Of a stretch of 64,000 nt of DNA, positions 1 to 64,000 are shown one piece after another (the first letter of the stretch is position 1; every line of letters begins with the position of its first letter). Both the position numbers and the translations under genes were made by a program. Source of the stretch: Psychrobacter cibarius (GTDB lineage: Bacteria; Pseudomonadota; Gammaproteobacteria; Pseudomonadales; Moraxellaceae); NCBI RefSeq assembly GCF_016107535.1, contig NZ_JABASQ010000008.1, positions 1-64,000 of the forward strand. Reading direction: 5' to 3'. Under the pieces are notes generated by a model. That model was not told where the DNA came from. It searched no databases and saw only the letters and a list, made by a program, of their open reading frames with translations.

Positions 1-29
1 GCTGCGTAATCAAAATCTCCCAAGTTTAG

Positions 30-2786
30 TTATACGGATTTGACAGCAGGGGTCAAAGTGAGGTCAATAAATTTCTCTATTATTAAATCTCGACTATTAA
101 ACACATTTAAAACTTTAATATAGACATCTTCATCTTCAGAATATGAAGTGTTTTCATCTGCATCTAGTAAAATAACTCTTATATATTCTAATAGGTTTTC
201 AGACCAAATATTTTTAGCTAGATAGTCAATGCCAGAGTTAGCCATAAGAGTTATTGGCTTAACCTCTAAATCAGTAATAGCTGTATCAGTGTCTTCTAAA
301 TTATTTACTAGAACTTGTTTTATCATATACTTATTAATAGCTAAGTATCTGCTCTCACCTAGCCAATTAAGCTCTCTGACCTGAACTTCTGAAAAAGCAG
401 CATGTTCGAGTACTGGCTTAAGAGCATCTGTAAACTCTTGAAATTTATCAAAATCACTATCAAAACAATCCAAAACAAAACTAACATAATCTCTTAGAAT
501 ATTTAGCTCACCTTTGATATTTTCAGTTAAATACGGTAGTTCTTCATATGACTTTAAAGGTAGGTACTTAATAAACCTTTTCAGATTAAATCTGGCTTCT
601 TCCGTATTGTTGTAGATATTTATTTCATCGATAATATCCTCTCTAATACCTACTATCCTTGGTATCAATAAAGAGAGATTTTTATCTCTTTTGAGATAAA
701 GCTTAAGGAAATCTCTAGATAAATTTGATGCATCACAAATAACTTCTATATACTTTTCAAGATATATGGTTTTACTAGAGTTATTTAGCAGAAAGTCTAA
801 CATAGTGAAGTTTAGAGCACTGTGAGTTGATAACTTATCCAGTCCCAAATAATTTTCAACTAACTCACCACATTTTTTCAATTCAAGCTCAAAATCTGGT
901 TCATCAAAAGTACTAACTAAAAGAGCATAGTTTTTATCATTCAAACTAATAGATTCTTCAAAGAAATAAGAGATATAACTTTGATATGTTTCGTCTATAT
1001 ATCCATTAGTGATAAAGAACTTCAATAAAGGCTTGTCAATAATAATATCAGACTGATTCAGCAATTCTCTTAACATCATTCTTTTTGTATCTTGGATCTC
1101 ATATCTCGTATTAGACTCTTCATTTAATAACTTTTCTAACTCACCATTTTTCTTACCTTCTATATTAGAGAGCCTATCTAGATAAGGTGTATCGGGGTTA
1201 ACTTCATCTTCAATATCACTAAAATTGAAACTTACTGTAAAACTTGTATTAGTTACTTCCAAAATAATCGTTTGATGTTGTGCCATTTCCTTAAGCACTT
1301 CAGTACTAACAATATTGCTTATACTATATCCTTTAGAATCAACGACAACATTTATTTTTGACTGCCGGCCGTAAGTCCCTTGTTGCATTACACTGTCCAA
1401 CTTCCTTAAAACCATATAAGAGTAAACACTATTAAGCTCTTTAATTGAGTTTAACCCCTCATCTAAAATTTTATTTTTTTTAAGCTCTAAGTTAGAGATA
1501 AATTGGTATTTTTCTGTTGCCAAAATTTCAACTATTTTCAGCTTCTCTTTATGGAAAATCTCATATATTTCACCTGAGTTCGAGTTTAGTTTGGCAAACT
1601 CGTTTGGGTGATAGTTTTTATAAACAACCATTGCAAAGAGTTTATTCTTATCTATATCCAAAACTTTAAGTTGATCAAAGTAAACCTCATACTCATTTAA
1701 AATATTCTTTAAAAGCCTCATATCGCTAAAGTATAAACAAGTATTCAATAAAAATTTATTATCAAGCTCGTTTGCTATACTGCTATGTTCTTTTATGACT
1801 ATGTCATATGCAGTCGTTGGATTAACTATAGGTATAACAGGAATGATGTAATCAAAGAACTTACTTCTTTCATTGTCCTCAAAAATATCATCACGAATTG
1901 CGTATATAAACACAACTCGATGCGGGCAAGACTTATTAATAATTGAGTTTAACTCTCTAAGTCTAATAAAAATTTCAGTATCATTGAACCTATCTAAATC
2001 TTCGATGATGACAACATTCTTTCCAGTAGTTTCAAAAAAATATAATATCTCATCTAAATGATCATTAAGAATAGATTTTTCTTGTTCGTTCTTGATATTA
2101 AATTCAGCGTTGTGGAGGTTGAACTTTATCTCTTTGAGACCAAAGCCATAGCTAAATATTTTATCTATCAGAAATAATGTACAAGCGATTAAAATAACTA
2201 AATTAAAATAATGATACCAGTTTGCGAACTCTATCAAATCTGTAATAAAACCTATAAGATCAAAAGCATAGAGATAACTCCATAATCCCAGAATAATTAC
2301 ACCTAATACTTCCCTATAATTCTCTTTAGAATTTTGTGTAATACGTTTAAATCTTGATAAAGGAATATCGCTTTGAGGTACAGCATAAAAAAACTGCTGT
2401 AATATACTTCTTTCAATTAGCTGAATTTTATCTGGCGTAAGACCTCTCACCTCTTTATCTATACTCTCTTCATCAGCTTGATTGCCTTCGCTAACCTTCT
2501 CAACTTTAAATGTAGAAAGTGATACCTCCAAAAAATCCCACTCATTTTTATTCTCGTAAGTTCTTTTGAAAGTGTTTAAAATACTACTCTTACCTGAGCC
2601 ATATATCCCCGTAAGAGCTATATTTAACACAAGCTCATGCCTTAATGCTGCAACTAATCTTTTCTCATAATTTTTGTAGCTTGCACTACTCTCAAGGTTA
2701 TCTGAAGGAGAAAGTACCGTTATTTTAAAATTGCTACTATTACTTTGTTCAGTTTCTAGTCTTTGTGCTGATGAGCTTTGATTCAT
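30..2786 (-). CDS. KAP/YobI-like membrane-associated P-loop NTPase
   Basis: A 918-aa protein with an N-terminal P-loop: Walker A GIYGSGKS at residues 60-67 and a Walker B-like NVVIIEDLDRF near 257-267. Between these lie two hydrophobic segments (about 160-178 and 193-212). Placing membrane helices between Walker A and B is the hallmark of KAP-family NTPases, and the opening resembles YobI-type ATPases. The remaining 600 residues are mostly helical and charged, and I recognise no catalytic motif there. The gene is visibly richer in A+T than its neighbours and stands alone beside a housekeeping enzyme, which suggests acquisition. KAP/YobI NTPases are often found in defence or membrane-linked contexts, but no function is shown here. 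The product is probably anchored at the inner membrane. Family confidence is good; the biological role is unknown. Confidence 0.7.
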   Translation of the reverse strand: MNQSSSAQRLETEQSNSSNFKITVLSPSDNLESSASYKNYEKRLVAALRHELVLNIALTGIYGSGKSSILNTFKRTYENKNEWDFLEVSLSTFKVEKVSEGNQADEESIDKEVRGLTPDKIQLIERSILQQFFYAVPQSDIPLSRFKRITQNSKENYREVLGVIILGLWSYLYAFDLIGFITDLIEFANWYHYFNLVILIACTLFLIDKIFSYGFGLKEIKFNLHNAEFNIKNEQEKSILNDHLDEILYFFETTGKNVVIIEDLDRFNDTEIFIRLRELNSIINKSCPHRVVFIYAIRDDIFEDNERSKFFDYIIPVIPIVNPTTAYDIVIKEHSSIANELDNKFLLNTCLYFSDMRLLKNILNEYEVYFDQLKVLDIDKNKLFAMVVYKNYHPNEFAKLNSNSGEIYEIFHKEKLKIVEILATEKYQFISNLELKKNKILDEGLNSIKELNSVYSYMVLRKLDSVMQQGTYGRQSKINVVVDSKGYSISNIVSTEVLKEMAQHQTIILEVTNTSFTVSFNFSDIEDEVNPDTPYLDRLSNIEGKKNGELEKLLNEESNTRYEIQDTKRMMLRELLNQSDIIIDKPLLKFFITNGYIDETYQSYISYFFEESISLNDKNYALLVSTFDEPDFELELKKCGELVENYLGLDKLSTHSALNFTMLDFLLNNSSKTIYLEKYIEVICDASNLSRDFLKLYLKRDKNLSLLIPRIVGIREDIIDEINIYNNTEEARFNLKRFIKYLPLKSYEELPYLTENIKGELNILRDYVSFVLDCFDSDFDKFQEFTDALKPVLEHAAFSEVQVRELNWLGESRYLAINKYMIKQVLVNNLEDTDTAITDLEVKPITLMANSGIDYLAKNIWSENLLEYIRVILLDADENTSYSEDEDVYIKVLNVFNSRDLIIEKFIDLTLTPAVKSV

Positions 2787-2830
2787 ACTATCTCTTCTAA
2801 TCTAAATTGTTATTTCTTAGCTTATAGTGC

Positions 2831-3634
2831 TTAACGTCCCACAAACTCAGCTTCCCGTCTCTCAACCATCGCCATCGCACCCTCTTTTGCATCTTCTGAA
2901 TGAAATAAATGAGGTAGATAGCCATGAATGTTGGCTAGTGCTACTTTTGCACCATTACGGCTGGCATCTTGCGCTGAGGATAGTAATCCTTGCACACCAA
3001 GCGGTGCAGCTTTGCAAACCTCTTTCGCGATAGTTAGCGCGCGCTCATACTCAGTACCATTTGCCACCACTTCACTGACCAGATTTAGTTTATCAGCCGT
3101 TTGCGCATCGAATGCTTTACCAGTGAGTAGATACGGCATTGCTTTTTGCCAGCCAGCTGCCGCAACGAAGCGAACCGTTGCCCCACCAAACGGCATGATA
3201 CCGCGCTGGACTTCCATTTGGGCAAAGTTGCAGTTGCTACTGGCGATGACCACATCACTATTTAACATCAGCTCAATCCCAGCGGTAAAGCAAGTTCCTT
3301 GTATCGCAACGACGACAGGTTTGCTGCGTAATTTACCACCAATGCCCCATGGGTCGATTTCATCGGCTGTAAACTCAAACGCGCCTTTGTTCCATTTATC
3401 CTGTAGCTCCATCAAATCAAGCCCTGCGGTAAAGTGCTCCCCATGGGCGAATATTAACGCACAGCGAAGATTGGCATCATTTTCATATTGAGTGAGTGCC
3501 TCAGACAGTTGCTTAATCATATGGCTATCAAAGGCATTGCGTTTATCGGCGCGATTTAATCCAATCAAGCAGATATAATCTTGGATGTCATAAGTGATGC
3601 GAGTGTCTGTACTAGTAGTACTTTCCGTAGTCAT
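2831..3634 (-). CDS. Enoyl-CoA hydratase/isomerase (crotonase) family protein
   Basis: A 267-aa protein of typical crotonase length. The oxyanion-hole segments are visible: LNRADKRNAFD near residues 25-35, the HFTAGLDLMEL segment near 67-77, and the KPVVVAIQGTCFTAGIELML segment near 105-124. In these enzymes such segments bind and polarise the CoA thioester. The C-terminal helical part ends in FVGR. An AGGGAT ribosome binding site precedes the start. The substrate cannot be read from sequence; a hydratase, isomerase or other acyl-CoA-processing role in fatty acid catabolism is possible. It is transcribed away from the exporter gene at 3837 and lies 44 bp from the ATPase gene, apparently as an independent unit. 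Confidence 0.85.
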   Translation of the reverse strand: MTTESTTSTDTRITYDIQDYICLIGLNRADKRNAFDSHMIKQLSEALTQYENDANLRCALIFAHGEHFTAGLDLMELQDKWNKGAFEFTADEIDPWGIGGKLRSKPVVVAIQGTCFTAGIELMLNSDVVIASSNCNFAQMEVQRGIMPFGGATVRFVAAAGWQKAMPYLLTGKAFDAQTADKLNLVSEVVANGTEYERALTIAKEVCKAAPLGVQGLLSSAQDASRNGAKVALANIHGYLPHLFHSEDAKEGAMAMVERREAEFVGR

Positions 3635-3775
3635 ATTTTTATCCCTATTAGAGCGATCGTTTTATGGTTTGTCACATGGCGAATTAATACCGCTAAAAAT
3701 TATGTAACTTACTTTTAATATAGACATACGTTCGGTGTAACGCAAGCATCATATCAGCGGTGGTATCAATATCAG

Positions 3776-3804
3776 TTGACCTCATTTACGATAAGTGCAA
3801 CTAT
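3776..3804 (+). promoter_or_regulatory. Candidate sigma-70 promoter for the LysE-family gene
   Basis: TTGACC at 3776-3781 and AACTAT at 3799-3804 are separated by 17 bp. A start site near 3811 would lie downstream of the longest possible start at 3795, which supports translation from the ATG at 3837. Confidence 0.4.
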
Positions 3805-3836
3805 TATCCAACTCAAGACATGACTCAGGGCACGTT

Positions 3837-4496
3837 ATGGAATTTTGGCACGGTTTTTTACTTATCACCAGCGTCCATCTACTCGCTGCCGCCTCCCCAG
3901 GTCCTGATTTTGTCTTGGTATCGCAGCAAACCTTGGCAAAAGGTAGACGCACGGGTTTGATTTGTAGTCTTGGTATTACCTTAGGTCTTGCCGTACACAT
4001 TATATATTCGGTGCTAGGACTGGCAACGCTCATCGCCCATTCGCAGCCATTACTGACCGCTATTAAATGGTTGGGCGGCAGTTATCTTATTTATTTAGGT
4101 TGGCAAGGTATTCAAGCCAAAGCTAAAAAACCAGCAGATTTAGACGCCATAGATTCAGATGCTGATATTTCAATTAAAAAAACACCCATAGATACAGACT
4201 CAACCGCTTCCATCCTACGTCGTGGCTTTTTTTGCAATGTGTTTAATCCCAAAGCGCCCGTCTATTTCGTCGCGATATTTACACTCGTACTCTCACCCGA
4301 TATACCACTGTGGCAATTGGCTATTTATGGTGTCTGGATGATGGTCTTGCAGATGGCATGGTTTAGTACCGTGGTGATGTTGCTGTCTATTCCTGCCATT
4401 CATCGTCGCTTTCAGCGTTTTGAACATTGGATCGACCGCGTATTGGGTACAGCGATGATAATATTGGGATTAAATCTGATTTTACGTAGTCGATAA
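3837..4496 (+). CDS. LysE/RhtB-family amino-acid exporter
   Basis: An inner-membrane protein of about 219 aa with the LysE/RhtB architecture: a first helix ending in AAASPGPDFVLVSQQ (the family's SPGP motif), then hydrophobic segments separated by a polar linker rich in Asp and Lys (residues about 95-130), and a final hydrophobic pair. The segment FFCNVFNPKAPVYF matches the conserved NPK region of the family. Known members export amino acids such as lysine, threonine or homoserine lactone; the substrate here is not deducible. The reading frame opens at 3795, but the ATG at 3837 gives the correct short N-terminus before the first helix and lies downstream of the candidate promoter. Confidence 0.85.
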   Translation: MEFWHGFLLITSVHLLAAASPGPDFVLVSQQTLAKGRRTGLICSLGITLGLAVHIIYSVLGLATLIAHSQPLLTAIKWLGGSYLIYLGWQGIQAKAKKPADLDAIDSDADISIKKTPIDTDSTASILRRGFFCNVFNPKAPVYFVAIFTLVLSPDIPLWQLAIYGVWMMVLQMAWFSTVVMLLSIPAIHRRFQRFEHWIDRVLGTAMIILGLNLILRSR

Positions 4497-4561
4497 GACG
4501 CTAGTGACTCGTGAAATCTGCTAAAATGGTGCATTATATTCAAACATCAAAGCCCGATACT

Positions 4562-5599
4562 ATGACCAGTAAGCCTATGAACCGTCGCCCGACCGCCAAT
4601 AATCACCGAAACAGATCGCCTGAAACTGCCAAAAAATTAGGACAGCTACATCCGCGCAATCCGCACCAAGGTCGCTATGACTTTGAAGTATTGACTCGCG
4701 CTTTGCCTGAGCTTGCTAAACACACCATTACCAATCCTAAAGGTGAGTCGACGATTAACTTCTCCGACAGTGCCGCCGTGCGTGTCCTTAATCAGGCGCT
4801 ACTGGCTCATTATTATGGTGTGAAATTTTGGGATATTCCGGAAGGTTATCTCTGCCCACCGATTCCGGGACGTGCCGATTATATTCACTATATTGCCGAT
4901 TTACTCGCACAAACCACGCATGTGAATAAAGAGAATACCCCGCCGACTGGCAAAGAAATCCATGCCCTTGATATTGGCACCGGTGCCAGCGCGATTTATC
5001 CGATTATTGGCAGCCAAAGCTATGGCTGGCGCTTTACGGCTTCAGATATTGATCCTATTTCGGTCAATACCGCCGCGCTGATTTGTGAGACCAATCCCAA
5101 ACTAAAAAGTGCAGTTAAAGTAAAACTACAACCTGAGCCTAAGCGTATTTTTAAAAATATCATCGGTCGCCAAGATTACTTTGATGTGGTGGTTTGCAAC
5201 CCACCATTCCATGCCTCATTAGAAGAAGCGATGGAAGCCAATAGCCGTAAGCAGCATAATTTGCAACGACATCGCGGTAAGAATGAGAATGCACAAATTA
5301 GCCGCAGCTCAACCAAGTCTGGCAATGCCGCGCAAAACCTAAACTTTGGTGGTCAGCATAAAGAGCTATGGTCTGAGGGCGGTGAGATTGCCTTCTTAAC
5401 CAAAATGGCAAAAGAGAGTCAAGATTTCGCTGAGCATGTTGGCTGGTTCACAAGTTTAGTCTCAAAGTCAGAAAATGTGAAACCAATGCAACTACTGCTA
5501 AAACAACTTGGTGTTGCTCAAATGCGTATCATTGAGATGAGCCAAGGTCAAAAAAGTACGCGTATACTCGCATGGCGTTTTGATACTGACGAAGAATAG
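4562..5599 (+). CDS. rlmF: 23S rRNA (adenine(1618)-N(6))-methyltransferase RlmF
   Basis: A SAM-dependent methyltransferase that methylates N6 of A1618 in 23S rRNA. The [13 protein letters not shown] segment and the [13 protein letters not shown] segment are diagnostic of RlmF. The SAM-binding segment [13 protein letters not shown] and the catalytic NPPF motif in [10 protein letters not shown] are intact. A Lys/Arg- and Asn-rich insert follows the NPPF motif, where the family is variable. The frame extends upstream to a GTG at 4511 and an ATG at 4526; the ATG at 4562 ([10 protein letters not shown]) gives an N-terminus closer to known RlmF lengths, but the choice is not certain. The gene is followed by a parS-like site and a strong terminator. 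Confidence 0.93.
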
Positions 5600-5624
5600 A
5601 GAGTAGTTAATATAAAATAGTTAT

Positions 5625-5640
5625 AGTTTCACGTGAAACA
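5625..5640. other. parS-like site (perfect core)
   Basis: AGTTTCACGTGAAACA contains the full palindrome GTTTCACGTGAAAC, the core of the chromosomal ParB-binding site parS. It lies between the rlmF stop and its terminator. Confidence 0.88.
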
Positions 5641-5651
5641 AAGTATTTATT

Positions 5652-5690
5652 AAAAAAGCACCCCTGTGATCATCAAAGGGGTGCTTTTTA
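5652..5690. terminator. Rho-independent terminator, probably bidirectional
   Basis: The stem AAAGCACCCC (5655-5664) pairs with GGGGTGCTTT (5678-5687), with A-tract and T-tract flanks. It sits between the convergent genes rlmF and mntP and can serve both. Confidence 0.9.
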
Positions 5691-5722
5691 TTGTAGAGAA
5701 CCAATTCAAATAATGATGATTA

Positions 5723-6316
5723 TTAACGGATAAACATCACCTTTATACCAATGGCTATCAATACGAATCCACCAAGTATTTCAGCTTTATCCTCGAGCCA
5801 CGTTCCTGAAGACTTACCTAAATAGATACCGAAAAAGCCAAATCCAGCGGTGACAATAGCGATAATGAAGCACGCTAGCCATGCATTAAGTGCCAGTAAG
5901 TTTAAAGTAAAGCCTGCTGCCATCGCATCAATACTGGTAGCGATAGCCAATGTAAACATCATACGATGATTGATTTTTTCTTGTATATTTTCATCGAAAC
6001 TGCCTGCTAATACCGTTTCAACCTCACCATTAAACGCTTCATATATCATCTTAGCGCCAAGCACAATAAGAATCCCACCACCAATCCACGGTGCAGCAGT
6101 CGCCAACCAGCCTAATAATACTGCACCCAATAGATAACCTATCAGCGGCATCACACCTTGCGCAATACCAAAGTATAGTGCTGCATAAACGGCTAAACGC
6201 AGCACATAAGCAGATGATTTCTTTTGCGACTTAGCCCCTAACCCAATTGATACCGCAAATGCATCCATCGCCAAGGCTATCGCAAGTAAAAAAACTTCAA
6301 TCATTTCTATATCCAT
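5723..6316 (-). CDS. mntP: Manganese efflux pump MntP
   Basis: An inner-membrane protein of about 197 aa with six hydrophobic segments, matching MntP (YebN) in length and layout. The first helix carries the family's [12 protein letters not shown] motif, and the symmetric second half carries a matching [11 protein letters not shown] segment; these paired Asp-containing motifs are characteristic of the family and are implicated in Mn(II) export. Two starts are possible: the ATG at 6316 (MDIEMIEVF) or the one at 6304 (MIEVFLLAI), the latter aligning better with the usual short N-terminus. No yybP-ykoY manganese riboswitch was recognised in the 150 bp upstream, which instead holds a parS-like site and the gyrB terminator. 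Confidence 0.9.
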
Positions 6317-6339
6317 TATCTAAAGCAATTCGTAAACTA

Positions 6340-6355
6340 AGTTTCACGTGAAACA
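6340..6355. other. parS-like site (perfect core)
   Basis: AGTTTCACGTGAAACA is identical to the site at 5625. It lies upstream of mntP and beside the gyrB terminator, 715 bp from the previous site, so the two sites bracket mntP. Confidence 0.88.
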
Positions 6356-6366
6356 ATTCTAACATT

Positions 6367-6405
6367 AAAAAACCACCGCCTTGATTGCCAAAGCGGTGGT
6401 TTTTT
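6367..6405. terminator. Terminator downstream of gyrB
   Basis: The 13-bp stem AAAAAACCACCGC (6367-6379) pairs with GCGGTGGTTTTTT (6393-6405). On the minus strand it ends gyrB transcription before mntP. Confidence 0.9.
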
Positions 6406-6457
6406 AATTAATTAACAATGATTTCGCAACTCTTTATGTCCAACTTAGAGCCCCAAC

Positions 6458-9575
<3,118 letters not shown>

Positions 9576-10781
9576 TTAAGGACTAAAGATTTGACCTTGT
9601 TTCACATGAAACGTACTGGATTTTGACCAATATTGATGCACCAAAGGCAAAATATCATCGGTTAAGCTGGTTATAAATACCTGACATGGCAGCTGCGCTA
9701 ACGTCGACAATAGAATATCTATCGCCCTATCATCAAGCTCTGCAGTGATATCATCTAGCAATACCACTGGTGTCACCTGAGCATGAGCACTAACATTTGA
9801 TAGATCATTAGTCTTTTGAGTATTTAGCAGTAGTGGCAGTTGCGATAAACGCAGTGCTGTGATTAATAGCTTTTTTTCACCACGCGACAATACATTGGCT
9901 GCCTGCTGTTTTATAACAGGTACTTTGAGGTTAGTGTCCGCTTCATGCATTGTATCTGAGAAATTGTTATTCGACGCTGTCGAGTCATTAGAACGCCAAT
10001 GCACATGAACATCAGCACGGTGATTACCGATACGAGTATATCCCAGTTGCAAATCCTGTTCTAAGCGCTCGTTAAGCTGTATATCCAGCGCAACATTAGT
10101 ATCATAACCAGCATTATAGCTGAGGCTCAATTGCTCCGCATAAGTGGGTAATAACTGCGCGATACTTTCAGCAAAATAAGGCTGCCATTCTGCAAATATC
10201 CGTTCACGATAATGATGAATCAGTGCCGCATGATTACTAAGTCCTTTGTCCCACGATTTTAGTTCAGCGAGCTGCACTTGGGTCAAATGACGCGTTTTTT
10301 TTAGTAAACTATTGCGCTGTTTTAATAGACGCTGATAGGCGAGCCATTGCGGATGAAAGCCTTGTTTCATGTGAAACACTAGCCAATCTAGCAGCTGGCG
10401 ACGACTAGCACTACCCTGCTCTAACATATCCATCGTCGATGGATCTATCAGTAGCGTTGGCAGTTGCTCAGTTAAGATGCTTTGGTTATAGACAGTGGTT
10501 TGATTCAGACGTAGAATTGTGGTCGCGTCAGCTTGTTTCTGGATAGCTAAGGTACTACTATTATTGAGTCTAACGTATACAGTCGCTGTATTTTGATGGT
10601 GCTGAATATAGCGTTTTGGCTGGTGATGACGAAAGCTTTTTCCTCTTGATAGCAGAAATATGGCTTCAAGTAATGAGGTTTTACCGCTGCCATTGGCACC
10701 GATAATGACGTTGCAAGCTGTTGCATGTAGATTGACGTGCGTCAGGTTGCGTAGGTTGGATATTTGTAGACGTTCAATCAT
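9576..10781 (-). CDS. recF: DNA replication and repair protein RecF
   Basis: SMC-like ATPase that loads RecA at gaps through RecFOR. The N-terminus has MIERLQISNLRNL and Walker A GANGSGKT (residues 28-35); the distal half has the ABC signature-like LSRGEKK and Walker B VVLLDDITAELD. At 401 aa it exceeds the 357 aa of E. coli RecF, partly through a polar insert near residue 265 (SNDSTASNNNF) and a C-terminal tail (FHVKQGQIFSP). Both the FHMKQ segment near residue 135 and the FHVKQ tail are encoded by parS-like sequences. A GTG start at 10796 is possible, but AGGTGG upstream of the ATG at 10781 fits better. Follows dnaN by about 180 bp. Confidence 0.97.
   Translation of the reverse strand: MIERLQISNLRNLTHVNLHATACNVIIGANGSGKTSLLEAIFLLSRGKSFRHHQPKRYIQHHQNTATVYVRLNNSSTLAIQKQADATTILRLNQTTVYNQSILTEQLPTLLIDPSTMDMLEQGSASRRQLLDWLVFHMKQGFHPQWLAYQRLLKQRNSLLKKTRHLTQVQLAELKSWDKGLSNHAALIHHYRERIFAEWQPYFAESIAQLLPTYAEQLSLSYNAGYDTNVALDIQLNERLEQDLQLGYTRIGNHRADVHVHWRSNDSTASNNNFSDTMHEADTNLKVPVIKQQAANVLSRGEKKLLITALRLSQLPLLLNTQKTNDLSNVSAHAQVTPVVLLDDITAELDDRAIDILLSTLAQLPCQVFITSLTDDILPLVHQYWSKSSTFHVKQGQIFSP
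9599..9614. other. parS-like site inside recF (one-base variant)
   Basis: TGTTTCACATGAAACG contains GTTTCACATGAAAC, one base from the perfect palindrome. It encodes FHVKQ near the RecF C-terminus. Confidence 0.72.
10363..10378. other. parS-like site inside recF (one-base variant)
   Basis: TGTTTCATGTGAAACA is the same variant as at 9599 in the opposite orientation. It encodes VFHMKQ in RecF, between conserved segments. Confidence 0.75.
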
Positions 10782-10962
10782 AATGCCGACAGCCACCTAT
10801 TGACGCTACCTATAATAATAGGCAAAAGTTTAATAATAATTAAATTTAAAATACTGGATTTTAATCAAAGACTCTCAGCTTACCTTAATTTTTTAGTGCA
10901 AACTGAGTGTCTTTAGTCCCTGCTATTAAGCCTATTGAAAACATATAGAAATTATACAGAAA

Positions 10963-12138
10963 CTATATACGCATTGGCATAATGACATACTGATGGAACT
11001 CATCATTCAGCTGATTGACTAGCACCGACGCGTTTGATTGACTCATGTGCATTTGCAAATCACCTTGAATCACACCAAGCACATCTTGTAAATAAGCCGC
11101 ATTAAAAGACAGCTCCATCGGCTCACCTTGATACTTCGCCTGTATCATCTCCACCGCTTCATCTTGCTCTGCATTATTAGCACGCACTTCTACCATGCCA
11201 TCGCTGGCAAAATTAAACACCACACCGCGAGATTTTTCATTACTCAAAATCGCGACACGGCGCAGTACGTCCGTCATTTTTGCTTGATTGAATAAAGCCA
11301 ATTTATCCGTATTACTTGGCATCACTCGGCGATAATCAGGGAATTTTCCATCAATCAGACGCGCAGTGAAAGTAACCATCAGGTTCTGATTGACCTGCCC
11401 GGCACTATCAACGTCACCAAAGGGTAAGCTCACTTGCAAAAACTCACGACCGAAGCTCAAGGTGACCTGATTGTCTTGCTCACCAAGCATTTTTCCTAGC
11501 TCAGAGGCCAAGCGCTCAAGCTCAATGACAGCTTTACGGGGCAAAATAGCCTGCATATTTAAATCAGCACTGACATCGATAACGCTGCGCGCCAAAGCCA
11601 ATCTATGCCCATCGGTTGCAACCGTCGTCAGCTGCTGTTGCGACACATCAAACAACATGCCAGTCAAATAATAGCGTACATCTTGAATCGCCATTGCAAA
11701 CTGCGTTTTATGAATCAAATCGATAAGACGATTGCGACTGATGGTCAATGGCGTAATATTTTCGGGATTACCCAAACTCGGATAATCTTCGCTAGGTAAT
11801 GTCCCTAAGGTGAAGCGACTCTTGCCACTGGTTAATAAGCAGCGTTCATTTTCTTGAGTAGCCAAATTAATTTGAGCTTGTGCAGGCAATGATTTACAGA
11901 TGTCTTTTAATTTTGTTGCAGGTAAAGTTGTGGTACCAGCTTCAATACAAGCACCAGCAGGCAATTTCAACGTCGATGTCAGCTCTACTTCTAAATCAGA
12001 AGCCGTCAAAATAAGCATTGATTCGGATAGCTGTAGCTTGATATTGCCCAAAATAACCATATTGTGCCGTTTATCAGCAGCCTTGGCGATCAAATTAATG
12101 GCTTTTAGTAACGACTCTCGATTAATCGATAATTGCAT
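10963..12138 (-). CDS. dnaN: DNA polymerase III beta subunit (sliding clamp)
   Basis: Processivity clamp that tethers Pol III to DNA; it dimerises to a ring of three-domain subunits. The protein starts MQLSINRESLLKAI, has the conserved TVATDGHRLALA segment near residue 175, and ends in the characteristic YVIMPMRI. Its 391 aa exceed the 366 aa of E. coli DnaN modestly, with small inserts in the middle domain. The gene follows dnaA by 161 bp and is probably co-transcribed with it; recF follows. Confidence 0.98.
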   Translation of the reverse strand: MQLSINRESLLKAINLIAKAADKRHNMVILGNIKLQLSESMLILTASDLEVELTSTLKLPAGACIEAGTTTLPATKLKDICKSLPAQAQINLATQENERCLLTSGKSRFTLGTLPSEDYPSLGNPENITPLTISRNRLIDLIHKTQFAMAIQDVRYYLTGMLFDVSQQQLTTVATDGHRLALARSVIDVSADLNMQAILPRKAVIELERLASELGKMLGEQDNQVTLSFGREFLQVSLPFGDVDSAGQVNQNLMVTFTARLIDGKFPDYRRVMPSNTDKLALFNQAKMTDVLRRVAILSNEKSRGVVFNFASDGMVEVRANNAEQDEAVEMIQAKYQGEPMELSFNAAYLQDVLGVIQGDLQMHMSQSNASVLVNQLNDEFHQYVIMPMRI

Positions 12139-12299
12139 GCTTGGTTACTCTTATTTAAATGATTTTTATTATAAAACTTAACAATAATGGCTTAATCATA
12201 CCCTGTCTATTGACTATAATCCATTCGCTGTCTGTCTACTCGTATTTTTAATATTATAAACCATATCAATCCACTAAAACATAGTGATACCGTCACCTG

Positions 12300-13745
12300 C
12301 TAACCCGCTTGCAGCATCAATGCCAGTGTTTTGTAATCCTTATCAAAAGCAGGATCTGCTGCTCGTAGCTCATTAACTTTATCGCAAGCATGCATCACCG
12401 TTGTATGATCGCGACCACCGAATGATTGACCAATCTCAGGAAAACTATCACCAGTCAACTCACGCGATAATGCCATCGCTATTTGACGCGGTCTAGCAAT
12501 ACTGCGCGTGCGTTTACGACCCATCATCTCTTTGATGGTCACATCATAGTACTCAGCAACCACTTTGCGAATATTATCCATATTCACAGCTTGCACACGC
12601 ATCGCGACGATGTCTTTTAGCGCATATTGCACCATTTCAAGAGTAATCTGTGCACCCGTCAAGTTAGCATTGGCAAAAACTTGATTTAGAGCACCTTCTA
12701 AACGCCTAACATTTGAAACCACGTTTTGAGCGATGAATAATGCGCATTCTTTAGGCAGTGTCATACCATATGAAGCTGCTTTTTTTTGCAAAATTTGCAC
12801 ACGAGTATCAATCTCAGGCGGATCAACTGCTACAGTTAGCCCCCAAGAAAATCGCGATCTAAAACGTTCATCAAATTCGGTCATTTGCGAAGGATGACGA
12901 TCTGAAGCCAAAATAAGTTGTTTATCACCACTGGTAAAATCTGCAAACAGTGTCAAAAACTCATTACTACTTTTGGTTTTTCCTGCCAATACATGAATAT
13001 CATCTACAATCAATAAATCAACTTTTTTAATTTTCTTTTTAAAATCTTCTATTTTATTATTTCTTAACGAATAAACCAATTGATTAATAAATTTTTCAGA
13101 AGTGAAATAATAAAAACTTTGATTATTTTTTAAATATCGATGTGCTACAGAATGCATTAAATGCGTTTTTCCCAAACCAGAAGGTCCGTATATAAATAAA
13201 GGATTGTGTCGATTTTTTGATTGGCGCTTACCAAGCTCATAACAGGCTTTATAAGCCAGATTGTTAGATTTGCCAGTGACAAAAGTTTCAAAAGTAAAGT
13301 CAGGGTTTAGATAACTTAACGACTTGGCATCAGCAGAATCAACCAATTCTGCGTGACGCATATTGGCATCAATATCTGCTTTTGCATTGTTATGATGAAT
13401 AGTTTCAAACTGATGGTCTGCAGGGGTAGGGGAGGGTTTATCTTCATCAAACAAAGACCCTGATTGCAATTGACGATTGTCTTCGTTATCGCGGCCAGCG
13501 TTATCAACACGCACAACCACCTCTTCGATACTTCCCTGACTGTGCTTAGCAACCAGCTGCTGTATCTCTTGCAAGTGGTTTTTTTTGATGTAAGTCACAA
13601 AATAATCATTAGGAGCAAGTATAGTCAGCGTTTGCGCCTCTTGATGAGCTGACAATGGTCTCAACCACATAGTAAATACGTTGTCTTTGACGTTATATCG
13701 TAGGTCATTTAGACATTTATCCCAAATATTTGCTGTGTCTATCAT
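12300..13745 (-). CDS. dnaA: Chromosomal replication initiator protein DnaA
   Basis: AAA+ initiator that binds DnaA boxes and melts oriC. Domain I covers about residues 1-80 (IWDKCLNDLRYNV), domain II is a polar, poorly conserved linker (about 81-145), and domain III has Walker A GPSGLGKT (187-194) and Walker B LLIVDDIH (about 244-251). The domain IV helix-turn-helix carries the DnaA signature GGRDHTTVMHACDKV near 445. Codons for the AAA+ core between 13020 and 13140 are unusually AT-rich compared with the rest of the gene. The upstream region contains several DnaA boxes, consistent with autoregulation, which is known for the family. First gene of dnaA-dnaN-recF. Confidence 0.99.
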   Translation of the reverse strand: MIDTANIWDKCLNDLRYNVKDNVFTMWLRPLSAHQEAQTLTILAPNDYFVTYIKKNHLQEIQQLVAKHSQGSIEEVVVRVDNAGRDNEDNRQLQSGSLFDEDKPSPTPADHQFETIHHNNAKADIDANMRHAELVDSADAKSLSYLNPDFTFETFVTGKSNNLAYKACYELGKRQSKNRHNPLFIYGPSGLGKTHLMHSVAHRYLKNNQSFYYFTSEKFINQLVYSLRNNKIEDFKKKIKKVDLLIVDDIHVLAGKTKSSNEFLTLFADFTSGDKQLILASDRHPSQMTEFDERFRSRFSWGLTVAVDPPEIDTRVQILQKKAASYGMTLPKECALFIAQNVVSNVRRLEGALNQVFANANLTGAQITLEMVQYALKDIVAMRVQAVNMDNIRKVVAEYYDVTIKEMMGRKRTRSIARPRQIAMALSRELTGDSFPEIGQSFGGRDHTTVMHACDKVNELRAADPAFDKDYKTLALMLQAG

Positions 13746-14295
13746 GAAAAATACTAACCCTATAATTTGAAATAATATTTGTGTTTTAGCAGTGTGATCT
13801 GTTGCGTAGCCCTTAATATTTTCCGCAATTATTTCCGTTGGAAACCATATTGGGAGTTACGTTGATAAACTATACGAAGCCATATATTAAGTAGGGGCTA
13901 ATCTAACACAAATACCCTGTGGATAAAACCTTGTTTTTTGGGGATAAGGCTGTGGATACTTTTGTGCATAACTTTAAAAGTTGAGTTATCCATATTTAGC
14001 CCACAGGTTATCCACAGGTTTACCCATAGTACAATATGTTGATAATAAAAAGGAAAACTTACTTAGCCACAGATAATCGAGCTCCCAATAACAACAATAC
14101 TTATATATATTAATAGTTAATTATTATAGATTTCGAAAAAAACTGTGGATAACTTTTGGGAATCCATCACTGAATTAATTAACTGAGTCGTTATTTTTTA
14201 GTTATGAATATGAAATTTACACACGATGAATCATTTAAAATGATATTTCCTCTGTCAAAATATCTGTCTGCATCGACATAGATTAAATTAGTTCA
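13746..14295. other. Probable oriC: dnaA-rpmH intergenic region with DnaA boxes
   Basis: Three perfect DnaA boxes (TTATCCACA) are seen at 13918-13926 (minus), 14008-14016 (plus) and 14144-14152 (minus). One-mismatch boxes lie at 13951-13959, 13963-13971 and 13986-13994. Between the boxes at 14090-14135 is a run of almost pure A/T, a candidate unwinding element. Genes on both sides are transcribed outward: dnaA to the left, rpmH to the right. This arrangement is the classical Pseudomonas/Moraxellaceae type of origin. No gene lies in the stretch. Origin activity is inferred. Confidence 0.8.
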
Positions 14296-14324
14296 TTGAC
14301 CAAGATTCTATGCGGTGGTATAAT
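14296..14324 (+). promoter_or_regulatory. Strong sigma-70 promoter for rpmH
   Basis: TTGACC (14296-14301), a 17-bp spacer and TATAAT (14319-14324) lie 45 bp before the rpmH start. Confidence 0.8.
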
Positions 14325-14368
14325 CCTCCGTTATTACGAATTTAGTCCATTATTTTGATAGGTGAGTT

Positions 14369-14503
14369 ATGAAACGTACATTCCAACCAAGCGTGATCAA
14401 GCGTAAACGTACTCACGGTTTCCGTGCTCGTATGGCAACTAAAAAAGGCCGTCAGGTCTTAGCTCGTCGCCGCGCTAAAGGACGTCATCGTCTTACTGTA
14501 TAA
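14369..14503 (+). CDS. rpmH: 50S ribosomal protein L34
   Basis: A 44-aa, very basic protein starting [19 protein letters not shown] and ending in GRHRLTV, a near-textbook L34. It is a small structural protein of the large ribosomal subunit. GGTGAG precedes the ATG by a few bases. It is preceded by a strong promoter and followed about 100 bp later by a terminator, which lies before rnpA. The rpmH-rnpA-yidD-yidC-mnmE order is widely conserved next to dnaA. Confidence 0.98.
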
Positions 14504-14603
14504 TCAGTAGATTGCGATAAGCATGGCTTATAGTGCTTGTTGTGTTTCTATTATTTATAGATTGCGATAGTCAATCACCACAACTGACACTTAGCCATAT
14601 ATT

Positions 14604-14630
14604 AAAAGCGCCCACATCGGCGCTTTTTTT
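14604..14630 (+). terminator. Terminator between rpmH and rnpA
   Basis: The stem AAAAGCGCC (14604-14612) pairs with GGCGCTTTT (14619-14627), with a six-base loop and a T-run. It would separate high rpmH expression from rnpA, fully or by attenuation. Its position also shows that the long in-frame extension upstream of rnpA is not coding. Confidence 0.85.
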
Positions 14631-14703
14631 GTCTCTGTACTTTGTTGTTATTTCTGCGCTATTATTTCCGCTACCGTTATTCGCTCTTATACTAGGTTGT
14701 GCT

Positions 14704-15075
14704 ATGTCCAATACTGTTTCAGCGGCAGCTAATGCCCGCTTCACCAAAGAGCAGCGTTTGCTCACGCCTGCGGCCTTCCGTGAGGTTTTTGATGCACCTG
14801 AGCGTAAGCTTCATCAGAGCCATCTAATGGCATTTGTGCGTACCAATGATCATGATAAGCCACGAGTCGGCATGGCTATTACCAAGCGTAAAGTTCCTAC
14901 GGCTGTCGCGCGAAATTTAATCAAGCGTCAAATACGTGAGCACTTTCGTGTAAAGGCTCATTCTTTAGAAAACAAAGATATTGTTTTTATTGTTAAAAAA
15001 TCTATAAAAGATATAGATAACAAAGAATTAAAAAATCAAATAATCAATATTATTAAAAAAGTAGAAAAAAAATAA
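14704..15075 (+). CDS. rnpA: Ribonuclease P protein component
   Basis: Protein subunit of RNase P, which matures tRNA 5' ends together with the RNA subunit. The family core is present: [17 protein letters not shown], then [26 protein letters not shown], the basic RNR-type helix that binds RNA. The C-terminal 35 residues are Lys/Ile/Asn-rich and encoded by strikingly AT-rich DNA. The open frame runs up to 14533, but that part crosses the rpmH terminator, so the ATG at 14704 ([13 protein letters not shown], 123 aa) is chosen. The next gene, yidD, begins one base after the stop codon, suggesting translational coupling. Confidence 0.95.
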
Positions 15076-15076
15076 G

Positions 15077-15454
15077 ATGGATTTTTTATTTATTAATTTA
15101 AATAATATTCTTTATAAAATTATTTATTATTTTATTGTTTTTTATCAAAAGTTAATAAGCCCACTATTACCTGCTCGTTGCCGCTATTACCCTACGTGCT
15201 CGAATTATGGTAAACAAGCTTTGGCATGGCATGGAGTCCGAGCAGGCAGTTGGTTATTATTAAAACGTATCAGCAGTTGTCATCCTTTGGGTGGACACGG
15301 CATTGATTTTGTGCCGCTACCGTTATCCTCTTATCATTATCAATATGTACCTTTTAACGCACTAGCTACTAGTGTCAAAGTTCAAGGTTTATATGTTTTT
15401 AGAGATAATAAAGGCTATGTGTCTCGCTTAAACCATATGATGAAACTAACATAG
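15077..15454 (+). CDS. yidD: Membrane protein insertion efficiency factor YidD
   Basis: A small protein that assists YidC/Sec-dependent insertion of inner-membrane proteins. The family signature is intact: an amphipathic N-terminal segment ([20 protein letters not shown]) followed by [14 protein letters not shown] and [15 protein letters not shown]. At 125 aa it is longer than most YidD proteins (about 85 aa) because of a C-terminal tail after VPLP that I do not recognise. The first 30 codons are extremely AT-rich. It lies one base behind rnpA and before yidC, the usual order. Confidence 0.95.
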
Positions 15455-15476
15455 CATTCGTCATCGACTGCGAAGT

Positions 15477-15513
15477 TGTGGATATCTATTTAGTTACCCA
15501 CAAGTTATCCACA
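15477..15513. other. DnaA-box cluster upstream of yidC
   Basis: A perfect box TTATCCACA lies at 15505-15513, with one-mismatch boxes TTACCCACA (15494-15502) and TGTGGATAT (15477-15485). Three boxes in 37 bp point to a DnaA-binding patch 1.4 kb from the oriC candidate. Confidence 0.6.
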
Positions 15514-15665
15514 CTCTTGGTATCATTTAAGGCGGATTTTTAGTAAAATGATGCACATTTTATGTAAATGACTGGCAATACTGTTGTCACATATGATGAT
15601 AATTGTACGGTCATGACACATGCCCTAATTTTTCATTCCCTAATTTTTTAATCTAGGAAAGGTTT

Positions 15666-17363
15666 ATGCAAAAGATATTTCGGGTGATGATCATCATTGC
15701 GATGTTAATCACCGCTTATCTGCTGATTTTGGCATGGCGAGATGATTATGCCGATGCGCCAGCTGTAGATGCGGTGTCAGAAACCACTACTTCAGTAGGT
15801 GCTGATATCCCTTCGACAACTGGTGCAGCAGGTGATATTCCGGTACAGACGTTGCCTGTTGATAACAATACAGTCGCTAATGATGCTGTGACGGCAACGC
15901 CTGCTAAAGACACGGGATTAATCACGGTCACTACCGATCGTTATGATATAAAGATCAACCCAGAAGGCGGCGATATTGTTTATGCTGCTCTTAAGCAGTA
16001 TGACGCAACGCTCGATAGCGATAAGCCTTTCGTATTGCTAGAGAATAATAGTAATCGCGTGTATGTGGCTCAGTCTGGTCTTATTGGTCCTAATGGTATT
16101 GATACTGCAGAAGGTCGTGCCAAATACAGCCATACTGCTAATAATTACGTCATGGAAGCAGGGCAACAGACGCTGTCAGTACCGCTGACTTATAAAAAAG
16201 ATGGCGTGACCGTTACTAAGACCTTTACCTTTACTGAAAATAAATATCCGATTGATATTAGCTATCAAATACAAAATGCTTCTACACAACCGTGGCAAGG
16301 TCAGCTATTTGCCCAGTTGAAACGTGATGACAGTAAAGATCCAGGTATGTCTGATAAGGGTGCGCTTAGTATGGCTACTTACTTAGGCGGCGCTTGGGGT
16401 ACTCCTGATGATCCATATAACAAGCTCAAATTTAAAGACTTTAATGATGGTGAGCTAGCTGTTAGTAGCGATAAAGGTTGGGTCGGTATTGTGCAGCATT
16501 ACTTTGTATCAGCATGGGTACCTGAAAACTTTACCGCTACTTTCTTTAGCCGTGAAGCAGGCGATGATTACTTCATTGGTTTTAACAGTCAGCCTGTCAA
16601 TGTCGCGCCGAATAAACAAGTGACATTAGATGCCACCTTATACGCTGGTCCTAAGGTACAATCTGAGCTAAAAGACGTGGCAGTAGGTCTTAATAAAACG
16701 GTCGATTATGGGTTGTTATGGCCAATATCGAAGATTTTATTTGCCATCTTGGACGGTATTCATAAAGTCATCGGTAACTGGGGTTGGTCAATCATTGTAT
16801 TGACGATTTTAGTCAAAATTGCTCTGATGTGGTTCTCGAATAAGAGCTATTATTCGATGGCGAAGATGCGTGCGATTGCGCCAAGATTAGCCGCACTTAA
16901 AGAAGAGCATGGCGACGATCGAATGAAGATGTCGCAAGAAATGATGGCTATTTATAAAGAAGAAAAAGTCAATCCAATGGCAGGTTGTTTGCCTATTTTG
17001 ATGCAAATGCCTATCTTCTTAGCGCTATATTGGGTGTTGGTTGAGAGTGTTGAGCTGCGTCATGCACCTTGGATTTTATGGATTCAGGATTTATCGGCGA
17101 TGGATCCTTGGTTTATTTTACCATTGCTGATGGGTGCCTCGATGTTTGTACAGCAGCAGCTAAACCCGCAGCCAGCTGATCCGATGCAAGCGAAAGTGAT
17201 GAAGTTCTTACCAATCATCTTTACTGCTTTCATGTTGTTTTTCCCAGCTGGTCTCGTACTATACTGGACAGTCAACAACTTGTTCAGTATGACTCAGCAA
17301 TATATTGTCAATAAAAAAGTCGAAGAAGAGCAAAAGCGTCGTACTGTTAAAGTATTGGACTAA
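15666..17363 (+). CDS. yidC: Membrane protein insertase YidC
   Basis: Inserts and folds inner-membrane proteins, alone or with SecYEG. The 565-aa protein has an N-terminal membrane anchor (IFRVMIIIAMLITAYLLIL), an Ala/Thr/Asp-rich linker (about 30-85), the large periplasmic domain (about 90-345) and the conserved insertase core beginning near GLLWPISKILFAILDGIH. The core includes the cytoplasmic hairpin YSMAKMRAIAPRLAALKEEHGDDR, then MAGCLPILMQMPIFLALYWVL and the final LVLYWTVNNLFSMTQQYI segments. Length and topology match Gram-negative YidC. AGGAAAGG precedes the ATG. A DnaA-box patch lies upstream and a strong terminator follows. Confidence 0.98.
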   Translation: MQKIFRVMIIIAMLITAYLLILAWRDDYADAPAVDAVSETTTSVGADIPSTTGAAGDIPVQTLPVDNNTVANDAVTATPAKDTGLITVTTDRYDIKINPEGGDIVYAALKQYDATLDSDKPFVLLENNSNRVYVAQSGLIGPNGIDTAEGRAKYSHTANNYVMEAGQQTLSVPLTYKKDGVTVTKTFTFTENKYPIDISYQIQNASTQPWQGQLFAQLKRDDSKDPGMSDKGALSMATYLGGAWGTPDDPYNKLKFKDFNDGELAVSSDKGWVGIVQHYFVSAWVPENFTATFFSREAGDDYFIGFNSQPVNVAPNKQVTLDATLYAGPKVQSELKDVAVGLNKTVDYGLLWPISKILFAILDGIHKVIGNWGWSIIVLTILVKIALMWFSNKSYYSMAKMRAIAPRLAALKEEHGDDRMKMSQEMMAIYKEEKVNPMAGCLPILMQMPIFLALYWVLVESVELRHAPWILWIQDLSAMDPWFILPLLMGASMFVQQQLNPQPADPMQAKVMKFLPIIFTAFMLFFPAGLVLYWTVNNLFSMTQQYIVNKKVEEEQKRRTVKVLD

Positions 17364-17380
17364 GTAGCTCATCAATTGAT

Positions 17381-17411
17381 AAAAGACCATCGCTACGGCG
17401 GTGGTTTTTTT
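17381..17411 (+). terminator. Terminator after yidC
   Basis: ACCATCGC (17386-17393) pairs with GCGGTGGT (17398-17405) around a TACG tetraloop, followed by a T-run. Confidence 0.88.
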
Positions 17412-17485
17412 ATGCGTGACATTTCTATCATCGCTCACTGATTTGAAATAAAATAAGCGCAAAGCATGGCTATTTAAAGTTTGCT

Positions 17486-17514
17486 TTGTCAGTCTGTGTC
17501 CAGCCGTCTATAAT
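17486..17514 (+). promoter_or_regulatory. Sigma-70 promoter for mnmE
   Basis: TTGTCA (17486-17491), a 17-bp spacer and TATAAT (17509-17514). Transcription would begin near 17521. Confidence 0.75.
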
Positions 17515-17555
17515 GGGGTTTTTAGCTATTGAGAGTAATTGTGGATTCCCTAGAG

Positions 17556-19001
17556 ATGGCGTCAAACGTACCTAAAGCATCTGAACCACCTAAAGCATCT
17601 GGCTTGGCCACGATTGCTGCTATTGCCACACCGCTTGGAAGAGGTGGCGTTGGTGTTGTACGTCTGTCAGGTGCGCGTGCTTATGACATTGCCTGTACAC
17701 TAACGGGTAAGTCTGCTTTTACGCCACGTATGGCCAGTTTTTGTCGTTTTTATCAGGCTGATGGTACAGTCATTGATGAAGGATTAGTGCTGTACTTTAA
17801 AGGCCCGCATTCGTTCACAGGGGAAGATGTGATTGAACTGCAAGGGCATGGCGGCATGATTCTACAAAATCAACTGCTAGCAAGGGTGTTTGAGCTGGGC
17901 GCAAAACAAGCAGGTGCTGGGGAATTCTCTTATCGTGCTTTTGATAATGATAAATTGGATTTGGTACAAGCAGAGGCTATCGCTGATGCCATCGATGCGA
18001 CCAGTGCTGCCGCTGCGAGTAGTGCCATTCGCTCCCTAAGTGGTGAGTTTTCAAAGAAGATTAATCAGCTATTAGAGCAGCTTATTCATCTGCGTTTGCA
18101 TGTTGAAGCGGCGATTGATTTCCCTGACGAAGAAGACGTGGATTTTTTATCAGACGGTGTCATACAAAGTAAACTTGAGCAAACGCAAGACAAGATACAG
18201 CAAGTATTGGCGACCGCCAAGCAAGGTCAGCTCTTACGTGATGGTATCCATGTGGTCTTAGCGGGTAGACCAAATGCGGGTAAATCAAGCTTGCTGAATC
18301 GTCTGGCAGGGCAAGAGCGCGCTATCGTTACCGATGTTGCAGGTACGACTCGTGATACGCTACAGGAGACCGTAGTACTCAATGGTTTGACGCTGCATTT
18401 GACCGATACTGCAGGTCTGCGCGAGACTGAAGACACGGTAGAGCGTATTGGGATTGAACGAGCACGTACCGCCATTACACAGGCTGATATGCTACTGATG
18501 GTCTACGATGTGACTCGTGATCTTGAAGAAGAAAGTACGCCGCTACAGCTTGCAGAACAATTATTTGGTGAGTTACCAGAGGCTAAACGCTTATTGATTA
18601 TTGCTAATAAGAGTGATTTGTTAAGTGATTTACTAGATGATAGTAGCAGTCAAATACCCTCTGTCTCGCAAATCGCAATAAAAGAACGTGGTTATGAACA
18701 AGTTAATGTTTCATGTGAAACAGGTGCTGGTATCGATAATTTAGTCGAAGCCTTATGTGCTAAGGTCGGTTTTCATCCGCCAGAAAACAGCCTAATTGCT
18801 CGCACACGTCATATAGATGCACTTAGACGCACAGCCGACTCTTTAGCAGAGGCGCACGAGCAGTTAACGGTCTTTCAAGCAGGAGAGTTAGTCGCTGAAA
18901 GCTTACGCCAAGCTCAGAACAGTTTGGGTGAGATTACGGGAGCGTTTAGTGCGGATGACTTGTTGGGCAAAATCTTTGGTAGTTTCTGTATTGGAAAATA
19001 A
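17556..19001 (+). CDS. mnmE: tRNA modification GTPase MnmE (TrmE)
   Basis: With MnmG it forms the 5-carboxymethylaminomethyl group on wobble uridine of certain tRNAs. Domains in order: the N-terminal tetrahydrofolate-binding domain (TIAAIATPLGRGGVGVVRLSG), a helical domain, and an inserted G domain with G1 GRPNAGKSS, G3 DTAGLRETEDTVERIGIERA and G4 NKSD. The C-terminal CIGK matches the essential CxGK motif. The segment NVSCETGAG of the G domain is encoded over a parS-like site. Starts are possible at TTG 17529, GTG 17541 (GAGAG upstream) and ATG 17556; the promoter at 17486 allows all three. I report the ATG, with the GTG nearly as likely. Confidence 0.97.
   Translation: MASNVPKASEPPKASGLATIAAIATPLGRGGVGVVRLSGARAYDIACTLTGKSAFTPRMASFCRFYQADGTVIDEGLVLYFKGPHSFTGEDVIELQGHGGMILQNQLLARVFELGAKQAGAGEFSYRAFDNDKLDLVQAEAIADAIDATSAAAASSAIRSLSGEFSKKINQLLEQLIHLRLHVEAAIDFPDEEDVDFLSDGVIQSKLEQTQDKIQQVLATAKQGQLLRDGIHVVLAGRPNAGKSSLLNRLAGQERAIVTDVAGTTRDTLQETVVLNGLTLHLTDTAGLRETEDTVERIGIERARTAITQADMLLMVYDVTRDLEEESTPLQLAEQLFGELPEAKRLLIIANKSDLLSDLLDDSSSQIPSVSQIAIKERGYEQVNVSCETGAGIDNLVEALCAKVGFHPPENSLIARTRHIDALRRTADSLAEAHEQLTVFQAGELVAESLRQAQNSLGEITGAFSADDLLGKIFGSFCIGK
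18707..18722. other. parS-like site inside mnmE (one-base variant)
   Basis: TGTTTCATGTGAAACA is identical to the site at 10363. It encodes VSCET, where the conserved G-domain pattern is V-S-A-x-T-G-x-G, so the site shares bases with a constrained motif. Confidence 0.75.
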
Positions 19002-19051
19002 TCAGCCGATTTTTTTGAATTGCCTGATACAGCTCGTTAATTCTCAGAAAT

Positions 19052-19088
19052 TTCGGTCTTATCATTCGGTCTTATCATTCGGTCTTAT
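19052..19088 (+). repeat. 13-bp tandem repeat, 2.8 copies
   Basis: TTCGGTCTTATCA occurs at 19052-19064 and 19065-19077, and its first 11 bases recur at 19078-19088. It lies between mnmE and nrdR. Confidence 0.9.
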
Positions 19089-19136
19089 AAATAGTGACTG
19101 TGATTCTTGTGCTTAATATTGAAATAAGGAAACGCT

Positions 19137-19613
19137 ATGCATTGCCCGTATTGTAACGCGTCAGAGACGAAAGTTATTGATTCGCGTCTGGCGGCAGAAG
19201 GTGCGCAAGTCCGTCGCCGCCGCTCATGTAATAGCTGCCAAGAGCGTTTCACTACTTTTGAGATGGTAGAAGTAGTCATGCCAAGAATCATCAAGTCAAG
19301 CGGTAAAATTGAGCCTTATGATAATGAAAAACTGCGCCGCTCTATTTTATTACCATTGCAAAAGCGCCCTATCACCATTGATGAACAAGAGGCGATGATC
19401 AGTCGTATTGAGAAGCGTGTTAGACAGATGGGTGAGCGTGAAATCAGTAGCAAGGTGTTGGGTGAGATCATCATGAGTGAGCTTAAAACGTTAGATGATG
19501 TTGCTTATGTGCGCTTTGCTAGTGTTTACCGCGACTTTCAAGATATTGATGCTTTCCATCAAGAGATTGCCAATATTCGCCCAAATGAAAAAGCTGACGA
19601 TAACGTTAAATAG
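19137..19613 (+). CDS. nrdR: Transcriptional repressor NrdR
   Basis: Nucleotide-sensing repressor of ribonucleotide reductase genes. It has an N-terminal zinc ribbon with Cys pairs at residues 3/6 and 31/34 ([12 protein letters not shown] and [14 protein letters not shown]), followed by the ATP-cone domain from about residue 49 ([20 protein letters not shown]). Its 158 aa match the family's usual length. AAGGAAA precedes the start. The nrdR-ribD order is widely conserved in Proteobacteria. Confidence 0.98.
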
Positions 19614-19650
19614 TTTTTACCCTCTACTTTTTTATTAAGTGTATCTCTTT

Positions 19651-20706
19651 ATGACGCTCTCAAACCATACTCAGAATGCGCAAGACCGCTACTTTATGAT
19701 GCTTGCGATCGAACAAGCCAAACAGGGTTTATATACCACCAGACCTAATCCAGCGGTAGGCTGTGTCATCGTGCAAGCAGAAGCGATCGTCGGTCAAGGG
19801 TTTCATCCGAAAGCTGGTCAGCCTCATGCAGAAGTATTTGCGCTAAAAGAAGCGGGTGCGAGGGCTTTAGGTGCAACTGCCTATGTGACTTTAGAGCCTT
19901 GTAGTCATACGGGGCGTACGCCACCTTGTGCTTTGGGTCTTATTAATGCTGGTGTGCAACGTGTGGTGATTGCAGGGCTTGATCCCAATCCACAAGTGGC
20001 AGGACGCGGTGTGAAACTGTTAGAGCAGGCTGGAATTCAAGTGACAGTCGGTATATTAACCGAGCAAGCAGAAGCTTTAAATCGTGGATTTTTAAAGGCA
20101 ATGCGCACCCAGATGCCTTATGTACGACTGAAAATTGCCACCAGCCTTGACGGTCGTACCGCGATGGCATCTGGCGAGTCAAAATGGATTACCTCAGCGG
20201 CTGCCCGCGAAGATGTGCAGAAGCTACGTGCTCAAAGTGGCGCAATTATTACTGGTAGTGAGACGGTTATCTCTGATAATCCACAGCTTAATGTACGTTC
20301 CAACCAACTAGCTGTGCCACCTGAACAAGTTCCTACTCCTAAAGTTGTCGTACTCGATAGACGTCAGCGCTTAGAACACAGCTCACAGTCTGACTATCAG
20401 TTATGCCGTCGACCGGATACGATTTATTGGCGCGAAGATAACTTGACTGAATTACTAAAAAAATTAGTCAGTGATCATCGGTGTTATGACGTGTTGGTAG
20501 AGGCCGGTGCTAGTGTTGCTGGTAGTTTCTTAAGCCAACAATTGGTAGATGAGTTGATTGTCTATCAGGCGCCTTGTTTGTTAGGCGCGCAAGCCAGACC
20601 GATGGTTGATTTTAACCCATTGTCTCTAGCTCAGCAGTTGCGTTTTAATATTTATAGTCATGAAACATTAACTCCTGACCTTAAACTGACTTTATTACCG
20701 CTATAA
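19651..20706 (+). CDS. ribD: Riboflavin biosynthesis protein RibD (deaminase/reductase)
   Basis: Bifunctional enzyme for the second and third steps of riboflavin synthesis. The N-terminal deaminase domain has the zinc-site motifs HAE (about residues 59-61) and PCSHTGRTPPC (about 83-93). The C-terminal reductase domain starts near KIATSLDGRTAMASGESKWIT and contains the conserved LVEAGASVAGSFL segment. The frame opens at a GTG at 19639; the ATG at 19651 gives the standard N-terminus, though no strong ribosome binding site precedes either. It is separated from ribE by an unusual 420-bp DnaA-box and parS region. Confidence 0.96.
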   Translation: MTLSNHTQNAQDRYFMMLAIEQAKQGLYTTRPNPAVGCVIVQAEAIVGQGFHPKAGQPHAEVFALKEAGARALGATAYVTLEPCSHTGRTPPCALGLINAGVQRVVIAGLDPNPQVAGRGVKLLEQAGIQVTVGILTEQAEALNRGFLKAMRTQMPYVRLKIATSLDGRTAMASGESKWITSAAAREDVQKLRAQSGAIITGSETVISDNPQLNVRSNQLAVPPEQVPTPKVVVLDRRQRLEHSSQSDYQLCRRPDTIYWREDNLTELLKKLVSDHRCYDVLVEAGASVAGSFLSQQLVDELIVYQAPCLLGAQARPMVDFNPLSLAQQLRFNIYSHETLTPDLKLTLLPL

Positions 20707-21126
20707 CTGGTTATTTATAAACAGCTTATCCACAGTCTGCGCTAAATTTTTGCTCAATGTGGATAAGCAGTCAGTGTCGTACAAGGTTCCACATGAAACT
20801 GTGCATAACTTTGTTTCACATGAAACAGAAAACTAGGCTTTTTATAAAAAAATTGATATTAATCCTTTGAAATCAGTAACTTGGGTTTTACTGCTAATCT
20901 TTATTGATGTTAGTCAACATCTTGCTTTCTGTGGATAACTTAACGGAAATGCGTGTTTTAATACGTTATGAGTTGATTTATGAGGACTTATCCACAATCT
21001 ATCCCATCATAGACTTAATTAAGCTCAAGTTGCCATAAAAAACTGGCTTAGATAAATGCTGCCACAATATTAATAGATTAAGATATATTGTCTATAAAGA
21101 CAACATCATAATGAAATGAGGTCGAT
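20707..21126. other. ribD-ribE intergenic region with dense DnaA boxes
   Basis: These 420 bases hold no gene. Four perfect DnaA boxes are present at 20726-20734 (plus), 20758-20766 (minus), 20930-20938 (minus) and 20988-20996 (plus), plus a one-mismatch box at 20800-20808. This is more perfect boxes than in the dnaA-rpmH region. Two parS-like sites lie among them. No FMN riboswitch signature was recognised before ribE. The region may titrate DnaA, add to origin function, or organise the origin domain; which of these cannot be told from sequence. Confidence 0.75.
20785..20827. other. Two adjacent parS-like sites
   Basis: TGTTTCACATGAAACA at 20812-20827 is the one-base variant seen in recF. 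GGTTCCACATGAAACT at 20785-20800 is a weaker copy with a further mismatch. The DnaA-like box at 20800-20808 lies between them. Confidence 0.7.
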
Positions 21127-21801
21127 ATGTTTACTGGAATTATAGAGAGTGTTGGAAAGGTTAAGTCCATGCAGCCTACGGGCGGTGATATACGTTTGAC
21201 GATAGAATCTGATGGTTTGGACTTTAGTGATGTGAAGCTAGGAGATTCTATTGCCTCCAATGGTATCTGCTTAACCGTTGTAGACCTAGGTAGTAATCAT
21301 TACTCGGTCGATGTCTCACGTGAAACTATCGCTCGTACCGCATTAGAAACTTTAAAAGCTGGTCACACAGTAAATTTAGAGAAAGCGATGCTACCAACCA
21401 CGCGTTTTGGTGGTCATATCGTCGCGGGTCACGTCGACGGCGTCGGCGTGGTCAGTAAGCTGCAACAAGATGCGCGCTCTATCTATATCGAAATTGAGAT
21501 ACCACAAGAGCTGGCGCACTATACAGCGACTAAAGGCTCTATCACGGTTGATGGTATTAGTCTGACGACCAATCTTGTAAGAGACAATATTGTCTCTTTA
21601 AATATCATTCCTCATACCGCACAAGTGACCAATATCGCTAAGCATTGGCTGGTTGGAAATAAGGTCAACATCGAAGTGGATATCGTCGCGCGCTATTTAG
21701 AACGTTTGTTAAATAAGTCGCAAACCAGTGGTATGAATACGCCAAGTCCGCAAAGCCAAATTACAGAAGCATTTTTAGCAGATAACGGTTTTATGAAATA
21801 A
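21127..21801 (+). CDS. ribE: Riboflavin synthase (alpha subunit)
   Basis: Forms riboflavin by dismutating two molecules of 6,7-dimethyl-8-ribityllumazine. The sequence shows the two tandem lumazine-binding repeats: the first opens MFTGIIESVGKV and includes DSIASNGICLTVVD, and the second begins near GGHIVAGHVDGVG and includes GSITVDGISLT. Both repeats carry the N/D-G-I-S/C-L-T pattern. At 224 aa it is slightly longer than usual, with a polar tail after residue 200. GAGG stands just before the ATG. The sequence TGTCTCACGTGAAACT near 21312 resembles parS with one core mismatch. Confidence 0.97.
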   Translation: MFTGIIESVGKVKSMQPTGGDIRLTIESDGLDFSDVKLGDSIASNGICLTVVDLGSNHYSVDVSRETIARTALETLKAGHTVNLEKAMLPTTRFGGHIVAGHVDGVGVVSKLQQDARSIYIEIEIPQELAHYTATKGSITVDGISLTTNLVRDNIVSLNIIPHTAQVTNIAKHWLVGNKVNIEVDIVARYLERLLNKSQTSGMNTPSPQSQITEAFLADNGFMK

Positions 21802-21868
21802 TTGGTTCATGAAGTAGCTGATTTATGAATTAATTGGTTTAAACCTAAAAAGTAGGTTTTACAGATTG

Positions 21869-24700
21869 TCATGATTTTATGAAGCTCTGTAAAACCGACT
21901 CTAGTTCTTTTTTGTTGATAGGTTTGGCTAAAAATTCATCCATTCCTACTTCTATACAAGCGTCGCGATCTTCTTTGGTATTGTTCGCAGTCAGCGCCAC
22001 AATCGCAATTTTATCGCCTTGCGCACGAATCGCTTGGGTAGCCTGTAGCCCATCCATGACAGGCATGCGACAGTCCATCAAAATGAGTGAGATATCTTGA
22101 CGCTGTTGTTGTAGCATATCTAACGCTTGCTGACCATCTTCTGCGACCACACTACGATAACCAAGTTTACTCAATATCTTGCACGTTATTTTCTGATTGG
22201 TTGGACTGTCTTCTACTACCAAGATAAGTGGCAATACATTCTCGTTGGCAGCTTTATCTGCTTCGTTTGCTAGCTGCTTATTCTCTTCTTTTATCTCTAT
22301 GGCTTGAACCAGCTTCTGTCTCGCTGGTAAGGTTAAGCGCAGTAATTCAGAGAGCAATAAAGTCGCATCTAATGGTTTGCTCAAGAATCCTTCATATTTA
22401 TCTAATAATATAGAGGGAATACGGCGCTCAGGTTTCATACTAAGTAGTATTTTTGGTAGCGACGGATTATCGAGTAGGGTATTTAATGCTTGTTGTCTAT
22501 CATCATTCCCTATCGCCTGATTAGCGGAAGCAATAGACAGGGTTTCATAATATTCGTAATCTAATAGCAAGATAGGGGCGAGTCTTTGCTCGTCTTGTGC
22601 CAATTTTTCGTTTAATTGTTGTAGATCTAATTTATCTATAGAGGTATAGATAGTAGCTGGCATCGATAAATATGCGCAAAAATCGCGCAGATGTTTGGCA
22701 CGTAGTGGTTGTTTAATCACTGCTATTAGATGGATATGAGTCAAATGCTGACTATGATGATAAATAGGCTGATAATTTGGACGTCTGCAAGGCAGATAAA
22801 GATTCAGACTGCTGCCTTCAGTCATCGTGCTTTTTATTTCAATAAAACCACCCAATAATCGCGCAAAACTATTGACGTTATTTAACCCTAGGCCTTGCCC
22901 AGTCGTGTTCTTTTGCATGTAATTAACGTTTCGATGGGTGTTTTGGTTGCTGCTTTTATTAAGCTGAACCAACAGTTGATGTTGCTTCGCTATATCGATG
23001 CCCATACCGCTGTCTTTTATGCTAAAACGAATCCAGTCGTGTGAGGCATAATTGGGATTGTCTTTATTGATTTTACTATTTTTAATCAGTGTAAGGTCTT
23101 TATTAAGATTTACTAAGCTTCGGTTTTTTGTTGTTAATATCTCTGCATTACTGACCATTTCGATGGTCAGTGATACGTAGCCAGAAGTGGTAAATTTCAC
23201 TGCGTTATCTAATAAGTCGTACAAGATTTGCTGTAGGCGCTGATGGTCTGTATCAATACAACGCGGACTGTCAGGTGTAAAAAAATACAGCAGCTCAAGT
23301 CCTTGCTGCCTTATCCTTTCTATAAATGACTGACTGACCTGTTGCCCCAGTCTATAAATATCGACAGGCTCAATGCTTAGGCGGGTTTTTCTTACCGCTA
23401 TCTCCTCGATGTCTAGCACATCATTAAGCGTCGTTAGCATACTCTGACTGCTTTTAATTAAGGATATTAAAATATCATTCTGCGCAGCAGTCAAGGTCTC
23501 AGGATCAATCGGTTCTAGCGTGTCAATCATTGCTTCTAATGGCAGGCGCAAATCATGACCCATCGTCGATTTAATCGTATTAAATTCATTAATTTGGCGT
23601 TGTAGTCGTTGATTTTGTTGCTGTAATTGCCCTATTTGACTGGCAAATTCATTAACGTTATTCAGCAGTACGGTAAAGCCGTGAACCTGACCATGTTCAC
23701 CAAACCATGGCGTAACGTGCAATTGGTAAGTCTGTTCATTTTCCAACCCATAGACTGTTAAGGTACGAGTAACGCGTAGGTTGGATAACGTTTGCAGCAA
23801 TCGTTGCGTGGATTCATCTTTACCCGCGATAAAATCCGTCAGTTCATAGTTGCTATCGCTTTGCAGTAAAGACATGAATATTTGTTCAAAGCGTTTATTG
23901 AAAAAGCTGATTTGACCATGACGCATGATCATCAGCATCGGTAAAGGGGATTGCTCAACCAAACGTTCAAGACGGTGTGTTAGGGTTTTAATGCGGCGAT
24001 AGTCATTATGCAGCTGGTAGCTGACACGGCTCAGCGCATGGCCTAAACGCAAAAACTCAGGCGTAGATTTTTTTTGCAAAAAAGGCGGCGGACTATAGGC
24101 TTCTTTTGCGTGGCTACTTAGATTGTCCGTATAAATCAGCAGCTGTTCCCAATTGGTGCGACGATTGAGCATATACAGCAAAGCGATAATAAAAAGCATG
24201 ATCGCTGCCATCAATGGCAACCAGTAGCGATAAGATATCCAGTCAATGATAAGCGGCTTATGGCGCAATATAATATAAAGCTGATGACCACTTTTGAGTT
24301 TAATGGTGCCGGTTAAGTTGCGATTATTGAGCGTGTAAGCACTATGACTGCCGTTATTAGAAGGGGATGAGCTAATGATAGGAAACGTAACGTTAGCAAA
24401 AGCACGCTCATTGGGCTGAGTATGGCGATGGATATAAGTTTGCCCAGAGGGCATCATAAAAACCAGCTGATAGCTTATGTCTTCAAATACGGGTTTTTCT
24501 AAAATCCTTTTAATGTCAGGATTTAGAAGATCATCACGTTCAGTAACTTCATACTGTAATGTATGAAAAGTATCGATACTGTGTTGTTCACTGTGTTTTT
24601 TTATCTCGTGAAACAGCGCAAAATAATAGATAGACAACATGACCAGCAAGGTCAGTGCATAAAATATGAGTAAGCGCTGTAAGGACTGAAACTGTTGCAT
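21869..24700 (-). CDS. Orphan hybrid sensor histidine kinase
   Basis: A 943-aa inner-membrane kinase. Two membrane helices (about 9-30 and 158-179) frame a periplasmic sensor region, followed by a PAS-like segment (about 250-350) and a Gln-rich coiled coil (355-375). The phospho-acceptor helix contains His382 in MGHDLRLPLEAM, a divergent H-box. The ATPase domain has the N-box LLDNAVKFT (about 496), DSGMGI (563) and GQGLGL (601). A degenerate receiver (about 655-790) keeps an Asp near 714 and a Lys-Pro near 775. The C-terminal receiver (about 825-943) has ED at 830-831, the phospho-acceptor Asp876 (LMDCRMPVMDG) and Lys927. No Hpt domain or partner regulator is adjacent, so phosphate must leave by a protein encoded elsewhere. 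The signal is unknown. Confidence 0.88.
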   Translation of the reverse strand: MQQFQSLQRLLIFYALTLLVMLSIYYFALFHEIKKHSEQHSIDTFHTLQYEVTERDDLLNPDIKRILEKPVFEDISYQLVFMMPSGQTYIHRHTQPNERAFANVTFPIISSSPSNNGSHSAYTLNNRNLTGTIKLKSGHQLYIILRHKPLIIDWISYRYWLPLMAAIMLFIIALLYMLNRRTNWEQLLIYTDNLSSHAKEAYSPPPFLQKKSTPEFLRLGHALSRVSYQLHNDYRRIKTLTHRLERLVEQSPLPMLMIMRHGQISFFNKRFEQIFMSLLQSDSNYELTDFIAGKDESTQRLLQTLSNLRVTRTLTVYGLENEQTYQLHVTPWFGEHGQVHGFTVLLNNVNEFASQIGQLQQQNQRLQRQINEFNTIKSTMGHDLRLPLEAMIDTLEPIDPETLTAAQNDILISLIKSSQSMLTTLNDVLDIEEIAVRKTRLSIEPVDIYRLGQQVSQSFIERIRQQGLELLYFFTPDSPRCIDTDHQRLQQILYDLLDNAVKFTTSGYVSLTIEMVSNAEILTTKNRSLVNLNKDLTLIKNSKINKDNPNYASHDWIRFSIKDSGMGIDIAKQHQLLVQLNKSSNQNTHRNVNYMQKNTTGQGLGLNNVNSFARLLGGFIEIKSTMTEGSSLNLYLPCRRPNYQPIYHHSQHLTHIHLIAVIKQPLRAKHLRDFCAYLSMPATIYTSIDKLDLQQLNEKLAQDEQRLAPILLLDYEYYETLSIASANQAIGNDDRQQALNTLLDNPSLPKILLSMKPERRIPSILLDKYEGFLSKPLDATLLLSELLRLTLPARQKLVQAIEIKEENKQLANEADKAANENVLPLILVVEDSPTNQKITCKILSKLGYRSVVAEDGQQALDMLQQQRQDISLILMDCRMPVMDGLQATQAIRAQGDKIAIVALTANNTKEDRDACIEVGMDEFLAKPINKKELESVLQSFIKS

Positions 24701-25016
24701 GAAAGCGTGGTCCTATATCGACACAAGAAACATAGTGAGTAAGTCATCAGTTTGGCACAGTAGCTGGTTTATTCAAGCCGTTTTGTCTTTTACGGTTGTA
24801 CAGCTATTATCTAGAAAAAAATGGTGAATGGCAGTGGAATATCGCTCAATCACGCATTGTTTTGTAAATAAACTCATCAATAAGAGCGCCCTGCTTGCTT
24901 TCTATTATAAAGACAAACCGTATCATTGGTAACGCTCGATTACCGTTATTACAACCATGGCACAACATCGCAAACTCACCTATAATGAGTCAATCAACCC
25001 TATATAATGCCTGTTT
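24701..25016. other. Divergent intergenic region between kinase gene and fmt
   Basis: No gene is seen in these 316 bases. TATAAT occurs at 24981-24986 and again at 25003-25008, the second only 8 bp before the fmt ATG. Neither has a convincing -35 element. Confidence 0.4.
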
Positions 25017-26102
25017 ATGACTACAATTGCTTCTGCCTCCGATTTATCCATGCCATCTACGACGAAAGATTGCTCATCTAGTAAGCGCTTAAGAGTTGCG
25101 TTTGCTGGCACTCCTGAGTTTGCCGCCGTTAGTCTTGAGGCGCTTATCAGCCAGCAAGAAGCGTTGAATATAGACATCGTCGCTGTGTATACGCAACCTG
25201 ATCGCAAGGCAGGACGGGGTCAAAAATTATCGGCCTCTGCAGTAAAGCAAGTCGCATTGGCGCATGATATTGCCGTTGAGCAGCCTCTCACCTTTAAAAA
25301 ATCTAGTAGTGAAGGGTTGGTTGCACGTGAGACTCTGCGTAGTTATCAGCCAGATGTGATGATTGTCGCGGCTTATGGCTTGATATTGCCGATTGGGGTA
25401 TTGACCACACCGACTTATGGTTGCCTCAATATTCATGCGTCCTTATTACCACGCTGGCGCGGTGCAGCACCTATTCACCGCGCGTTATTGGCGGGTGATA
25501 GCGAGACGGGTATTACCATTATGCAGATGGATAAGGGCTTAGATACAGGTGATATGATCTACAAAATCAGCGCTCCTATTGAGGCTGATGATACGGCTGC
25601 CAGCCTCCATGATAAAATGGCTGAGCTTGGTGCGACCGCCATTATTACCGTGCTAAAGGACTTGCCACATTATCAAGCTCAGGCTATCGCTCAAGATGAC
25701 AGTCAAGCCAATTACGCTGAAAAACTGGTCAAAACCGAAGGCGAAATCAACTGGACACAATCCGCTACTGAAATTGAGCGACAAATTCGTGGACTGACGC
25801 CATGGCCAGGTTCATATACTTTTTTGGCAGGGCAGCGTGTCAAGATTTTAGCCAGCTTACCTGTGAATCCGTCGCAGCAAACCAATCAGCCTGCTGGTAC
25901 GGTCATCAGCGTTGGACGCAAAGCGATATTGGTAGCTTGTGGTCATGATAGTAATATTGATAATGGTCTCGAAAAACCGCAAGCCAGTACTTTAGCCATT
26001 ACCGAATTACAGTTTGCTGGTGGTAAACCGATGACAGCCGAGCAAATCTGCCATGGCAACCAATTAAATGATGGTGACCAGTTCACAGCAGACTCGAAAT
26101 AA
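25017..26102 (+). CDS. fmt: Methionyl-tRNA formyltransferase
   Basis: Formylates the initiator Met-tRNA. The N-terminal domain begins at RVAFAGTPEFAAVSLEAL and contains the catalytic-site segments HASLLPRWRGAAPIHRALLAGD and GITIMQMDKGLDTGDM. The C-terminal domain begins near RQIRGLTPWPGSYTF. At 361 aa it is longer than the E. coli protein (315 aa), mainly because of a 28-residue N-terminal extension and a polar insert near the end. An ATG at 25050 would shorten the extension. Fmt is followed by rsmB, a common fmt-rsmB pairing; a def gene is not in this window. Confidence 0.96.
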   Translation: MTTIASASDLSMPSTTKDCSSSKRLRVAFAGTPEFAAVSLEALISQQEALNIDIVAVYTQPDRKAGRGQKLSASAVKQVALAHDIAVEQPLTFKKSSSEGLVARETLRSYQPDVMIVAAYGLILPIGVLTTPTYGCLNIHASLLPRWRGAAPIHRALLAGDSETGITIMQMDKGLDTGDMIYKISAPIEADDTAASLHDKMAELGATAIITVLKDLPHYQAQAIAQDDSQANYAEKLVKTEGEINWTQSATEIERQIRGLTPWPGSYTFLAGQRVKILASLPVNPSQQTNQPAGTVISVGRKAILVACGHDSNIDNGLEKPQASTLAITELQFAGGKPMTAEQICHGNQLNDGDQFTADSK

Positions 26103-26221
26103 TTGCTCCTAAATCAGTTTAATACCGCTTAACCTTATTTATTTTTATATTCGTCATTTAATACCAAACAATCCAACTTTTATCAGACGCTAACTATTAG
26201 GCGTCAAGGAAATTCAATTTA

Positions 26222-27790
26222 ATGAGAAGCACTGCGCCAAGAAACAATAAGCTCAAACCGTCAAGCAACCTTATCATGAATGGTAGCGTCCGCGTCCGCG
26301 TGATTCGCACTTTACTGGCGATTCAGAATGGTCAGTCGCTTGCAAGCGTCCTTGATCCGCTACTAAACAGTTTGCATGATGGGGATAAAGGTTTTGCTCA
26401 TGCGTTATTGCTAACGACGTTGCGCCAATGGTACGCCCTTGAGCGTCTACTCGATAGTCTGGCTGATAACTCGATTGATGAAAAAGAAGTACGTACGACG
26501 ATCCAAGTGGGTTTAACCCAGCTGCTTTATTTACAAGTAGCTGACCATGCGGCAATTCATGAAACGGTTGAAGCAGCAAAAGAAATCGAATTTGCGCATG
26601 CGACGGGTTTAATCAATGCCATCTTGCGTAAAGTCGCTAAAAACCCAAGTAAGTTCCGTAAGAAATGTGATAAAAAACACAGCTTACCGAATTGGCTTGC
26701 CTATCAGCTTAAGCAAGATTGGAATGAGCAGTATGACGATCTGATGCAGGGTTTACGTCAACCTGCACCGATGTTTTTACGCGTGAATACAGCGGTTACC
26801 TCGGTAGAGGATTATCAGCAAGCATTGGTGGAATTTGAAGTTGAAGCAGATTTGGTTGAGCTAACAAGTGGTTTACAACTCGACAACTCGTCGGATACAG
26901 CCACATCTAATAGTATAGTAACCAAAGGTCTTAGACTACACCAAAGCACGGCAGTCAATGCCTTACCTCAATTCGCTGAAGGTGCGGCTAGTGTACAAGA
27001 CATGCATGCTCAGCTTGCAGCACCGCTTATCCATAGCGCTTTACTTAATAAACTGACTGTTAAAAGCGATGATGCAGACGGCGATATAGACACCAATAAC
27101 AACGAGATCCGCATTTTAGATGCTTGTGCCGCGCCGGGTGGTAAGCTTGCTCATTGGTTAGAGTTAATCAGTTCAGACGAGTCTTCATTGTTTCACGTGA
27201 AACAAGACGATGCTGAAACGTCGCCTGTGATTTCGAAAGTTAAGATTACTGCGATAGATAATGAAGCGCCACGTATCGAGCGTATTCATACTAATTTACA
27301 GCGCTTAAACTTAAGTCAGCACGACTTGCAGCAAGCTGAGAAAAATATTGAGCTAAATATTGTCTGTGCTGACGCTACGACATGGCAAGGGGCTGGTAAG
27401 AAAAAGAGCAAGCTCGTGTTTGACGCTATATTATTAGACTCACCTTGTACGGCGACTGGCGTGATTCGTCGCCATCCTGACATCAGTATTTTGCGTACTG
27501 AAGAAGACGTTGAGCAAACGGCACTCTTACAAGCGGATATCTTGCATAATCTATGGCCACAACTTAAAGTTGGTGGTTACCTCTTATACGTCACTTGCTC
27601 TATCCTAAAGCAAGAAAACGTCGAGCAGATGCAGGATTTTATGACTCACTATAACAATGTAGTAGCCATTGAATTTAGCGACGATTGTAATTGGGGTATT
27701 GAACAGGCGATTGGTCGTCAGTGCTTGCCAATTGATAGCGAGAGCGGCGATGGTTTTTATTATGCCATGCTACAAAAAACTGCTGAATAA
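26222..27790 (+). CDS. rsmB: 16S rRNA (cytosine(967)-C(5))-methyltransferase RsmB
   Basis: Methylates C967 of 16S rRNA. An N-terminal NusB-like domain (about 20-140) is followed by the Rossmann methyltransferase domain with the SAM motif DACAAPGGK (300-308), the motif IV Cys in LLDSPCTATG (about 409) and the catalytic Cys in YVTCS (about 459). The 522 aa exceed the 429 aa of E. coli RsmB through inserts near 217-233, 279-295 and 318-338. The last insert contains SLFHVKQ, encoded by a perfect parS site at 27189. AAGGAAA lies before the ATG; ATG 26276 is an alternative start. Confidence 0.96.
   Translation: MRSTAPRNNKLKPSSNLIMNGSVRVRVIRTLLAIQNGQSLASVLDPLLNSLHDGDKGFAHALLLTTLRQWYALERLLDSLADNSIDEKEVRTTIQVGLTQLLYLQVADHAAIHETVEAAKEIEFAHATGLINAILRKVAKNPSKFRKKCDKKHSLPNWLAYQLKQDWNEQYDDLMQGLRQPAPMFLRVNTAVTSVEDYQQALVEFEVEADLVELTSGLQLDNSSDTATSNSIVTKGLRLHQSTAVNALPQFAEGAASVQDMHAQLAAPLIHSALLNKLTVKSDDADGDIDTNNNEIRILDACAAPGGKLAHWLELISSDESSLFHVKQDDAETSPVISKVKITAIDNEAPRIERIHTNLQRLNLSQHDLQQAEKNIELNIVCADATTWQGAGKKKSKLVFDAILLDSPCTATGVIRRHPDISILRTEEDVEQTALLQADILHNLWPQLKVGGYLLYVTCSILKQENVEQMQDFMTHYNNVVAIEFSDDCNWGIEQAIGRQCLPIDSESGDGFYYAMLQKTAE
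27189..27204. other. Perfect parS site inside rsmB
   Basis: TGTTTCACGTGAAACA is a fully palindromic 16-mer matching the canonical parS. It lies in an RsmB insert (FHVKQ codons) that has no counterpart in E. coli RsmB. Confidence 0.9.
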
Positions 27791-27831
27791 ACCGTTTTAA
27801 CTAATAATCTCATTATAGACAGGACAATCTA

Positions 27832-29253
27832 ATGAAATATATCAGTACCCGTGGTCAGACAGCGCCGATGGATTTTAGTGATGTGTTATTAATGGGTCTT
27901 GCCCCAGACGGTGGTTTGATGTTGCCTGAGCACTATCCGAATATTGATAGTGCGACGCTTACTGAGTGGCGCACGCTAAGCTATCCACAGCTGGCGATGG
28001 CGATTATGCAGCGCTTTGCGACTGATATTCCTGTGGCTGATTTGCAAGACATTATTAAGCGCACTTATACCGCTGAGATATTTGGCTCTGATAAGATTGT
28101 TCCTGTCCGTAAGCTTGACAATAATTTATATATTTTAGGACTATCAAACGGTCCGACGTTAGCGTTTAAAGATGTTGCCATGCAGTTTTTGGGTAATGCT
28201 TTTGAATATGTGCTTAAAAGAAAAGACGCACGTATTACCATCATTGGTGCGACCAGTGGCGATACCGGCAGTGCAGCAGAATATGCCCTACGTGGTAAAG
28301 AAAATATCGAAGTCTTTATGCTGTCACCGCATGGCAAAATGAGTGAATTCCAGCGCGCGCAAATGTATAGCTTGACTGATAAAAACATTCATAATATCGC
28401 CATCGAAGGCATGTTTGATGATTGCCAAGATATTGTCAAAGCGCTACAACAGGATGCTAAGTTTAAAGCGGCTTATAATCTAGGTACGGTTAATTCTATT
28501 AACTGGGGTCGTATCCTAGCGCAAATCGTTTATTATTTTAAAGCTTACTTTGCCGTGACTTCAAGTAACGATGAAAAGGTTAGCTTTAGCGTGCCATCAG
28601 GCAACTTTGGTAATATTTGTGCCGGTCACATTGCACGTGAAATGGGGCTGCCAGTTGATCGTCTAATCGTCGCGACCAATGAAAACGACGTTTTAAACGA
28701 CTTCTTTAATCAAGGTGCTTATCAGCCGCGTCCGACTGATAAAACTTATATCACTTCAAGCCCATCGATGGATATCTCTAAAGCCTCTAACTTTGAGCGT
28801 TTTGTTTATCTCTTATTAGATAAAGACAGCGCCCGCGTTCATGAGTTATTTGAAGGGGTGAAATCTGGTCAAGGTTTTGATTTGCCTGACCTAATGGATG
28901 CGGTCAACACTCGCTACGGTTTTGCTGCGGGTAAATCTACTCATGCCGACCGTCTCGACACTATCAAAACACTTTATGAGCAGCATGGAGAGTTGGTTGA
29001 TCCGCATACCGCTGATGGTATCAAGGTTGCCAAAGAGCTACAGCGCGAAGGTGAGGTGATTGTCTGTGCTGAGACCGCGCTGCCAGTGAAATTTGCAGAT
29101 ACGATAATCGAAGCGATAGGTCAAATAGAAATCGCACGCCCAGCCCATACCGAAGGCTTAGAGAGCTTACCGCAACATGTGGTGGTGCTTGATAACAGCG
29201 CTGAGCTGGTGGCTGAACAAATCCGTCAGCATGTGATACCAAATCCAGCATAA
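27832..29253 (+). CDS. thrC: Threonine synthase
   Basis: PLP enzyme converting O-phosphohomoserine to threonine, the last step of the pathway. The N-terminus KYISTRGQTAPMDFSDVLLMGLAPDGGLMLPE is typical of the long (fungal/proteobacterial) ThrC class, and the PLP lysine lies in GPTLAFKDVAMQF (Lys113). IGATSGDTGSAAEYA binds the cofactor phosphate. The length of 473 aa fits the family. AGGA precedes the start. The usual partner hom is not adjacent in this window. Confidence 0.97.
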   Translation: MKYISTRGQTAPMDFSDVLLMGLAPDGGLMLPEHYPNIDSATLTEWRTLSYPQLAMAIMQRFATDIPVADLQDIIKRTYTAEIFGSDKIVPVRKLDNNLYILGLSNGPTLAFKDVAMQFLGNAFEYVLKRKDARITIIGATSGDTGSAAEYALRGKENIEVFMLSPHGKMSEFQRAQMYSLTDKNIHNIAIEGMFDDCQDIVKALQQDAKFKAAYNLGTVNSINWGRILAQIVYYFKAYFAVTSSNDEKVSFSVPSGNFGNICAGHIAREMGLPVDRLIVATNENDVLNDFFNQGAYQPRPTDKTYITSSPSMDISKASNFERFVYLLLDKDSARVHELFEGVKSGQGFDLPDLMDAVNTRYGFAAGKSTHADRLDTIKTLYEQHGELVDPHTADGIKVAKELQREGEVIVCAETALPVKFADTIIEAIGQIEIARPAHTEGLESLPQHVVVLDNSAELVAEQIRQHVIPNPA

Positions 29254-29401
29254 GTCAAAGTGGATTTTAATGCTTATTTTCATGAGGAACTCTATAAATT
29301 TCAATGAGGAACTATAGAAATAATATTCATATAAAAGTTACGCCATTGTAATAAAGTGTTTATGATTGTGTTATGGTAGATATAATTGTAATATTAGAAA
29401 C

Positions 29402-29438
29402 AGCGTCGGCGACTCATCATTTTGCTAGACGCTTTTTT
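29402..29438 (+). terminator. Terminator-like hairpin downstream of thrC
   Basis: AGCGTC (29402-29407) pairs with GACGCT (29428-29433) across a 20-base loop, followed by six Ts. It lies in the 372-bp gap before the LysM gene, where nothing else was recognised. The long loop makes it a weak candidate. Confidence 0.5.
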
Positions 29439-29625
29439 AGTAATCATACCAGCCAATTACACTGAACAGCTGCCCTATAAGCGTCATGATAATCGTACAG
29501 TTAAGTCCTTTTACGACCCTCATTGCTTGTCACTATTTTAATGACAGTCAAAGATTAAGGTTAAGTAATAGATCTAAATGGTACTAATTGTGGCGACAAC
29601 AGCGGTACATATTGTGGATATAACA

Positions 29626-30723
29626 ATGAAGATGAGCTTAAAAACGATAGCAAAAGCACTGTTAATCACGACATTTAGTAGTGCAATGCTAATGAGTGCT
29701 GCCCACGCTAACAATCCACCACCAGCCATCAAAGCGGATGCGCCCAATCGCTATATCGTCAAAAAAGGCGATACGTTGTGGGACATATCAGGACGTTATT
29801 TAGACAGTCCGTGGCGCTGGAAAGAAATCTGGGCAACCAATAAGCAAATCAAAAACCCCAATCTTATTTATCCTAACGACATCCTTATCTTATGTGTGAT
29901 TCAAGGTAAAACCTTAATTGGTGTTGATACTGGCGAAGGTTGTGCTGGAGTTGAAAAGCAGTTAACGGGTAACGTGGTATCTAGCACAGTTTCAGTCACT
30001 TCAACAGCCAACAGTATTCCACCGCTTCCGTGGTCTGCTATTCAACACTGGTTAGATAAGACAGTCATCGTTAATCCACAAGATTTTAATACCACCCCTT
30101 ATATATTGGCTTCTAAAAAAGGCAACTTAATTACCGCTAGCGGCGATAAAGTGTATGCCAAAGGTGTGCCACTGATCGTCGGTCAGCGTTATGGTATCTA
30201 CCGTGAAGGAGAGCTATATGTTGAGCCAAAAACCCAAGAAGTTATTGGTCTAGAAGTCACGCAAGTTGCGACGGGTTTGGTTACTTCGACAGAAACCAAC
30301 GGCGTCAGCAGTTTGCAGCTCACCGACAGTTACGACAAAGAAGTACGTGAAGGTGATCGCGTATTCGTTGAGTTGAATAACTCTATCCCACCTGTGTTTT
30401 ATCCAGCCCCTGCAACGGTCAGTCGTGGGGGCATGATTGTCCGAGTCATGGACTCAATCAGCTCAGCAGCGAAGGGTAGTGTTGTTGCTATCAATTTAGG
30501 TAGTACCCATGGTGCTAAGCCTGGTGATGTATTGACTGTCTATCAAAAAGGGGCTTTGATCCGCGATACTAAAGACAATGACACGCCAGTACGCTTACCA
30601 AATGAGCCAAGCGGTATGGTCATGGTATTCAATACTTTCGATAATATTAGCTATGCTTATGTGCTTGATTCAGAGCTACCATTAAATGTCGGCGATCAGC
30701 TGTTGCCACCGCCATATCTATAA
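29626..30723 (+). CDS. Secreted LysM-domain protein
   Basis: A protein of about 365 aa. After a signal peptide (basic start, hydrophobic core, AHA-N cleavage region) comes one LysM domain: RYIVKKGDTLWDISGRYL through NPNLIYPNDIL. LysM domains bind peptidoglycan, so the protein probably sits in the periplasm. The rest, about 280 residues, has no catalytic motif I recognise. A LysM protein of this type directly before dprA is a common gene order in Gammaproteobacteria. The frame opens at 29578, but the ATG at 29626 (or 29632) puts the signal peptide at the N-terminus and is preferred. Confidence 0.85.
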   Translation: MKMSLKTIAKALLITTFSSAMLMSAAHANNPPPAIKADAPNRYIVKKGDTLWDISGRYLDSPWRWKEIWATNKQIKNPNLIYPNDILILCVIQGKTLIGVDTGEGCAGVEKQLTGNVVSSTVSVTSTANSIPPLPWSAIQHWLDKTVIVNPQDFNTTPYILASKKGNLITASGDKVYAKGVPLIVGQRYGIYREGELYVEPKTQEVIGLEVTQVATGLVTSTETNGVSSLQLTDSYDKEVREGDRVFVELNNSIPPVFYPAPATVSRGGMIVRVMDSISSAAKGSVVAINLGSTHGAKPGDVLTVYQKGALIRDTKDNDTPVRLPNEPSGMVMVFNTFDNISYAYVLDSELPLNVGDQLLPPPYL

Positions 30724-30793
30724 ATGAGTACACTATAAGTGAGAACATGCTTATTTTTGGACGGGATATACTAACTTAGCCTATACGAGCTAG

Positions 30794-32035
30794 ATGATTA
30801 TGATGGCAGTTACTTCTTCTTTATCAGATGAGCAGCGCGCAGTACTGGCGCTGTGGACTGAGGTGAATGCATCATTATCTGCTTATCATAAGCTCATTAC
30901 TTCTTTTGGCACAGCAGAGCTTGCTTGGTACGCCAAAGTAGATGCTTGGCGGCAATTGGGTATTCATCATAGCCATCTTGCCCGTCATGAACAGCCAGAG
31001 CACACGCAAGCCAGTATCGATAAAATTCAGCAAGCGCTCATCGAGGGGCGCTACGGTCTGCTATTCGCCGACCAGCCTGATTATCCCGCCCAGCTCTCGC
31101 AAATCTATGACCCACCGCCTTTATTATTTTACCGAGGCAATAAATCGCGTTTGCGTCAAGCGCAAATCGCGATCGTCGGTAGCCGAAAACCCACTGCCCA
31201 TGCCCAAAAAATCACCTTTGATATCGCACAATATTTGGCGCAAGCTGGTTATATCATCACCAGTGGTCTTGCCATGGGTGTCGATAAACGAGCACATCTA
31301 GGCGCTTTAGCACAGGCAGACGCTGAATATCAAGGTCGAACGATTGGGGTAATGGGTACGGGTATTGAGGTCAATTATCCCAATCATCATGATAAATTGT
31401 TTGCCCAAATAATTGAGCAAGGCGGCTGTATTATTAGTGAGCTATTGCCGCATACAATGCCACATAAGCATACGTTTCCACGGCGTAATCGTTTGGTCGC
31501 TGGATTGAGCTTAGCAACGATTGTGACGGAGGCGACCATTCAGAGTGGTTCGCTGATTACTGCGCGTTTAACCTCGGAGCAGGGTAAGCAAGTTTTTGCC
31601 ATTCCAAGTCATATTGATAATAGCAATGCAGAAGGCTGTCATCACCTGATACGTGAAGGTGCGACTTTAATTTATCATCCGCAGCAAGTGCTAGAGGATA
31701 TCAATAGTCAGTTGCCATATAACAGTCATTCATTTCAATCAAATGTCTTATCTACATTGAATCGAAGTCAGACAGAAAACCCTTTAGAAAACGTTAGCAG
31801 TTCTACTGCAGATACTGGCAAGCTAGCATCATCCAATATTAAACCTTCTCCCAGCGCTATCGTCGTACCAGAGCATTTAACCCTTGTTTATGAGCAGCTT
31901 GATTGGCACGGGCAGGATTTAGATGCGCTGATTATCGCTACCAAACTTGCCACACCACAGCTGATTGGACAGTTAATGGAGCTTGAATTATTAGGCATCA
32001 TTAGTGTGCAAGGTGGACGGTATTTGCGCGTCTAA
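30794..32035 (+). CDS. dprA: DNA processing protein DprA
   Basis: Binds incoming single-stranded DNA during natural transformation and loads RecA on it. The Rossmann-like DprA core contains IAIVGSRKPTAHAQK (about residue 119), SGLAMGVDKRAHLGAL, and the segment FPRRNRLVAGLS followed by ATIVTEATIQSGSLITARL. A C-terminal winged-helix-like segment (about 355-413) follows a Ser/Asn-rich linker. The 413-aa length is normal. Several nearby ATGs (30794, 30800, 30803) make the start uncertain by a few residues. comM at 58 kb is a second competence gene in the window. Confidence 0.96.
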   Translation: MIMMAVTSSLSDEQRAVLALWTEVNASLSAYHKLITSFGTAELAWYAKVDAWRQLGIHHSHLARHEQPEHTQASIDKIQQALIEGRYGLLFADQPDYPAQLSQIYDPPPLLFYRGNKSRLRQAQIAIVGSRKPTAHAQKITFDIAQYLAQAGYIITSGLAMGVDKRAHLGALAQADAEYQGRTIGVMGTGIEVNYPNHHDKLFAQIIEQGGCIISELLPHTMPHKHTFPRRNRLVAGLSLATIVTEATIQSGSLITARLTSEQGKQVFAIPSHIDNSNAEGCHHLIREGATLIYHPQQVLEDINSQLPYNSHSFQSNVLSTLNRSQTENPLENVSSSTADTGKLASSNIKPSPSAIVVPEHLTLVYEQLDWHGQDLDALIIATKLATPQLIGQLMELELLGIISVQGGRYLRV

Positions 32036-32104
32036 AATCGTACTTTCTATCGCTTTAGGCTTTTTACGTATCTACTGCCAAGTGATTGACGACAGTACAA
32101 TCTA

Positions 32105-32274
32105 GGGCGTGTCATCAATTAGATTGTGAGGCTTAAAATGAGAAAAATTGTAGATAAACAAGGAAGCAATTGCCGTTAATATGAACATATTGACAAAATT
32201 GCTGACGATGTTTAGCAAAATTTAGCCACTTTAAGACCACTAAACGCACTAATGTGCTAATTGATGACACGACC
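32105..32274 (-). mobile_element. MITE copy A (170 bp, diverged)
   Basis: The ends are inverted repeats: GGGCGTGTCATCAATTAG on the left and, read inwards on the other strand, GGTCGTGTCATCAATTAG. TA flanks both ends (32103-32104 and 32275-32276). The interior aligns in reverse orientation with the elements at 53278 and 62791, including shared AAAATGAGA, AAACAAGGAA and GCAAAATTTAGCCA-like blocks. It encodes no protein. It fills most of the 344-bp dprA-tsaC gap; nothing else was recognised there. Confidence 0.85.
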
Positions 32275-32379
32275 TAGGTAGCTGCTAATAAGGTCGCTTT
32301 AAACTTCGCTGCCCTAATTTTTCTTAGCCTTATGTTATGATGAGTGCTTAAATTTCTACCTTTTTGAAGCCTTTAAGCC

Positions 32380-33009
32380 ATGGAAAAATCCACATCTTTT
32401 ATTACTGATTCTGTCACTCAAGCTGCCAAATGGCTTAAAGAAGGACAGCTACTTGCTTATCCCACCGAAAGCGTTTGGGGTATCGGTTGTGACGCTTATG
32501 ACGAAGCAGCCGTTCAACGTATTTTATCCATTAAACAGCGTCCACAAGCCAAAGGTATGATCGTCATTACTGACAGCGCTGAGCGTTTAATGCCGTTACT
32601 AGAGCCTTTAGAAGAAGGTCTGCGCCAACAAATCATCAAGAGTTGGCAGGCAGATACTGACAGTATAGAGCTACAAGGTAAGCAAGCCCATACATGGCTA
32701 CTGCCTATCCCTCAGACACTTGAAACGACTATCCCTCCTTGGATCACAGGGCAGCATCAAACAGTGGCGGTTAGAGTTATTGCGCATCCTATGATTCGTC
32801 AATTGTGCCAACAACTGGTCGACGTTCAAAACCCATTTGGGCTATTGGTTTCCACAAGCTGTAATCCATCAGGGCAACCGCCTGCTATGACTTTCACTGA
32901 TGCTTATGGATATTTTGGCGAGCAAATCAGCTACTTGCAGGCTGACACTCTAGGCTATACTTTACCGAGCCAAATTCGTGACGCAACCACGGGTTTGGTT
33001 ATTCGTTAG
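32380..33009 (+). CDS. tsaC: L-threonylcarbamoyladenylate synthase (TsaC/Sua5 family)
   Basis: Makes threonylcarbamoyl-AMP for the t6A37 modification of tRNAs that read ANN codons. The YrdC fold is shown by LLAYPTESVWGIGCDAYDEAAVQRILSIKQRP and the later VAVRVIAHPMIRQL and LLVSTSCNPSGQPPA segments, which line the nucleotide and threonine site. At 209 aa without a Sua5 C-terminal domain it is of the short TsaC type. The ATG at 32380 lacks a clear ribosome binding site. dprA-tsaC adjacency is common in Gammaproteobacteria; here a MITE separates the two. Confidence 0.94.
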   Translation: MEKSTSFITDSVTQAAKWLKEGQLLAYPTESVWGIGCDAYDEAAVQRILSIKQRPQAKGMIVITDSAERLMPLLEPLEEGLRQQIIKSWQADTDSIELQGKQAHTWLLPIPQTLETTIPPWITGQHQTVAVRVIAHPMIRQLCQQLVDVQNPFGLLVSTSCNPSGQPPAMTFTDAYGYFGEQISYLQADTLGYTLPSQIRDATTGLVIR

Positions 33010-33048
33010 CGCATGACAGTCAACCAAGGGATGAGTATCATTTATTGA

Positions 33049-33066
33049 TTTCACTATTGACAGAAA
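33049..33066. promoter_or_regulatory. Candidate operator/promoter of the GbsR-type regulator
   Basis: TTTCACTATTGACAGAAA is an imperfect inverted repeat (TTTC..T / ACAGAAA) that contains a TTGACA -35 box at 33057-33062. The identical 18-mer stands before the second desaturase gene and a more symmetric version before the first. Confidence 0.6.
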
Positions 33067-33132
33067 TAAAAGAATAGCGCAAGATAAGTAGATAAAATAA
33101 TCAAAACTTATAAAGTAGAGTACATATTAATC

Positions 33133-33651
33133 ATGAAACTAAATCCTGTGACCGAAAAATTTATCTTACATTGGGGTGAAATGGGCTCGCAGTGGGGTGT
33201 TAATCGCACCATGTCACAGATTCATGCGCTGTTATTCATCATTGGTAAGCCATTAAATGCTGAAGAAATCACCGAAACACTTGGTGTTGCTCGCTCTAAC
33301 GTCTCAAACAGTATTAAAGAGTTGCAGCATTGGGGCTTAGTACAAAAGGTCTCAATATTGGGTGATCGTCGCGATCACTTCACGACCAATACTGACGTTT
33401 GGGAGCTGGCACGTATTATCGTGGTTGAACGACAAAAGCGTGAGCTTGAGCCAACAGTACAGTTCTTACAAGAATTGATGGACAGTCCTGAATTTGAACA
33501 TGAAAATAATGAGGTAAAGTCACGTATTCGTGATACCCAAGAATTCGTTAGTACCCTAACCACATGGTCATCTGAGATGCTTAAGCTGCCCACAAGCATC
33601 CTCAAAAAAGTCCTAAAACTGGGCGCTAGTATTAAAAAGGTCTTACGTTAA
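33133..33651 (+). CDS. GbsR/MarR-family transcriptional regulator
   Basis: A 172-aa regulator with an N-terminal winged helix-turn-helix: RTMSQIHALLFIIGKPLNAEEITETLGVARSNVSNSIKELQHWGLVQKV, then the wing at GDRRDHFTTN. A helical C-terminal region (about 95-172) probably mediates dimerisation. The opening EKFILHWGEMGSQWGVNRT is typical of GbsR-type proteins. The ligand is unknown. Its own upstream region and those of the two desaturase genes share an 18-bp operator-like element, so autoregulation and control of both desaturases are inferred. Confidence 0.85.
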   Translation: MKLNPVTEKFILHWGEMGSQWGVNRTMSQIHALLFIIGKPLNAEEITETLGVARSNVSNSIKELQHWGLVQKVSILGDRRDHFTTNTDVWELARIIVVERQKRELEPTVQFLQELMDSPEFEHENNEVKSRIRDTQEFVSTLTTWSSEMLKLPTSILKKVLKLGASIKKVLR

Positions 33652-33692
33652 TAGTGAGCTGTGTAATTTAAAATAAAAAATTTGCAATATAA

Positions 33693-33729
33693 TTTCTGTT
33701 TTGACAGAAATATATGTAATAAATATAAA
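33693..33729 (+). promoter_or_regulatory. Promoter with overlapping operator before desaturase 1
   Basis: TTTCTGTTTTGACAGAAA (33693-33710) is a perfect 7-bp inverted repeat with a 4-base spacer. It overlaps a TTGACA -35 (33701-33706), which is 17 bp from TATAAA (33724-33729). A bound regulator would cover the -35 element. Confidence 0.7.
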
Positions 33730-33806
33730 AGCCAGCTAAGTTTAAGTGAGATAAGTTTCTATAAAATAGCAGCAACAAAAATAGTAATAACAAATGGATG
33801 TGTAAA

Positions 33807-34754
33807 ATGACAGTTAATCAGACACACGCTAATAAAGAGCCAGCCATTAAAAAGGCTGTTGCTGCAGTCGAGTGGCAAGACTTGCGCCGGTTAACGCGCG
33901 GTCAAATCGCTTACAATGTTATTTTGCCTTATCCATTTTTGTTGTTGTCTTGGTGGTTTGCTAGTCAATCATGGTATGTATTGGCGTGCGGGGCTTCTTA
34001 TTTGTTTTTTGCTGCCGCATTTCGCCAAGCGCACGATGGCTATCATCATAGTTTGGGTACAGGTAAACGCACGACCACCGCTATATTATTATTGCTCAGC
34101 GTACTATTAATGACCAGTTTGCACAGCATTCGAGCCACGCACATGGCCCATCATCGTGACCCATTGGGCGATAGTGATATTGAAGGCAGTCTAGCAAAAG
34201 ACTCATGGTGGCAAGCGCTCCTCGGTGGGATAACTTATCGACTCGATATTTATCGCCAAGGACTGCGTCTCAGCAGCCGTCGCAATCAAAAATTGGCTTG
34301 GCTAGAATTTGCTTTGATTGGTTTAGTCATCATAGTTGCCCTTATATTGACCGCCTTTACTATTCCTACTCTCGCGATATTAGTGCAAGTATTGATGTAT
34401 CACCTACTGACCATGATGTTGGCCAATGCCAGTGTCGGCATCATTGCGGTGTGGGGCGTGCATCATGATTGTGATGAGACAATCGCCCGAACTGAGCGCA
34501 ATCCTTTGGTCAATTTGCTGACTTTTAACTTGTTATATCACGTAGAGCATCATCTCTTTCCTGCTGTGCCATCCAATCATTTACCTGAGCTTGCCAAGCG
34601 TTTAGATGCAGCAGCGCCACACCTGACCAAAGCACATGTATTACCAAGTATGGTTAACGTCATAGGTTTTATTAATTATCGTTGGAACAAATTAAAGAAT
34701 AAATCTCAAAATAGTAATGATAGTGACTGTCCTATTCGTAAGCGTTTTGCTTAA
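33807..34754 (+). CDS. Membrane fatty acid desaturase 1
   Basis: Di-iron membrane desaturase/hydroxylase of about 315 aa that introduces double bonds into acyl chains. The three histidine boxes are complete: HDGYHH (about 76-81), HMAHH (about 112-116) and HVEHH near residue 255 in NLLYHVEHHLFPAVPSNHLP. Four to six hydrophobic segments surround them. The substrate (phospholipid acyl chain, carotenoid or other) cannot be read. An ATG at 33798 is also in frame; GGAT at the right distance favours 33807. Paralogue of the gene at 36992. A shared operator suggests control by the upstream regulator. Membrane-fluidity adjustment is a plausible role. Confidence 0.88.
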   Translation: MTVNQTHANKEPAIKKAVAAVEWQDLRRLTRGQIAYNVILPYPFLLLSWWFASQSWYVLACGASYLFFAAAFRQAHDGYHHSLGTGKRTTTAILLLLSVLLMTSLHSIRATHMAHHRDPLGDSDIEGSLAKDSWWQALLGGITYRLDIYRQGLRLSSRRNQKLAWLEFALIGLVIIVALILTAFTIPTLAILVQVLMYHLLTMMLANASVGIIAVWGVHHDCDETIARTERNPLVNLLTFNLLYHVEHHLFPAVPSNHLPELAKRLDAAAPHLTKAHVLPSMVNVIGFINYRWNKLKNKSQNSNDSDCPIRKRFA

Positions 34755-34781
34755 TCAGTAGGCAAAACAAAATCAAAATAC

Positions 34782-34801
34782 TTATCCACCAATTATCCAC
34801 A
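34782..34801 (+). other. Pair of DnaA-box-like sequences
   Basis: TTATCCACC (34782-34790, one mismatch) and TTATCCACA (34793-34801, perfect) lie in the same orientation, 11 bp apart, one helical turn. They stand 70 bp before the membrane protein gene at 34872 and about 20 kb from the origin. Confidence 0.6.
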
Positions 34802-34871
34802 GGAATTTCATTGGCTTTGGCAACGCCGTATTTATACTCAATTAACGACGAATGTTAATGGGATAAATAGA

Positions 34872-35372
34872 ATGAAAACGAATAATGAGTTAGGTGTGTA
34901 TCCTTATCTACAAGTGATTATTTTGTTTGCAGGGTTTGGTAGTATGGTTGGTGGAGTGATTGCAGAGCTGGGTTTATTGTTTGTTTTTAGGGATGCGGAT
35001 TTTGTGCAGATTGGTTATCAGCCATTACTCTATGTTGGTCTGCTTGGTTTTATTCCTGCTTTATTAACGGGTGTTATCGTCGCTTATAAGCAGATATGGC
35101 GCGGTGATCATAAAAGTCTACGCACGACATTTTTAGTGGGGTTTATAACGTCAGCAGGTTATATGGGTGCAATCATCCTATATCTAGGCATCAACTCATG
35201 GATAGAGGTTGGCGTGCTATTGGCCTTTATGATTGGTATAGGATTGTTTGGCGCTATCAACTTAGCTATAGCCAGCCGCATTGCTTTACCAAAAGTACGT
35301 AAAAGTCATTTTGATCTTAGTACTAAAAAAGTAGACGATGGCTATAACGGATTAAGTTTTACTAAACGATAA
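34872..35372 (+). CDS. Small four-helix membrane protein (a)
   Basis: A 166-aa protein with four predicted membrane segments (about 12-38, 50-70, 84-104, 110-134) and a short basic, cytoplasmic-looking tail. I do not recognise a family. It shares with the protein at 36406 a motif in the second helix (GFIPALLTG here, GLLPSLFTG there) and a similar end (ASRIALPK versus TGLVALPK), so the two are probably distant paralogues. It lies between desaturase 1 and the TIGR01777 epimerase, in a cluster of envelope and lipid genes. No function is assigned. Confidence 0.75.
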   Translation: MKTNNELGVYPYLQVIILFAGFGSMVGGVIAELGLLFVFRDADFVQIGYQPLLYVGLLGFIPALLTGVIVAYKQIWRGDHKSLRTTFLVGFITSAGYMGAIILYLGINSWIEVGVLLAFMIGIGLFGAINLAIASRIALPKVRKSHFDLSTKKVDDGYNGLSFTKR

Positions 35373-35395
35373 GCGAAAAATATAGGGAGTAGGAC

Positions 35396-36361
35396 ATGAA
35401 TATTTTAATCAGTGGTGGCTCAGGCTTTTTAGGCAGTGCTTTTAGTGACGAGCTTATCAAACGCTATCGTACGCAGGATAAGGACTTACACATTACATGG
35501 CTAACACGCGATAGCAGCCAAACGCATCCTGACTCGATCAGCATGATGACCTACGATGAGCTAGCGAGTTCGGATAAAAGCTTTGATGTTATCTTAAATC
35601 TAGCAGGCGCAGGCATTGCTGACTCGCGCTGGAGCGATGCGCGCAAAGAGCAGTTGCTCGCCAGCCGTATCAAGCCTACCGAATCCTTATTGGCATTGAT
35701 TAAGCGCACCAGTATTAAGCCCAAACTAATGGTCAGCGGCTCTGCGATTGGCTGGTATGGCGCACAAGGCGATAAACCTCTTACCGAAAGCAGTGGTTTT
35801 GAAACTGATTTTGCCCATCAATTATGTCATGAATGGGAGCAGTTAGCGCTCAAAGCCACTAAACATGGCGTGCCTGTGGCTATCGTGCGCACTGGGGTGG
35901 TTATCCATCCTGATGGCGGGATGCTCGGTAAGTTATTAGCCCCATTTAAAATGGGTGTCGGTGGACAGTTGGGTGATGGCAAGCAAATCATGAGCTGGAT
36001 CAGTCGTGAAGACTGGGTTGGGGCAGCGATATTTATCATTGAAAAGCATCTTGCTAATTATGCGGAAACTCAGACTATCGATGATCACTCGTTAGAAACT
36101 ATCAATGATACGCCAGTGCTGGTGTATAACCTCACTGCGCCTAATCCAGTGACCAATCATACTTTTACCAAAACGCTCGGAGCATGGTTACACCGTCCCA
36201 CCTTTTTTACTTTACCCAATTTTCTGCTTAAACTGATATTTGGTGAGATGTCGACGCTACTAATAGATGGACAAAAGGTATTGCCTCAAGCATTACAGGA
36301 CGCAGGTTATGATTTTAAACAGCCAACACTGAAGCAAGCTTTAGAAGAGCAGAGTTCGTAA
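35396..36361 (+). CDS. TIGR01777-family NAD(P)-dependent epimerase/oxidoreductase
   Basis: A 321-aa extended short-chain dehydrogenase-like protein. The nucleotide-binding motif GGSGFLGSAF is at residues 7-16, NLAGAGIADSRWSDARKEQL follows near 69, and SGSAIGWYG carries the conserved Tyr of the family near 119. The segment VAIVRTGVVIHPDGGMLGKLLAPFKMGVGG is highly typical of TIGR01777 (YfcH-like) proteins. The physiological substrate is unknown. GGGAG precedes the ATG. It starts 23 bp after the upstream membrane protein gene, so the two may be co-transcribed. Confidence 0.9.
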   Translation: MNILISGGSGFLGSAFSDELIKRYRTQDKDLHITWLTRDSSQTHPDSISMMTYDELASSDKSFDVILNLAGAGIADSRWSDARKEQLLASRIKPTESLLALIKRTSIKPKLMVSGSAIGWYGAQGDKPLTESSGFETDFAHQLCHEWEQLALKATKHGVPVAIVRTGVVIHPDGGMLGKLLAPFKMGVGGQLGDGKQIMSWISREDWVGAAIFIIEKHLANYAETQTIDDHSLETINDTPVLVYNLTAPNPVTNHTFTKTLGAWLHRPTFFTLPNFLLKLIFGEMSTLLIDGQKVLPQALQDAGYDFKQPTLKQALEEQSS

Positions 36362-36374
36362 AACATTAAGCGAC

Positions 36375-36390
36375 TGTTTCATGTGAAACC
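36375..36390. other. parS-like site (one-base variant)
   Basis: TGTTTCATGTGAAACC lies 16 bp before the start at 36406. It is the outermost parS-like site seen, about 22 kb from the oriC candidate. Confidence 0.72.
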
Positions 36391-36405
36391 TAAATGGAGG
36401 TGTTT

Positions 36406-36876
36406 ATGAGTGATATTGAGGTTGGCGCTACAGCAACCAGCTATCCAAAGAGTAAGGTGATAAATCAATATGCACAATTTGGCGGGGCATTAGGTGGGAT
36501 ATTCTTATGGTTAAGCGTAGCAGTACCTGATGTCTTGTTTAATGACTATAATTTTGGTGCGCCCGAAATGTTCAATATTACTAACGTCTATTTCAGCACT
36601 GTATTTAATGTAGTTTGGCTGCTAGGGTTTGCGCTGATTTTCTATATAATTTTTGGATTTATATTAGGACTGTTACCTTCGTTATTTACAGGCTGGATTC
36701 TTGCGCAAGTAAATGCTTACTGTAATTATAAAGGCCTTCTTATCTCTTTAATTACGGGTGGTTTTATGGGCTTTGCCTTTCTATCTTTACTAGAGCTACC
36801 TCTTATTATGCAGGTTTTGACAGGCGGTATCAGCGCTGTAATTACAGGTCTTGTCGCATTACCTAAATACGAATAA
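36406..36876 (+). CDS. Small four-helix membrane protein (b)
   Basis: A 156-aa protein with about four hydrophobic segments (roughly 22-44, 62-90, 95-128, 130-150). The start at 36406 (MSDIEVGATATS) is set by GGAGGT seven bases upstream; an in-frame ATG at 36394 precedes that site and is rejected. The motif GLLPSLFTG and the ALPK end resemble the protein at 34872. Family and function are not recognised. The parS-like site at 36375 ends just before the ribosome binding site. Confidence 0.75.
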   Translation: MSDIEVGATATSYPKSKVINQYAQFGGALGGIFLWLSVAVPDVLFNDYNFGAPEMFNITNVYFSTVFNVVWLLGFALIFYIIFGFILGLLPSLFTGWILAQVNAYCNYKGLLISLITGGFMGFAFLSLLELPLIMQVLTGGISAVITGLVALPKYE

Positions 36877-36890
36877 AATTTAAATAGTAA

Positions 36891-36908
36891 TTTCACTATT
36901 GACAGAAA
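36891..36908. promoter_or_regulatory. Candidate operator/promoter before desaturase 2
   Basis: TTTCACTATTGACAGAAA is identical to the 18-mer at 33049 before the regulator gene. It includes TTGACA (36899-36904), but the -10 element downstream is weak. Confidence 0.6.
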
Positions 36909-36991
36909 TAAAGTAAATTAAAATAGCCGATTAAATTAAGTGGTCGCGCCAGCAAGACAGCTACTGCTTATCACTAAGTAAGGAGAACATC

Positions 36992-37849
36992 ATGCGTCAT
37001 CCTTCGTTAGACAGTGTTGAATGGCAAGATTTGCGACAGCTTAGTCTTGGCGAGACTGTTTATAATATTTTCTTATCTTTGCCTTTTTTATTATTGTCAT
37101 GGTGGAGCGCGTGGCAAGGGTGGTGGTTACTTGCACTTGTGGCGACTTTTTTCTTTTTTACTGCCGCACTGAGACAAGCCCATGATTGTTATCACCGCAC
37201 TTTAGGGGTGAGTAAAGTCGCCACAGAGCTCATGCTGTTTCTTCTCAGTATCATGATGCTCTGTAGTACGCATGCCATTCGTCACACTCATCTTAATCAT
37301 CATAGAGATCCGCTGGGTGACAGCGATGTCGAGGGTAATTGGGCTCGTCTGCCTTGGTATCAGGCGATATTGGGAGGCGGACTTTTCTCGATTATGATTC
37401 AGTGGTTTGGCTTGACGCATGGTAGTAGCCGCAATCGTATTCTCGTTGCCTTTGATATGCTGCTTATTTTCGCAGTGATTGCTGCTGCTTTTATCACGAC
37501 GCATCCAGTTTTGATATATCACGTATTGGTGATGATATTGGCCAATACGATGGTAGGATTCTTTGCAGTATGGAGCGTCCATCATGGTTGTGATGACGTG
37601 GTATATGCGCGCAGTGAGCGTCATCCATTGATTAATTTACTGACTTTTAACTTACTCTATCACATCGAGCATCACTTATTCCCAGCGGTGCCAACCAATC
37701 ATTTACCGGTACTGGCCAAGCGCTTAGATGCTACCGCTCCGCAGTGGACGCAGCAGCCAGTCATTCCTCTTTTAGCCCCAGCCAATCAGTATCAAGAATC
37801 TAGGGTGACTGAAAAATCCAATGCCCATTCGCGTCACTTTGATATTTAG
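36992..37849 (+). CDS. Membrane fatty acid desaturase 2
   Basis: A 285-aa paralogue of the desaturase at 33807, sharing the opening VEWQDLR.L and the whole histidine-box layout: HDCYH (64-68), HLNHH (100-104) and HIEHH in NLLYHIEHHLFPAVPTNHLP. Box I is followed by Arg rather than the second His seen in desaturase 1. AAGGAGA precedes the ATG closely. The gene lies downstream of an operator identical to that of the regulator gene, so the two desaturases may respond to the same signal with different strength. Substrate and position specificity are unknown. Confidence 0.88.
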   Translation: MRHPSLDSVEWQDLRQLSLGETVYNIFLSLPFLLLSWWSAWQGWWLLALVATFFFFTAALRQAHDCYHRTLGVSKVATELMLFLLSIMMLCSTHAIRHTHLNHHRDPLGDSDVEGNWARLPWYQAILGGGLFSIMIQWFGLTHGSSRNRILVAFDMLLIFAVIAAAFITTHPVLIYHVLVMILANTMVGFFAVWSVHHGCDDVVYARSERHPLINLLTFNLLYHIEHHLFPAVPTNHLPVLAKRLDATAPQWTQQPVIPLLAPANQYQESRVTEKSNAHSRHFDI

Positions 37850-37980
37850 CTATAGTCGGTTCAATATAATTTGGATACAAGGAATGTGAGCGAAAGTACT
37901 ACAAATAGTAGACTAAGCGAGCCTGACACCGTATCTGATTTATATAGGATTGAATATATCACTCATAAAGGAGTCGTAAG

Positions 37981-38442
37981 ATGATTATCCAAAATCATAT
38001 CAACAGTTATAGAGAGCAAGCGCATTTATCCATCACCATGTATTACGACGATGCTTGCGTCATATGTAGCACCGAGGCGCACAATATGAAAATGCGACAG
38101 CCGGAGAAGATACGCTTAGTTCCTGTGGACGAGGGGGTTAATGAGTTGGCAGTCGTAGGATTCAGCCGCAAGGATGCGATGACTTATATGTGTGTGCAAG
38201 ACAACTACGGCAATTGGTACACGCATATGGATGCTGTGCGATTGCTCTACAGAACGGGTGGCGTTAAATGGTCACCGTTGTTGTTTTTGCCAGTAGTCAA
38301 ACAACTTGGCGACTTCGCTTATCCGTATGTTGCGCGCAATCGTTATAGAATTCCGAACTGGGTGACCAAACTGGTCTATGGCAAAGCAGTGATACAAGCC
38401 TGTAAAAATGGCGTTTGCCAAATAGCACCAAATAAACGTTAA
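37981..38442 (+). CDS. DCC-family (DUF393) thiol-oxidoreductase-like protein
   Basis: A 153-aa protein with the DCC family signature: a beta strand followed by YYDDACVICSTE (Cys26 and Cys29), then RLVPVDEG, and MDAVRLLYRTGG further on. The CxxC pair resembles thioredoxin-like redox centres; the family's function is not well established. AAGGAG precedes the ATG. It follows desaturase 2 by 131 bp. DUF393 genes beside membrane enzymes are common, but any redox partnership with the desaturases is only inference. Confidence 0.82.
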   Translation: MIIQNHINSYREQAHLSITMYYDDACVICSTEAHNMKMRQPEKIRLVPVDEGVNELAVVGFSRKDAMTYMCVQDNYGNWYTHMDAVRLLYRTGGVKWSPLLFLPVVKQLGDFAYPYVARNRYRIPNWVTKLVYGKAVIQACKNGVCQIAPNKR

Positions 38443-38589
38443 AGTACGTTTATTGGCAACCATTTAGTTTTGTGGCAACAGCACTCTAGACGTAAAACAT
38501 ATGAAGCTTTCGTGGAAAAAAGACACGATATTCAGAACATCAAATTTTTAACGTAAGATAGCGCTATCTTTATTTAACTAGATTTACTT

Positions 38590-39663
38590 ATGTGGCTTTT
38601 TATCGGCTTTACCCAACTGCTCTCTATGATGACCTGCATATTGCTTTGGTGGTTTATCCAACCAAAACGTCAGAGTATGAAGCTGTTTTTAGTATTAAGT
38701 GTTTTGATAGTGAACAACGGCTTTCTCATTTATGGTTTGAGCGAGTTTTGGTACGAACGCTTTTATGTCTATTTGGTCGTTAGTGTTTTGCAAGGTTTTA
38801 TGCTTTATGCCGCTTTACTAACGGCTGTACTTGCAGGGGTTTATGCTCTAATTCTTAAACAAAAGCCACGACCAAGAGCCATTCGTGCGTTTGCAATGGT
38901 GGTTTATGTCGGTATTGTTGGCTTAGCTATATTTAATGCCTACTCGCCCGAAGTACATCGATTGACGGTCACTACAGCTAAGCCTCTCGATAAGACAATG
39001 AAGATAGCACTCGTTTCTGATACACATTTGGGTAGATGGTTTGGCAATCGGCAGATAAAGAAAATGGTGCGCCTTATCGATGCGCAACATCCTGACGTGG
39101 TGGTTATCGCTGGTGACATTATGAATGATAATACGATTGCTTACGATAATACGAATATGCATGAGCAGCTATTAAAGCTAAAGGCACCGCTTGGCGTCTA
39201 TGCGACTTTAGGCAATCACGATTATTTCGGTTATGACCAACAGATCACACAGGCGGTGGAAGAGGCTGGCATCAAAGCGCTTGATAATGAGAGTGTGCTA
39301 TTAGATGATTCAGTATGGCTGGTGGGGCGCTCAGATGATATTGATCGTACCAGACTGTCAGCCGAGGAATTATTGACGCAAGTAGACACAGACAAACCGG
39401 TGATATTTTTGGAGCATCGTCCTAGCGCGATGGATGAGGTCAGCGCCCTGCCAGTCGATTTGCATCTGTCTGGGCATACCCATGGCGGGCAGATATTTCC
39501 ACTAACGCTATTGATGGATTGGTTGACACCACTAAACTATGGCAGCAAAAAAATAGCCGATACGCAGTTTTTGGTGACCTCTGGTTATGGTATCGGTCCA
39601 GTACCGTTTAGACTGGGAACGCGTTCTGAGATTTGGATAATTACGTTGCAGTCTGGTGTATGA
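38590..39663 (+). CDS. Membrane-anchored metallophosphoesterase 1 (YkuE/YaeI-like)
   Basis: A 357-aa protein: about four hydrophobic segments in the first 120 residues, then a calcineurin-like phosphoesterase domain. The metal-binding motifs are intact: SDTHLG (Asp144, His146), AGDIMND (Asp176), LGNHD (Asn209, His210) and SGHTHGGQ (His296, His298). Homologues such as YaeI and LpxH-like enzymes act on membrane lipids, so hydrolysis of a phospholipid or lipid phosphate is plausible but not shown. A terminator hairpin follows closely, before the paralogous gene. Confidence 0.87.
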   Translation: MWLFIGFTQLLSMMTCILLWWFIQPKRQSMKLFLVLSVLIVNNGFLIYGLSEFWYERFYVYLVVSVLQGFMLYAALLTAVLAGVYALILKQKPRPRAIRAFAMVVYVGIVGLAIFNAYSPEVHRLTVTTAKPLDKTMKIALVSDTHLGRWFGNRQIKKMVRLIDAQHPDVVVIAGDIMNDNTIAYDNTNMHEQLLKLKAPLGVYATLGNHDYFGYDQQITQAVEEAGIKALDNESVLLDDSVWLVGRSDDIDRTRLSAEELLTQVDTDKPVIFLEHRPSAMDEVSALPVDLHLSGHTHGGQIFPLTLLMDWLTPLNYGSKKIADTQFLVTSGYGIGPVPFRLGTRSEIWIITLQSGV

Positions 39664-39695
39664 GCTATTTAAATAAACAGTGTTACCCCTATGAT

Positions 39696-39730
39696 AAAGC
39701 CTCTACCATATCTAAATGGTAGAGGCTTTT
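39696..39730 (+). terminator. Terminator with 14-bp perfect stem after metallophosphoesterase 1
   Basis: AAAGCCTCTACCAT (39696-39709) pairs perfectly with ATGGTAGAGGCTTT (39716-39729) around six bases and ends in a short T-run. It overlaps the first codons of the longest frame of the next gene, which argues that translation of that gene starts further downstream. Confidence 0.8.
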
Positions 39731-39819
39731 ATTTGCTGTTAGGCTGGCTAATAGCGACTTTGCTCGTATTGTCAGCTAAAAACATAGTGTATCGACGACA
39801 TCATACTCAAGGATTTTTC

Positions 39820-40962
39820 ATGCGCTACGCATTTTTCATGATCATTTTTGTGCTATTGCAGCTGTTTAGTTTTGGCGCTGCTCTAAGCGTGCAATGGTGG
39901 TTACAGCCTTGGCAGACAGCAGATTTGCAAACTTCGGTATGGGTCATCGTATTCGTTATTACCAACGGTTTGCTGCTACTCAGTGTCAATAGAGCATTTA
40001 AAAATAGCTATCGCTGGATCAGTGGTTGGATGTTAGTTATGCATTTCATGCTATTGACGGCTTTAGTTACGAGTCTATTTTATGGTGGCTATTGGCTAAT
40101 TACATCGCTAACTGGTGATGCGCTCGCTACACCGGCTACCGTCGATTTTGGGTTGCGCATATTGGCATTGGCAATATTTGTCGGGTTGTTTTTTTACGCC
40201 TTATATAGTGCTTATGCGCCTGTAGTACGTGAGTTATCTATTGATATTGATAAACCTTTGGCTAAGCCATTACGTATTGCGGTCGCTAGCGACTTACATA
40301 TCGGACGATTATTTGGTAGCGGTGCAATAGATAGGCTGCATCATCTTATGGTAAAAAATACAGCCGACATATTGCTGATGCCGGGCGATATCATGGATGA
40401 CAATATACAGGCATTTACTGATTATAATATGGCGAAAAACTTGGCGGAGTTATGCAAAAGCCTGCCATATGGGGTCTATGCTACTTTAGGCAATCATGAT
40501 TTATACGGGCACGAGCAGCCGATTGTCCAAGCGTTGCGTGCTGCTGGCGTGCAGTTGTTAAATGATGAAGTAATCGGTATCGAGCATGAAGGTCAACCAA
40601 TCTGGCTGGTTGGGCGTTTTGATAACCATAAAAGACAGCGGGTAGCCACAACCGATCTACTAGCCCAAGTTGATACTACACAGCCTGTAATACTGCTAGA
40701 TCATAGACCAAGTGATATTGCTGAGCACAGTCAAATGCCGATTGATTTACAGCTCTCAGGGCATACCCATAACGGTCAGGTATTCCCCGCCAACTTCATT
40801 GTCAGTGCCATCAATAGCTTGGGTTATGGCTATGAAGCCATTGGCAAAGGACACTTTGTGGTGTCATCTGGTTACGGCTTTTGGGGCATTCCATTTCGCT
40901 TGGGTTCGCGCTCAGAGATTTGGCTGATCACTGTGAATAGTCATGTTGAAGATAACGTTTAA
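39820..40962 (+). CDS. Membrane-anchored metallophosphoesterase 2
   Basis: Tandem paralogue of the preceding gene. The phosphoesterase motifs are ASDLHIG, PGDIMDD, LGNHDLYG and SGHTHNGQ, preceded by about four membrane segments. The reading frame opens at 39691, but that part lies in a 14-bp terminator stem. The ATG at 39820 (MRYAFFMIIF) has AAGGA seven bases upstream and lines up with the start of the paralogue (WWLQP here, WWFIQP there). From this start the protein has 380 aa. Duplication with divergence is clear; the substrate is unknown. Confidence 0.87.
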   Translation: MRYAFFMIIFVLLQLFSFGAALSVQWWLQPWQTADLQTSVWVIVFVITNGLLLLSVNRAFKNSYRWISGWMLVMHFMLLTALVTSLFYGGYWLITSLTGDALATPATVDFGLRILALAIFVGLFFYALYSAYAPVVRELSIDIDKPLAKPLRIAVASDLHIGRLFGSGAIDRLHHLMVKNTADILLMPGDIMDDNIQAFTDYNMAKNLAELCKSLPYGVYATLGNHDLYGHEQPIVQALRAAGVQLLNDEVIGIEHEGQPIWLVGRFDNHKRQRVATTDLLAQVDTTQPVILLDHRPSDIAEHSQMPIDLQLSGHTHNGQVFPANFIVSAINSLGYGYEAIGKGHFVVSSGYGFWGIPFRLGSRSEIWLITVNSHVEDNV

Positions 40963-41071
40963 GAAAGTAATATTTAAGAAAACAATGCTTAAAAAAGTAA
41001 CGTTTAAATAATAGCAGTACCATTATATTTTATAAATGAACTAGCACTTTCTTATACAACTGTGTTGATAA

Positions 41072-42475
41072 CTATGCCGCTAATTGTGACTGGGTATTGA
41101 TAACGTCACGCACAAAACTCGCAAACCCTTTAATAATATCGTCTGTTGCTTGTCCGATACCTTGATGAATACTCATAAAATGAATAAAACCATGCGGCGT
41201 ACCCAGAATGGTATGAGTCTCGACTGCTATACCATGCACCTTTAATTGGTTTGCATAAGCAAATGCTTCATCACGTAATACGTCTAATTCTGCGGCGACA
41301 ATGTAAGTCGGGCATACTTTACTATTATCACCAAGCATCGGACAGTTAAGGATATGCTGGCGTGGCAAGGGGCTGTTATCTAAACAAGCAGCATCAAATA
41401 CAGCCACATCGGCATGATCCAATAATAATCCCTCGCCATATAACTCCCAACTTGGATAATCCGTTTCGATATCCGTCACAGGATACAAAGGCATTTGTGC
41501 AAGTGGCTTTGGTAAGTGCTCTAATAAATCGAACATTTTTTGACCTGCAATACCCAGATCTGACCATGCGATTTGCGAGGGCGCAGTGAGTTGTTGAACA
41601 ATCAAAGTGGATAATCCGCCGCCAGCACTATCGCCTGCTAGAACGATTCGCGAGGGTAAAGCGCCTAAGGTATGGCAATGCTCCGCCAGCCAAGCGTAGG
41701 CAGTGATACAGTCTTTTAATGCGGCTGGTGCTGGATGTTCAGGTGCTAAGCGATAATCAACACTGACTATCGGCCAGCCCGTCTGCTCACAAACCGCGTG
41801 GCAAAACTCATGATGGGTATTGACATCACCAATACAAAATCCACCCCCATGAAAATATAACAGCACTGTTTCATCAGAATTATGAGTATCCGCTTTTTTG
41901 AACCCTAAGCCATGAGAGCTCGCATCTGATTGATAACAGCGAATGGTCATATCGCCATCATCAGCGTTGGCAATCACTTTGTCTTCCCAATGCACAAGCT
42001 TCTGATTTTTTTTCGTAAATCGTTTCATGTTGCCGATGATATTGTCACTTGCTTGCTGCCATACCTGCGGCGCTTGCATCGCCACGGCGTCAGCGGCGAA
42101 CCTTTCGCGCAGCTCATGCATTGGTGTTAGCTCAAGAGGCGTTTTAAGCTTACTATTCACTGCGAGAATCAAACGCAGGTGAGCATCGGCGTGCAGATAT
42201 TGTTTTGAGGTAAGTCCTTTCAAATACCCAACCAAGCTCTCTAATAGTGGCGTTGGCAGATAGCCGACTCCTTTCATGGCATAGTGCAAGGTATGCGGCT
42301 GGCAAGTCGTCAACGGGTTATAGCTAAGCACTTTTTGTTTGACAGTCAAACGATTCTCTTGAGTGCCATTTTCTTCTTTTATACCCTTATCTATACGATC
42401 TGTTGATGCGAGCTTTATCGTCATCAGCGCTTTATTTAATAGCGCATTGATTGATAACACGGTTGATTTAGACAT
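41072..42475 (-). CDS. Alpha/beta-hydrolase, hormone-sensitive-lipase-type esterase
   Basis: A 467-aa hydrolase. The oxyanion-hole motif HGGGF stands in LLYFHGGGFCIGD, VDYRLAPEHPAPAAL follows, and the nucleophile Ser lies in VLAGDSAGGGLS. The acidic residue is probably in AELDVLRDEA and the catalytic His in GTPHGFIHFM. These are hallmarks of the HSL (family IV) esterases, common in cold-adapted bacteria. An N-terminal part of about 150 residues precedes the hydrolase core; no signal peptide is evident. Probable substrates are short-chain esters. It is convergent with the phosphoesterase genes. Confidence 0.88.
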   Translation of the reverse strand: MSKSTVLSINALLNKALMTIKLASTDRIDKGIKEENGTQENRLTVKQKVLSYNPLTTCQPHTLHYAMKGVGYLPTPLLESLVGYLKGLTSKQYLHADAHLRLILAVNSKLKTPLELTPMHELRERFAADAVAMQAPQVWQQASDNIIGNMKRFTKKNQKLVHWEDKVIANADDGDMTIRCYQSDASSHGLGFKKADTHNSDETVLLYFHGGGFCIGDVNTHHEFCHAVCEQTGWPIVSVDYRLAPEHPAPAALKDCITAYAWLAEHCHTLGALPSRIVLAGDSAGGGLSTLIVQQLTAPSQIAWSDLGIAGQKMFDLLEHLPKPLAQMPLYPVTDIETDYPSWELYGEGLLLDHADVAVFDAACLDNSPLPRQHILNCPMLGDNSKVCPTYIVAAELDVLRDEAFAYANQLKVHGIAVETHTILGTPHGFIHFMSIHQGIGQATDDIIKGFASFVRDVINTQSQLAA

Positions 42476-42930
42476 AACACTTCTCGTTAAGGATTGTCAG
42501 TATGCGTTGTCATATATGAGCGTTCACTTTGACATGAGCCATACTATTTACTAGCAATAGTAGAGTAATCAAAAATAAAGTTGAGTATTGTTTGGTAATG
42601 GCTTATGTACCAATGGTAAGTTTTTTGGAATAAGTACTGCTTTCTTGTAGCTTGTGTTAACGAACATGGATAGCCATTTACCACCTATGAAATTCTGTTT
42701 TGAGCACTTTAATCCAGATTTAGGCAATATTTGTTGTAAATTAGAAAAATTCCCTTGGCTTAGGCTTGAAATTTAGCTCCATCACCTTTATCAAACAGCT
42801 AGTAGAAGGTACTCATAACAACAATGTGTAAGACAGGTTAATTATTTAATAAGAGCACAGTATCCCTAGCAAATAGTGAACTTGTTGCCTCTTATATAAA
42901 TTGTCATTATTAAAATTCTAAGGAGCTATC
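42476..42930. other. Intergenic region upstream of grpE
   Basis: No gene is seen in these 455 bases. TTGTTG (42882-42887) and CATTAT (42905-42910), 17 bp apart, could form a weak sigma-70 promoter 20 bp before the grpE start. No clear heat-shock promoter was found. Confidence 0.35.
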
Positions 42931-43530
42931 ATGAGCGAGCAAAATACTAACCACGAATCGCCTGAGCAAAATGTGGCGCATGACAATATTGAACACAGTG
43001 ACAGTATTTTAGAAGAAACCATGAAAGAGTTTGATCCAAAGCATAACTCAGGTGAAGAGATGACCATTGAAAATGAAATCGATCTCGACACCTTTAAAGC
43101 GCGTATCGCTGAGCTAGAAGGTGAAGTGAAGCAAGCTAAAGAAGTCACCGCCCGTGCCAATGCCGAAGCTTACAATGCACAAAAACGCATGGAGCAAGAG
43201 GCGGATAAGAGCAAGCGTTTTGCCTTGCAGAAATTTGCCAAAGAGCTATTAGAAGTGGTCGATAATTTAGAACGCGCCATTGAAAGCGCCCATGCTGATG
43301 ACCCTGTTACAGAAGGGGTGAGATTGACGCACAAAGCGTTATTGGACGTATTAAATAAGAACGGCGTCGAAATGGTTGACCCACAAGGCGAGAAATTCAA
43401 CGCGGATCTTCATGAAGCTGTTGGTATCGATGAAGAAGCAGAGGCTGATACTGTCGGTACTGTATTACAAAAAGGTTATAGCTTGAACGGTCGTTTATTA
43501 CGCCCAGCCATGGTACGTGTTGGGCAGTAG
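42931..43530 (+). CDS. grpE: Nucleotide exchange factor GrpE
   Basis: Co-chaperone that releases ADP from DnaK. An acidic, disordered N-terminus (about 1-50) leads into a long coiled-coil helix (IDLDTFKARIAELEGEVKQAKEVTARANAEA), and the C-terminal beta domain carries the conserved NGVEMVDPQGEKFNADLHEAV and VLQKGYSLNGRLLRPAMVRV segments. Its 199 aa fit the family. AAGGAG precedes the ATG. It stands 192 bp before dnaK; dnaJ is not in this window. Confidence 0.98.
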   Translation: MSEQNTNHESPEQNVAHDNIEHSDSILEETMKEFDPKHNSGEEMTIENEIDLDTFKARIAELEGEVKQAKEVTARANAEAYNAQKRMEQEADKSKRFALQKFAKELLEVVDNLERAIESAHADDPVTEGVRLTHKALLDVLNKNGVEMVDPQGEKFNADLHEAVGIDEEAEADTVGTVLQKGYSLNGRLLRPAMVRVGQ

Positions 43531-43624
43531 TACTAAAAATTGGATTTTTAGTGTGCTAAACCCTACTATTATTAAGGGTTTTCACAAAAAGTCACACGAA
43601 AGACAAATTTTGCATGATGATTGA

Positions 43625-43654
43625 CTTGAAAAAATCCATAAGTAAACCGATATA
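43625..43654 (+). promoter_or_regulatory. Candidate heat-shock (sigma-32-type) promoter of dnaK
   Basis: CTTGAA (43625-43630) and CCGATATA (43647-43654) are 16 bp apart, resembling the CTTGAA / CCCCATnT pattern of sigma-32 promoters. The spacer is at the long end and the -10 is imperfect. Confidence 0.4.
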
Positions 43655-43722
43655 TATAGCAACAAGAGATCAACCACGGTCTGAATAGATAAATACTTAA
43701 AACAAATTAGGAGCAAATAATT

Positions 43723-45666
43723 ATGGGTAAAGTAATTGGTATTGATTTAGGTACGACTAACTCGTGTGTCGCAGTGATGGAAGGTGACAAAGTCAAAGTC
43801 ATCGAAAATGCTGAAGGTACTCGTACAACGCCATCTATCGTTGCTTATAAAAACGATGAAATTTTGGTGGGTCAGTCAGCCAAACGTCAAGCGGTCACCA
43901 ATCCAAACAATACGTTGTTTGCGATTAAGCGTTTGATTGGTCGTCGTTTTGATGACAAAGTCGTGCAAAAAGACATCGGCATGGTACCTTACAAAATCGC
44001 CAAAGCAGATAACGGTGATGCATGGGTAGAAATTAACGGTAAAAAATTAGCACCACCACAGGTTTCTGCTGAAATCTTGAAAAAAATGAAAAAAACAGCA
44101 GAAGACTATCTTGGTGAAACTGTTACTGAAGCGGTTGTAACCGTACCAGCTTATTTTAATGACTCACAGCGTCAAGCAACAAAAGACGCGGGTAAAATTG
44201 CAGGTCTTGATGTAAAACGTATCATCAACGAACCAACAGCTGCGGCTCTTGCGTACGGTATGGACAAGAAGCAAGGCGATAGCACTGTTGCTGTTTATGA
44301 CTTGGGTGGTGGTACTTTTGACGTATCAATCATCGAAATCGCTGACGTTGATGGCGAGCAGCAGTTTGAAGTACTAGCAACCAATGGTGATACATTCCTT
44401 GGTGGTGAAGACTTTGACTCAGCATTGATTGATTATTTGGTTGATGAGTTCAAAAAAGACCAAGATGTCAATTTGAAAGGTGACTCATTGGCGATGCAGC
44501 GTCTAAAAGAAGCGGCAGAAAAAGCGAAAATTGAGTTATCAAGTGCCCAAAGCACTGAAGTGAACTTGCCTTATATTACTGCAGACAGCAATGGTCCTAA
44601 GCATTTGGTGGTCACTATCAGTCGCTCAAAACTTGAGAGCTTAACTGAAGAGTTGGTACAACGTACCATGGGTCCTTGTAAGATTGCGCTTGAAGATGCT
44701 GGCATAAAAATTGGTGACATCGATGATGTTATCTTAGTTGGTGGTCAGACTCGTATGCCACTGGTACAGCAAAAAGTACAAGAGTTCTTCGGTCAGGAGC
44801 CACGTAAAGATGTGAACCCTGATGAAGCAGTAGCGGCAGGGGCTGCGATTCAAGGCGCGGTATTGTCTGGTGAAAAAACAGACGTATTGCTACTTGATGT
44901 GACGCCACTAACGCTTGGTATCGAAACGATGGGTGGTGTCATGACACCAGTTATTGAGAAAAACACCATGATTCCTACTAAGAAATCACAGGTATTCTCA
45001 ACGGCTGAAGACAACCAACCAGCTGTGACCATCCAGGTTTATCAAGGTGAGCGTAAAATCGCTAACCAAAATAAACAGCTTGGTCGTTTTGATTTGACGG
45101 ATATTCCACCAGCGCCACGTGGTCTACCGCAAATTGAAGTTACTTTTGACATCAATGCTGACGGTATCATGAATATCTCAGCAACTGACAAAGGTACGGG
45201 TAAAGCGCAAAGCATCCAGATCAAAGCAGATTCTGGCTTGACGGATGAAGAAATCGAGCAAATGGTTCGTGATGCAGAAGCCAATGCTGCAGAAGACGAA
45301 AAATTCGCTAACTTAGCGCAAGTTCGTAACGAAGCAGATGGTCGTATTCATGCGGTACAAAAAGCGTTGAAAGACGCTGAAGATAAGGTAACTGCTGAAG
45401 AGAAATCAACAGTAGAAGCTGCTATCTCTGAGCTTGAAGCGGTAATGAAAGAAGATGATCATGATGACATCAAAGCCAAGCTTGAAGCATTAGACAATGC
45501 TTTCTTGCCAGTTAGTCAGAAGATTTATGCTGACGCAGGCGCAGGTAGCGAGGGCATGGATCCAAGCCAGTTCCAACAAGGCGCGGACAATGCAGCAGAT
45601 AGCAACCAAGCTGATGATGACGTCGTTGATGCTGAGTTTACTGAAGTAGACGAAGACAAAAAATAA
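43723..45666 (+). CDS. dnaK: Molecular chaperone DnaK (Hsp70)
   Basis: ATP-dependent chaperone of the cytoplasm working with GrpE and DnaJ. The Hsp70 signatures are present: [17 protein letters not shown] at the N-terminus, [13 protein letters not shown] near residue 190 and the [14 protein letters not shown] segment near 335. The linker [16 protein letters not shown] leads into the substrate-binding domain, and the acidic tail ends [10 protein letters not shown], as usual in Gram-negative DnaK. The 647-aa length is typical. AGGAG lies before the ATG, and a strong terminator follows. Confidence 0.99.
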
Positions 45667-45696
45667 TTGCGATTTAGTAACTAAACGCAGTTAAAA

Positions 45697-45728
45697 CAAA
45701 AAACGCATCCTTCGGGATGCGTTTTTTT
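45697..45728. terminator. Terminator after dnaK, probably shared with bioC
   Basis: AAACGCATCC (45701-45710) and GGATGCGTTT (45715-45724) form a stem with a TTCG tetraloop and A/T-tract flanks. It lies between convergent dnaK and bioC. Confidence 0.92.
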
Positions 45729-45774
45729 ATGGCTGTTATTTATAAGAAGTATCCTGCCAGTCTATACCTTGTCT

Positions 45775-46584
45775 TCATGATTTAAAGGCACTCACTATCA
45801 GTACTTCATAAGTCAAATGAACGATAGGCTGACCGTCGTCATCTTGCGCCGAAAAATGTTGCCAATAATCAGACTCAAACTGTTGCAAGCGTGCCTTTGT
45901 CCATACAAAGGGCTGGGTGCTGTTGGCTTTTACTTGTGTCTGATTGGTCGATACGCCCGTCAACTTCATATGTTTTAGGATAGCGTAAGGACTGGCAAAC
46001 GGTAACTCGAAACGCTCAGTGGACAGTTCAATTTTCTCAAAACCAGCACTAATCAGTGCCAATCGCCACTCAATGATATCGGGATAGTGAAGACCCTGAT
46101 CCGTTAGAGTCTTTATTTGCAAAAAGTTATTTGGCGTAAAAGTGTTAAACAGCAGTTGACCTCCAGCTCGCAAATGGTGTGCTGATTGCGCAACAAAGTT
46201 TAAGGGATCATCAAACCACTGCACTGCATTGGCACTGATTATCAAGCTATGCTCATCCTCAAAGTTCATCGTTTCAGCATCGCCAATTGCTATGTCAGCA
46301 TTGGGCAATATGGATTGTAAAGTAGCCACTTGTTCAGCGCATAATTCATTGATTAGCCAATATTGACTTTGAATGTGTGCTGCGAGTAGGCGGGTCATTT
46401 GACCGGTTCCTGCACCGACTTCAAGCACACTATCGTGTTCAGTGTGGGTGAGTTTGTCTATTAAATATTGACAGACTTGCTGCTGAATATTGGCATGCTG
46501 GTCATAGTCGCTGGCATTGGCAAAATGACGAGCGATGGTTTGTTTTCTGGGGCTAAAGTTATCAGGCGTGGCGAGTGTTTTCAT
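45775..46584 (-). CDS. bioC: Malonyl-ACP O-methyltransferase BioC
   Basis: Methylates the malonyl carboxyl group to prime pimelate synthesis for biotin. The SAM-binding motif I is VLEVGAGTGQMTRLL, and the segment NAVQWFDDPLNFV matches the conserved BioC region that follows motif III. It lies directly downstream of bioF on the same strand, which supports BioC over other class I methyltransferases. The frame opens at 46611; the ATG at 46584 (MKTLATPDNFSPRKQTIARHF) gives the usual short N-terminus. About 270 aa. The pair is probably an operon. Confidence 0.88.
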   Translation of the reverse strand: MKTLATPDNFSPRKQTIARHFANASDYDQHANIQQQVCQYLIDKLTHTEHDSVLEVGAGTGQMTRLLAAHIQSQYWLINELCAEQVATLQSILPNADIAIGDAETMNFEDEHSLIISANAVQWFDDPLNFVAQSAHHLRAGGQLLFNTFTPNNFLQIKTLTDQGLHYPDIIEWRLALISAGFEKIELSTERFELPFASPYAILKHMKLTGVSTNQTQVKANSTQPFVWTKARLQQFESDYWQHFSAQDDDGQPIVHLTYEVLIVSAFKS

Positions 46585-46658
46585 ACGGTTTATTATATCC
46601 AAGTGAGCCAATTATCAATCGATAGCAGGACTGACGTCGCTGATGTATAACAACAGCG

Positions 46659-47891
46659 TTATAATTGTTGTATCAATTGTTCGCAGTCTTCATCTGTCAG
46701 CTTGGCGTTCATGACCAAACGGATACGAGCGGTGTTTGCAGGCACAGTGGGTGGCCTGATAGGCAGGGCGTAAAAACCTGCTGCTTGCAATTGTTGTGCT
46801 TTGGCAAGCGTGCTGGCATTGTCACCCAAGATGTAAGGTACAATCGGTGATTCATAGTTTGGATGCCGGGTGTTCTGGGACACACGGTATCTTGGGTCGA
46901 TGGCTTGACTAAGCTTGGTAGACAACCGCACTAAATGCGCCCGTTGATTATTTAGCATTGGCATTTTTGCTAAAATAAATCGCGTCCATGCGTGATTGAT
47001 AGGGGGTAATGCAGTACTAAAAATTAGTGGACGCATGCGGTTAATTAGCCATTGCTTGACGACATCATCGCACATGATATAAGCACCCACCGAGGCAAAC
47101 GCTTTACCGAAAGTACCGACCAAATAGTTAATATCAGCCAATGTCTGCGTTTCTTCCGCTAGTCCCAATCCTGTATGACCTAACACACCGATGGCATGAG
47201 CCTCATCGACATACAGTTCGATACGAGCATCGCTAGCTTTTAAGTGTACCAGTTGACATAAATCCGCACGATCACCATCCATACTAAAGATGCTCTCAGT
47301 GACAATAATGATGCGCTCAATGTCTGGCGCTGCTTGCTCAATAAACGTCGCCAAATGTTCATAATCATTGTGACGATAACGACGATAGCTGACAAGTTTG
47401 CTTTGGCTCAACCGCAACCCATCGATAATGCTGGCATGTACCAGTTTGTCAGCCAGAATAAGTGTTTTGACTGGCAACGCTGTGAGGGCGGGCAATATAC
47501 CAAGATTGGCATGATAGCCGCTATTCAATACCAACACCGATTTTGAGACAGAGATATCACGTTTGCCGATAGCGGTTTGATACCATTCCTGCAACTCAGA
47601 CTCTAGCGCTTGTAGCTGTGCATCATTTCCAGTGAGCAAGCGTGAGGACGTCGCACTCATTTTAGGCATTTGTGCGACTGATAGCGGTGTTAGTTGACTG
47701 AGAAATTCGTTTTGTAATTCGGTATCGCCGCCTAAGCCCAAATAATCGTTACTGGCGATATTGAGTAAGGTTTTACCCTCGCTAACAACGTATTGCCCAT
47801 GATGTTGGAGATTGGGTAATTGACGATATTGTTGGGTGGCTTTGAGTACTGTAAGCGCTTCTTGTAGGCGGCTAGTTATACGTCCAGTCAT
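46659..47891 (-). CDS. bioF: 8-amino-7-oxononanoate synthase BioF
   Basis: PLP enzyme that joins pimeloyl-ACP and alanine in biotin synthesis. Conserved segments include NDYLGLGGD, SVLVLNSGYHANLG, the cofactor-binding VDEAHAIGVLG and the PLP lysine in GTFGKAFASVG. The long frame opens at 47999, but the ATG at 47891 (MTGRITSRLQEAL, 410 aa) has AAGGT upstream and the right family length, so the extra 36 residues are rejected. bioC follows after about 75 bp; bioA, bioB and bioD are not in this window. No BirA operator was recognised. Confidence 0.94.
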   Translation of the reverse strand: MTGRITSRLQEALTVLKATQQYRQLPNLQHHGQYVVSEGKTLLNIASNDYLGLGGDTELQNEFLSQLTPLSVAQMPKMSATSSRLLTGNDAQLQALESELQEWYQTAIGKRDISVSKSVLVLNSGYHANLGILPALTALPVKTLILADKLVHASIIDGLRLSQSKLVSYRRYRHNDYEHLATFIEQAAPDIERIIIVTESIFSMDGDRADLCQLVHLKASDARIELYVDEAHAIGVLGHTGLGLAEETQTLADINYLVGTFGKAFASVGAYIMCDDVVKQWLINRMRPLIFSTALPPINHAWTRFILAKMPMLNNQRAHLVRLSTKLSQAIDPRYRVSQNTRHPNYESPIVPYILGDNASTLAKAQQLQAAGFYALPIRPPTVPANTARIRLVMNAKLTDEDCEQLIQQL

Positions 47892-48198
47892 TATTTTTAC
47901 CTTAAAATATTCGGTTTCTCTTATTGTTTTATGCTTATTTCTGCTAGGAAGGCGATGAAATGAGTAGGGATTATTGCATAAACTCAGTGGTTGTAACAAA
48001 AGATTTCATATCTTTGCCTTTGTAACCCAAGCACTGATAAATACTTGCAAATCTTAACTCTCATACCATCAAACACTGACAGACGACTTGAAATAGTTTG
48101 TTACTATATACCCATCGTTAGCAAACAAGGCGATAGGGCTATAAAAGCCAATATAAATAGATAACTTGTTTGTCCAAATTGATTTTAAGGAGCTAATA
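47892..48198. other. Divergent intergenic region between bioF and the first omp gene
   Basis: No gene is seen in these 307 bases. TTGAAA occurs at 48088-48093 but no -10 element is correctly spaced from it. AAGGAG at 48187-48192 is the ribosome binding site of the omp gene. Confidence 0.4.
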
Positions 48199-48744
48199 AT
48201 GAAAACTCTACAAAAAACGCTACTTGCACTAGCAGCTGGTTCTTTGTTAACTGTTGGCGCACAGGCCGCTACTTCTTATAGCAACGGTTACACTGGCCAG
48301 CCTTATGTCGGCGTCAAAGTCGGTCAGTTTGATCTAGATATCGACAATGCAGATGATCCAACTGCTTATGGTGTCTACGGTGGTTATAACTTCGATCAAA
48401 ACTTCGGTGTCGAAGCAGAGTATGTAGGTTCAGATGATGCTGATTACAGAAACGGTGATCTTGATGCCAAAACTTATGGCGCATATGGTACGGCACGCTA
48501 CCAATTCCCAAATACTGGCTTATACGCTAAAGGTAAGCTAGGGGTTGCTAAAACTGAAGTAGAAGGTGATTACACTGTCGGTCCAGTTAAAGTTTCGAAA
48601 TCTAGCAGCGACACAGGTCTTGCTGGTGGTGTAGGTCTTGGTTACTCAGTGAATCCTAACTTTGGTGTCGAAGCTGAATACTCAATGATGGACAGTGATG
48701 TCGATGCCAAGCTACTTACTGTTGGCGCTCAGTTGAAGTTCTAA
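48199..48744 (+). CDS. Outer-membrane beta-barrel protein, tandem copy 1
   Basis: A 181-aa secreted protein. A signal peptide (MKTLQKTLLALAAGSLLTVGAQA) is followed by an eight-strand-like barrel pattern of alternating residues: PYVGVKVGQFDLD, AYGVYGGYNFDQNFGVEAEYVG, YGAYGTARYQFPNTGLYAKGKLGVA, GLAGGVGLGYSVNPNFGVEAEYSM, ending in LTVGAQLKF. The terminal Phe is the Bam-recognised end of outer-membrane barrels. It resembles the small OmpA/Opa-like porin-family barrels; ligand and role are unknown. The frame extends to 48166, but the ATG at 48199 after AAGGAG is correct. It is the first of three tandem paralogues. Confidence 0.88.
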   Translation: MKTLQKTLLALAAGSLLTVGAQAATSYSNGYTGQPYVGVKVGQFDLDIDNADDPTAYGVYGGYNFDQNFGVEAEYVGSDDADYRNGDLDAKTYGAYGTARYQFPNTGLYAKGKLGVAKTEVEGDYTVGPVKVSKSSSDTGLAGGVGLGYSVNPNFGVEAEYSMMDSDVDAKLLTVGAQLKF

Positions 48745-48855
48745 AGCCAAAACGATTTATCAGCTAAACGAGTGAGAGAAGATGGCAACAATAATTTTTT
48801 CTCCTCCAAATATATTATAGACAAATAATTAAAAATATAACCCTAGGGGAATACT

Positions 48856-49398
48856 ATGAAAACCTTACAAAAAACGTTACTTGCATTAGCAGCTGGTTCT
48901 TTATTAAGCATGGGTGCACAAGCTGCCGTATCTTATGGCAACGGTTACACTGGTCAGCCATACGTTGGTGTAAAAGTCGGTCAGTTTGACCTAGATGTAA
49001 ACGGTGCTGACAAGCCAACTGCTTATGGTGTCTATGGTGGTTACAACTTTGATCCTAACTTTGGTATCGAAGCAGAATATGTAGGTTCAGGCGATGCCGA
49101 TTATTATAACGGTGATATCGATGCCAAGAGCTATGGCGCGTATGGTACTTATCGTTATCAGTTCCCAAATACTGCGCTATATGCCAAAGGTAAGCTAGGT
49201 GTTGCTAAGACTGAAATCGAAGGTAACTATATCGTTGAAGACTCTAACAGAAAAACCATTTCTAACGACGATACCAGCCTTGCAGGTGGTGTAGGCCTTG
49301 GTTATTCGGTTAACCCAAACTTCAGTGTTGAAGCTGAATATGACATGTTAGGTAGCGACGCAGATCTTATGACTGTTGGTGCTCAGCTAAAATTCTAA
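48856..49398 (+). CDS. Outer-membrane beta-barrel protein, tandem copy 2
   Basis: A 180-aa paralogue of copy 1, with near-identical signal peptide and strands and the same LMTVGAQLKF end. The main differences are in loop regions: a different loop near residue 70 and a longer, charged loop around residues 125-140 (EDSNRKTISNDD). GGGGAA lies before the ATG. A strong terminator follows, so copies 1 and 2 may be co-transcribed while copy 3 has its own control region. High similarity to copy 1 suggests a recent duplication. Confidence 0.88.
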   Translation: MKTLQKTLLALAAGSLLSMGAQAAVSYGNGYTGQPYVGVKVGQFDLDVNGADKPTAYGVYGGYNFDPNFGIEAEYVGSGDADYYNGDIDAKSYGAYGTYRYQFPNTALYAKGKLGVAKTEIEGNYIVEDSNRKTISNDDTSLAGGVGLGYSVNPNFSVEAEYDMLGSDADLMTVGAQLKF

Positions 49399-49423
49399 GT
49401 TTTTGATTAGCAGTATGATAGCT

Positions 49424-49454
49424 AAAAAACGCACCCTTCGAGGTGCGTTTTTTT
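49424..49454 (+). terminator. Terminator after omp copy 2
   Basis: AAACGCACC (49427-49435) and GGTGCGTTT (49442-49450) pair, followed by a T-run. Confidence 0.9.
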
Positions 49455-49511
49455 GTACGATAAAAAGCACTGTAAGCGTCATTAAAAAAGAGTGCATTTG
49501 AAATAAGGTTC

Positions 49512-49532
49512 TGTCGAATCTCGAATTCGACA
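49512..49532. promoter_or_regulatory. Palindrome upstream of omp copy 3
   Basis: TGTCGAAT and ATTCGACA form 8-bp inverted arms around CTCGA. No T-run follows, so a protein-binding site is more likely than a terminator. It lies 75 bp before the gene. Confidence 0.5.
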
Positions 49533-49606
49533 ATAGTTCAGCTAACTTATATGCTCTGTTATTTTCATTCAGATGGTATTTTTAGTTTTATTTAACAGGA
49601 AGATAT

Positions 49607-50155
49607 ATGAATACTTTACAAAAAGCTTTGATCGCCCTATCAGTTGGCTCTTTATTGAGTGTCAGCGCGCAAGCGGCAGTTAACTATGCAGGTCAGCCGT
49701 ATGTTGGCGTAAAAGCTGGTAAGTTCATGGTAGATGCTGATGATCTAGATGATCCTACTGCTTATGGTATTTATGCTGGTTATAACTTTGATCCTAACTT
49801 TGGTGCTGAAGTTGAATATGTAGGCTCTAGTGACACTGATATTGATACAGGTACCAGACTTCTTAAGGGTGAATATGACCTTAAAACTTATGGTGCTTAT
49901 GGTACTTACCGTTATCAATTCCCTAATACTGGTTTATATGCCAAAGGTAAGTTAGGGTTTGCTAAAGCTGAGATTGATGCTTCTTTAAGTGACGTACTTG
50001 GAAACACTATTAGTGAAAGCGATAGCGATAGTGGTGTTGCTGGTGGTATTGGTTTGGGTTATAACTTTAATCCTAGCATGAGCGTCGAAGCTGAATATGA
50101 TTATGTTGCTGAAGATATTACTCTATTGACTTTAGGTGCTCACATTAAGTTTTAA
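49607..50155 (+). CDS. Outer-membrane beta-barrel protein, tandem copy 3
   Basis: A 182-aa paralogue, more diverged than copies 1 and 2. The signal peptide (MNTLQKALIALSVGSLLSVSAQA) and the strand pattern are kept (QPYVGVKAGKFMVD, AYGIYAGYNFDPNFGAEVEYVG, YGAYGTYRYQFPNTGLYAKGKLGFA), and the protein ends in LLTLGAHIKF. It lacks the YSNGYTG segment after the signal peptide and has a longer loop at residues 75-90. AGGAAG lies before the ATG. It is separated from copy 2 by a terminator and a palindrome, so it is probably regulated separately. Confidence 0.87.
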   Translation: MNTLQKALIALSVGSLLSVSAQAAVNYAGQPYVGVKAGKFMVDADDLDDPTAYGIYAGYNFDPNFGAEVEYVGSSDTDIDTGTRLLKGEYDLKTYGAYGTYRYQFPNTGLYAKGKLGFAKAEIDASLSDVLGNTISESDSDSGVAGGIGLGYNFNPSMSVEAEYDYVAEDITLLTLGAHIKF

Positions 50156-50170
50156 TAAGTTGATTAAAGA

Positions 50171-50204
50171 AAAAAGAAACGATCGCTTTGGCGGTCGTTT
50201 TTTT
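50171..50204 (+). terminator. Terminator after omp copy 3
   Basis: AAACGATCGC (50177-50186) and GCGGTCGTTT (50191-50200) pair around TTTG, followed by Ts. Confidence 0.9.
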
Positions 50205-50339
50205 ATGCTCTAAGTTTTAATATGTGCTTCTCATATTTTTCGAAGTATACACATCATATATTGATGATTTTTAAGAAATTATTAACACCAAAAATGTGCT
50301 ACATTAAAAGTTAGAATGATAAAGAGAGGGAATGTAGTG

Positions 50340-50837
50340 ATGATGGAGATGCTGTGGATGATTGAACCTTGGCACTGGTTAGTCTTAGGTTTTATATTGC
50401 TGATCATTGAGATGTTTGTGCCGACATTCGCCAGCCTTTGGTTTGGTGCCGCTGCCATCATCGTTGCCGCGCTTTCGTGGCTATTGCCTATTTCTGTCTC
50501 TGTGCAAATTATTATTTGGTTGGTGCTTTCTGCCATATTCTTACTGGCATGGTTCAAGTTTATTAAACCCTTATCAGTAGATCGCACCAAAGCAGGCTTG
50601 GGTGGTAGTGTTATCGTTGGTGAAACTGGCATGATTATCGTCCAGCCGCAGCCAGATAGAGCGGGCACTGTCAGATTCAGTGTTCCTATTGTTGGAGCAG
50701 CGGAGTGGATGTGCCGCACTACGGGTGAGCCGGTGGCGGTCGGCGATCGAGTGGTGGTGACTGATATTGTCGGTAATGAGCTGATTGTGAGCAGTATGAA
50801 ATCGCAGGCAGCGATTAATAAAGACATGCAATTATAA
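50340..50837 (+). CDS. NfeD-family membrane protein
   Basis: A short NfeD-like protein of about 165 aa: two or three N-terminal membrane segments (WHWLVLGFILLIIEMFVPTFASLWFGAAAIIVAALSWLL and a further one) followed by a C-terminal OB-fold-like beta domain (VGETGMIIVQPQPDRAGTVRF, DRVVVTDIVGNELIV). NfeD proteins partner with SPFH/stomatin proteins, as here with the next gene 15 bp downstream. The frame opens at 50316; GAGAGGG before the ATG at 50340 decides the start. It probably modulates the SPFH complex in the inner membrane. Confidence 0.9.
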   Translation: MMEMLWMIEPWHWLVLGFILLIIEMFVPTFASLWFGAAAIIVAALSWLLPISVSVQIIIWLVLSAIFLLAWFKFIKPLSVDRTKAGLGGSVIVGETGMIIVQPQPDRAGTVRFSVPIVGAAEWMCRTTGEPVAVGDRVVVTDIVGNELIVSSMKSQAAINKDMQL

Positions 50838-50852
50838 TAATAGGGAAGAATT

Positions 50853-51713
50853 ATGGAAAGCTTCAGCATTGTCATGGTGGTTTTGGTTGCACTGGTTGTC
50901 TTTACGGTTTTCAAAGGCGTTCGAATCGTGCCGCAAGGCTATAAGTGGGTGGTGCAGCGATTGGGCAAATATAGCCAAACACTAGAGCCGGGTCTCAACC
51001 TTATTATTCCTTTCGTTGATAATGTTGCTTATAAAGTGACGACCAAAGACATTGTTCTTGATATTCCCTCACAAGAGGTCATTACGCGAGACAACGTTGT
51101 TATTATTGCCAATGCCGTGGCTTATATAAATATCGTGCGCCCAGATAAGGCTGTTTATGGTATTGAAGATTATGAATATGGTATTCGTAATCTGGTGCAG
51201 ACGTCACTACGTTCAATTATCGGTGAGATGGATCTTGATAGTGCATTGTCTAGCCGTGATGAAATCAAAATGAAGCTAAAGCATGCGATATCAGAAGATA
51301 TTGCGGACTGGGGTATCACCCTAAAGACAGTAGAAATTCAAGATATTAATCCATCGCAAACGATGCAAGCATCAATGGAAGAGCAGGCGGCGGCAGAGCG
51401 TCTGCGCCGTGCGACAGTGACTCGTGCTGATGGTCAAAAGCAAGCGGCTATCTTAGAGGCAGATGGACGTTTAGAGGCGTCACGTCGTGATGCCGAAGCA
51501 CAAGTGGTATTGGCGAGAGGTTCTGAAGAATCTATTCGCTTGATTACTAATGCAATGGGCGATGAAGAAATGCCTATTGTCTACTTACTTGGTGAGCAAT
51601 ATATTAAGGCGATTCGTGAGCTGGCAGAGTCTGACAATGCAAAAATGGTGGTATTACCTGCTGATATTTTAAGTACCATCAAAGGTATGGTGGGTGACAA
51701 GCTTAAGGTTTAA
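50853..51713 (+). CDS. SPFH/stomatin-family membrane protein (QmcA-like)
   Basis: A 286-aa protein with an N-terminal membrane helix (SIVMVVLVALVVFTVFKGV) followed by the SPFH/band 7 domain: VPQGYKWVVQRLGKYSQTLEPGLNLIIPFVD, then DIPSQEVITRDNV, and a helical, Ala/Glu-rich segment near 160-225 (MEEQAAAERLRRATVTRADGQKQAAILEADG). This is the architecture of QmcA/HflK-like proteins, which form large ring assemblies linked to membrane quality control. AGGGAAG precedes the ATG. It forms an operon with the nfeD gene. Confidence 0.92.
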   Translation: MESFSIVMVVLVALVVFTVFKGVRIVPQGYKWVVQRLGKYSQTLEPGLNLIIPFVDNVAYKVTTKDIVLDIPSQEVITRDNVVIIANAVAYINIVRPDKAVYGIEDYEYGIRNLVQTSLRSIIGEMDLDSALSSRDEIKMKLKHAISEDIADWGITLKTVEIQDINPSQTMQASMEEQAAAERLRRATVTRADGQKQAAILEADGRLEASRRDAEAQVVLARGSEESIRLITNAMGDEEMPIVYLLGEQYIKAIRELAESDNAKMVVLPADILSTIKGMVGDKLKV

Positions 51714-51877
51714 TAAATAATGTGTAGCCATGTGTTATAGCATTAATGTTTAAAATGGTCAGTGAGCTTATTAGGCGCTGGCTATTTTTTCGACTGTCAA
51801 TTGTACTGAATGCTACATCTAATAAATTACTCATATGGTTCGTTTAACAAGAATAAAATATATATCAGGGATAAAAA

Positions 51878-53269
51878 ATGACGATACAAAATATTAATAC
51901 AGAAGTTATTCAAATAAAAGACTTTATCCAAGGCACGGCACTGCCTTATACCGTGCTCGATGATACGCATATCAATGCTGCGTATCCTGAGAGGAAGTTT
52001 GAGATTAGAGGGGGTGGTTTTGGCTCAGATGCAGCGGCTCATCCAACCAATGCCAAGCAATTTTATGTGCTCACTGATCGCGGTCCCAATGCGGATTTCG
52101 AAGGTAGTGCAGGCAAGGGTAAACAGTTTTTAGTACCTGACTATACACCGCGCATCGGATTGTTTGAGCTACAAGCAACTGAGCAAATTATTAAGATCAA
52201 AGAGATACTGCTAAAAGACGCAAATGGTAATCCTATCTCTGGGCTACCGAATCCACAAGCACTCGGCGGAACTAATGAAGTCCCTTACGATGTCGACGGT
52301 CAGCCGATGACCATGAATCCCAACCTACCTTTTGATGCAGTGACCAATCCTATCAAAAACGATCTCAATGGTTTAGATCCTGAAGGACTTGCTGCGCTCA
52401 CAGATGGCAGTTTTTGGATCAGTGATGAGTATGGTCCTCATTTGGTTCATTATAATGCGCAGGGGGTGGAGATTGAGCGTATCAATGCCTTTGCGAGCGA
52501 TCAGCGCAATAATGTAATTGTTAATGGTCAGCCGATTTTACTACCAGCAGAATTTACCAAACGTCGTGCAAATCGCGGTATGGAAGCATTAACGATTACT
52601 CCAGATCAGAGCACACTGGTGGGTATTATGGAGTCTTCTATGGACAACCCTGATCAGTCAGGTCGTGTCTCTAGTTTGACGCGCATCGTCACTATCAATC
52701 TATACTCTGGTCAAATAGCACAGTATTTGTATCGTCTCGATCATGCTCATCATGTGACTTCGGGTATCGTTGCGATTAACAATCACGAGTTTTATTTGAT
52801 TGAACATGATCGCAAGTTTCCGCTGCAAGACAAGTCTGCGCAAAAGCTCATTTATAAAATTGATTTCTCGCAGGCGACTGATATTGAGAATATTTTAAAT
52901 ACAGATAATATCAAGCAAGATCATGTATTGGGTTTAACGATCAATGGACAAACGCTTGAGCAGCTTATTGCAGCCGATGAAAAAAATTGGCAATTGCTTA
53001 AGGAACTGGCAATCAAGCCAGTCAAGAAAACCTTGGTGGTCGACGTTCTCGCGACTGTAGAGTATCCGCATGATAAGTTAGAAGGTTTGTGGTTGCGTCA
53101 AGATGGCTCATTGGGTCTACTAAACGACGATGACTTTGCAATGACGGATTCAATGATTGCCAACGCTAAAAGCACAATCGAGCAGAAATATTTGGACAGT
53201 GAAAAAACAATAGAAGATGCAAATAGGCTATATATGGTGATGCCTTCTGAATGTGGTGATGGCTACTGA
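51878..53269 (+). CDS. Phytase-like (esterase-like) beta-propeller protein
   Basis: A 463-aa protein with the signature of the phytase-like family: FYVLTDRGPNADFEG near residue 62, LDPEGLAALTDGSFWISDEYGPHLVHYNAQG near 167-198, RGMEALTITPDQSTLVGIMES near 232-253 and LEGLWLRQDGSLGLLNDDDF near 400. These acidic and His residues are shared by the family, which is often called esterase-like; the natural substrate is not known. No signal peptide is visible, unlike many relatives that are secreted, so it is probably cytoplasmic or the true start differs. A MITE begins 9 bp after its stop. Confidence 0.82.
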   Translation: MTIQNINTEVIQIKDFIQGTALPYTVLDDTHINAAYPERKFEIRGGGFGSDAAAHPTNAKQFYVLTDRGPNADFEGSAGKGKQFLVPDYTPRIGLFELQATEQIIKIKEILLKDANGNPISGLPNPQALGGTNEVPYDVDGQPMTMNPNLPFDAVTNPIKNDLNGLDPEGLAALTDGSFWISDEYGPHLVHYNAQGVEIERINAFASDQRNNVIVNGQPILLPAEFTKRRANRGMEALTITPDQSTLVGIMESSMDNPDQSGRVSSLTRIVTINLYSGQIAQYLYRLDHAHHVTSGIVAINNHEFYLIEHDRKFPLQDKSAQKLIYKIDFSQATDIENILNTDNIKQDHVLGLTINGQTLEQLIAADEKNWQLLKELAIKPVKKTLVVDVLATVEYPHDKLEGLWLRQDGSLGLLNDDDFAMTDSMIANAKSTIEQKYLDSEKTIEDANRLYMVMPSECGDGY

Positions 53270-53277
53270 GTAGGCTA

Positions 53278-53446
53278 GGGCATGTCCTCAATTCAATTGA
53301 TCATATCTAAACGGGCTAAAAATGGCTAAATTTTGCCAAACATCGTTAAATAGCTGGTTAATATCCCGATATTATCTGCGCTATTTTCCTCGTTTGACTG
53401 CAATTTATCTCATTTTTATCACCATTTTTGAAATGAGGACACGCCC
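53278..53446 (+). mobile_element. MITE copy B (169 bp)
   Basis: Terminal inverted repeats GGGCATGTCCTCA and TGAGGACACGCCC, with TA at both sides (53276-53277 and 53447-53448). It is highly similar over its whole length to copy C at 62791 in the same orientation, and to copy A in reverse. It encodes no transposase. It lies 8 bp after a stop codon. Confidence 0.9.
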
Positions 53447-53488
53447 TAGAGGTATTTTTTGTCAATCATCAGCTTTATTAAACACCAT

Positions 53489-53517
53489 AAAAAAGACCTC
53501 GATTAAGGTCTTTTTTA
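53489..53517. terminator. Terminator, probably bidirectional
   Basis: AGACCT (53494-53499) and AGGTCT (53506-53511) with A5/T5 extensions form a hairpin between convergent genes. Confidence 0.88.
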
Positions 53518-53547
53518 TGACTGCTTTTAATGTATGGAATCACTCAA

Positions 53548-55089
53548 TCAAATAACTTTTGAGAAACGATTCTTATGTTTTTTCTCAAGATACTCATCAA
53601 ATACCATGGCGACGTTACGACCTAACAATCGACCTTTTGGTAGCACGCGAATGCCAGCCGCGTCCATATCGATGAGCTTGTCTTCTTGCATGGCGCCAAG
53701 CTGTTGAATCTCATTGATAAAGTAAGTGATGGCATCGATACCAAATTTTTGATTGACGTCTTTAAAGTCGATATAGTCGTGACAGAGTAGATTCATAATC
53801 ACATATTCACGCAAGCGATCTTTGATAGATGTTTTGATGACTTTTACTGCAGGCATGGCAGCCGAGTTACTTTGTGCAGCATCGATGCTCGCTTGATAAA
53901 CTGATAAATCTGTATCATTTTGCAAAATATAGCGGGTATTGGCATTGGCAATTTGACTGATAGAGGAGACGCCGAAGCCCAATAAATCACAATCGCCCAT
54001 GATGGTATAACCTTGAAAGTTACGATGCAGTTTGCCCTCACGCTGCGCCACGGCTAATTCATCATCAGGCTTGGCGAAGTGATCAATACCGATATATTGA
54101 TAGCCAGCTTCGGTCAGCGTATTGATGGTATTGCCAAGCATCGTCAGCTTGGCTGCTGGGTCTGGCAAATCGGCTTCTTTAATCTGGCGCTGGGCCTTAA
54201 AACGTTCTGGCAAGTGTGCGTAATTAAATACTGACAAGCGATCCGGCGACATCTCGATGATACGGCGTACCGTTTTTTCCAAGGTTACGGGTGTTTGATG
54301 CGGCAAACCATAAATTAGGTCGATATTGATAGAGTGAAAACCTAGATCACGCGCCTCATTTAACACATTTTCAATGAGCTCTGCTGAATGTACACGGTTG
54401 ACGGCGATTTGTACCGTTTCATCGAGGTCTTGTACGCCTAAACTGACACGGTTAAAGCCAAGGTTACGCAATACTTTTAACGTCTCGCCACTCAGCTCAC
54501 GTGGGTCAATTTCAATAGAGTAATCGCCTTTGTCTTCAGGTAAGAATTCAAACTGAGTTTGTAAAAACTCCCACAGTTGAACCATTTCTTCATCACGCAA
54601 AAATGTTGGCGTACCCCCACCCAAATGCAGCTGTTTAACGAGGGGTTTGCTACTACCTTCTGGGACAGGTAGCAGGCGGCGTTTGTGCTTAATCTCAGCG
54701 ATTACATACTGCAAATAATCGCCTGAGTCGCTATTTTTCTTGGTGATAATTTTATTACAAGCGCAGTAATAGCAGAGGTGACGACAGAATGGAATATGAA
54801 AATATAAAGACAGTGGTGCACGAGCTTCACGGTTCTGAAGAATCTTTGCCTCAAGACCATCAGAGATGGGTGAGAACTCTAAGGCGGTCGGATAGGAGGT
54901 ATAACGTGGTCCTGAACGATTGTATTTATTAATAATAGCTTCATCAAAGGCAGGTAGCTGCTTACTCATCATACTGCCACGCGTACTGGCATAAGGACTT
55001 TCTGATTGCATAACAGGGCGTGTCGTGGTCGGTTGCTCTCCTGCACGATTGTAAGGTTGCTGAGTATTTGATTCTGAATGTTCTGTCAT
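53548..55089 (-). CDS. hemN: Oxygen-independent coproporphyrinogen III oxidase
   Basis: Radical-SAM enzyme that makes protoporphyrinogen IX without oxygen. The cluster motif is in HIPFCRHLCYYCACNK (Cys102, Cys106, Cys109, plus Cys111), and RYTSYPTA and QLHLGGGTPTFL are conserved HemN segments. The C-terminal HemN domain ends in a Lys/His-rich tail. The 513 aa include an N-terminal extension of about 45 residues relative to E. coli HemN (457 aa), but GAGGAGT directly before the ATG at 55089 supports this start. No FNR/Anr box was recognised upstream. Confidence 0.96.
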   Translation of the reverse strand: MTEHSESNTQQPYNRAGEQPTTTRPVMQSESPYASTRGSMMSKQLPAFDEAIINKYNRSGPRYTSYPTALEFSPISDGLEAKILQNREARAPLSLYFHIPFCRHLCYYCACNKIITKKNSDSGDYLQYVIAEIKHKRRLLPVPEGSSKPLVKQLHLGGGTPTFLRDEEMVQLWEFLQTQFEFLPEDKGDYSIEIDPRELSGETLKVLRNLGFNRVSLGVQDLDETVQIAVNRVHSAELIENVLNEARDLGFHSINIDLIYGLPHQTPVTLEKTVRRIIEMSPDRLSVFNYAHLPERFKAQRQIKEADLPDPAAKLTMLGNTINTLTEAGYQYIGIDHFAKPDDELAVAQREGKLHRNFQGYTIMGDCDLLGFGVSSISQIANANTRYILQNDTDLSVYQASIDAAQSNSAAMPAVKVIKTSIKDRLREYVIMNLLCHDYIDFKDVNQKFGIDAITYFINEIQQLGAMQEDKLIDMDAAGIRVLPKGRLLGRNVAMVFDEYLEKKHKNRFSKVI

Positions 55090-55351
55090 GCGGTACTCCT
55101 CGTTTTGACCTTGAGTATTACTGTTCTTACATCTCTAACGACCAAATATCTGAAAGCCAGTAGGTGTTTGATAGATGGTTAATAACCATAATAATTTTAT
55201 TATCAATAATAATTTTCACAGCGCTATCTGCTGCTAAATTTATAGCCATGAATAAGCACTAGTATAACAAATCCTTGTTTGCAGTGGGGTGGTCGGCGAG
55301 TTTTCTTAATAATGAATCGACGATCTGCACACAGGCTGCTTCCATAAAGTA

Positions 55352-55384
55352 AAAAAGACCTCAGCATATATCTGAGGTCTTTTT
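55352..55384 (-). terminator. Terminator after the acylase gene
   Basis: AAAAAGACCTCAG (55352-55364) pairs perfectly with CTGAGGTCTTTTT (55372-55384). The orientation fits the gene ending at 55458. Confidence 0.9.
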
Positions 55385-55446
55385 ATCACTAATTTAAGTT
55401 ATCACTAATTTAAGTTATCACTAATTTAAGTTATCACTAATTTAAG
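55383..55446 (-). repeat. 16-bp perfect tandem repeat, four copies
   Basis: TTATCACTAATTTAAG occurs four times without mismatch at 55383, 55399, 55415 and 55431. It stands between the acylase stop and its terminator. The rest of the 368-bp hemN-acylase gap shows nothing recognisable. Confidence 0.97.
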
Positions 55447-55457
55447 TTACGTCAAAC

Positions 55458-57941
55458 TTATTCTTTTAGCTGAATTTTATTGCCAACGGCTTGGTTGCTA
55501 ACGTCACTAGCATTGAAGGGTAGGCGAATCCATTCTTTAGCTGAATAGCGACGACTCTGGTCACGATGGAACGGTCGAGTAGTATCAGAAGCTTGCGAGT
55601 AACCTAGTAATGCTTCTGCTACAGGGCCGCTTTTATCAAAGGTAACGGTTTGCATATATGTTGGACCAAAATTAATGAGGTAGTTTGCGCCATCATTAGC
55701 GCTTGTGCCTCTCGTTTCTGCAACATTGAATACACCTTCACGACCAAAGCCACCATGCATAGCAATACGCTCATCGTTTTTATTAGCATCAACGATATAC
55801 TGCAAATCAGATAAAGACGCATCAAGAGCGATGTTTTTATCTTGGAAAAACTTAATGGAATCTCCTAAAGCAGTACGTGTATCCGCGCTAATAATTAAAC
55901 CACGAGGCGTATTGACTGGGTCTTTTGCATCAAATTTAACACTGAATATCGTATCCGTCGTTTCATTGAAATCTACATTACGCCAAAACTCTCTAAAGAC
56001 ATGAGCGCCTTTACTATCTAAATTATTACGACGATCCCAATTACTCAAGATATTACAAGCATTAGTTGCATCAATAGTAGAGCCACCCGTCAAAGGCATG
56101 CTAGCATTCGCTCGACAATCTGCTAATACGTCATCGAGTACCAACTCAGCGACATAACTGCGGTTACCATAGACGACCTCTTGCATATTGTCTAAATTGA
56201 AGTTAGTACCGCCCAAGTTATCTTTATTACTGAATCGATCTTGTATTTGAACCAGTCCCATACGTGAGCGCATAAGCAATGGAACACCATCTACTGGACT
56301 AGCACCTAAGAAGGGGGCTAAACGACGACGTAGGAGTGGTGAAAATCCAGTCAGTGGTTGCTCTAAATTGCTTAACCAATAGCTATCATTTGAGTTAGCA
56401 ACATAATCATCGCGGATCAAGAAAGGTAAGTTTGAGCGCCCAAAAATACCTGCTTGCGGTGAGTCTGTATCAACTCCCCATTCACAGGCAGCGGTACTAC
56501 CATTCAGTGCTGGCAAGTCAGAGGCAATTAAAGCACCAAGGAAGGGGCCAGATGCAGCACTACTACAAGCTTCAAGCTTAGCTTTGGTCACATTTGGTAC
56601 GGTTGAGATGTCAGCATAGAGTGCCTTACCATTACGGTCGGTAGCAATAGTATTAACAAACCCAAGACCAAGGACGCTTTGCATTCTGTCGACTAAGTCC
56701 TCAACGCTCGTAGCCTTATTCATACTACGCCATTGATTGAGTGCTCTTGGGTTTTCAGAGGCGGCATCACGGATAGTATAAGCTAGATTATTAGCGCCCC
56801 ATGCTGGTAATTGGCCATTGAGTAAATTGACCGCTAACATAGGTCCATATTGTGAGACATAAATATTGTGAACCTGCGTCTGATTATTTGGTAGCTGAAT
56901 AGTGACAGGAACGGTTTCGATATCACGCTGCTCAGTCACATCAGCGCTATTAGTATAATTGTATTTGAGAGGATCTCCGTCAACTAGGCTAAGCTGATAA
57001 AGTGTAAAACGTTTGGCAGTGGATACGGTATGGCTCCAAGCCACGTCTTTATTAAAACCGATGTTAGGGAAAGGCTGACCTTGCTGAGCCGCACCCATCA
57101 CATCCAGCTCACCTGGCATCGTTAAGTGAAATTGATAGAAGCGTTGGACGCCATCCCATGGCTCATGCGGATTGCCATACATGACCCCACTACTAGTACC
57201 GGTCACCTCCTTACCAAAGGCGTAGGCATTACTACCGCCACTCATCGCATTAATCGTATCCATATTGAATGCAGGTGCTGACTCTACGACAGGATTTGCG
57301 ACTGGAACACTACGCATTCTTGAGCTACCCTGAACGCCAGCAATAGAGGGCGGTGCCGCTGCTACAATGGGACCGACAAAATTAGATAAGCCACCACGTA
57401 GATTGGCTTTACCGTAGACCGTCAATAAATCATCGAGAGTAATCTCTCGTACCCATTCAGCATTGGCACAAGCAGGATCGATATTAGCCACGCCTTTATC
57501 ACGTAGATAACGGCTATAGCCTGCAGCATAACCTGTCACAGCATCAATGACTTCAGGGTCTTGAGCTGCTAAAAATTCAGCTTTTCGCTTGTCAGTGTTG
57601 TACCACGTATAAAAAGCATCGCTAGCCAAATTACCGTCAGCGCCTAGATACAGCATACTCTGACCGCTAGCGACTATAACTTCACGCGCTAGTGAGCAGA
57701 AATTATCTTCTGCGAATGCATAACCGACGCCATAACCCAGACCTTTGTAATCCTTTGCGGTGATGTGCGGTATACCGAACTCAGTACGCTGAATATCGGC
57801 TTCATAATTAGTGGAAGGGGATATGACATCATCGTCATTGAAACTATTGTCGCTGTCTGAGCAGCCGAACAGTCCTAAAGAGACTGCTACTGTCAGTAGC
57901 GTGAGTGTGGGCACACGCCGATTATGCATCTTTATGCTCAT
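55458..57941 (-). CDS. Penicillin-acylase-family lipoprotein (Ntn hydrolase)
   Basis: An 827-aa exported N-terminal-nucleophile hydrolase. A signal peptide ends in a lipobox (LFGC, Cys27), so the protein is probably lipid-anchored. The small subunit covers about 45-235. The autocleavage site is at Gly236-Ser237 in MSGGSNAYAFGKE, where Ser237 becomes the nucleophile. The conserved NPHEPW follows near 257, and FPNIGFNKDVAWSHTVSTA further on. The layout matches acylases of the penicillin G/AHL acylase family such as PvdQ or QuiP, which cleave amide bonds. The substrate (acyl-homoserine lactone, other amide) is not deducible. No quorum-sensing gene is nearby. Confidence 0.88.
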   Translation of the reverse strand: MSIKMHNRRVPTLTLLTVAVSLGLFGCSDSDNSFNDDDVISPSTNYEADIQRTEFGIPHITAKDYKGLGYGVGYAFAEDNFCSLAREVIVASGQSMLYLGADGNLASDAFYTWYNTDKRKAEFLAAQDPEVIDAVTGYAAGYSRYLRDKGVANIDPACANAEWVREITLDDLLTVYGKANLRGGLSNFVGPIVAAAPPSIAGVQGSSRMRSVPVANPVVESAPAFNMDTINAMSGGSNAYAFGKEVTGTSSGVMYGNPHEPWDGVQRFYQFHLTMPGELDVMGAAQQGQPFPNIGFNKDVAWSHTVSTAKRFTLYQLSLVDGDPLKYNYTNSADVTEQRDIETVPVTIQLPNNQTQVHNIYVSQYGPMLAVNLLNGQLPAWGANNLAYTIRDAASENPRALNQWRSMNKATSVEDLVDRMQSVLGLGFVNTIATDRNGKALYADISTVPNVTKAKLEACSSAASGPFLGALIASDLPALNGSTAACEWGVDTDSPQAGIFGRSNLPFLIRDDYVANSNDSYWLSNLEQPLTGFSPLLRRRLAPFLGASPVDGVPLLMRSRMGLVQIQDRFSNKDNLGGTNFNLDNMQEVVYGNRSYVAELVLDDVLADCRANASMPLTGGSTIDATNACNILSNWDRRNNLDSKGAHVFREFWRNVDFNETTDTIFSVKFDAKDPVNTPRGLIISADTRTALGDSIKFFQDKNIALDASLSDLQYIVDANKNDERIAMHGGFGREGVFNVAETRGTSANDGANYLINFGPTYMQTVTFDKSGPVAEALLGYSQASDTTRPFHRDQSRRYSAKEWIRLPFNASDVSNQAVGNKIQLKE

Positions 57942-58295
57942 AATCTTATCCGTCCATGGTAGTAGGTATTATATAAATCTGCAGCAAAAAGCCGCCAGTA
58001 AACTTTATATGATCAATAAAATCCTTTTATTGCCAATACTCTTGCTAATCTTTAATACTTTGTAGCACGATTAAAATTATCCAATACGTTAATAACGTGG
58101 TTAACAGGCGTGAGAATTTTTGGATAATCTTTGGAGCAGCATAGCCGAATAAGACTGAGCGAAAGAGCATCCGTTTATCATATAACAACTGTTGATAATT
58201 ATGCTAGTAAATAAAATTAGACAAGGAAACACGACATTTGCGCACTGATACATAATACTCTATTATCATTTATTCCCTATATTAGGAAAATGCTG
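57942..58295 (+). promoter_or_regulatory. Intergenic region with comM promoter
   Basis: No gene is seen in these 350 bases. TTGCGC (58238-58243), 17 bp and TATTAT (58261-58266) form a plausible sigma-70 promoter; AGGA at 58284-58287 lies 8 bases before the ATG at 58296. Confidence 0.55.
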
Positions 58296-59873
58296 ATGTC
58301 GTTTGCCCAAGTCTATACTCGTTCAGTCGTCGGACTGCATGCGCCCAAGGTCATTATTGAAGTGCATCTGTCACAAGGGTTGCCAGCATTGACCATCGTC
58401 GGTTTGCCGGAGGCGGCGGTACGTGAGAGTAAAGACCGTGTACGCTCTGCGATTCTGAACTCTGGCTTTCAATTTCCTAATCGTCGTCTTACTATCAATT
58501 TAGCCCCCGCTGATTTGCCTAAAGATGGTGCACGTCTTGATTTACCGATTGCCATCGGAATCTTGGCAGCCAGTGATCAATTGGATCCAGAAGTATTATC
58601 AGGGTTTGAGTTTATCGGGGAGTTAGCGCTCAATGGGAATTTACGGCAAGTGACAGGCAGCTTAGCGGTGGCACGAGCGATCAAAGCTGAGGCGCTGGCG
58701 TCCAAAGTATTGCAGGTGGCAAATATCACTGAACAGGAGCTGATCGAGCCACGGCAAAAACCACAAACACCGCAGCTTATCGTACCGATTGATAATGGTG
58801 CTGAGGCCAGCCGTGTGGATGGCGTGACGATACTAGCCGCGCAAAGCTTAAAGACAGTTTGTGACCACTTACAGTTGTTAGCGAACCCAAGCGCAGCCTA
58901 TGACTCTTTGGACGTTGTACAACCCAGTCCAGCACAGCAGCATGTTGGCTATCAAGTGGATTTGGCCGATGTTAAAGGACAGCATCATGCACGGCGCGCG
59001 CTAGAGATTGCCGCTGCTGGTGGTCATTCGCTGTTATTTACAGGGCCACCCGGCTCAGGCAAGACGTTAATGGCGTCACGGCTACCGACCATATTGCCGG
59101 ATTTAAGTGATGAAGATGCGTTAGAAGTTGCCAGTACTTATTCAGTGGCAGACAGCGATTACGATTATGGGACAAGACCATTTAGGCAGGTTCATCACAC
59201 TATATCAGCCGTGGCATTGGTAGGTGGTGGCTCACGACCAAAACCGGGTGAAATTACCCTTGCCAATAAAGGCGTATTATTCCTTGACGAATTGCCAGAG
59301 TTTGATCGGAGTGTGCTTGAGGTATTGCGTCAGCCATTAGAAGCCAAGCAAATCACTATTAGCCGTGCCAATTCGCAGATGACTTTTCCGGCAAATTTCC
59401 AATTGGTCGCTGCCATGAATCCATGTCCATGCGGCTATGATGGCGATACCTCAGGGCGTTGTCGCTGCCGACCTGAACAGATTAAACGTTACCAAGATAA
59501 ACTATCAGGTCCACTGCTTGATCGCATTGATTTGCATATCACTGTACCTGCGCTGCCAATTGCCGACTTGCAAAATGCTCAAGCTGGCGAAACCTCCGAA
59601 CAAGTGCGCGTTCGAGTTATTGCCGCACATAACCATCAGATGCAGCGGCAACAAAAGGTCAATAATGAGCTTAGCCCTAGCGAGATTGATAAATATATCC
59701 AACTCGGAGAGGGCGAACAGCAACTATTACAGCTCGCTCAGCAGCGTCTGAATTTATCGGCACGCGGTTATCATCGAGTATTGCGAGTGGCGCGTACCAT
59801 TGCTGATTTGGCTGACAGTATCGATATTACAAGCGCTCATGTGTCTGAGGCGCTGAGTTATCGGAGCAAATAA
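58296..59873 (+). CDS. comM: YifB/ComM-family Mg-chelatase-like AAA ATPase
   Basis: Hexameric helicase that helps branch migration during natural transformation (ComM) in related bacteria. An N-terminal Lon-like domain (about 1-170: SFAQVYTRSVVGLHAPKV, GLPEAAVRESKDRVRSAI) precedes the AAA core with Walker A GPPGSGKT near residue 250 and Walker B LFLDELPEF near 330. Then come CPCGYDGDTSGRCRCRP, a cysteine-rich zinc-binding loop typical of the family, and LSGPLLDRIDLHI. The start at 58296 is decided by AGGA spacing; ATG 58290 is too close. Together with dprA it indicates competence genes. Confidence 0.95.
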   Translation: MSFAQVYTRSVVGLHAPKVIIEVHLSQGLPALTIVGLPEAAVRESKDRVRSAILNSGFQFPNRRLTINLAPADLPKDGARLDLPIAIGILAASDQLDPEVLSGFEFIGELALNGNLRQVTGSLAVARAIKAEALASKVLQVANITEQELIEPRQKPQTPQLIVPIDNGAEASRVDGVTILAAQSLKTVCDHLQLLANPSAAYDSLDVVQPSPAQQHVGYQVDLADVKGQHHARRALEIAAAGGHSLLFTGPPGSGKTLMASRLPTILPDLSDEDALEVASTYSVADSDYDYGTRPFRQVHHTISAVALVGGGSRPKPGEITLANKGVLFLDELPEFDRSVLEVLRQPLEAKQITISRANSQMTFPANFQLVAAMNPCPCGYDGDTSGRCRCRPEQIKRYQDKLSGPLLDRIDLHITVPALPIADLQNAQAGETSEQVRVRVIAAHNHQMQRQQKVNNELSPSEIDKYIQLGEGEQQLLQLAQQRLNLSARGYHRVLRVARTIADLADSIDITSAHVSEALSYRSK

Positions 59874-59918
59874 TGATTTCAAAGAATGGCTTAAACGAAT
59901 CATTCTAATGTTCAAATT

Positions 59919-60620
59919 TTAGCTGTCTATCGTATAATTTTTGAAAATATATTCTACTAATGCTGTAAAGGCATCAAAGGCTTCGGTAGGATTTAGCTCA
60001 CGGATATCTTGTCCATAATTATAACCATAAGACAGCCCGAAAGTATCCATATTAGCATTTTGTCCGGCTAAGATATCGTTTCTAGAATCGCCAATCATCA
60101 CAGCTTGTTCTGGAGTGACGTTCAACGCTTTACAGACATGCAGTAGCGGTGCTGGATCAGGCTTTTTAGTTGAGAGACTATCACCGCCTAATACTTCACT
60201 GAATAAGTCCTGCCAGCCAAAGGATTGCAATATTTTCGGTACAAAACGAATCGGTTTATTGGTCACTAACGCCAGCGTAAATCCTGCCGCTTTTAGCTTT
60301 TTTAGTCCGTTATCGACATCTGGGTAAGCAACGGTTTTGCTACCACTGAGATTTTTGTAAGCCTCAAAAAACAGGTGCTCTGCGTAATTGGCTTCCTCGA
60401 CCGTCAACTCGCCTTCTAACACTTCTACCTTACCTACTAGTGCGCGCTCTACCAGCAATCTTGAGCCGTTGCCTATCCAGTTTCGTATGGTCTCGATAGG
60501 GTAAGTCTCTTTGCCCAGAGTGGCTAACATCGCATTGGTCGCATCAGCCAAATCTGGCACACTATCAATGAGTGTGCCATCGAAATCAAAAATCAAAAGT
60601 TGCTTAATATCTACAGTCAT
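59919..60620 (-). CDS. gph: Phosphoglycolate phosphatase (HAD family)
   Basis: HAD hydrolase of 233 aa. Motif I DFDGTLIDS carries the nucleophile and acid (Asp12 and Asp14), motif II is LVTNK, the Lys of motif III is near KKPDPAPL, and motif IV is MIGDSRND. The helical cap (about 20-90) and the length match Gph, which removes 2-phosphoglycolate, a product of DNA repair. Other HAD phosphatases look alike, so the substrate is probable rather than certain. It is convergent with comM. Confidence 0.82.
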   Translation of the reverse strand: MTVDIKQLLIFDFDGTLIDSVPDLADATNAMLATLGKETYPIETIRNWIGNGSRLLVERALVGKVEVLEGELTVEEANYAEHLFFEAYKNLSGSKTVAYPDVDNGLKKLKAAGFTLALVTNKPIRFVPKILQSFGWQDLFSEVLGGDSLSTKKPDPAPLLHVCKALNVTPEQAVMIGDSRNDILAGQNANMDTFGLSYGYNYGQDIRELNPTEAFDAFTALVEYIFKNYTIDS

Positions 60621-60785
60621 TATTATTTGCCTACGCTATCAATTTTATACTTCTTTGGAGTATTAGCTCCAAGCCCTCATTACCTTAGCACAGCAAATCA
60701 TGAATTCAATTATTTAACAGTCTGTCATTATAAGTATTTCTATCTTTTCAGGCTGAGGGTAATGTTTTATTGATATGTTTTATGC

Positions 60786-61286
60786 TTATTCAACCTCTTT
60801 ATAACGTTCGCGATGCTCAGCTTTCATTCTTAGATAATCTTCGTTCTCACGACACTCGTCCCATTTTTGTTTAAATATGCGCGCTGACTCTGCTTTGACT
60901 GGGTCTTCGATTTGTCGTGGCAACTCTTCACGACCATGTGCGCCGCTCTGACCTTTTTTATCATCAGGTACTGGTCCTTTATACTTTTTGCCGCCTTTGT
61001 GATTGGCGTAACGACGGGCGCGGGTGTAGCCCATTTGAATAAATTTGCGCGCCATATCTGCACCGACAAAGTCATCGGCCGCCAGATAATCTAAAAACAT
61101 CTGATAAATTGTCTCGCTGCTCTCAAGCGCAATATCAGGGGTCGCAAAGCGCCAGTGTGGCAGGATTTCAGACTTATACGGCTCTACCAATAAAACGCCT
61201 TGCTCGCCGCGCCCGACCCGATACAGCTCTGGCTGCGCGCGCAAATCTAGGTTTTTATAATCCAAATCGTAATCGAACGCTCTCAT
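60786..61286 (-). CDS. DUF4385-family protein
   Basis: A 166-aa soluble protein with no membrane segments, rich in charged and aromatic residues. The segments FDYDLDYKNLDLR, QPELYRVGRGEQGVLLVEPYKSEILPHWRF, DDFVGADMARKFIQMGYTRARRYANHKGG and the Glu/Lys-rich end are typical of DUF4385 proteins, whose function is unknown. A ribosome binding site of the AGGGAAAAGCG type precedes the ATG. It stands alone, divergent from the small secreted protein gene at 61469. Confidence 0.82.
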   Translation of the reverse strand: MRAFDYDLDYKNLDLRAQPELYRVGRGEQGVLLVEPYKSEILPHWRFATPDIALESSETIYQMFLDYLAADDFVGADMARKFIQMGYTRARRYANHKGGKKYKGPVPDDKKGQSGAHGREELPRQIEDPVKAESARIFKQKWDECRENEDYLRMKAEHRERYKEVE

Positions 61287-61468
61287 CGCTTTTCCCTATT
61301 AGTATTCGTCATCTGTCAAATTTATCATTATCAATACTATCGAGTATACTGAGCGCCGCTGTCTAAAAAACAGCACAAAAATGTTATGCAACCGTGACAG
61401 TAAGCGTTTAGCATGAGAAGCATGGCGAATAGAATCAATCATTGGGCAGGTCTGAGTAGGTTAAAGTT

Positions 61469-61837
61469 ATGACAGTTAATAAAAACATCCTCAATAGCAT
61501 CAGTCTAGCTGGCTCGGCTTTTACGATGTCGTCAAAAAGTATATTTGTGATATCGGTGCTGCTGCTCATCAACGTATTAAGCACCAATGCTGCCCATAGC
61601 GCATGGTTTGAGCGGTTGATTCCGCAAGGAGAAACTTATACGGTACGCGAGATAGATCGTGATTTGGCGTTCGTGATTGATGGTTTCATTTATGATGCGC
61701 GCACGTCTTGCTTTTTAGCAGTGGGCGATAGAGTGATATTTTTTGAAGGGCGTCATGGTATCGATTACCGCGCGACGGTTTATGACTTAGACTCGCGTGA
61801 ACGTTGCGAGGTGTTATTAAGAAGACGTTTGTCATAA
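61469..61837 (+). CDS. Small exported hypothetical protein
   Basis: A 122-aa protein with a signal peptide-like hydrophobic segment (about residues 24-42, ending NAAHSA). The mature part is about 75 residues, with a basic end (CEVLLRRRLS) and two cysteines (in TSCFLAVGD and RERCEV) that could form a disulfide in the periplasm. I recognise no family. An internal ATG at 61526 would give a more typical signal peptide start but lacks a ribosome binding site. The gene is convergent with the tRNA gene and shares its terminator. Confidence 0.65.
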   Translation: MTVNKNILNSISLAGSAFTMSSKSIFVISVLLLINVLSTNAAHSAWFERLIPQGETYTVREIDRDLAFVIDGFIYDARTSCFLAVGDRVIFFEGRHGIDYRATVYDLDSRERCEVLLRRRLS

Positions 61838-61871
61838 GCTATTAGACTTATTTCAGAACGGAATACAGGCA

Positions 61872-61910
61872 TAAAAAAAGCCCCAAACAGCAATGTTCGG
61901 GGCTTTTTAG
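61872..61910. terminator. Bidirectional terminator
   Basis: AAAAAGCCCC (61875-61884) pairs with GGGGCTTTTT (61899-61908) between the convergent protein and tRNA genes. Confidence 0.9.
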
Positions 61911-61924
61911 AATTCTTAAACGAA

Positions 61925-62000
61925 TGGTGGCTCGAGGCAGGTTCGAACTGCCGACACACGGATTTTCAATCCGTTGCTCTACCGACTGAGCTATCGAGCC
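61925..62000 (-). tRNA. tRNA-Phe (GAA)
   Basis: A 76-nt cloverleaf on the minus strand: acceptor stem GGCTCGA/TCGAGCC, D-arm AGCTCAGTCGGTAGAGCA, anticodon stem ACGGA/TCCGT with loop TTGAAAA (anticodon GAA), T-arm GCAGTTCGAACCTGC, discriminator A and an encoded CCA end. All stems pair. Confidence 0.97.
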
Positions 62001-62122
62001 GTCTTCGTTGAGGCGCTATTAAACTAAATATAGACGTTGCTGTCAAGTAGTTTTTGCATAATAGAAGATAAAAGACGATAAATAATCAAATATTGGCAAA
62101 ATTAACTGTTTCTGCTCTCGAT

Positions 62123-62545
62123 TTAGTCTTTAACACGCAGTAAATCATACTCGCTCATAATACGATGGATATCCGCATCGACAGGGACAAACTCACGCAC
62201 ACCTTTTTTTACCTCGGCATCATAGACCAGTTTAATAAACTTAGCATCGATAGCGCGACCGCGATTTTGCTGATGTACTGTTAAATATTGCAGACGCTTG
62301 GCGTCGGTTTGCCCATCATCAAAACAGGCAACTGCAGCGATAGGCTTGTCATTAAACATACCGACATATAGATATTGCCCGCGCTTAAAACCCTGCTCAA
62401 CGATATTTAATACCTCGATACCATCAGGCTGCGCATCATCGCTATCATATAATGCCTGCAAGCGCTCTGCTAGCTCATTGTCGCGCGCAGGTTTTTTGAT
62501 AAGTGGTGTATCCAAGCTATTAATGGCGATCGCTTCTAAAGGCAT
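62123..62545 (-). CDS. PanZ/PanM-like GNAT-family protein
   Basis: A protein of about 140 aa with a GNAT-like core: QYLYVGMFNDKPIAAVACFDDG, then QYLTVHQQNRGRAIDAKFIKLVYDAEV, in place of the acetyl-CoA-binding loop R/QxxGxG/A (here QNRGRA). The best match I can recall is the acetyl-CoA sensor PanZ family, which triggers self-cleavage of aspartate decarboxylase PanD in coenzyme A synthesis. The missing second glycine and absence of panD here leave this open; an ordinary acetyltransferase is the alternative. The frame extends to 62602, but AGGA before the ATG at 62545 sets the start. Confidence 0.6.
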   Translation of the reverse strand: MPLEAIAINSLDTPLIKKPARDNELAERLQALYDSDDAQPDGIEVLNIVEQGFKRGQYLYVGMFNDKPIAAVACFDDGQTDAKRLQYLTVHQQNRGRAIDAKFIKLVYDAEVKKGVREFVPVDADIHRIMSEYDLLRVKD

Positions 62546-62790
62546 AGCAGTTCCTATAAGCAGAGGGTTTTTATCGTATAAAGTAGCAGTATGACACAAC
62601 ACAATATCATAGAGCGTAGTACCGTAGAATATGATATCTAAAAGTCAGTGCAAGTCATGATTAATAATACTGAACACACTATTTTAGCAGAATGAGGTAA
62701 TTTTGTGCGTGGTTTACCGCTTGGTCGTGGCAGTAAATGTTAGGGTTTGCTATGATGAGGCTAGATGATATTTAGTACGTACAAACCCTA

Positions 62791-62960
62791 GGGCGTGTCC
62801 TCAATTCAATCGATAGTTATCTAAATGTGTTAAAAATGGCTAAATCTTGCCAAACGGCGTCAAATAGCTGACTAATATCTCGATATTATCTGCGCTATTT
62901 TCCTTGTTTGACTGCAATTTATCTCATTTTTATCGCCATTTTTAAAATGAGGACACGCCC
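62791..62960 (+). mobile_element. MITE copy C (170 bp)
   Basis: Terminal inverted repeats GGGCGTGTCCTCA and TGAGGACACGCCC, with TA on both sides (62789-62790 and 62961-62962). Very similar to copy B. It occupies the middle of the 557-bp gap between the PanZ-like gene and hisB, in which no other feature was recognised. Confidence 0.92.
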
Positions 62961-63102
62961 TAATACCTTGATATCCTTTGTATATATCATTTTCTAATAC
63001 ATTTTTTGCTAGCGCTGACTCAGACACTAGTAAAATATTTAGACATGTTTTGCCTTATTTATTGACCGCTTTTCACTGATAAAAAACTGATAGAGAGTAG
63101 CC

Positions 63103-63768
63103 ATGACAGCCAATGCAATGACGACTGCTGATACACCTGAGCAAAATGCACCAAAAAACCTAAATTTACATGGTCGCCCTGAACGTATTGCGACCGTTGA
63201 GCGCATTACTGCTGAGACCCAAGTGACTTGTACTGTCAATCTTGATGGTACGGGTCAAGGGGTTGTAGATACTGGCGTGCCGTTTTTGGATCATATGATT
63301 GATCAAATCAAGCGTCACGGTTTGTTTGACTTAGAGATTAAATGCAACGGTGATACCTTTATCGATGACCATCATAGCGTTGAAGACACTGGTATTACCC
63401 TTGGACAAGCATTTAACAAAGCATTGGGCGACAAAAAAGGCATTCGTCGTTATGGGCATTTTTATGCGCCGCTTGATGAATCATTGACCCGCGCTGTCGT
63501 CGATCTATCAGGACGTCCGGGTTTACACATGGACATTCCCTTTACCCGTTCGCATGTCGGTAATTTCGATGTTGACCTGTTTAGCGAATTCTTTTATGGT
63601 TTTGTGAACCATTCTTGGATGACAGTGCATTTAGACAATTTAAAAGGTAAAAACAGCCATCACCAAATCGAGTCTACCTTTAAAGCGTTTGCTCGTGCGC
63701 TACGTATGGCGTGCGAATATGATGAGCGTGCGTTAAATACATTGCCATCGACCAAAGAGGCTTTCTAA
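63103..63768 (+). CDS. hisB: Imidazoleglycerol-phosphate dehydratase
   Basis: Sixth step of histidine synthesis; monofunctional, without the phosphatase domain of E. coli HisB. The enzyme's metal-binding motifs are present: [28 protein letters not shown] near residue 88 and HHQIEST near 186. The N-terminal 25 residues before [12 protein letters not shown] are variable. The 221-aa length is near the family norm. GAGAG precedes the start. hisH follows after about 158 bp, as in many his clusters. Confidence 0.96.
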
Positions 63769-63926
63769 GGCGCATTTAAGGCTCTTCTACGGTGTCAGTC
63801 AAGCTTGGCGTACTAGTTGTACAGCCTGCGCTTGACTTCCTTGTAGAAAAACCTTATCTACACCTTGGTAATAGCCAATAATATAAATAGTATAGTAATC
63901 AAAATATCTAAAATGAGAACCAATTG

Positions 63927-64000
63927 ATGACTAAAGTAGCACTATTAGATTATGGCATGGGCAACTTGCACTCTGCTAGTAAAGCACTATCGGTAGTCGG
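63927..64000 (+). CDS. hisH: Imidazole glycerol phosphate synthase subunit HisH (partial, cut by window end)
   Basis: Only the first 24 codons are inside the window: MTKVALLDYGMGNLHSASKA and a few more. The VALLDYGMGNLHS segment is the characteristic start of the HisH glutaminase, which feeds ammonia to HisF. The position after hisB supports the call. GAGAA lies a few bases before the ATG. Confidence 0.9.
   Translation, partial: MTKVALLDYGMGNLHSASKALSVV

Follow-up and report, generated by a model that had tools for sequence, protein, structure and literature searches.

A second cluster of DnaA boxes with interlocked parS-like sites between ribD and ribE of Psychrobacter: a putative control locus close to oriC

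Introduction

Why does the chromosome of Psychrobacter cibarius carry, between two riboflavin genes and a few kilobases away from its presumed origin, a second group of DnaA boxes mixed with parS-like sites? Sites outside oriC that control DnaA have been described mainly in Escherichia coli and a few other species. Here, we describe the ribD–ribE gap in a contig stretch of 64,000 nucleotides (the window), together with the corresponding gaps of relatives, and suggest from the pattern of predicted sites that this second set of boxes, with its interlocked ParB sites, probably helps to control the time of chromosome copying. Within the literature on origins of Psychrobacter, Moraxella and Acinetobacter, on parS in combination with DnaA boxes and on datA with IHF and ParB, no title or abstract opening describes such an element; subscription papers were mostly outside this scope.

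Architecture of the ribD–ribE gap

The predicted parts of the gap are compiled in Table 1. They form an array of five boxes (A+ B− C− D− E+) with a putative IHF-like site between C and D and with parS-like sites touching the weak box C, and by sequence this arrangement is Psychrobacter-wide. In the window the final base of parS-like site 1 is at the same time the first base of box C, which in relatives frequently reads TTATACACA. An earlier note on this DNA had recorded four perfect boxes, one near box and two parS-like sites in 420 bp and more perfect boxes than in the presumed oriC; both observations hold (four perfect boxes here, three in the dnaA–rpmH gap). Its description of the cluster as the denser one is true for perfect boxes only because, with one mismatch allowed, there are nine boxes in the oriC gap and five here. 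The distance, given there as 6.7 kb, is 6.6 kb when measured from the last oriC box (14144) to box A (20726).

Table 1. Features of the ribD–ribE gap and of the presumed origin (positions within the window)
Feature	Position	Strand	Remarks
dnaA–rpmH gap, presumed oriC proper (context only)	13746..14368		3 perfect and 6 one-mismatch boxes
ribD–ribE gap, non-coding, whole module inside	20707..21126		ribD end 20706, ribE start 21127
DnaA box A, TTATCCACA, perfect	20726..20734	+	sequence match; mean column identity 0.88 (21 aligned gaps)
DnaA box B, TTATCCACA, perfect	20758..20766	-	sequence match; column identity 0.96 (21 aligned gaps)
parS-like site 1, GGTTCCACATGAAACT, degenerate	20785..20800		3 mismatches to TGTTTCACRTGAAACA
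DnaA box C, TTATGCACA, weaker, one mismatch	20800..20808	-	column identity 0.97 (21 aligned gaps)
parS-like site 2, TGTTTCACATGAAACA, exact	20812..20827		sequence match
IHF-like site, AATCAGTAACTTG	20871..20883	+	1 mismatch to WATCAANNNNTTR; column identity 0.81 (21 rows)
DnaA box D, TTATCCACA, perfect	20930..20938	-	column identity 1.00 (21 aligned gaps)
DnaA box E, TTATCCACA, perfect	20988..20996	+	column identity 1.00 (21 aligned gaps)

The cluster stands out clearly from its background. The 3.24-Mb draft genome (78 contigs) contains 34 perfect boxes, 18 forward and 16 reverse, compared with 20 for the reversed pattern used as control. Contig stretches of 500 bp with two or more perfect boxes are confined in this draft to the ribD–ribE and dnaA–rpmH gaps. 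Four perfect boxes in 420 bp have a Poisson probability of 1.6e-11, or about 1e-7 across all windows of the same size in the genome. Counting boxes with at most one mismatch, the window has 44, a number reached by none of 100 shuffles (mean 18.57, sd 4.01, maximum 34).

No Rfam family matched positions 12000–26000 at gathering scores, which means that no known RNA was found in the ribD–ribE gap. The 420-bp gap gave no match at E 1e-5 in collections of 72,556 plasmid and 50,697 phage records, and a mobile origin as its source was rejected on these grounds. The window RibE is 100% identical to that of Psychrobacter sp. WY6 over residues 15–224.

Conservation within the genus

Thirty gaps of the genus were fetched at first, of which two were broken off (L015 and L019) and 28 were complete; seven more were added to give 35. 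At least two perfect boxes are present in 28/28 complete gaps of the first set, and 34 of the 35 carry perfect copies of both D and E. The earlier note had named lack of conservation in relatives, together with absence of DnaA binding in vivo, as what would speak against its proposal; the comparison showed the boxes to be conserved, although gaps related by descent do not count as independent events. The gene order dnaA-rpmH-rnpA-yidD-yidC-mnmE-nrdR-ribD-ribE is common to the window and 20 relatives, in which ribE starts 7.0–9.2 kb from the dnaA start. In an alignment of 21 gaps, which leaves aside seven longer complete ones (L008, L017, L018, L022, L023, L024, L026), column identity amounts to 0.88–1.00 in the boxes, 0.94–0.95 in the parS sites and 0.81 in the IHF-like site, compared with 0.61 elsewhere. 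Three perfect boxes within 450 bp away from oriC were found in 19 of 21 genus stretches and two in all 21.

The composite of parS, box C and parS in its strict form (at most 3 mismatches) was found in 49/66 genomes of the genus and in 0/133 genomes of 15 other genera. Genomes with the composite carry a single copy, apart from one in which two copies overlap. Among the 17 genomes of the genus that lack it are some with other spacings, for example G012 with 37 instead of 27 bp between the parS sites. The 27-bp parS–box unit is tandemly duplicated, in the manner of iterons, in Psychrobacter luti (L092, upstream of ribE) and in G146 (G146:C2:61450-61517). In L015 (G010:C20) and L019 (G006:C12) the draft assemblies break within the gap, between the parS composite, which lies on another contig, and box D.

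Occurrence beyond the genus

Two other genera of the family (g31 and g28) keep the + − − + layout of boxes in six gaps. Their ribD–ribE region lies near dnaA or rpmH in 4/4 stretches of g31 and in 2/3 of g28; in the third g28 stretch (L061, from G105) the 5.1 kb upstream of ribE contain no ribD and a single perfect box. This stretch, as well as L072 on a short contig, contributed no gap to the counts. Box A is situated just inside the ribD end in L059 and L060, and the two g28 gaps have one mismatch each in boxes D and E. G111 and G100 have four perfect boxes and no parS-like site was found in them, so parS is not essential to the core of the module. In Moraxella macacae (L096) ribE is found 4.8 kb beyond ribD, and the boxes + − − + (two of them with one mismatch) together with two degenerate parS-like sites follow directly after ribD.

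Among 80 named ribE loci, 70 have neither dnaA nor yidC nor mnmE in the stretch, and only two of these 70 show a perfect box within 900 bp upstream; one of the two is a Psychrobacter contig ending 2.4 kb upstream (L090). Likewise, no perfect box was found within 900 bp upstream of ribE in ten stretches from eight further genera without dnaA, yidC or mnmE in about 10.5 kb upstream. These box-less ribE loci far from origin genes and the displaced ribE of M. macacae indicate that the module tracks the origin side and not ribE.

Within the order, 20 dnaA stretches were compared, 19 of them from other families and one from a genus of the same family (g27), picked from 36 genomes for contig room. 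Away from oriC, no stretch among them shows three perfect boxes in 450 bp and three show two, a comparison in which box usage may differ.

Spacing of the sites

The inverted pair D–E, searched for at separations of 44–62 bp only, was found in 40 of 41 gaps, 57–59 bp apart in 36 and 47–48 bp apart in four; the one gap without it (L077) lacks box E. Box A was found in 29 gaps at 52–55, 65, 72–74, 84 or 112 bp from C: a box on the + strand precedes C by 52–84 bp in 28/39 gaps and by 112 bp in one more. The distance C–D is looser (99–145 bp, with 129–133 bp in 27/39). The D–E and A–C spacings group in steps of about 10 bp. For a period of 10.5 bp, the phase coherence amounts to 0.93 for D–E, 0.82 for A–C, 0.72 for C–D and 0.29 for the distance from E to ribE, values that are no formal test because the gaps are related. 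Among the 39 gaps with box C, a parS-like site (at most 3 mismatches) stands at C−15 in 32, at C+12 in 27 and at C+22 in two.

IHF-like site and proteins of replication control

The consensus of IHF is WATCAANNNNTTR. Its reverse form is printed in the accessible part of PMC8682772. A match on the + strand starting 62 to 59 bp before box D is present in 27 of 35 genus gaps, 14 times perfect and 13 times with one mismatch (the window belonging to the latter), and control offsets between −20 and −124, apart from the adjacent band, gave matches in at most one gap each. Eight genus gaps have no IHF-like site at this position, one of them having it at −71, and it was found in 0/6 gaps of g31 and g28. 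Two of these six, L064 and L065, instead match the consensus perfectly in the C–D segment on the opposite strand. Counted anywhere in the gap, perfect matches occur in 20/41 gaps (3.2 expected from mononucleotide shuffles) and matches with one mismatch in 39/41 (31.7 expected). It is therefore the fixed position that carries weight, because one-mismatch matches are common by chance. Perfect matches were also detected in 9/21 dnaA–rpmH gaps. The oriC of E. coli has a known IHF site, and the consensus with at most one mismatch gave no match on the E. coli oriC stretch; the simple consensus evidently misses some real sites.

The genome of P. cibarius encodes IhfA and IhfB (scores above the PRK-type NCBIfam cut-offs and below the older TIGR cut-offs), an HU-like protein scoring below its cut-off, ParB and Hda. 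SeqA was not found in this genome by a search that was positive in E. coli.

Position of the origin

The dnaA–rpmH gap contains an AT-rich stretch at about 14085–14143. When GC skew was checked, as the earlier note had proposed, the cumulative minimum of the window was located at 14779, near rnpA and not in the dnaA–rpmH gap itself. In 21/21 genus stretches it lies at most 2.6 kb from the dnaA start (0.98–1.13 kb in 12 of them) and never at ribD–ribE, and from the minimum to ribE the cumulative skew climbs by 165–281. Only this whole-sequence cumulative skew is used in the argument. Skew at four-fold sites is noisy, weak and mixed (pooled over 21 stretches, + strand: dnaA −0.003, yidC +0.130, mnmE +0.010, nrdR −0.158, ribD +0.048, ribE −0.027); it was set aside and counts neither for nor against a second origin.

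According to the accessible part of PMC4285127, bipartite origins consist of two box clusters with a spacer gene between them and extend up to about 2 kb in all. Here seven genes (rpmH to ribD) and a distance of 6.6 kb separate the two clusters, and the skew turns at the element in 0/21 stretches, so a bipartite oriC, as proposed in the earlier note, is weakened and was rejected. With the skew minimum on the dnaA side and the limit of about 2 kb, the ribD–ribE gap is not likely to be the main origin.

Comparison with known control sites

The closest likeness, noticed post hoc, is to E. coli datA, the locus of IHF-dependent DnaA-ATP hydrolysis (DDAH), which is also a non-coding cluster of DnaA boxes outside oriC, on its early-replicated side. 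An IHF site lies between datA boxes 2 and 3 (PMC5742627, accessible part). In MG1655 we measured a perfect box at 0, the IHF consensus on the other strand at 65 and a same-direction box with one mismatch at 162; their assignment as boxes 2 and 3 was deduced from that statement in the accessible text. Counting from D on the minus strand of the Psychrobacter module, the IHF-like site follows at 55 on the opposite strand, and boxes C and B follow at 130 and 172. Order and relative strands agree, whereas the spacers differ by 10 and 22 bp, i.e. by about one and two helical turns. For the IHF site between same-direction boxes that characterizes datA, the candidate counterpart here consists of consensus matches, present at the fixed position in 27 of 35 genus gaps and in none of the six gaps of the other two genera, with C as the weaker box. 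Further differences concern the distance from oriC (6.6 kb here, about 0.47 Mb in E. coli according to the part of the source available) and the additional inverted boxes A and E and internal parS-like sites, which are predicted from sequence. Neither is the gene context shared (ribD/ribE here, glyVXY/queG in E. coli), and no common ancestry is claimed. The comparison suggests that a geometry like that of datA can exist directly beside an origin.

On chromosome II of Vibrio cholerae, rctA/parS2 is an initiator-binding control site with an internal ParB site beside the origin (PMC3141006, accessible part). Its initiator, however, is RctB and not DnaA, and the chromosome is a secondary one. In Caulobacter crescentus DnaA acts at boxes of the centromere near oriC (PMC6399470, accessible part), and a DnaA box touching parS near oriC is also found here in the form of sequence matches; yet that organism belongs to a different class of bacteria and the accessible text mentions no array of box, IHF site and box. 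DARS1 and DARS2 of E. coli are clusters of DnaA boxes as well, DARS2 having IHF sites. Their core, as far as the accessible sources describe it, comprises three boxes with the first one opposite, 14 and 12 bp apart in MG1655 DARS1 (box names deduced). The module is without this 14/12-bp core and its identity with DARS was rejected.

Possible function

Our preferred reading, to which we assign a probability of roughly 0.5, is that the ribD–ribE gap serves to control DnaA close to oriC in the manner of datA and has ParB sites integrated into it. It is favoured over a mere sink or operator because an assembled DnaA complex is suggested by the location, the high-affinity boxes, their fixed geometry and the IHF-like site; that the draft genome has no cluster of perfect boxes other than this one and the one at oriC is in line with it. 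IHF would bend the C–D segment, allowing DnaA bound at B/C and at D, which point in one direction, to form one complex. Being copied soon after initiation at oriC, the locus would double its dosage early, and the doubled locus could lower free or ATP-bound DnaA and prevent a second start, as datA does. ParB at the flanking parS sites may modulate DnaA at box C, either blocking or assisting it, which would provide a tie to segregation. Of the interpretations offered in the earlier note, the datA-like site and the ParB/DnaA hub fit the spaced module, the IHF-like site and the contact between C and parS. A more specific version can be put forward only tentatively, with the odds clearly against it: on this primary chromosome, ParB on the two parS sites around C might decide whether DnaA completes the IHF-bent complex of B/C and D, and inactivation of the initiator would then depend directly on the segregation state of the origin just copied. 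If true, this would be a DnaA/ParB counterpart of rctA/parS2 inside a datA-like site. In any case a compact element shared across the genus, in which DnaA boxes stand in fixed register with IHF-like and ParB-like sites, offers a small and mutable target for testing feedback from segregation to initiation in a genome where SeqA was not found.

The signal could also run in the other direction, with DnaA beside parS licensing or releasing the ParB–parS complex, which is what has been reported for Caulobacter, so that the locus would sense DnaA activity and act on segregation instead of initiation. The fixed offset between C and the parS-like site at C−15, the restriction of the strict composite to the genus and the precedents from Caulobacter and V. 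cholerae (PMC6399470, accessible part) argue for it, as does the finding that among eight parS-like sites of the window (at most 2 mismatches) only the one in the module has a DnaA box (at most one mismatch) within 100 bp. The remaining seven, at 5625, 6340, 9598, 10363, 18707, 27189 and 36375, some of them inside recF and mnmE, speak against it, and boxes A, D and E with the D–E spacing persist in G111 and G100, where no parS-like site was found; we regard this reading as unlikely. A second or split origin is improbable. The cluster would then either belong functionally to oriC or be a second, dormant origin resembling that of Pseudomonas aeruginosa, where two fragments are capable of autonomous replication, only one of them being essential (cited in PMC4403523, accessible part). 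Perfect boxes, the IHF-like site and an AT-rich C–D segment are compatible with it (mean AT fraction over 39 gaps 0.75, compared with 0.67 for D–E and 0.69 from E to ribE). Nevertheless, boxes and an AT-rich stretch are already available in the dnaA–rpmH gap (richest 40 bp 0.90 AT, versus 0.85 in the ribD–ribE gap of the window), the skew minimum stays on the dnaA side, oriC is 6.6 kb away, and box starts in the module are at least 32 bp apart compared with 12-bp steps in oriC.

Simple titration, in which high-affinity boxes near oriC absorb DnaA irrespective of their geometry, could draw on the box enrichment near oriC reported for E. coli (PMC12371093, accessible part). It seems insufficient because titration by itself needs no fixed spacing or orientation, whereas order, orientation and spacing are conserved here, and we hold it to be highly improbable. 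The lowest probability of all is given to an operator through which DnaA would regulate transcription of ribE. DnaA is known to act as a transcription factor and the boxes lie upstream of ribE, but in 40 gaps ribE lies at anything from 30 to 449 bp from box E, against a fixed D–E spacing, the module remains by ribD when ribE is displaced in M. macacae, and ribE loci away from origin genes have a perfect box upstream in just 2/70 cases. A promoter scan of the gap yielded three sites, all on the other strand, with 2.9 expected by chance.

Further boxes in the vicinity of the origin

In genus g36, probably related to Acinetobacter, an inverted pair of perfect boxes lies about 6.9 kb to the left of dnaA, beyond gyrB and on the opposite side of oriC but at a comparable distance (L196–L202). 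It was seen in 7/10 stretches with gyrB, six of them chosen for showing two box pairs there. That g36 shares the same element was rejected, as its second pair is on the other side, beyond gyrB, and the stretches were mostly preselected for it. Within Psychrobacter, two head-to-tail boxes 11 bp apart (TTACCCACA and TTATCCACA) occupy the yidD–yidC gap upstream of yidC (15494–15513 in the window). This pair occurs in 15/21 genus stretches, and both of its boxes are perfect in L052 and L053. One or two perfect boxes are found in the yidC–mnmE gap of L041, L042, L043 and L044.
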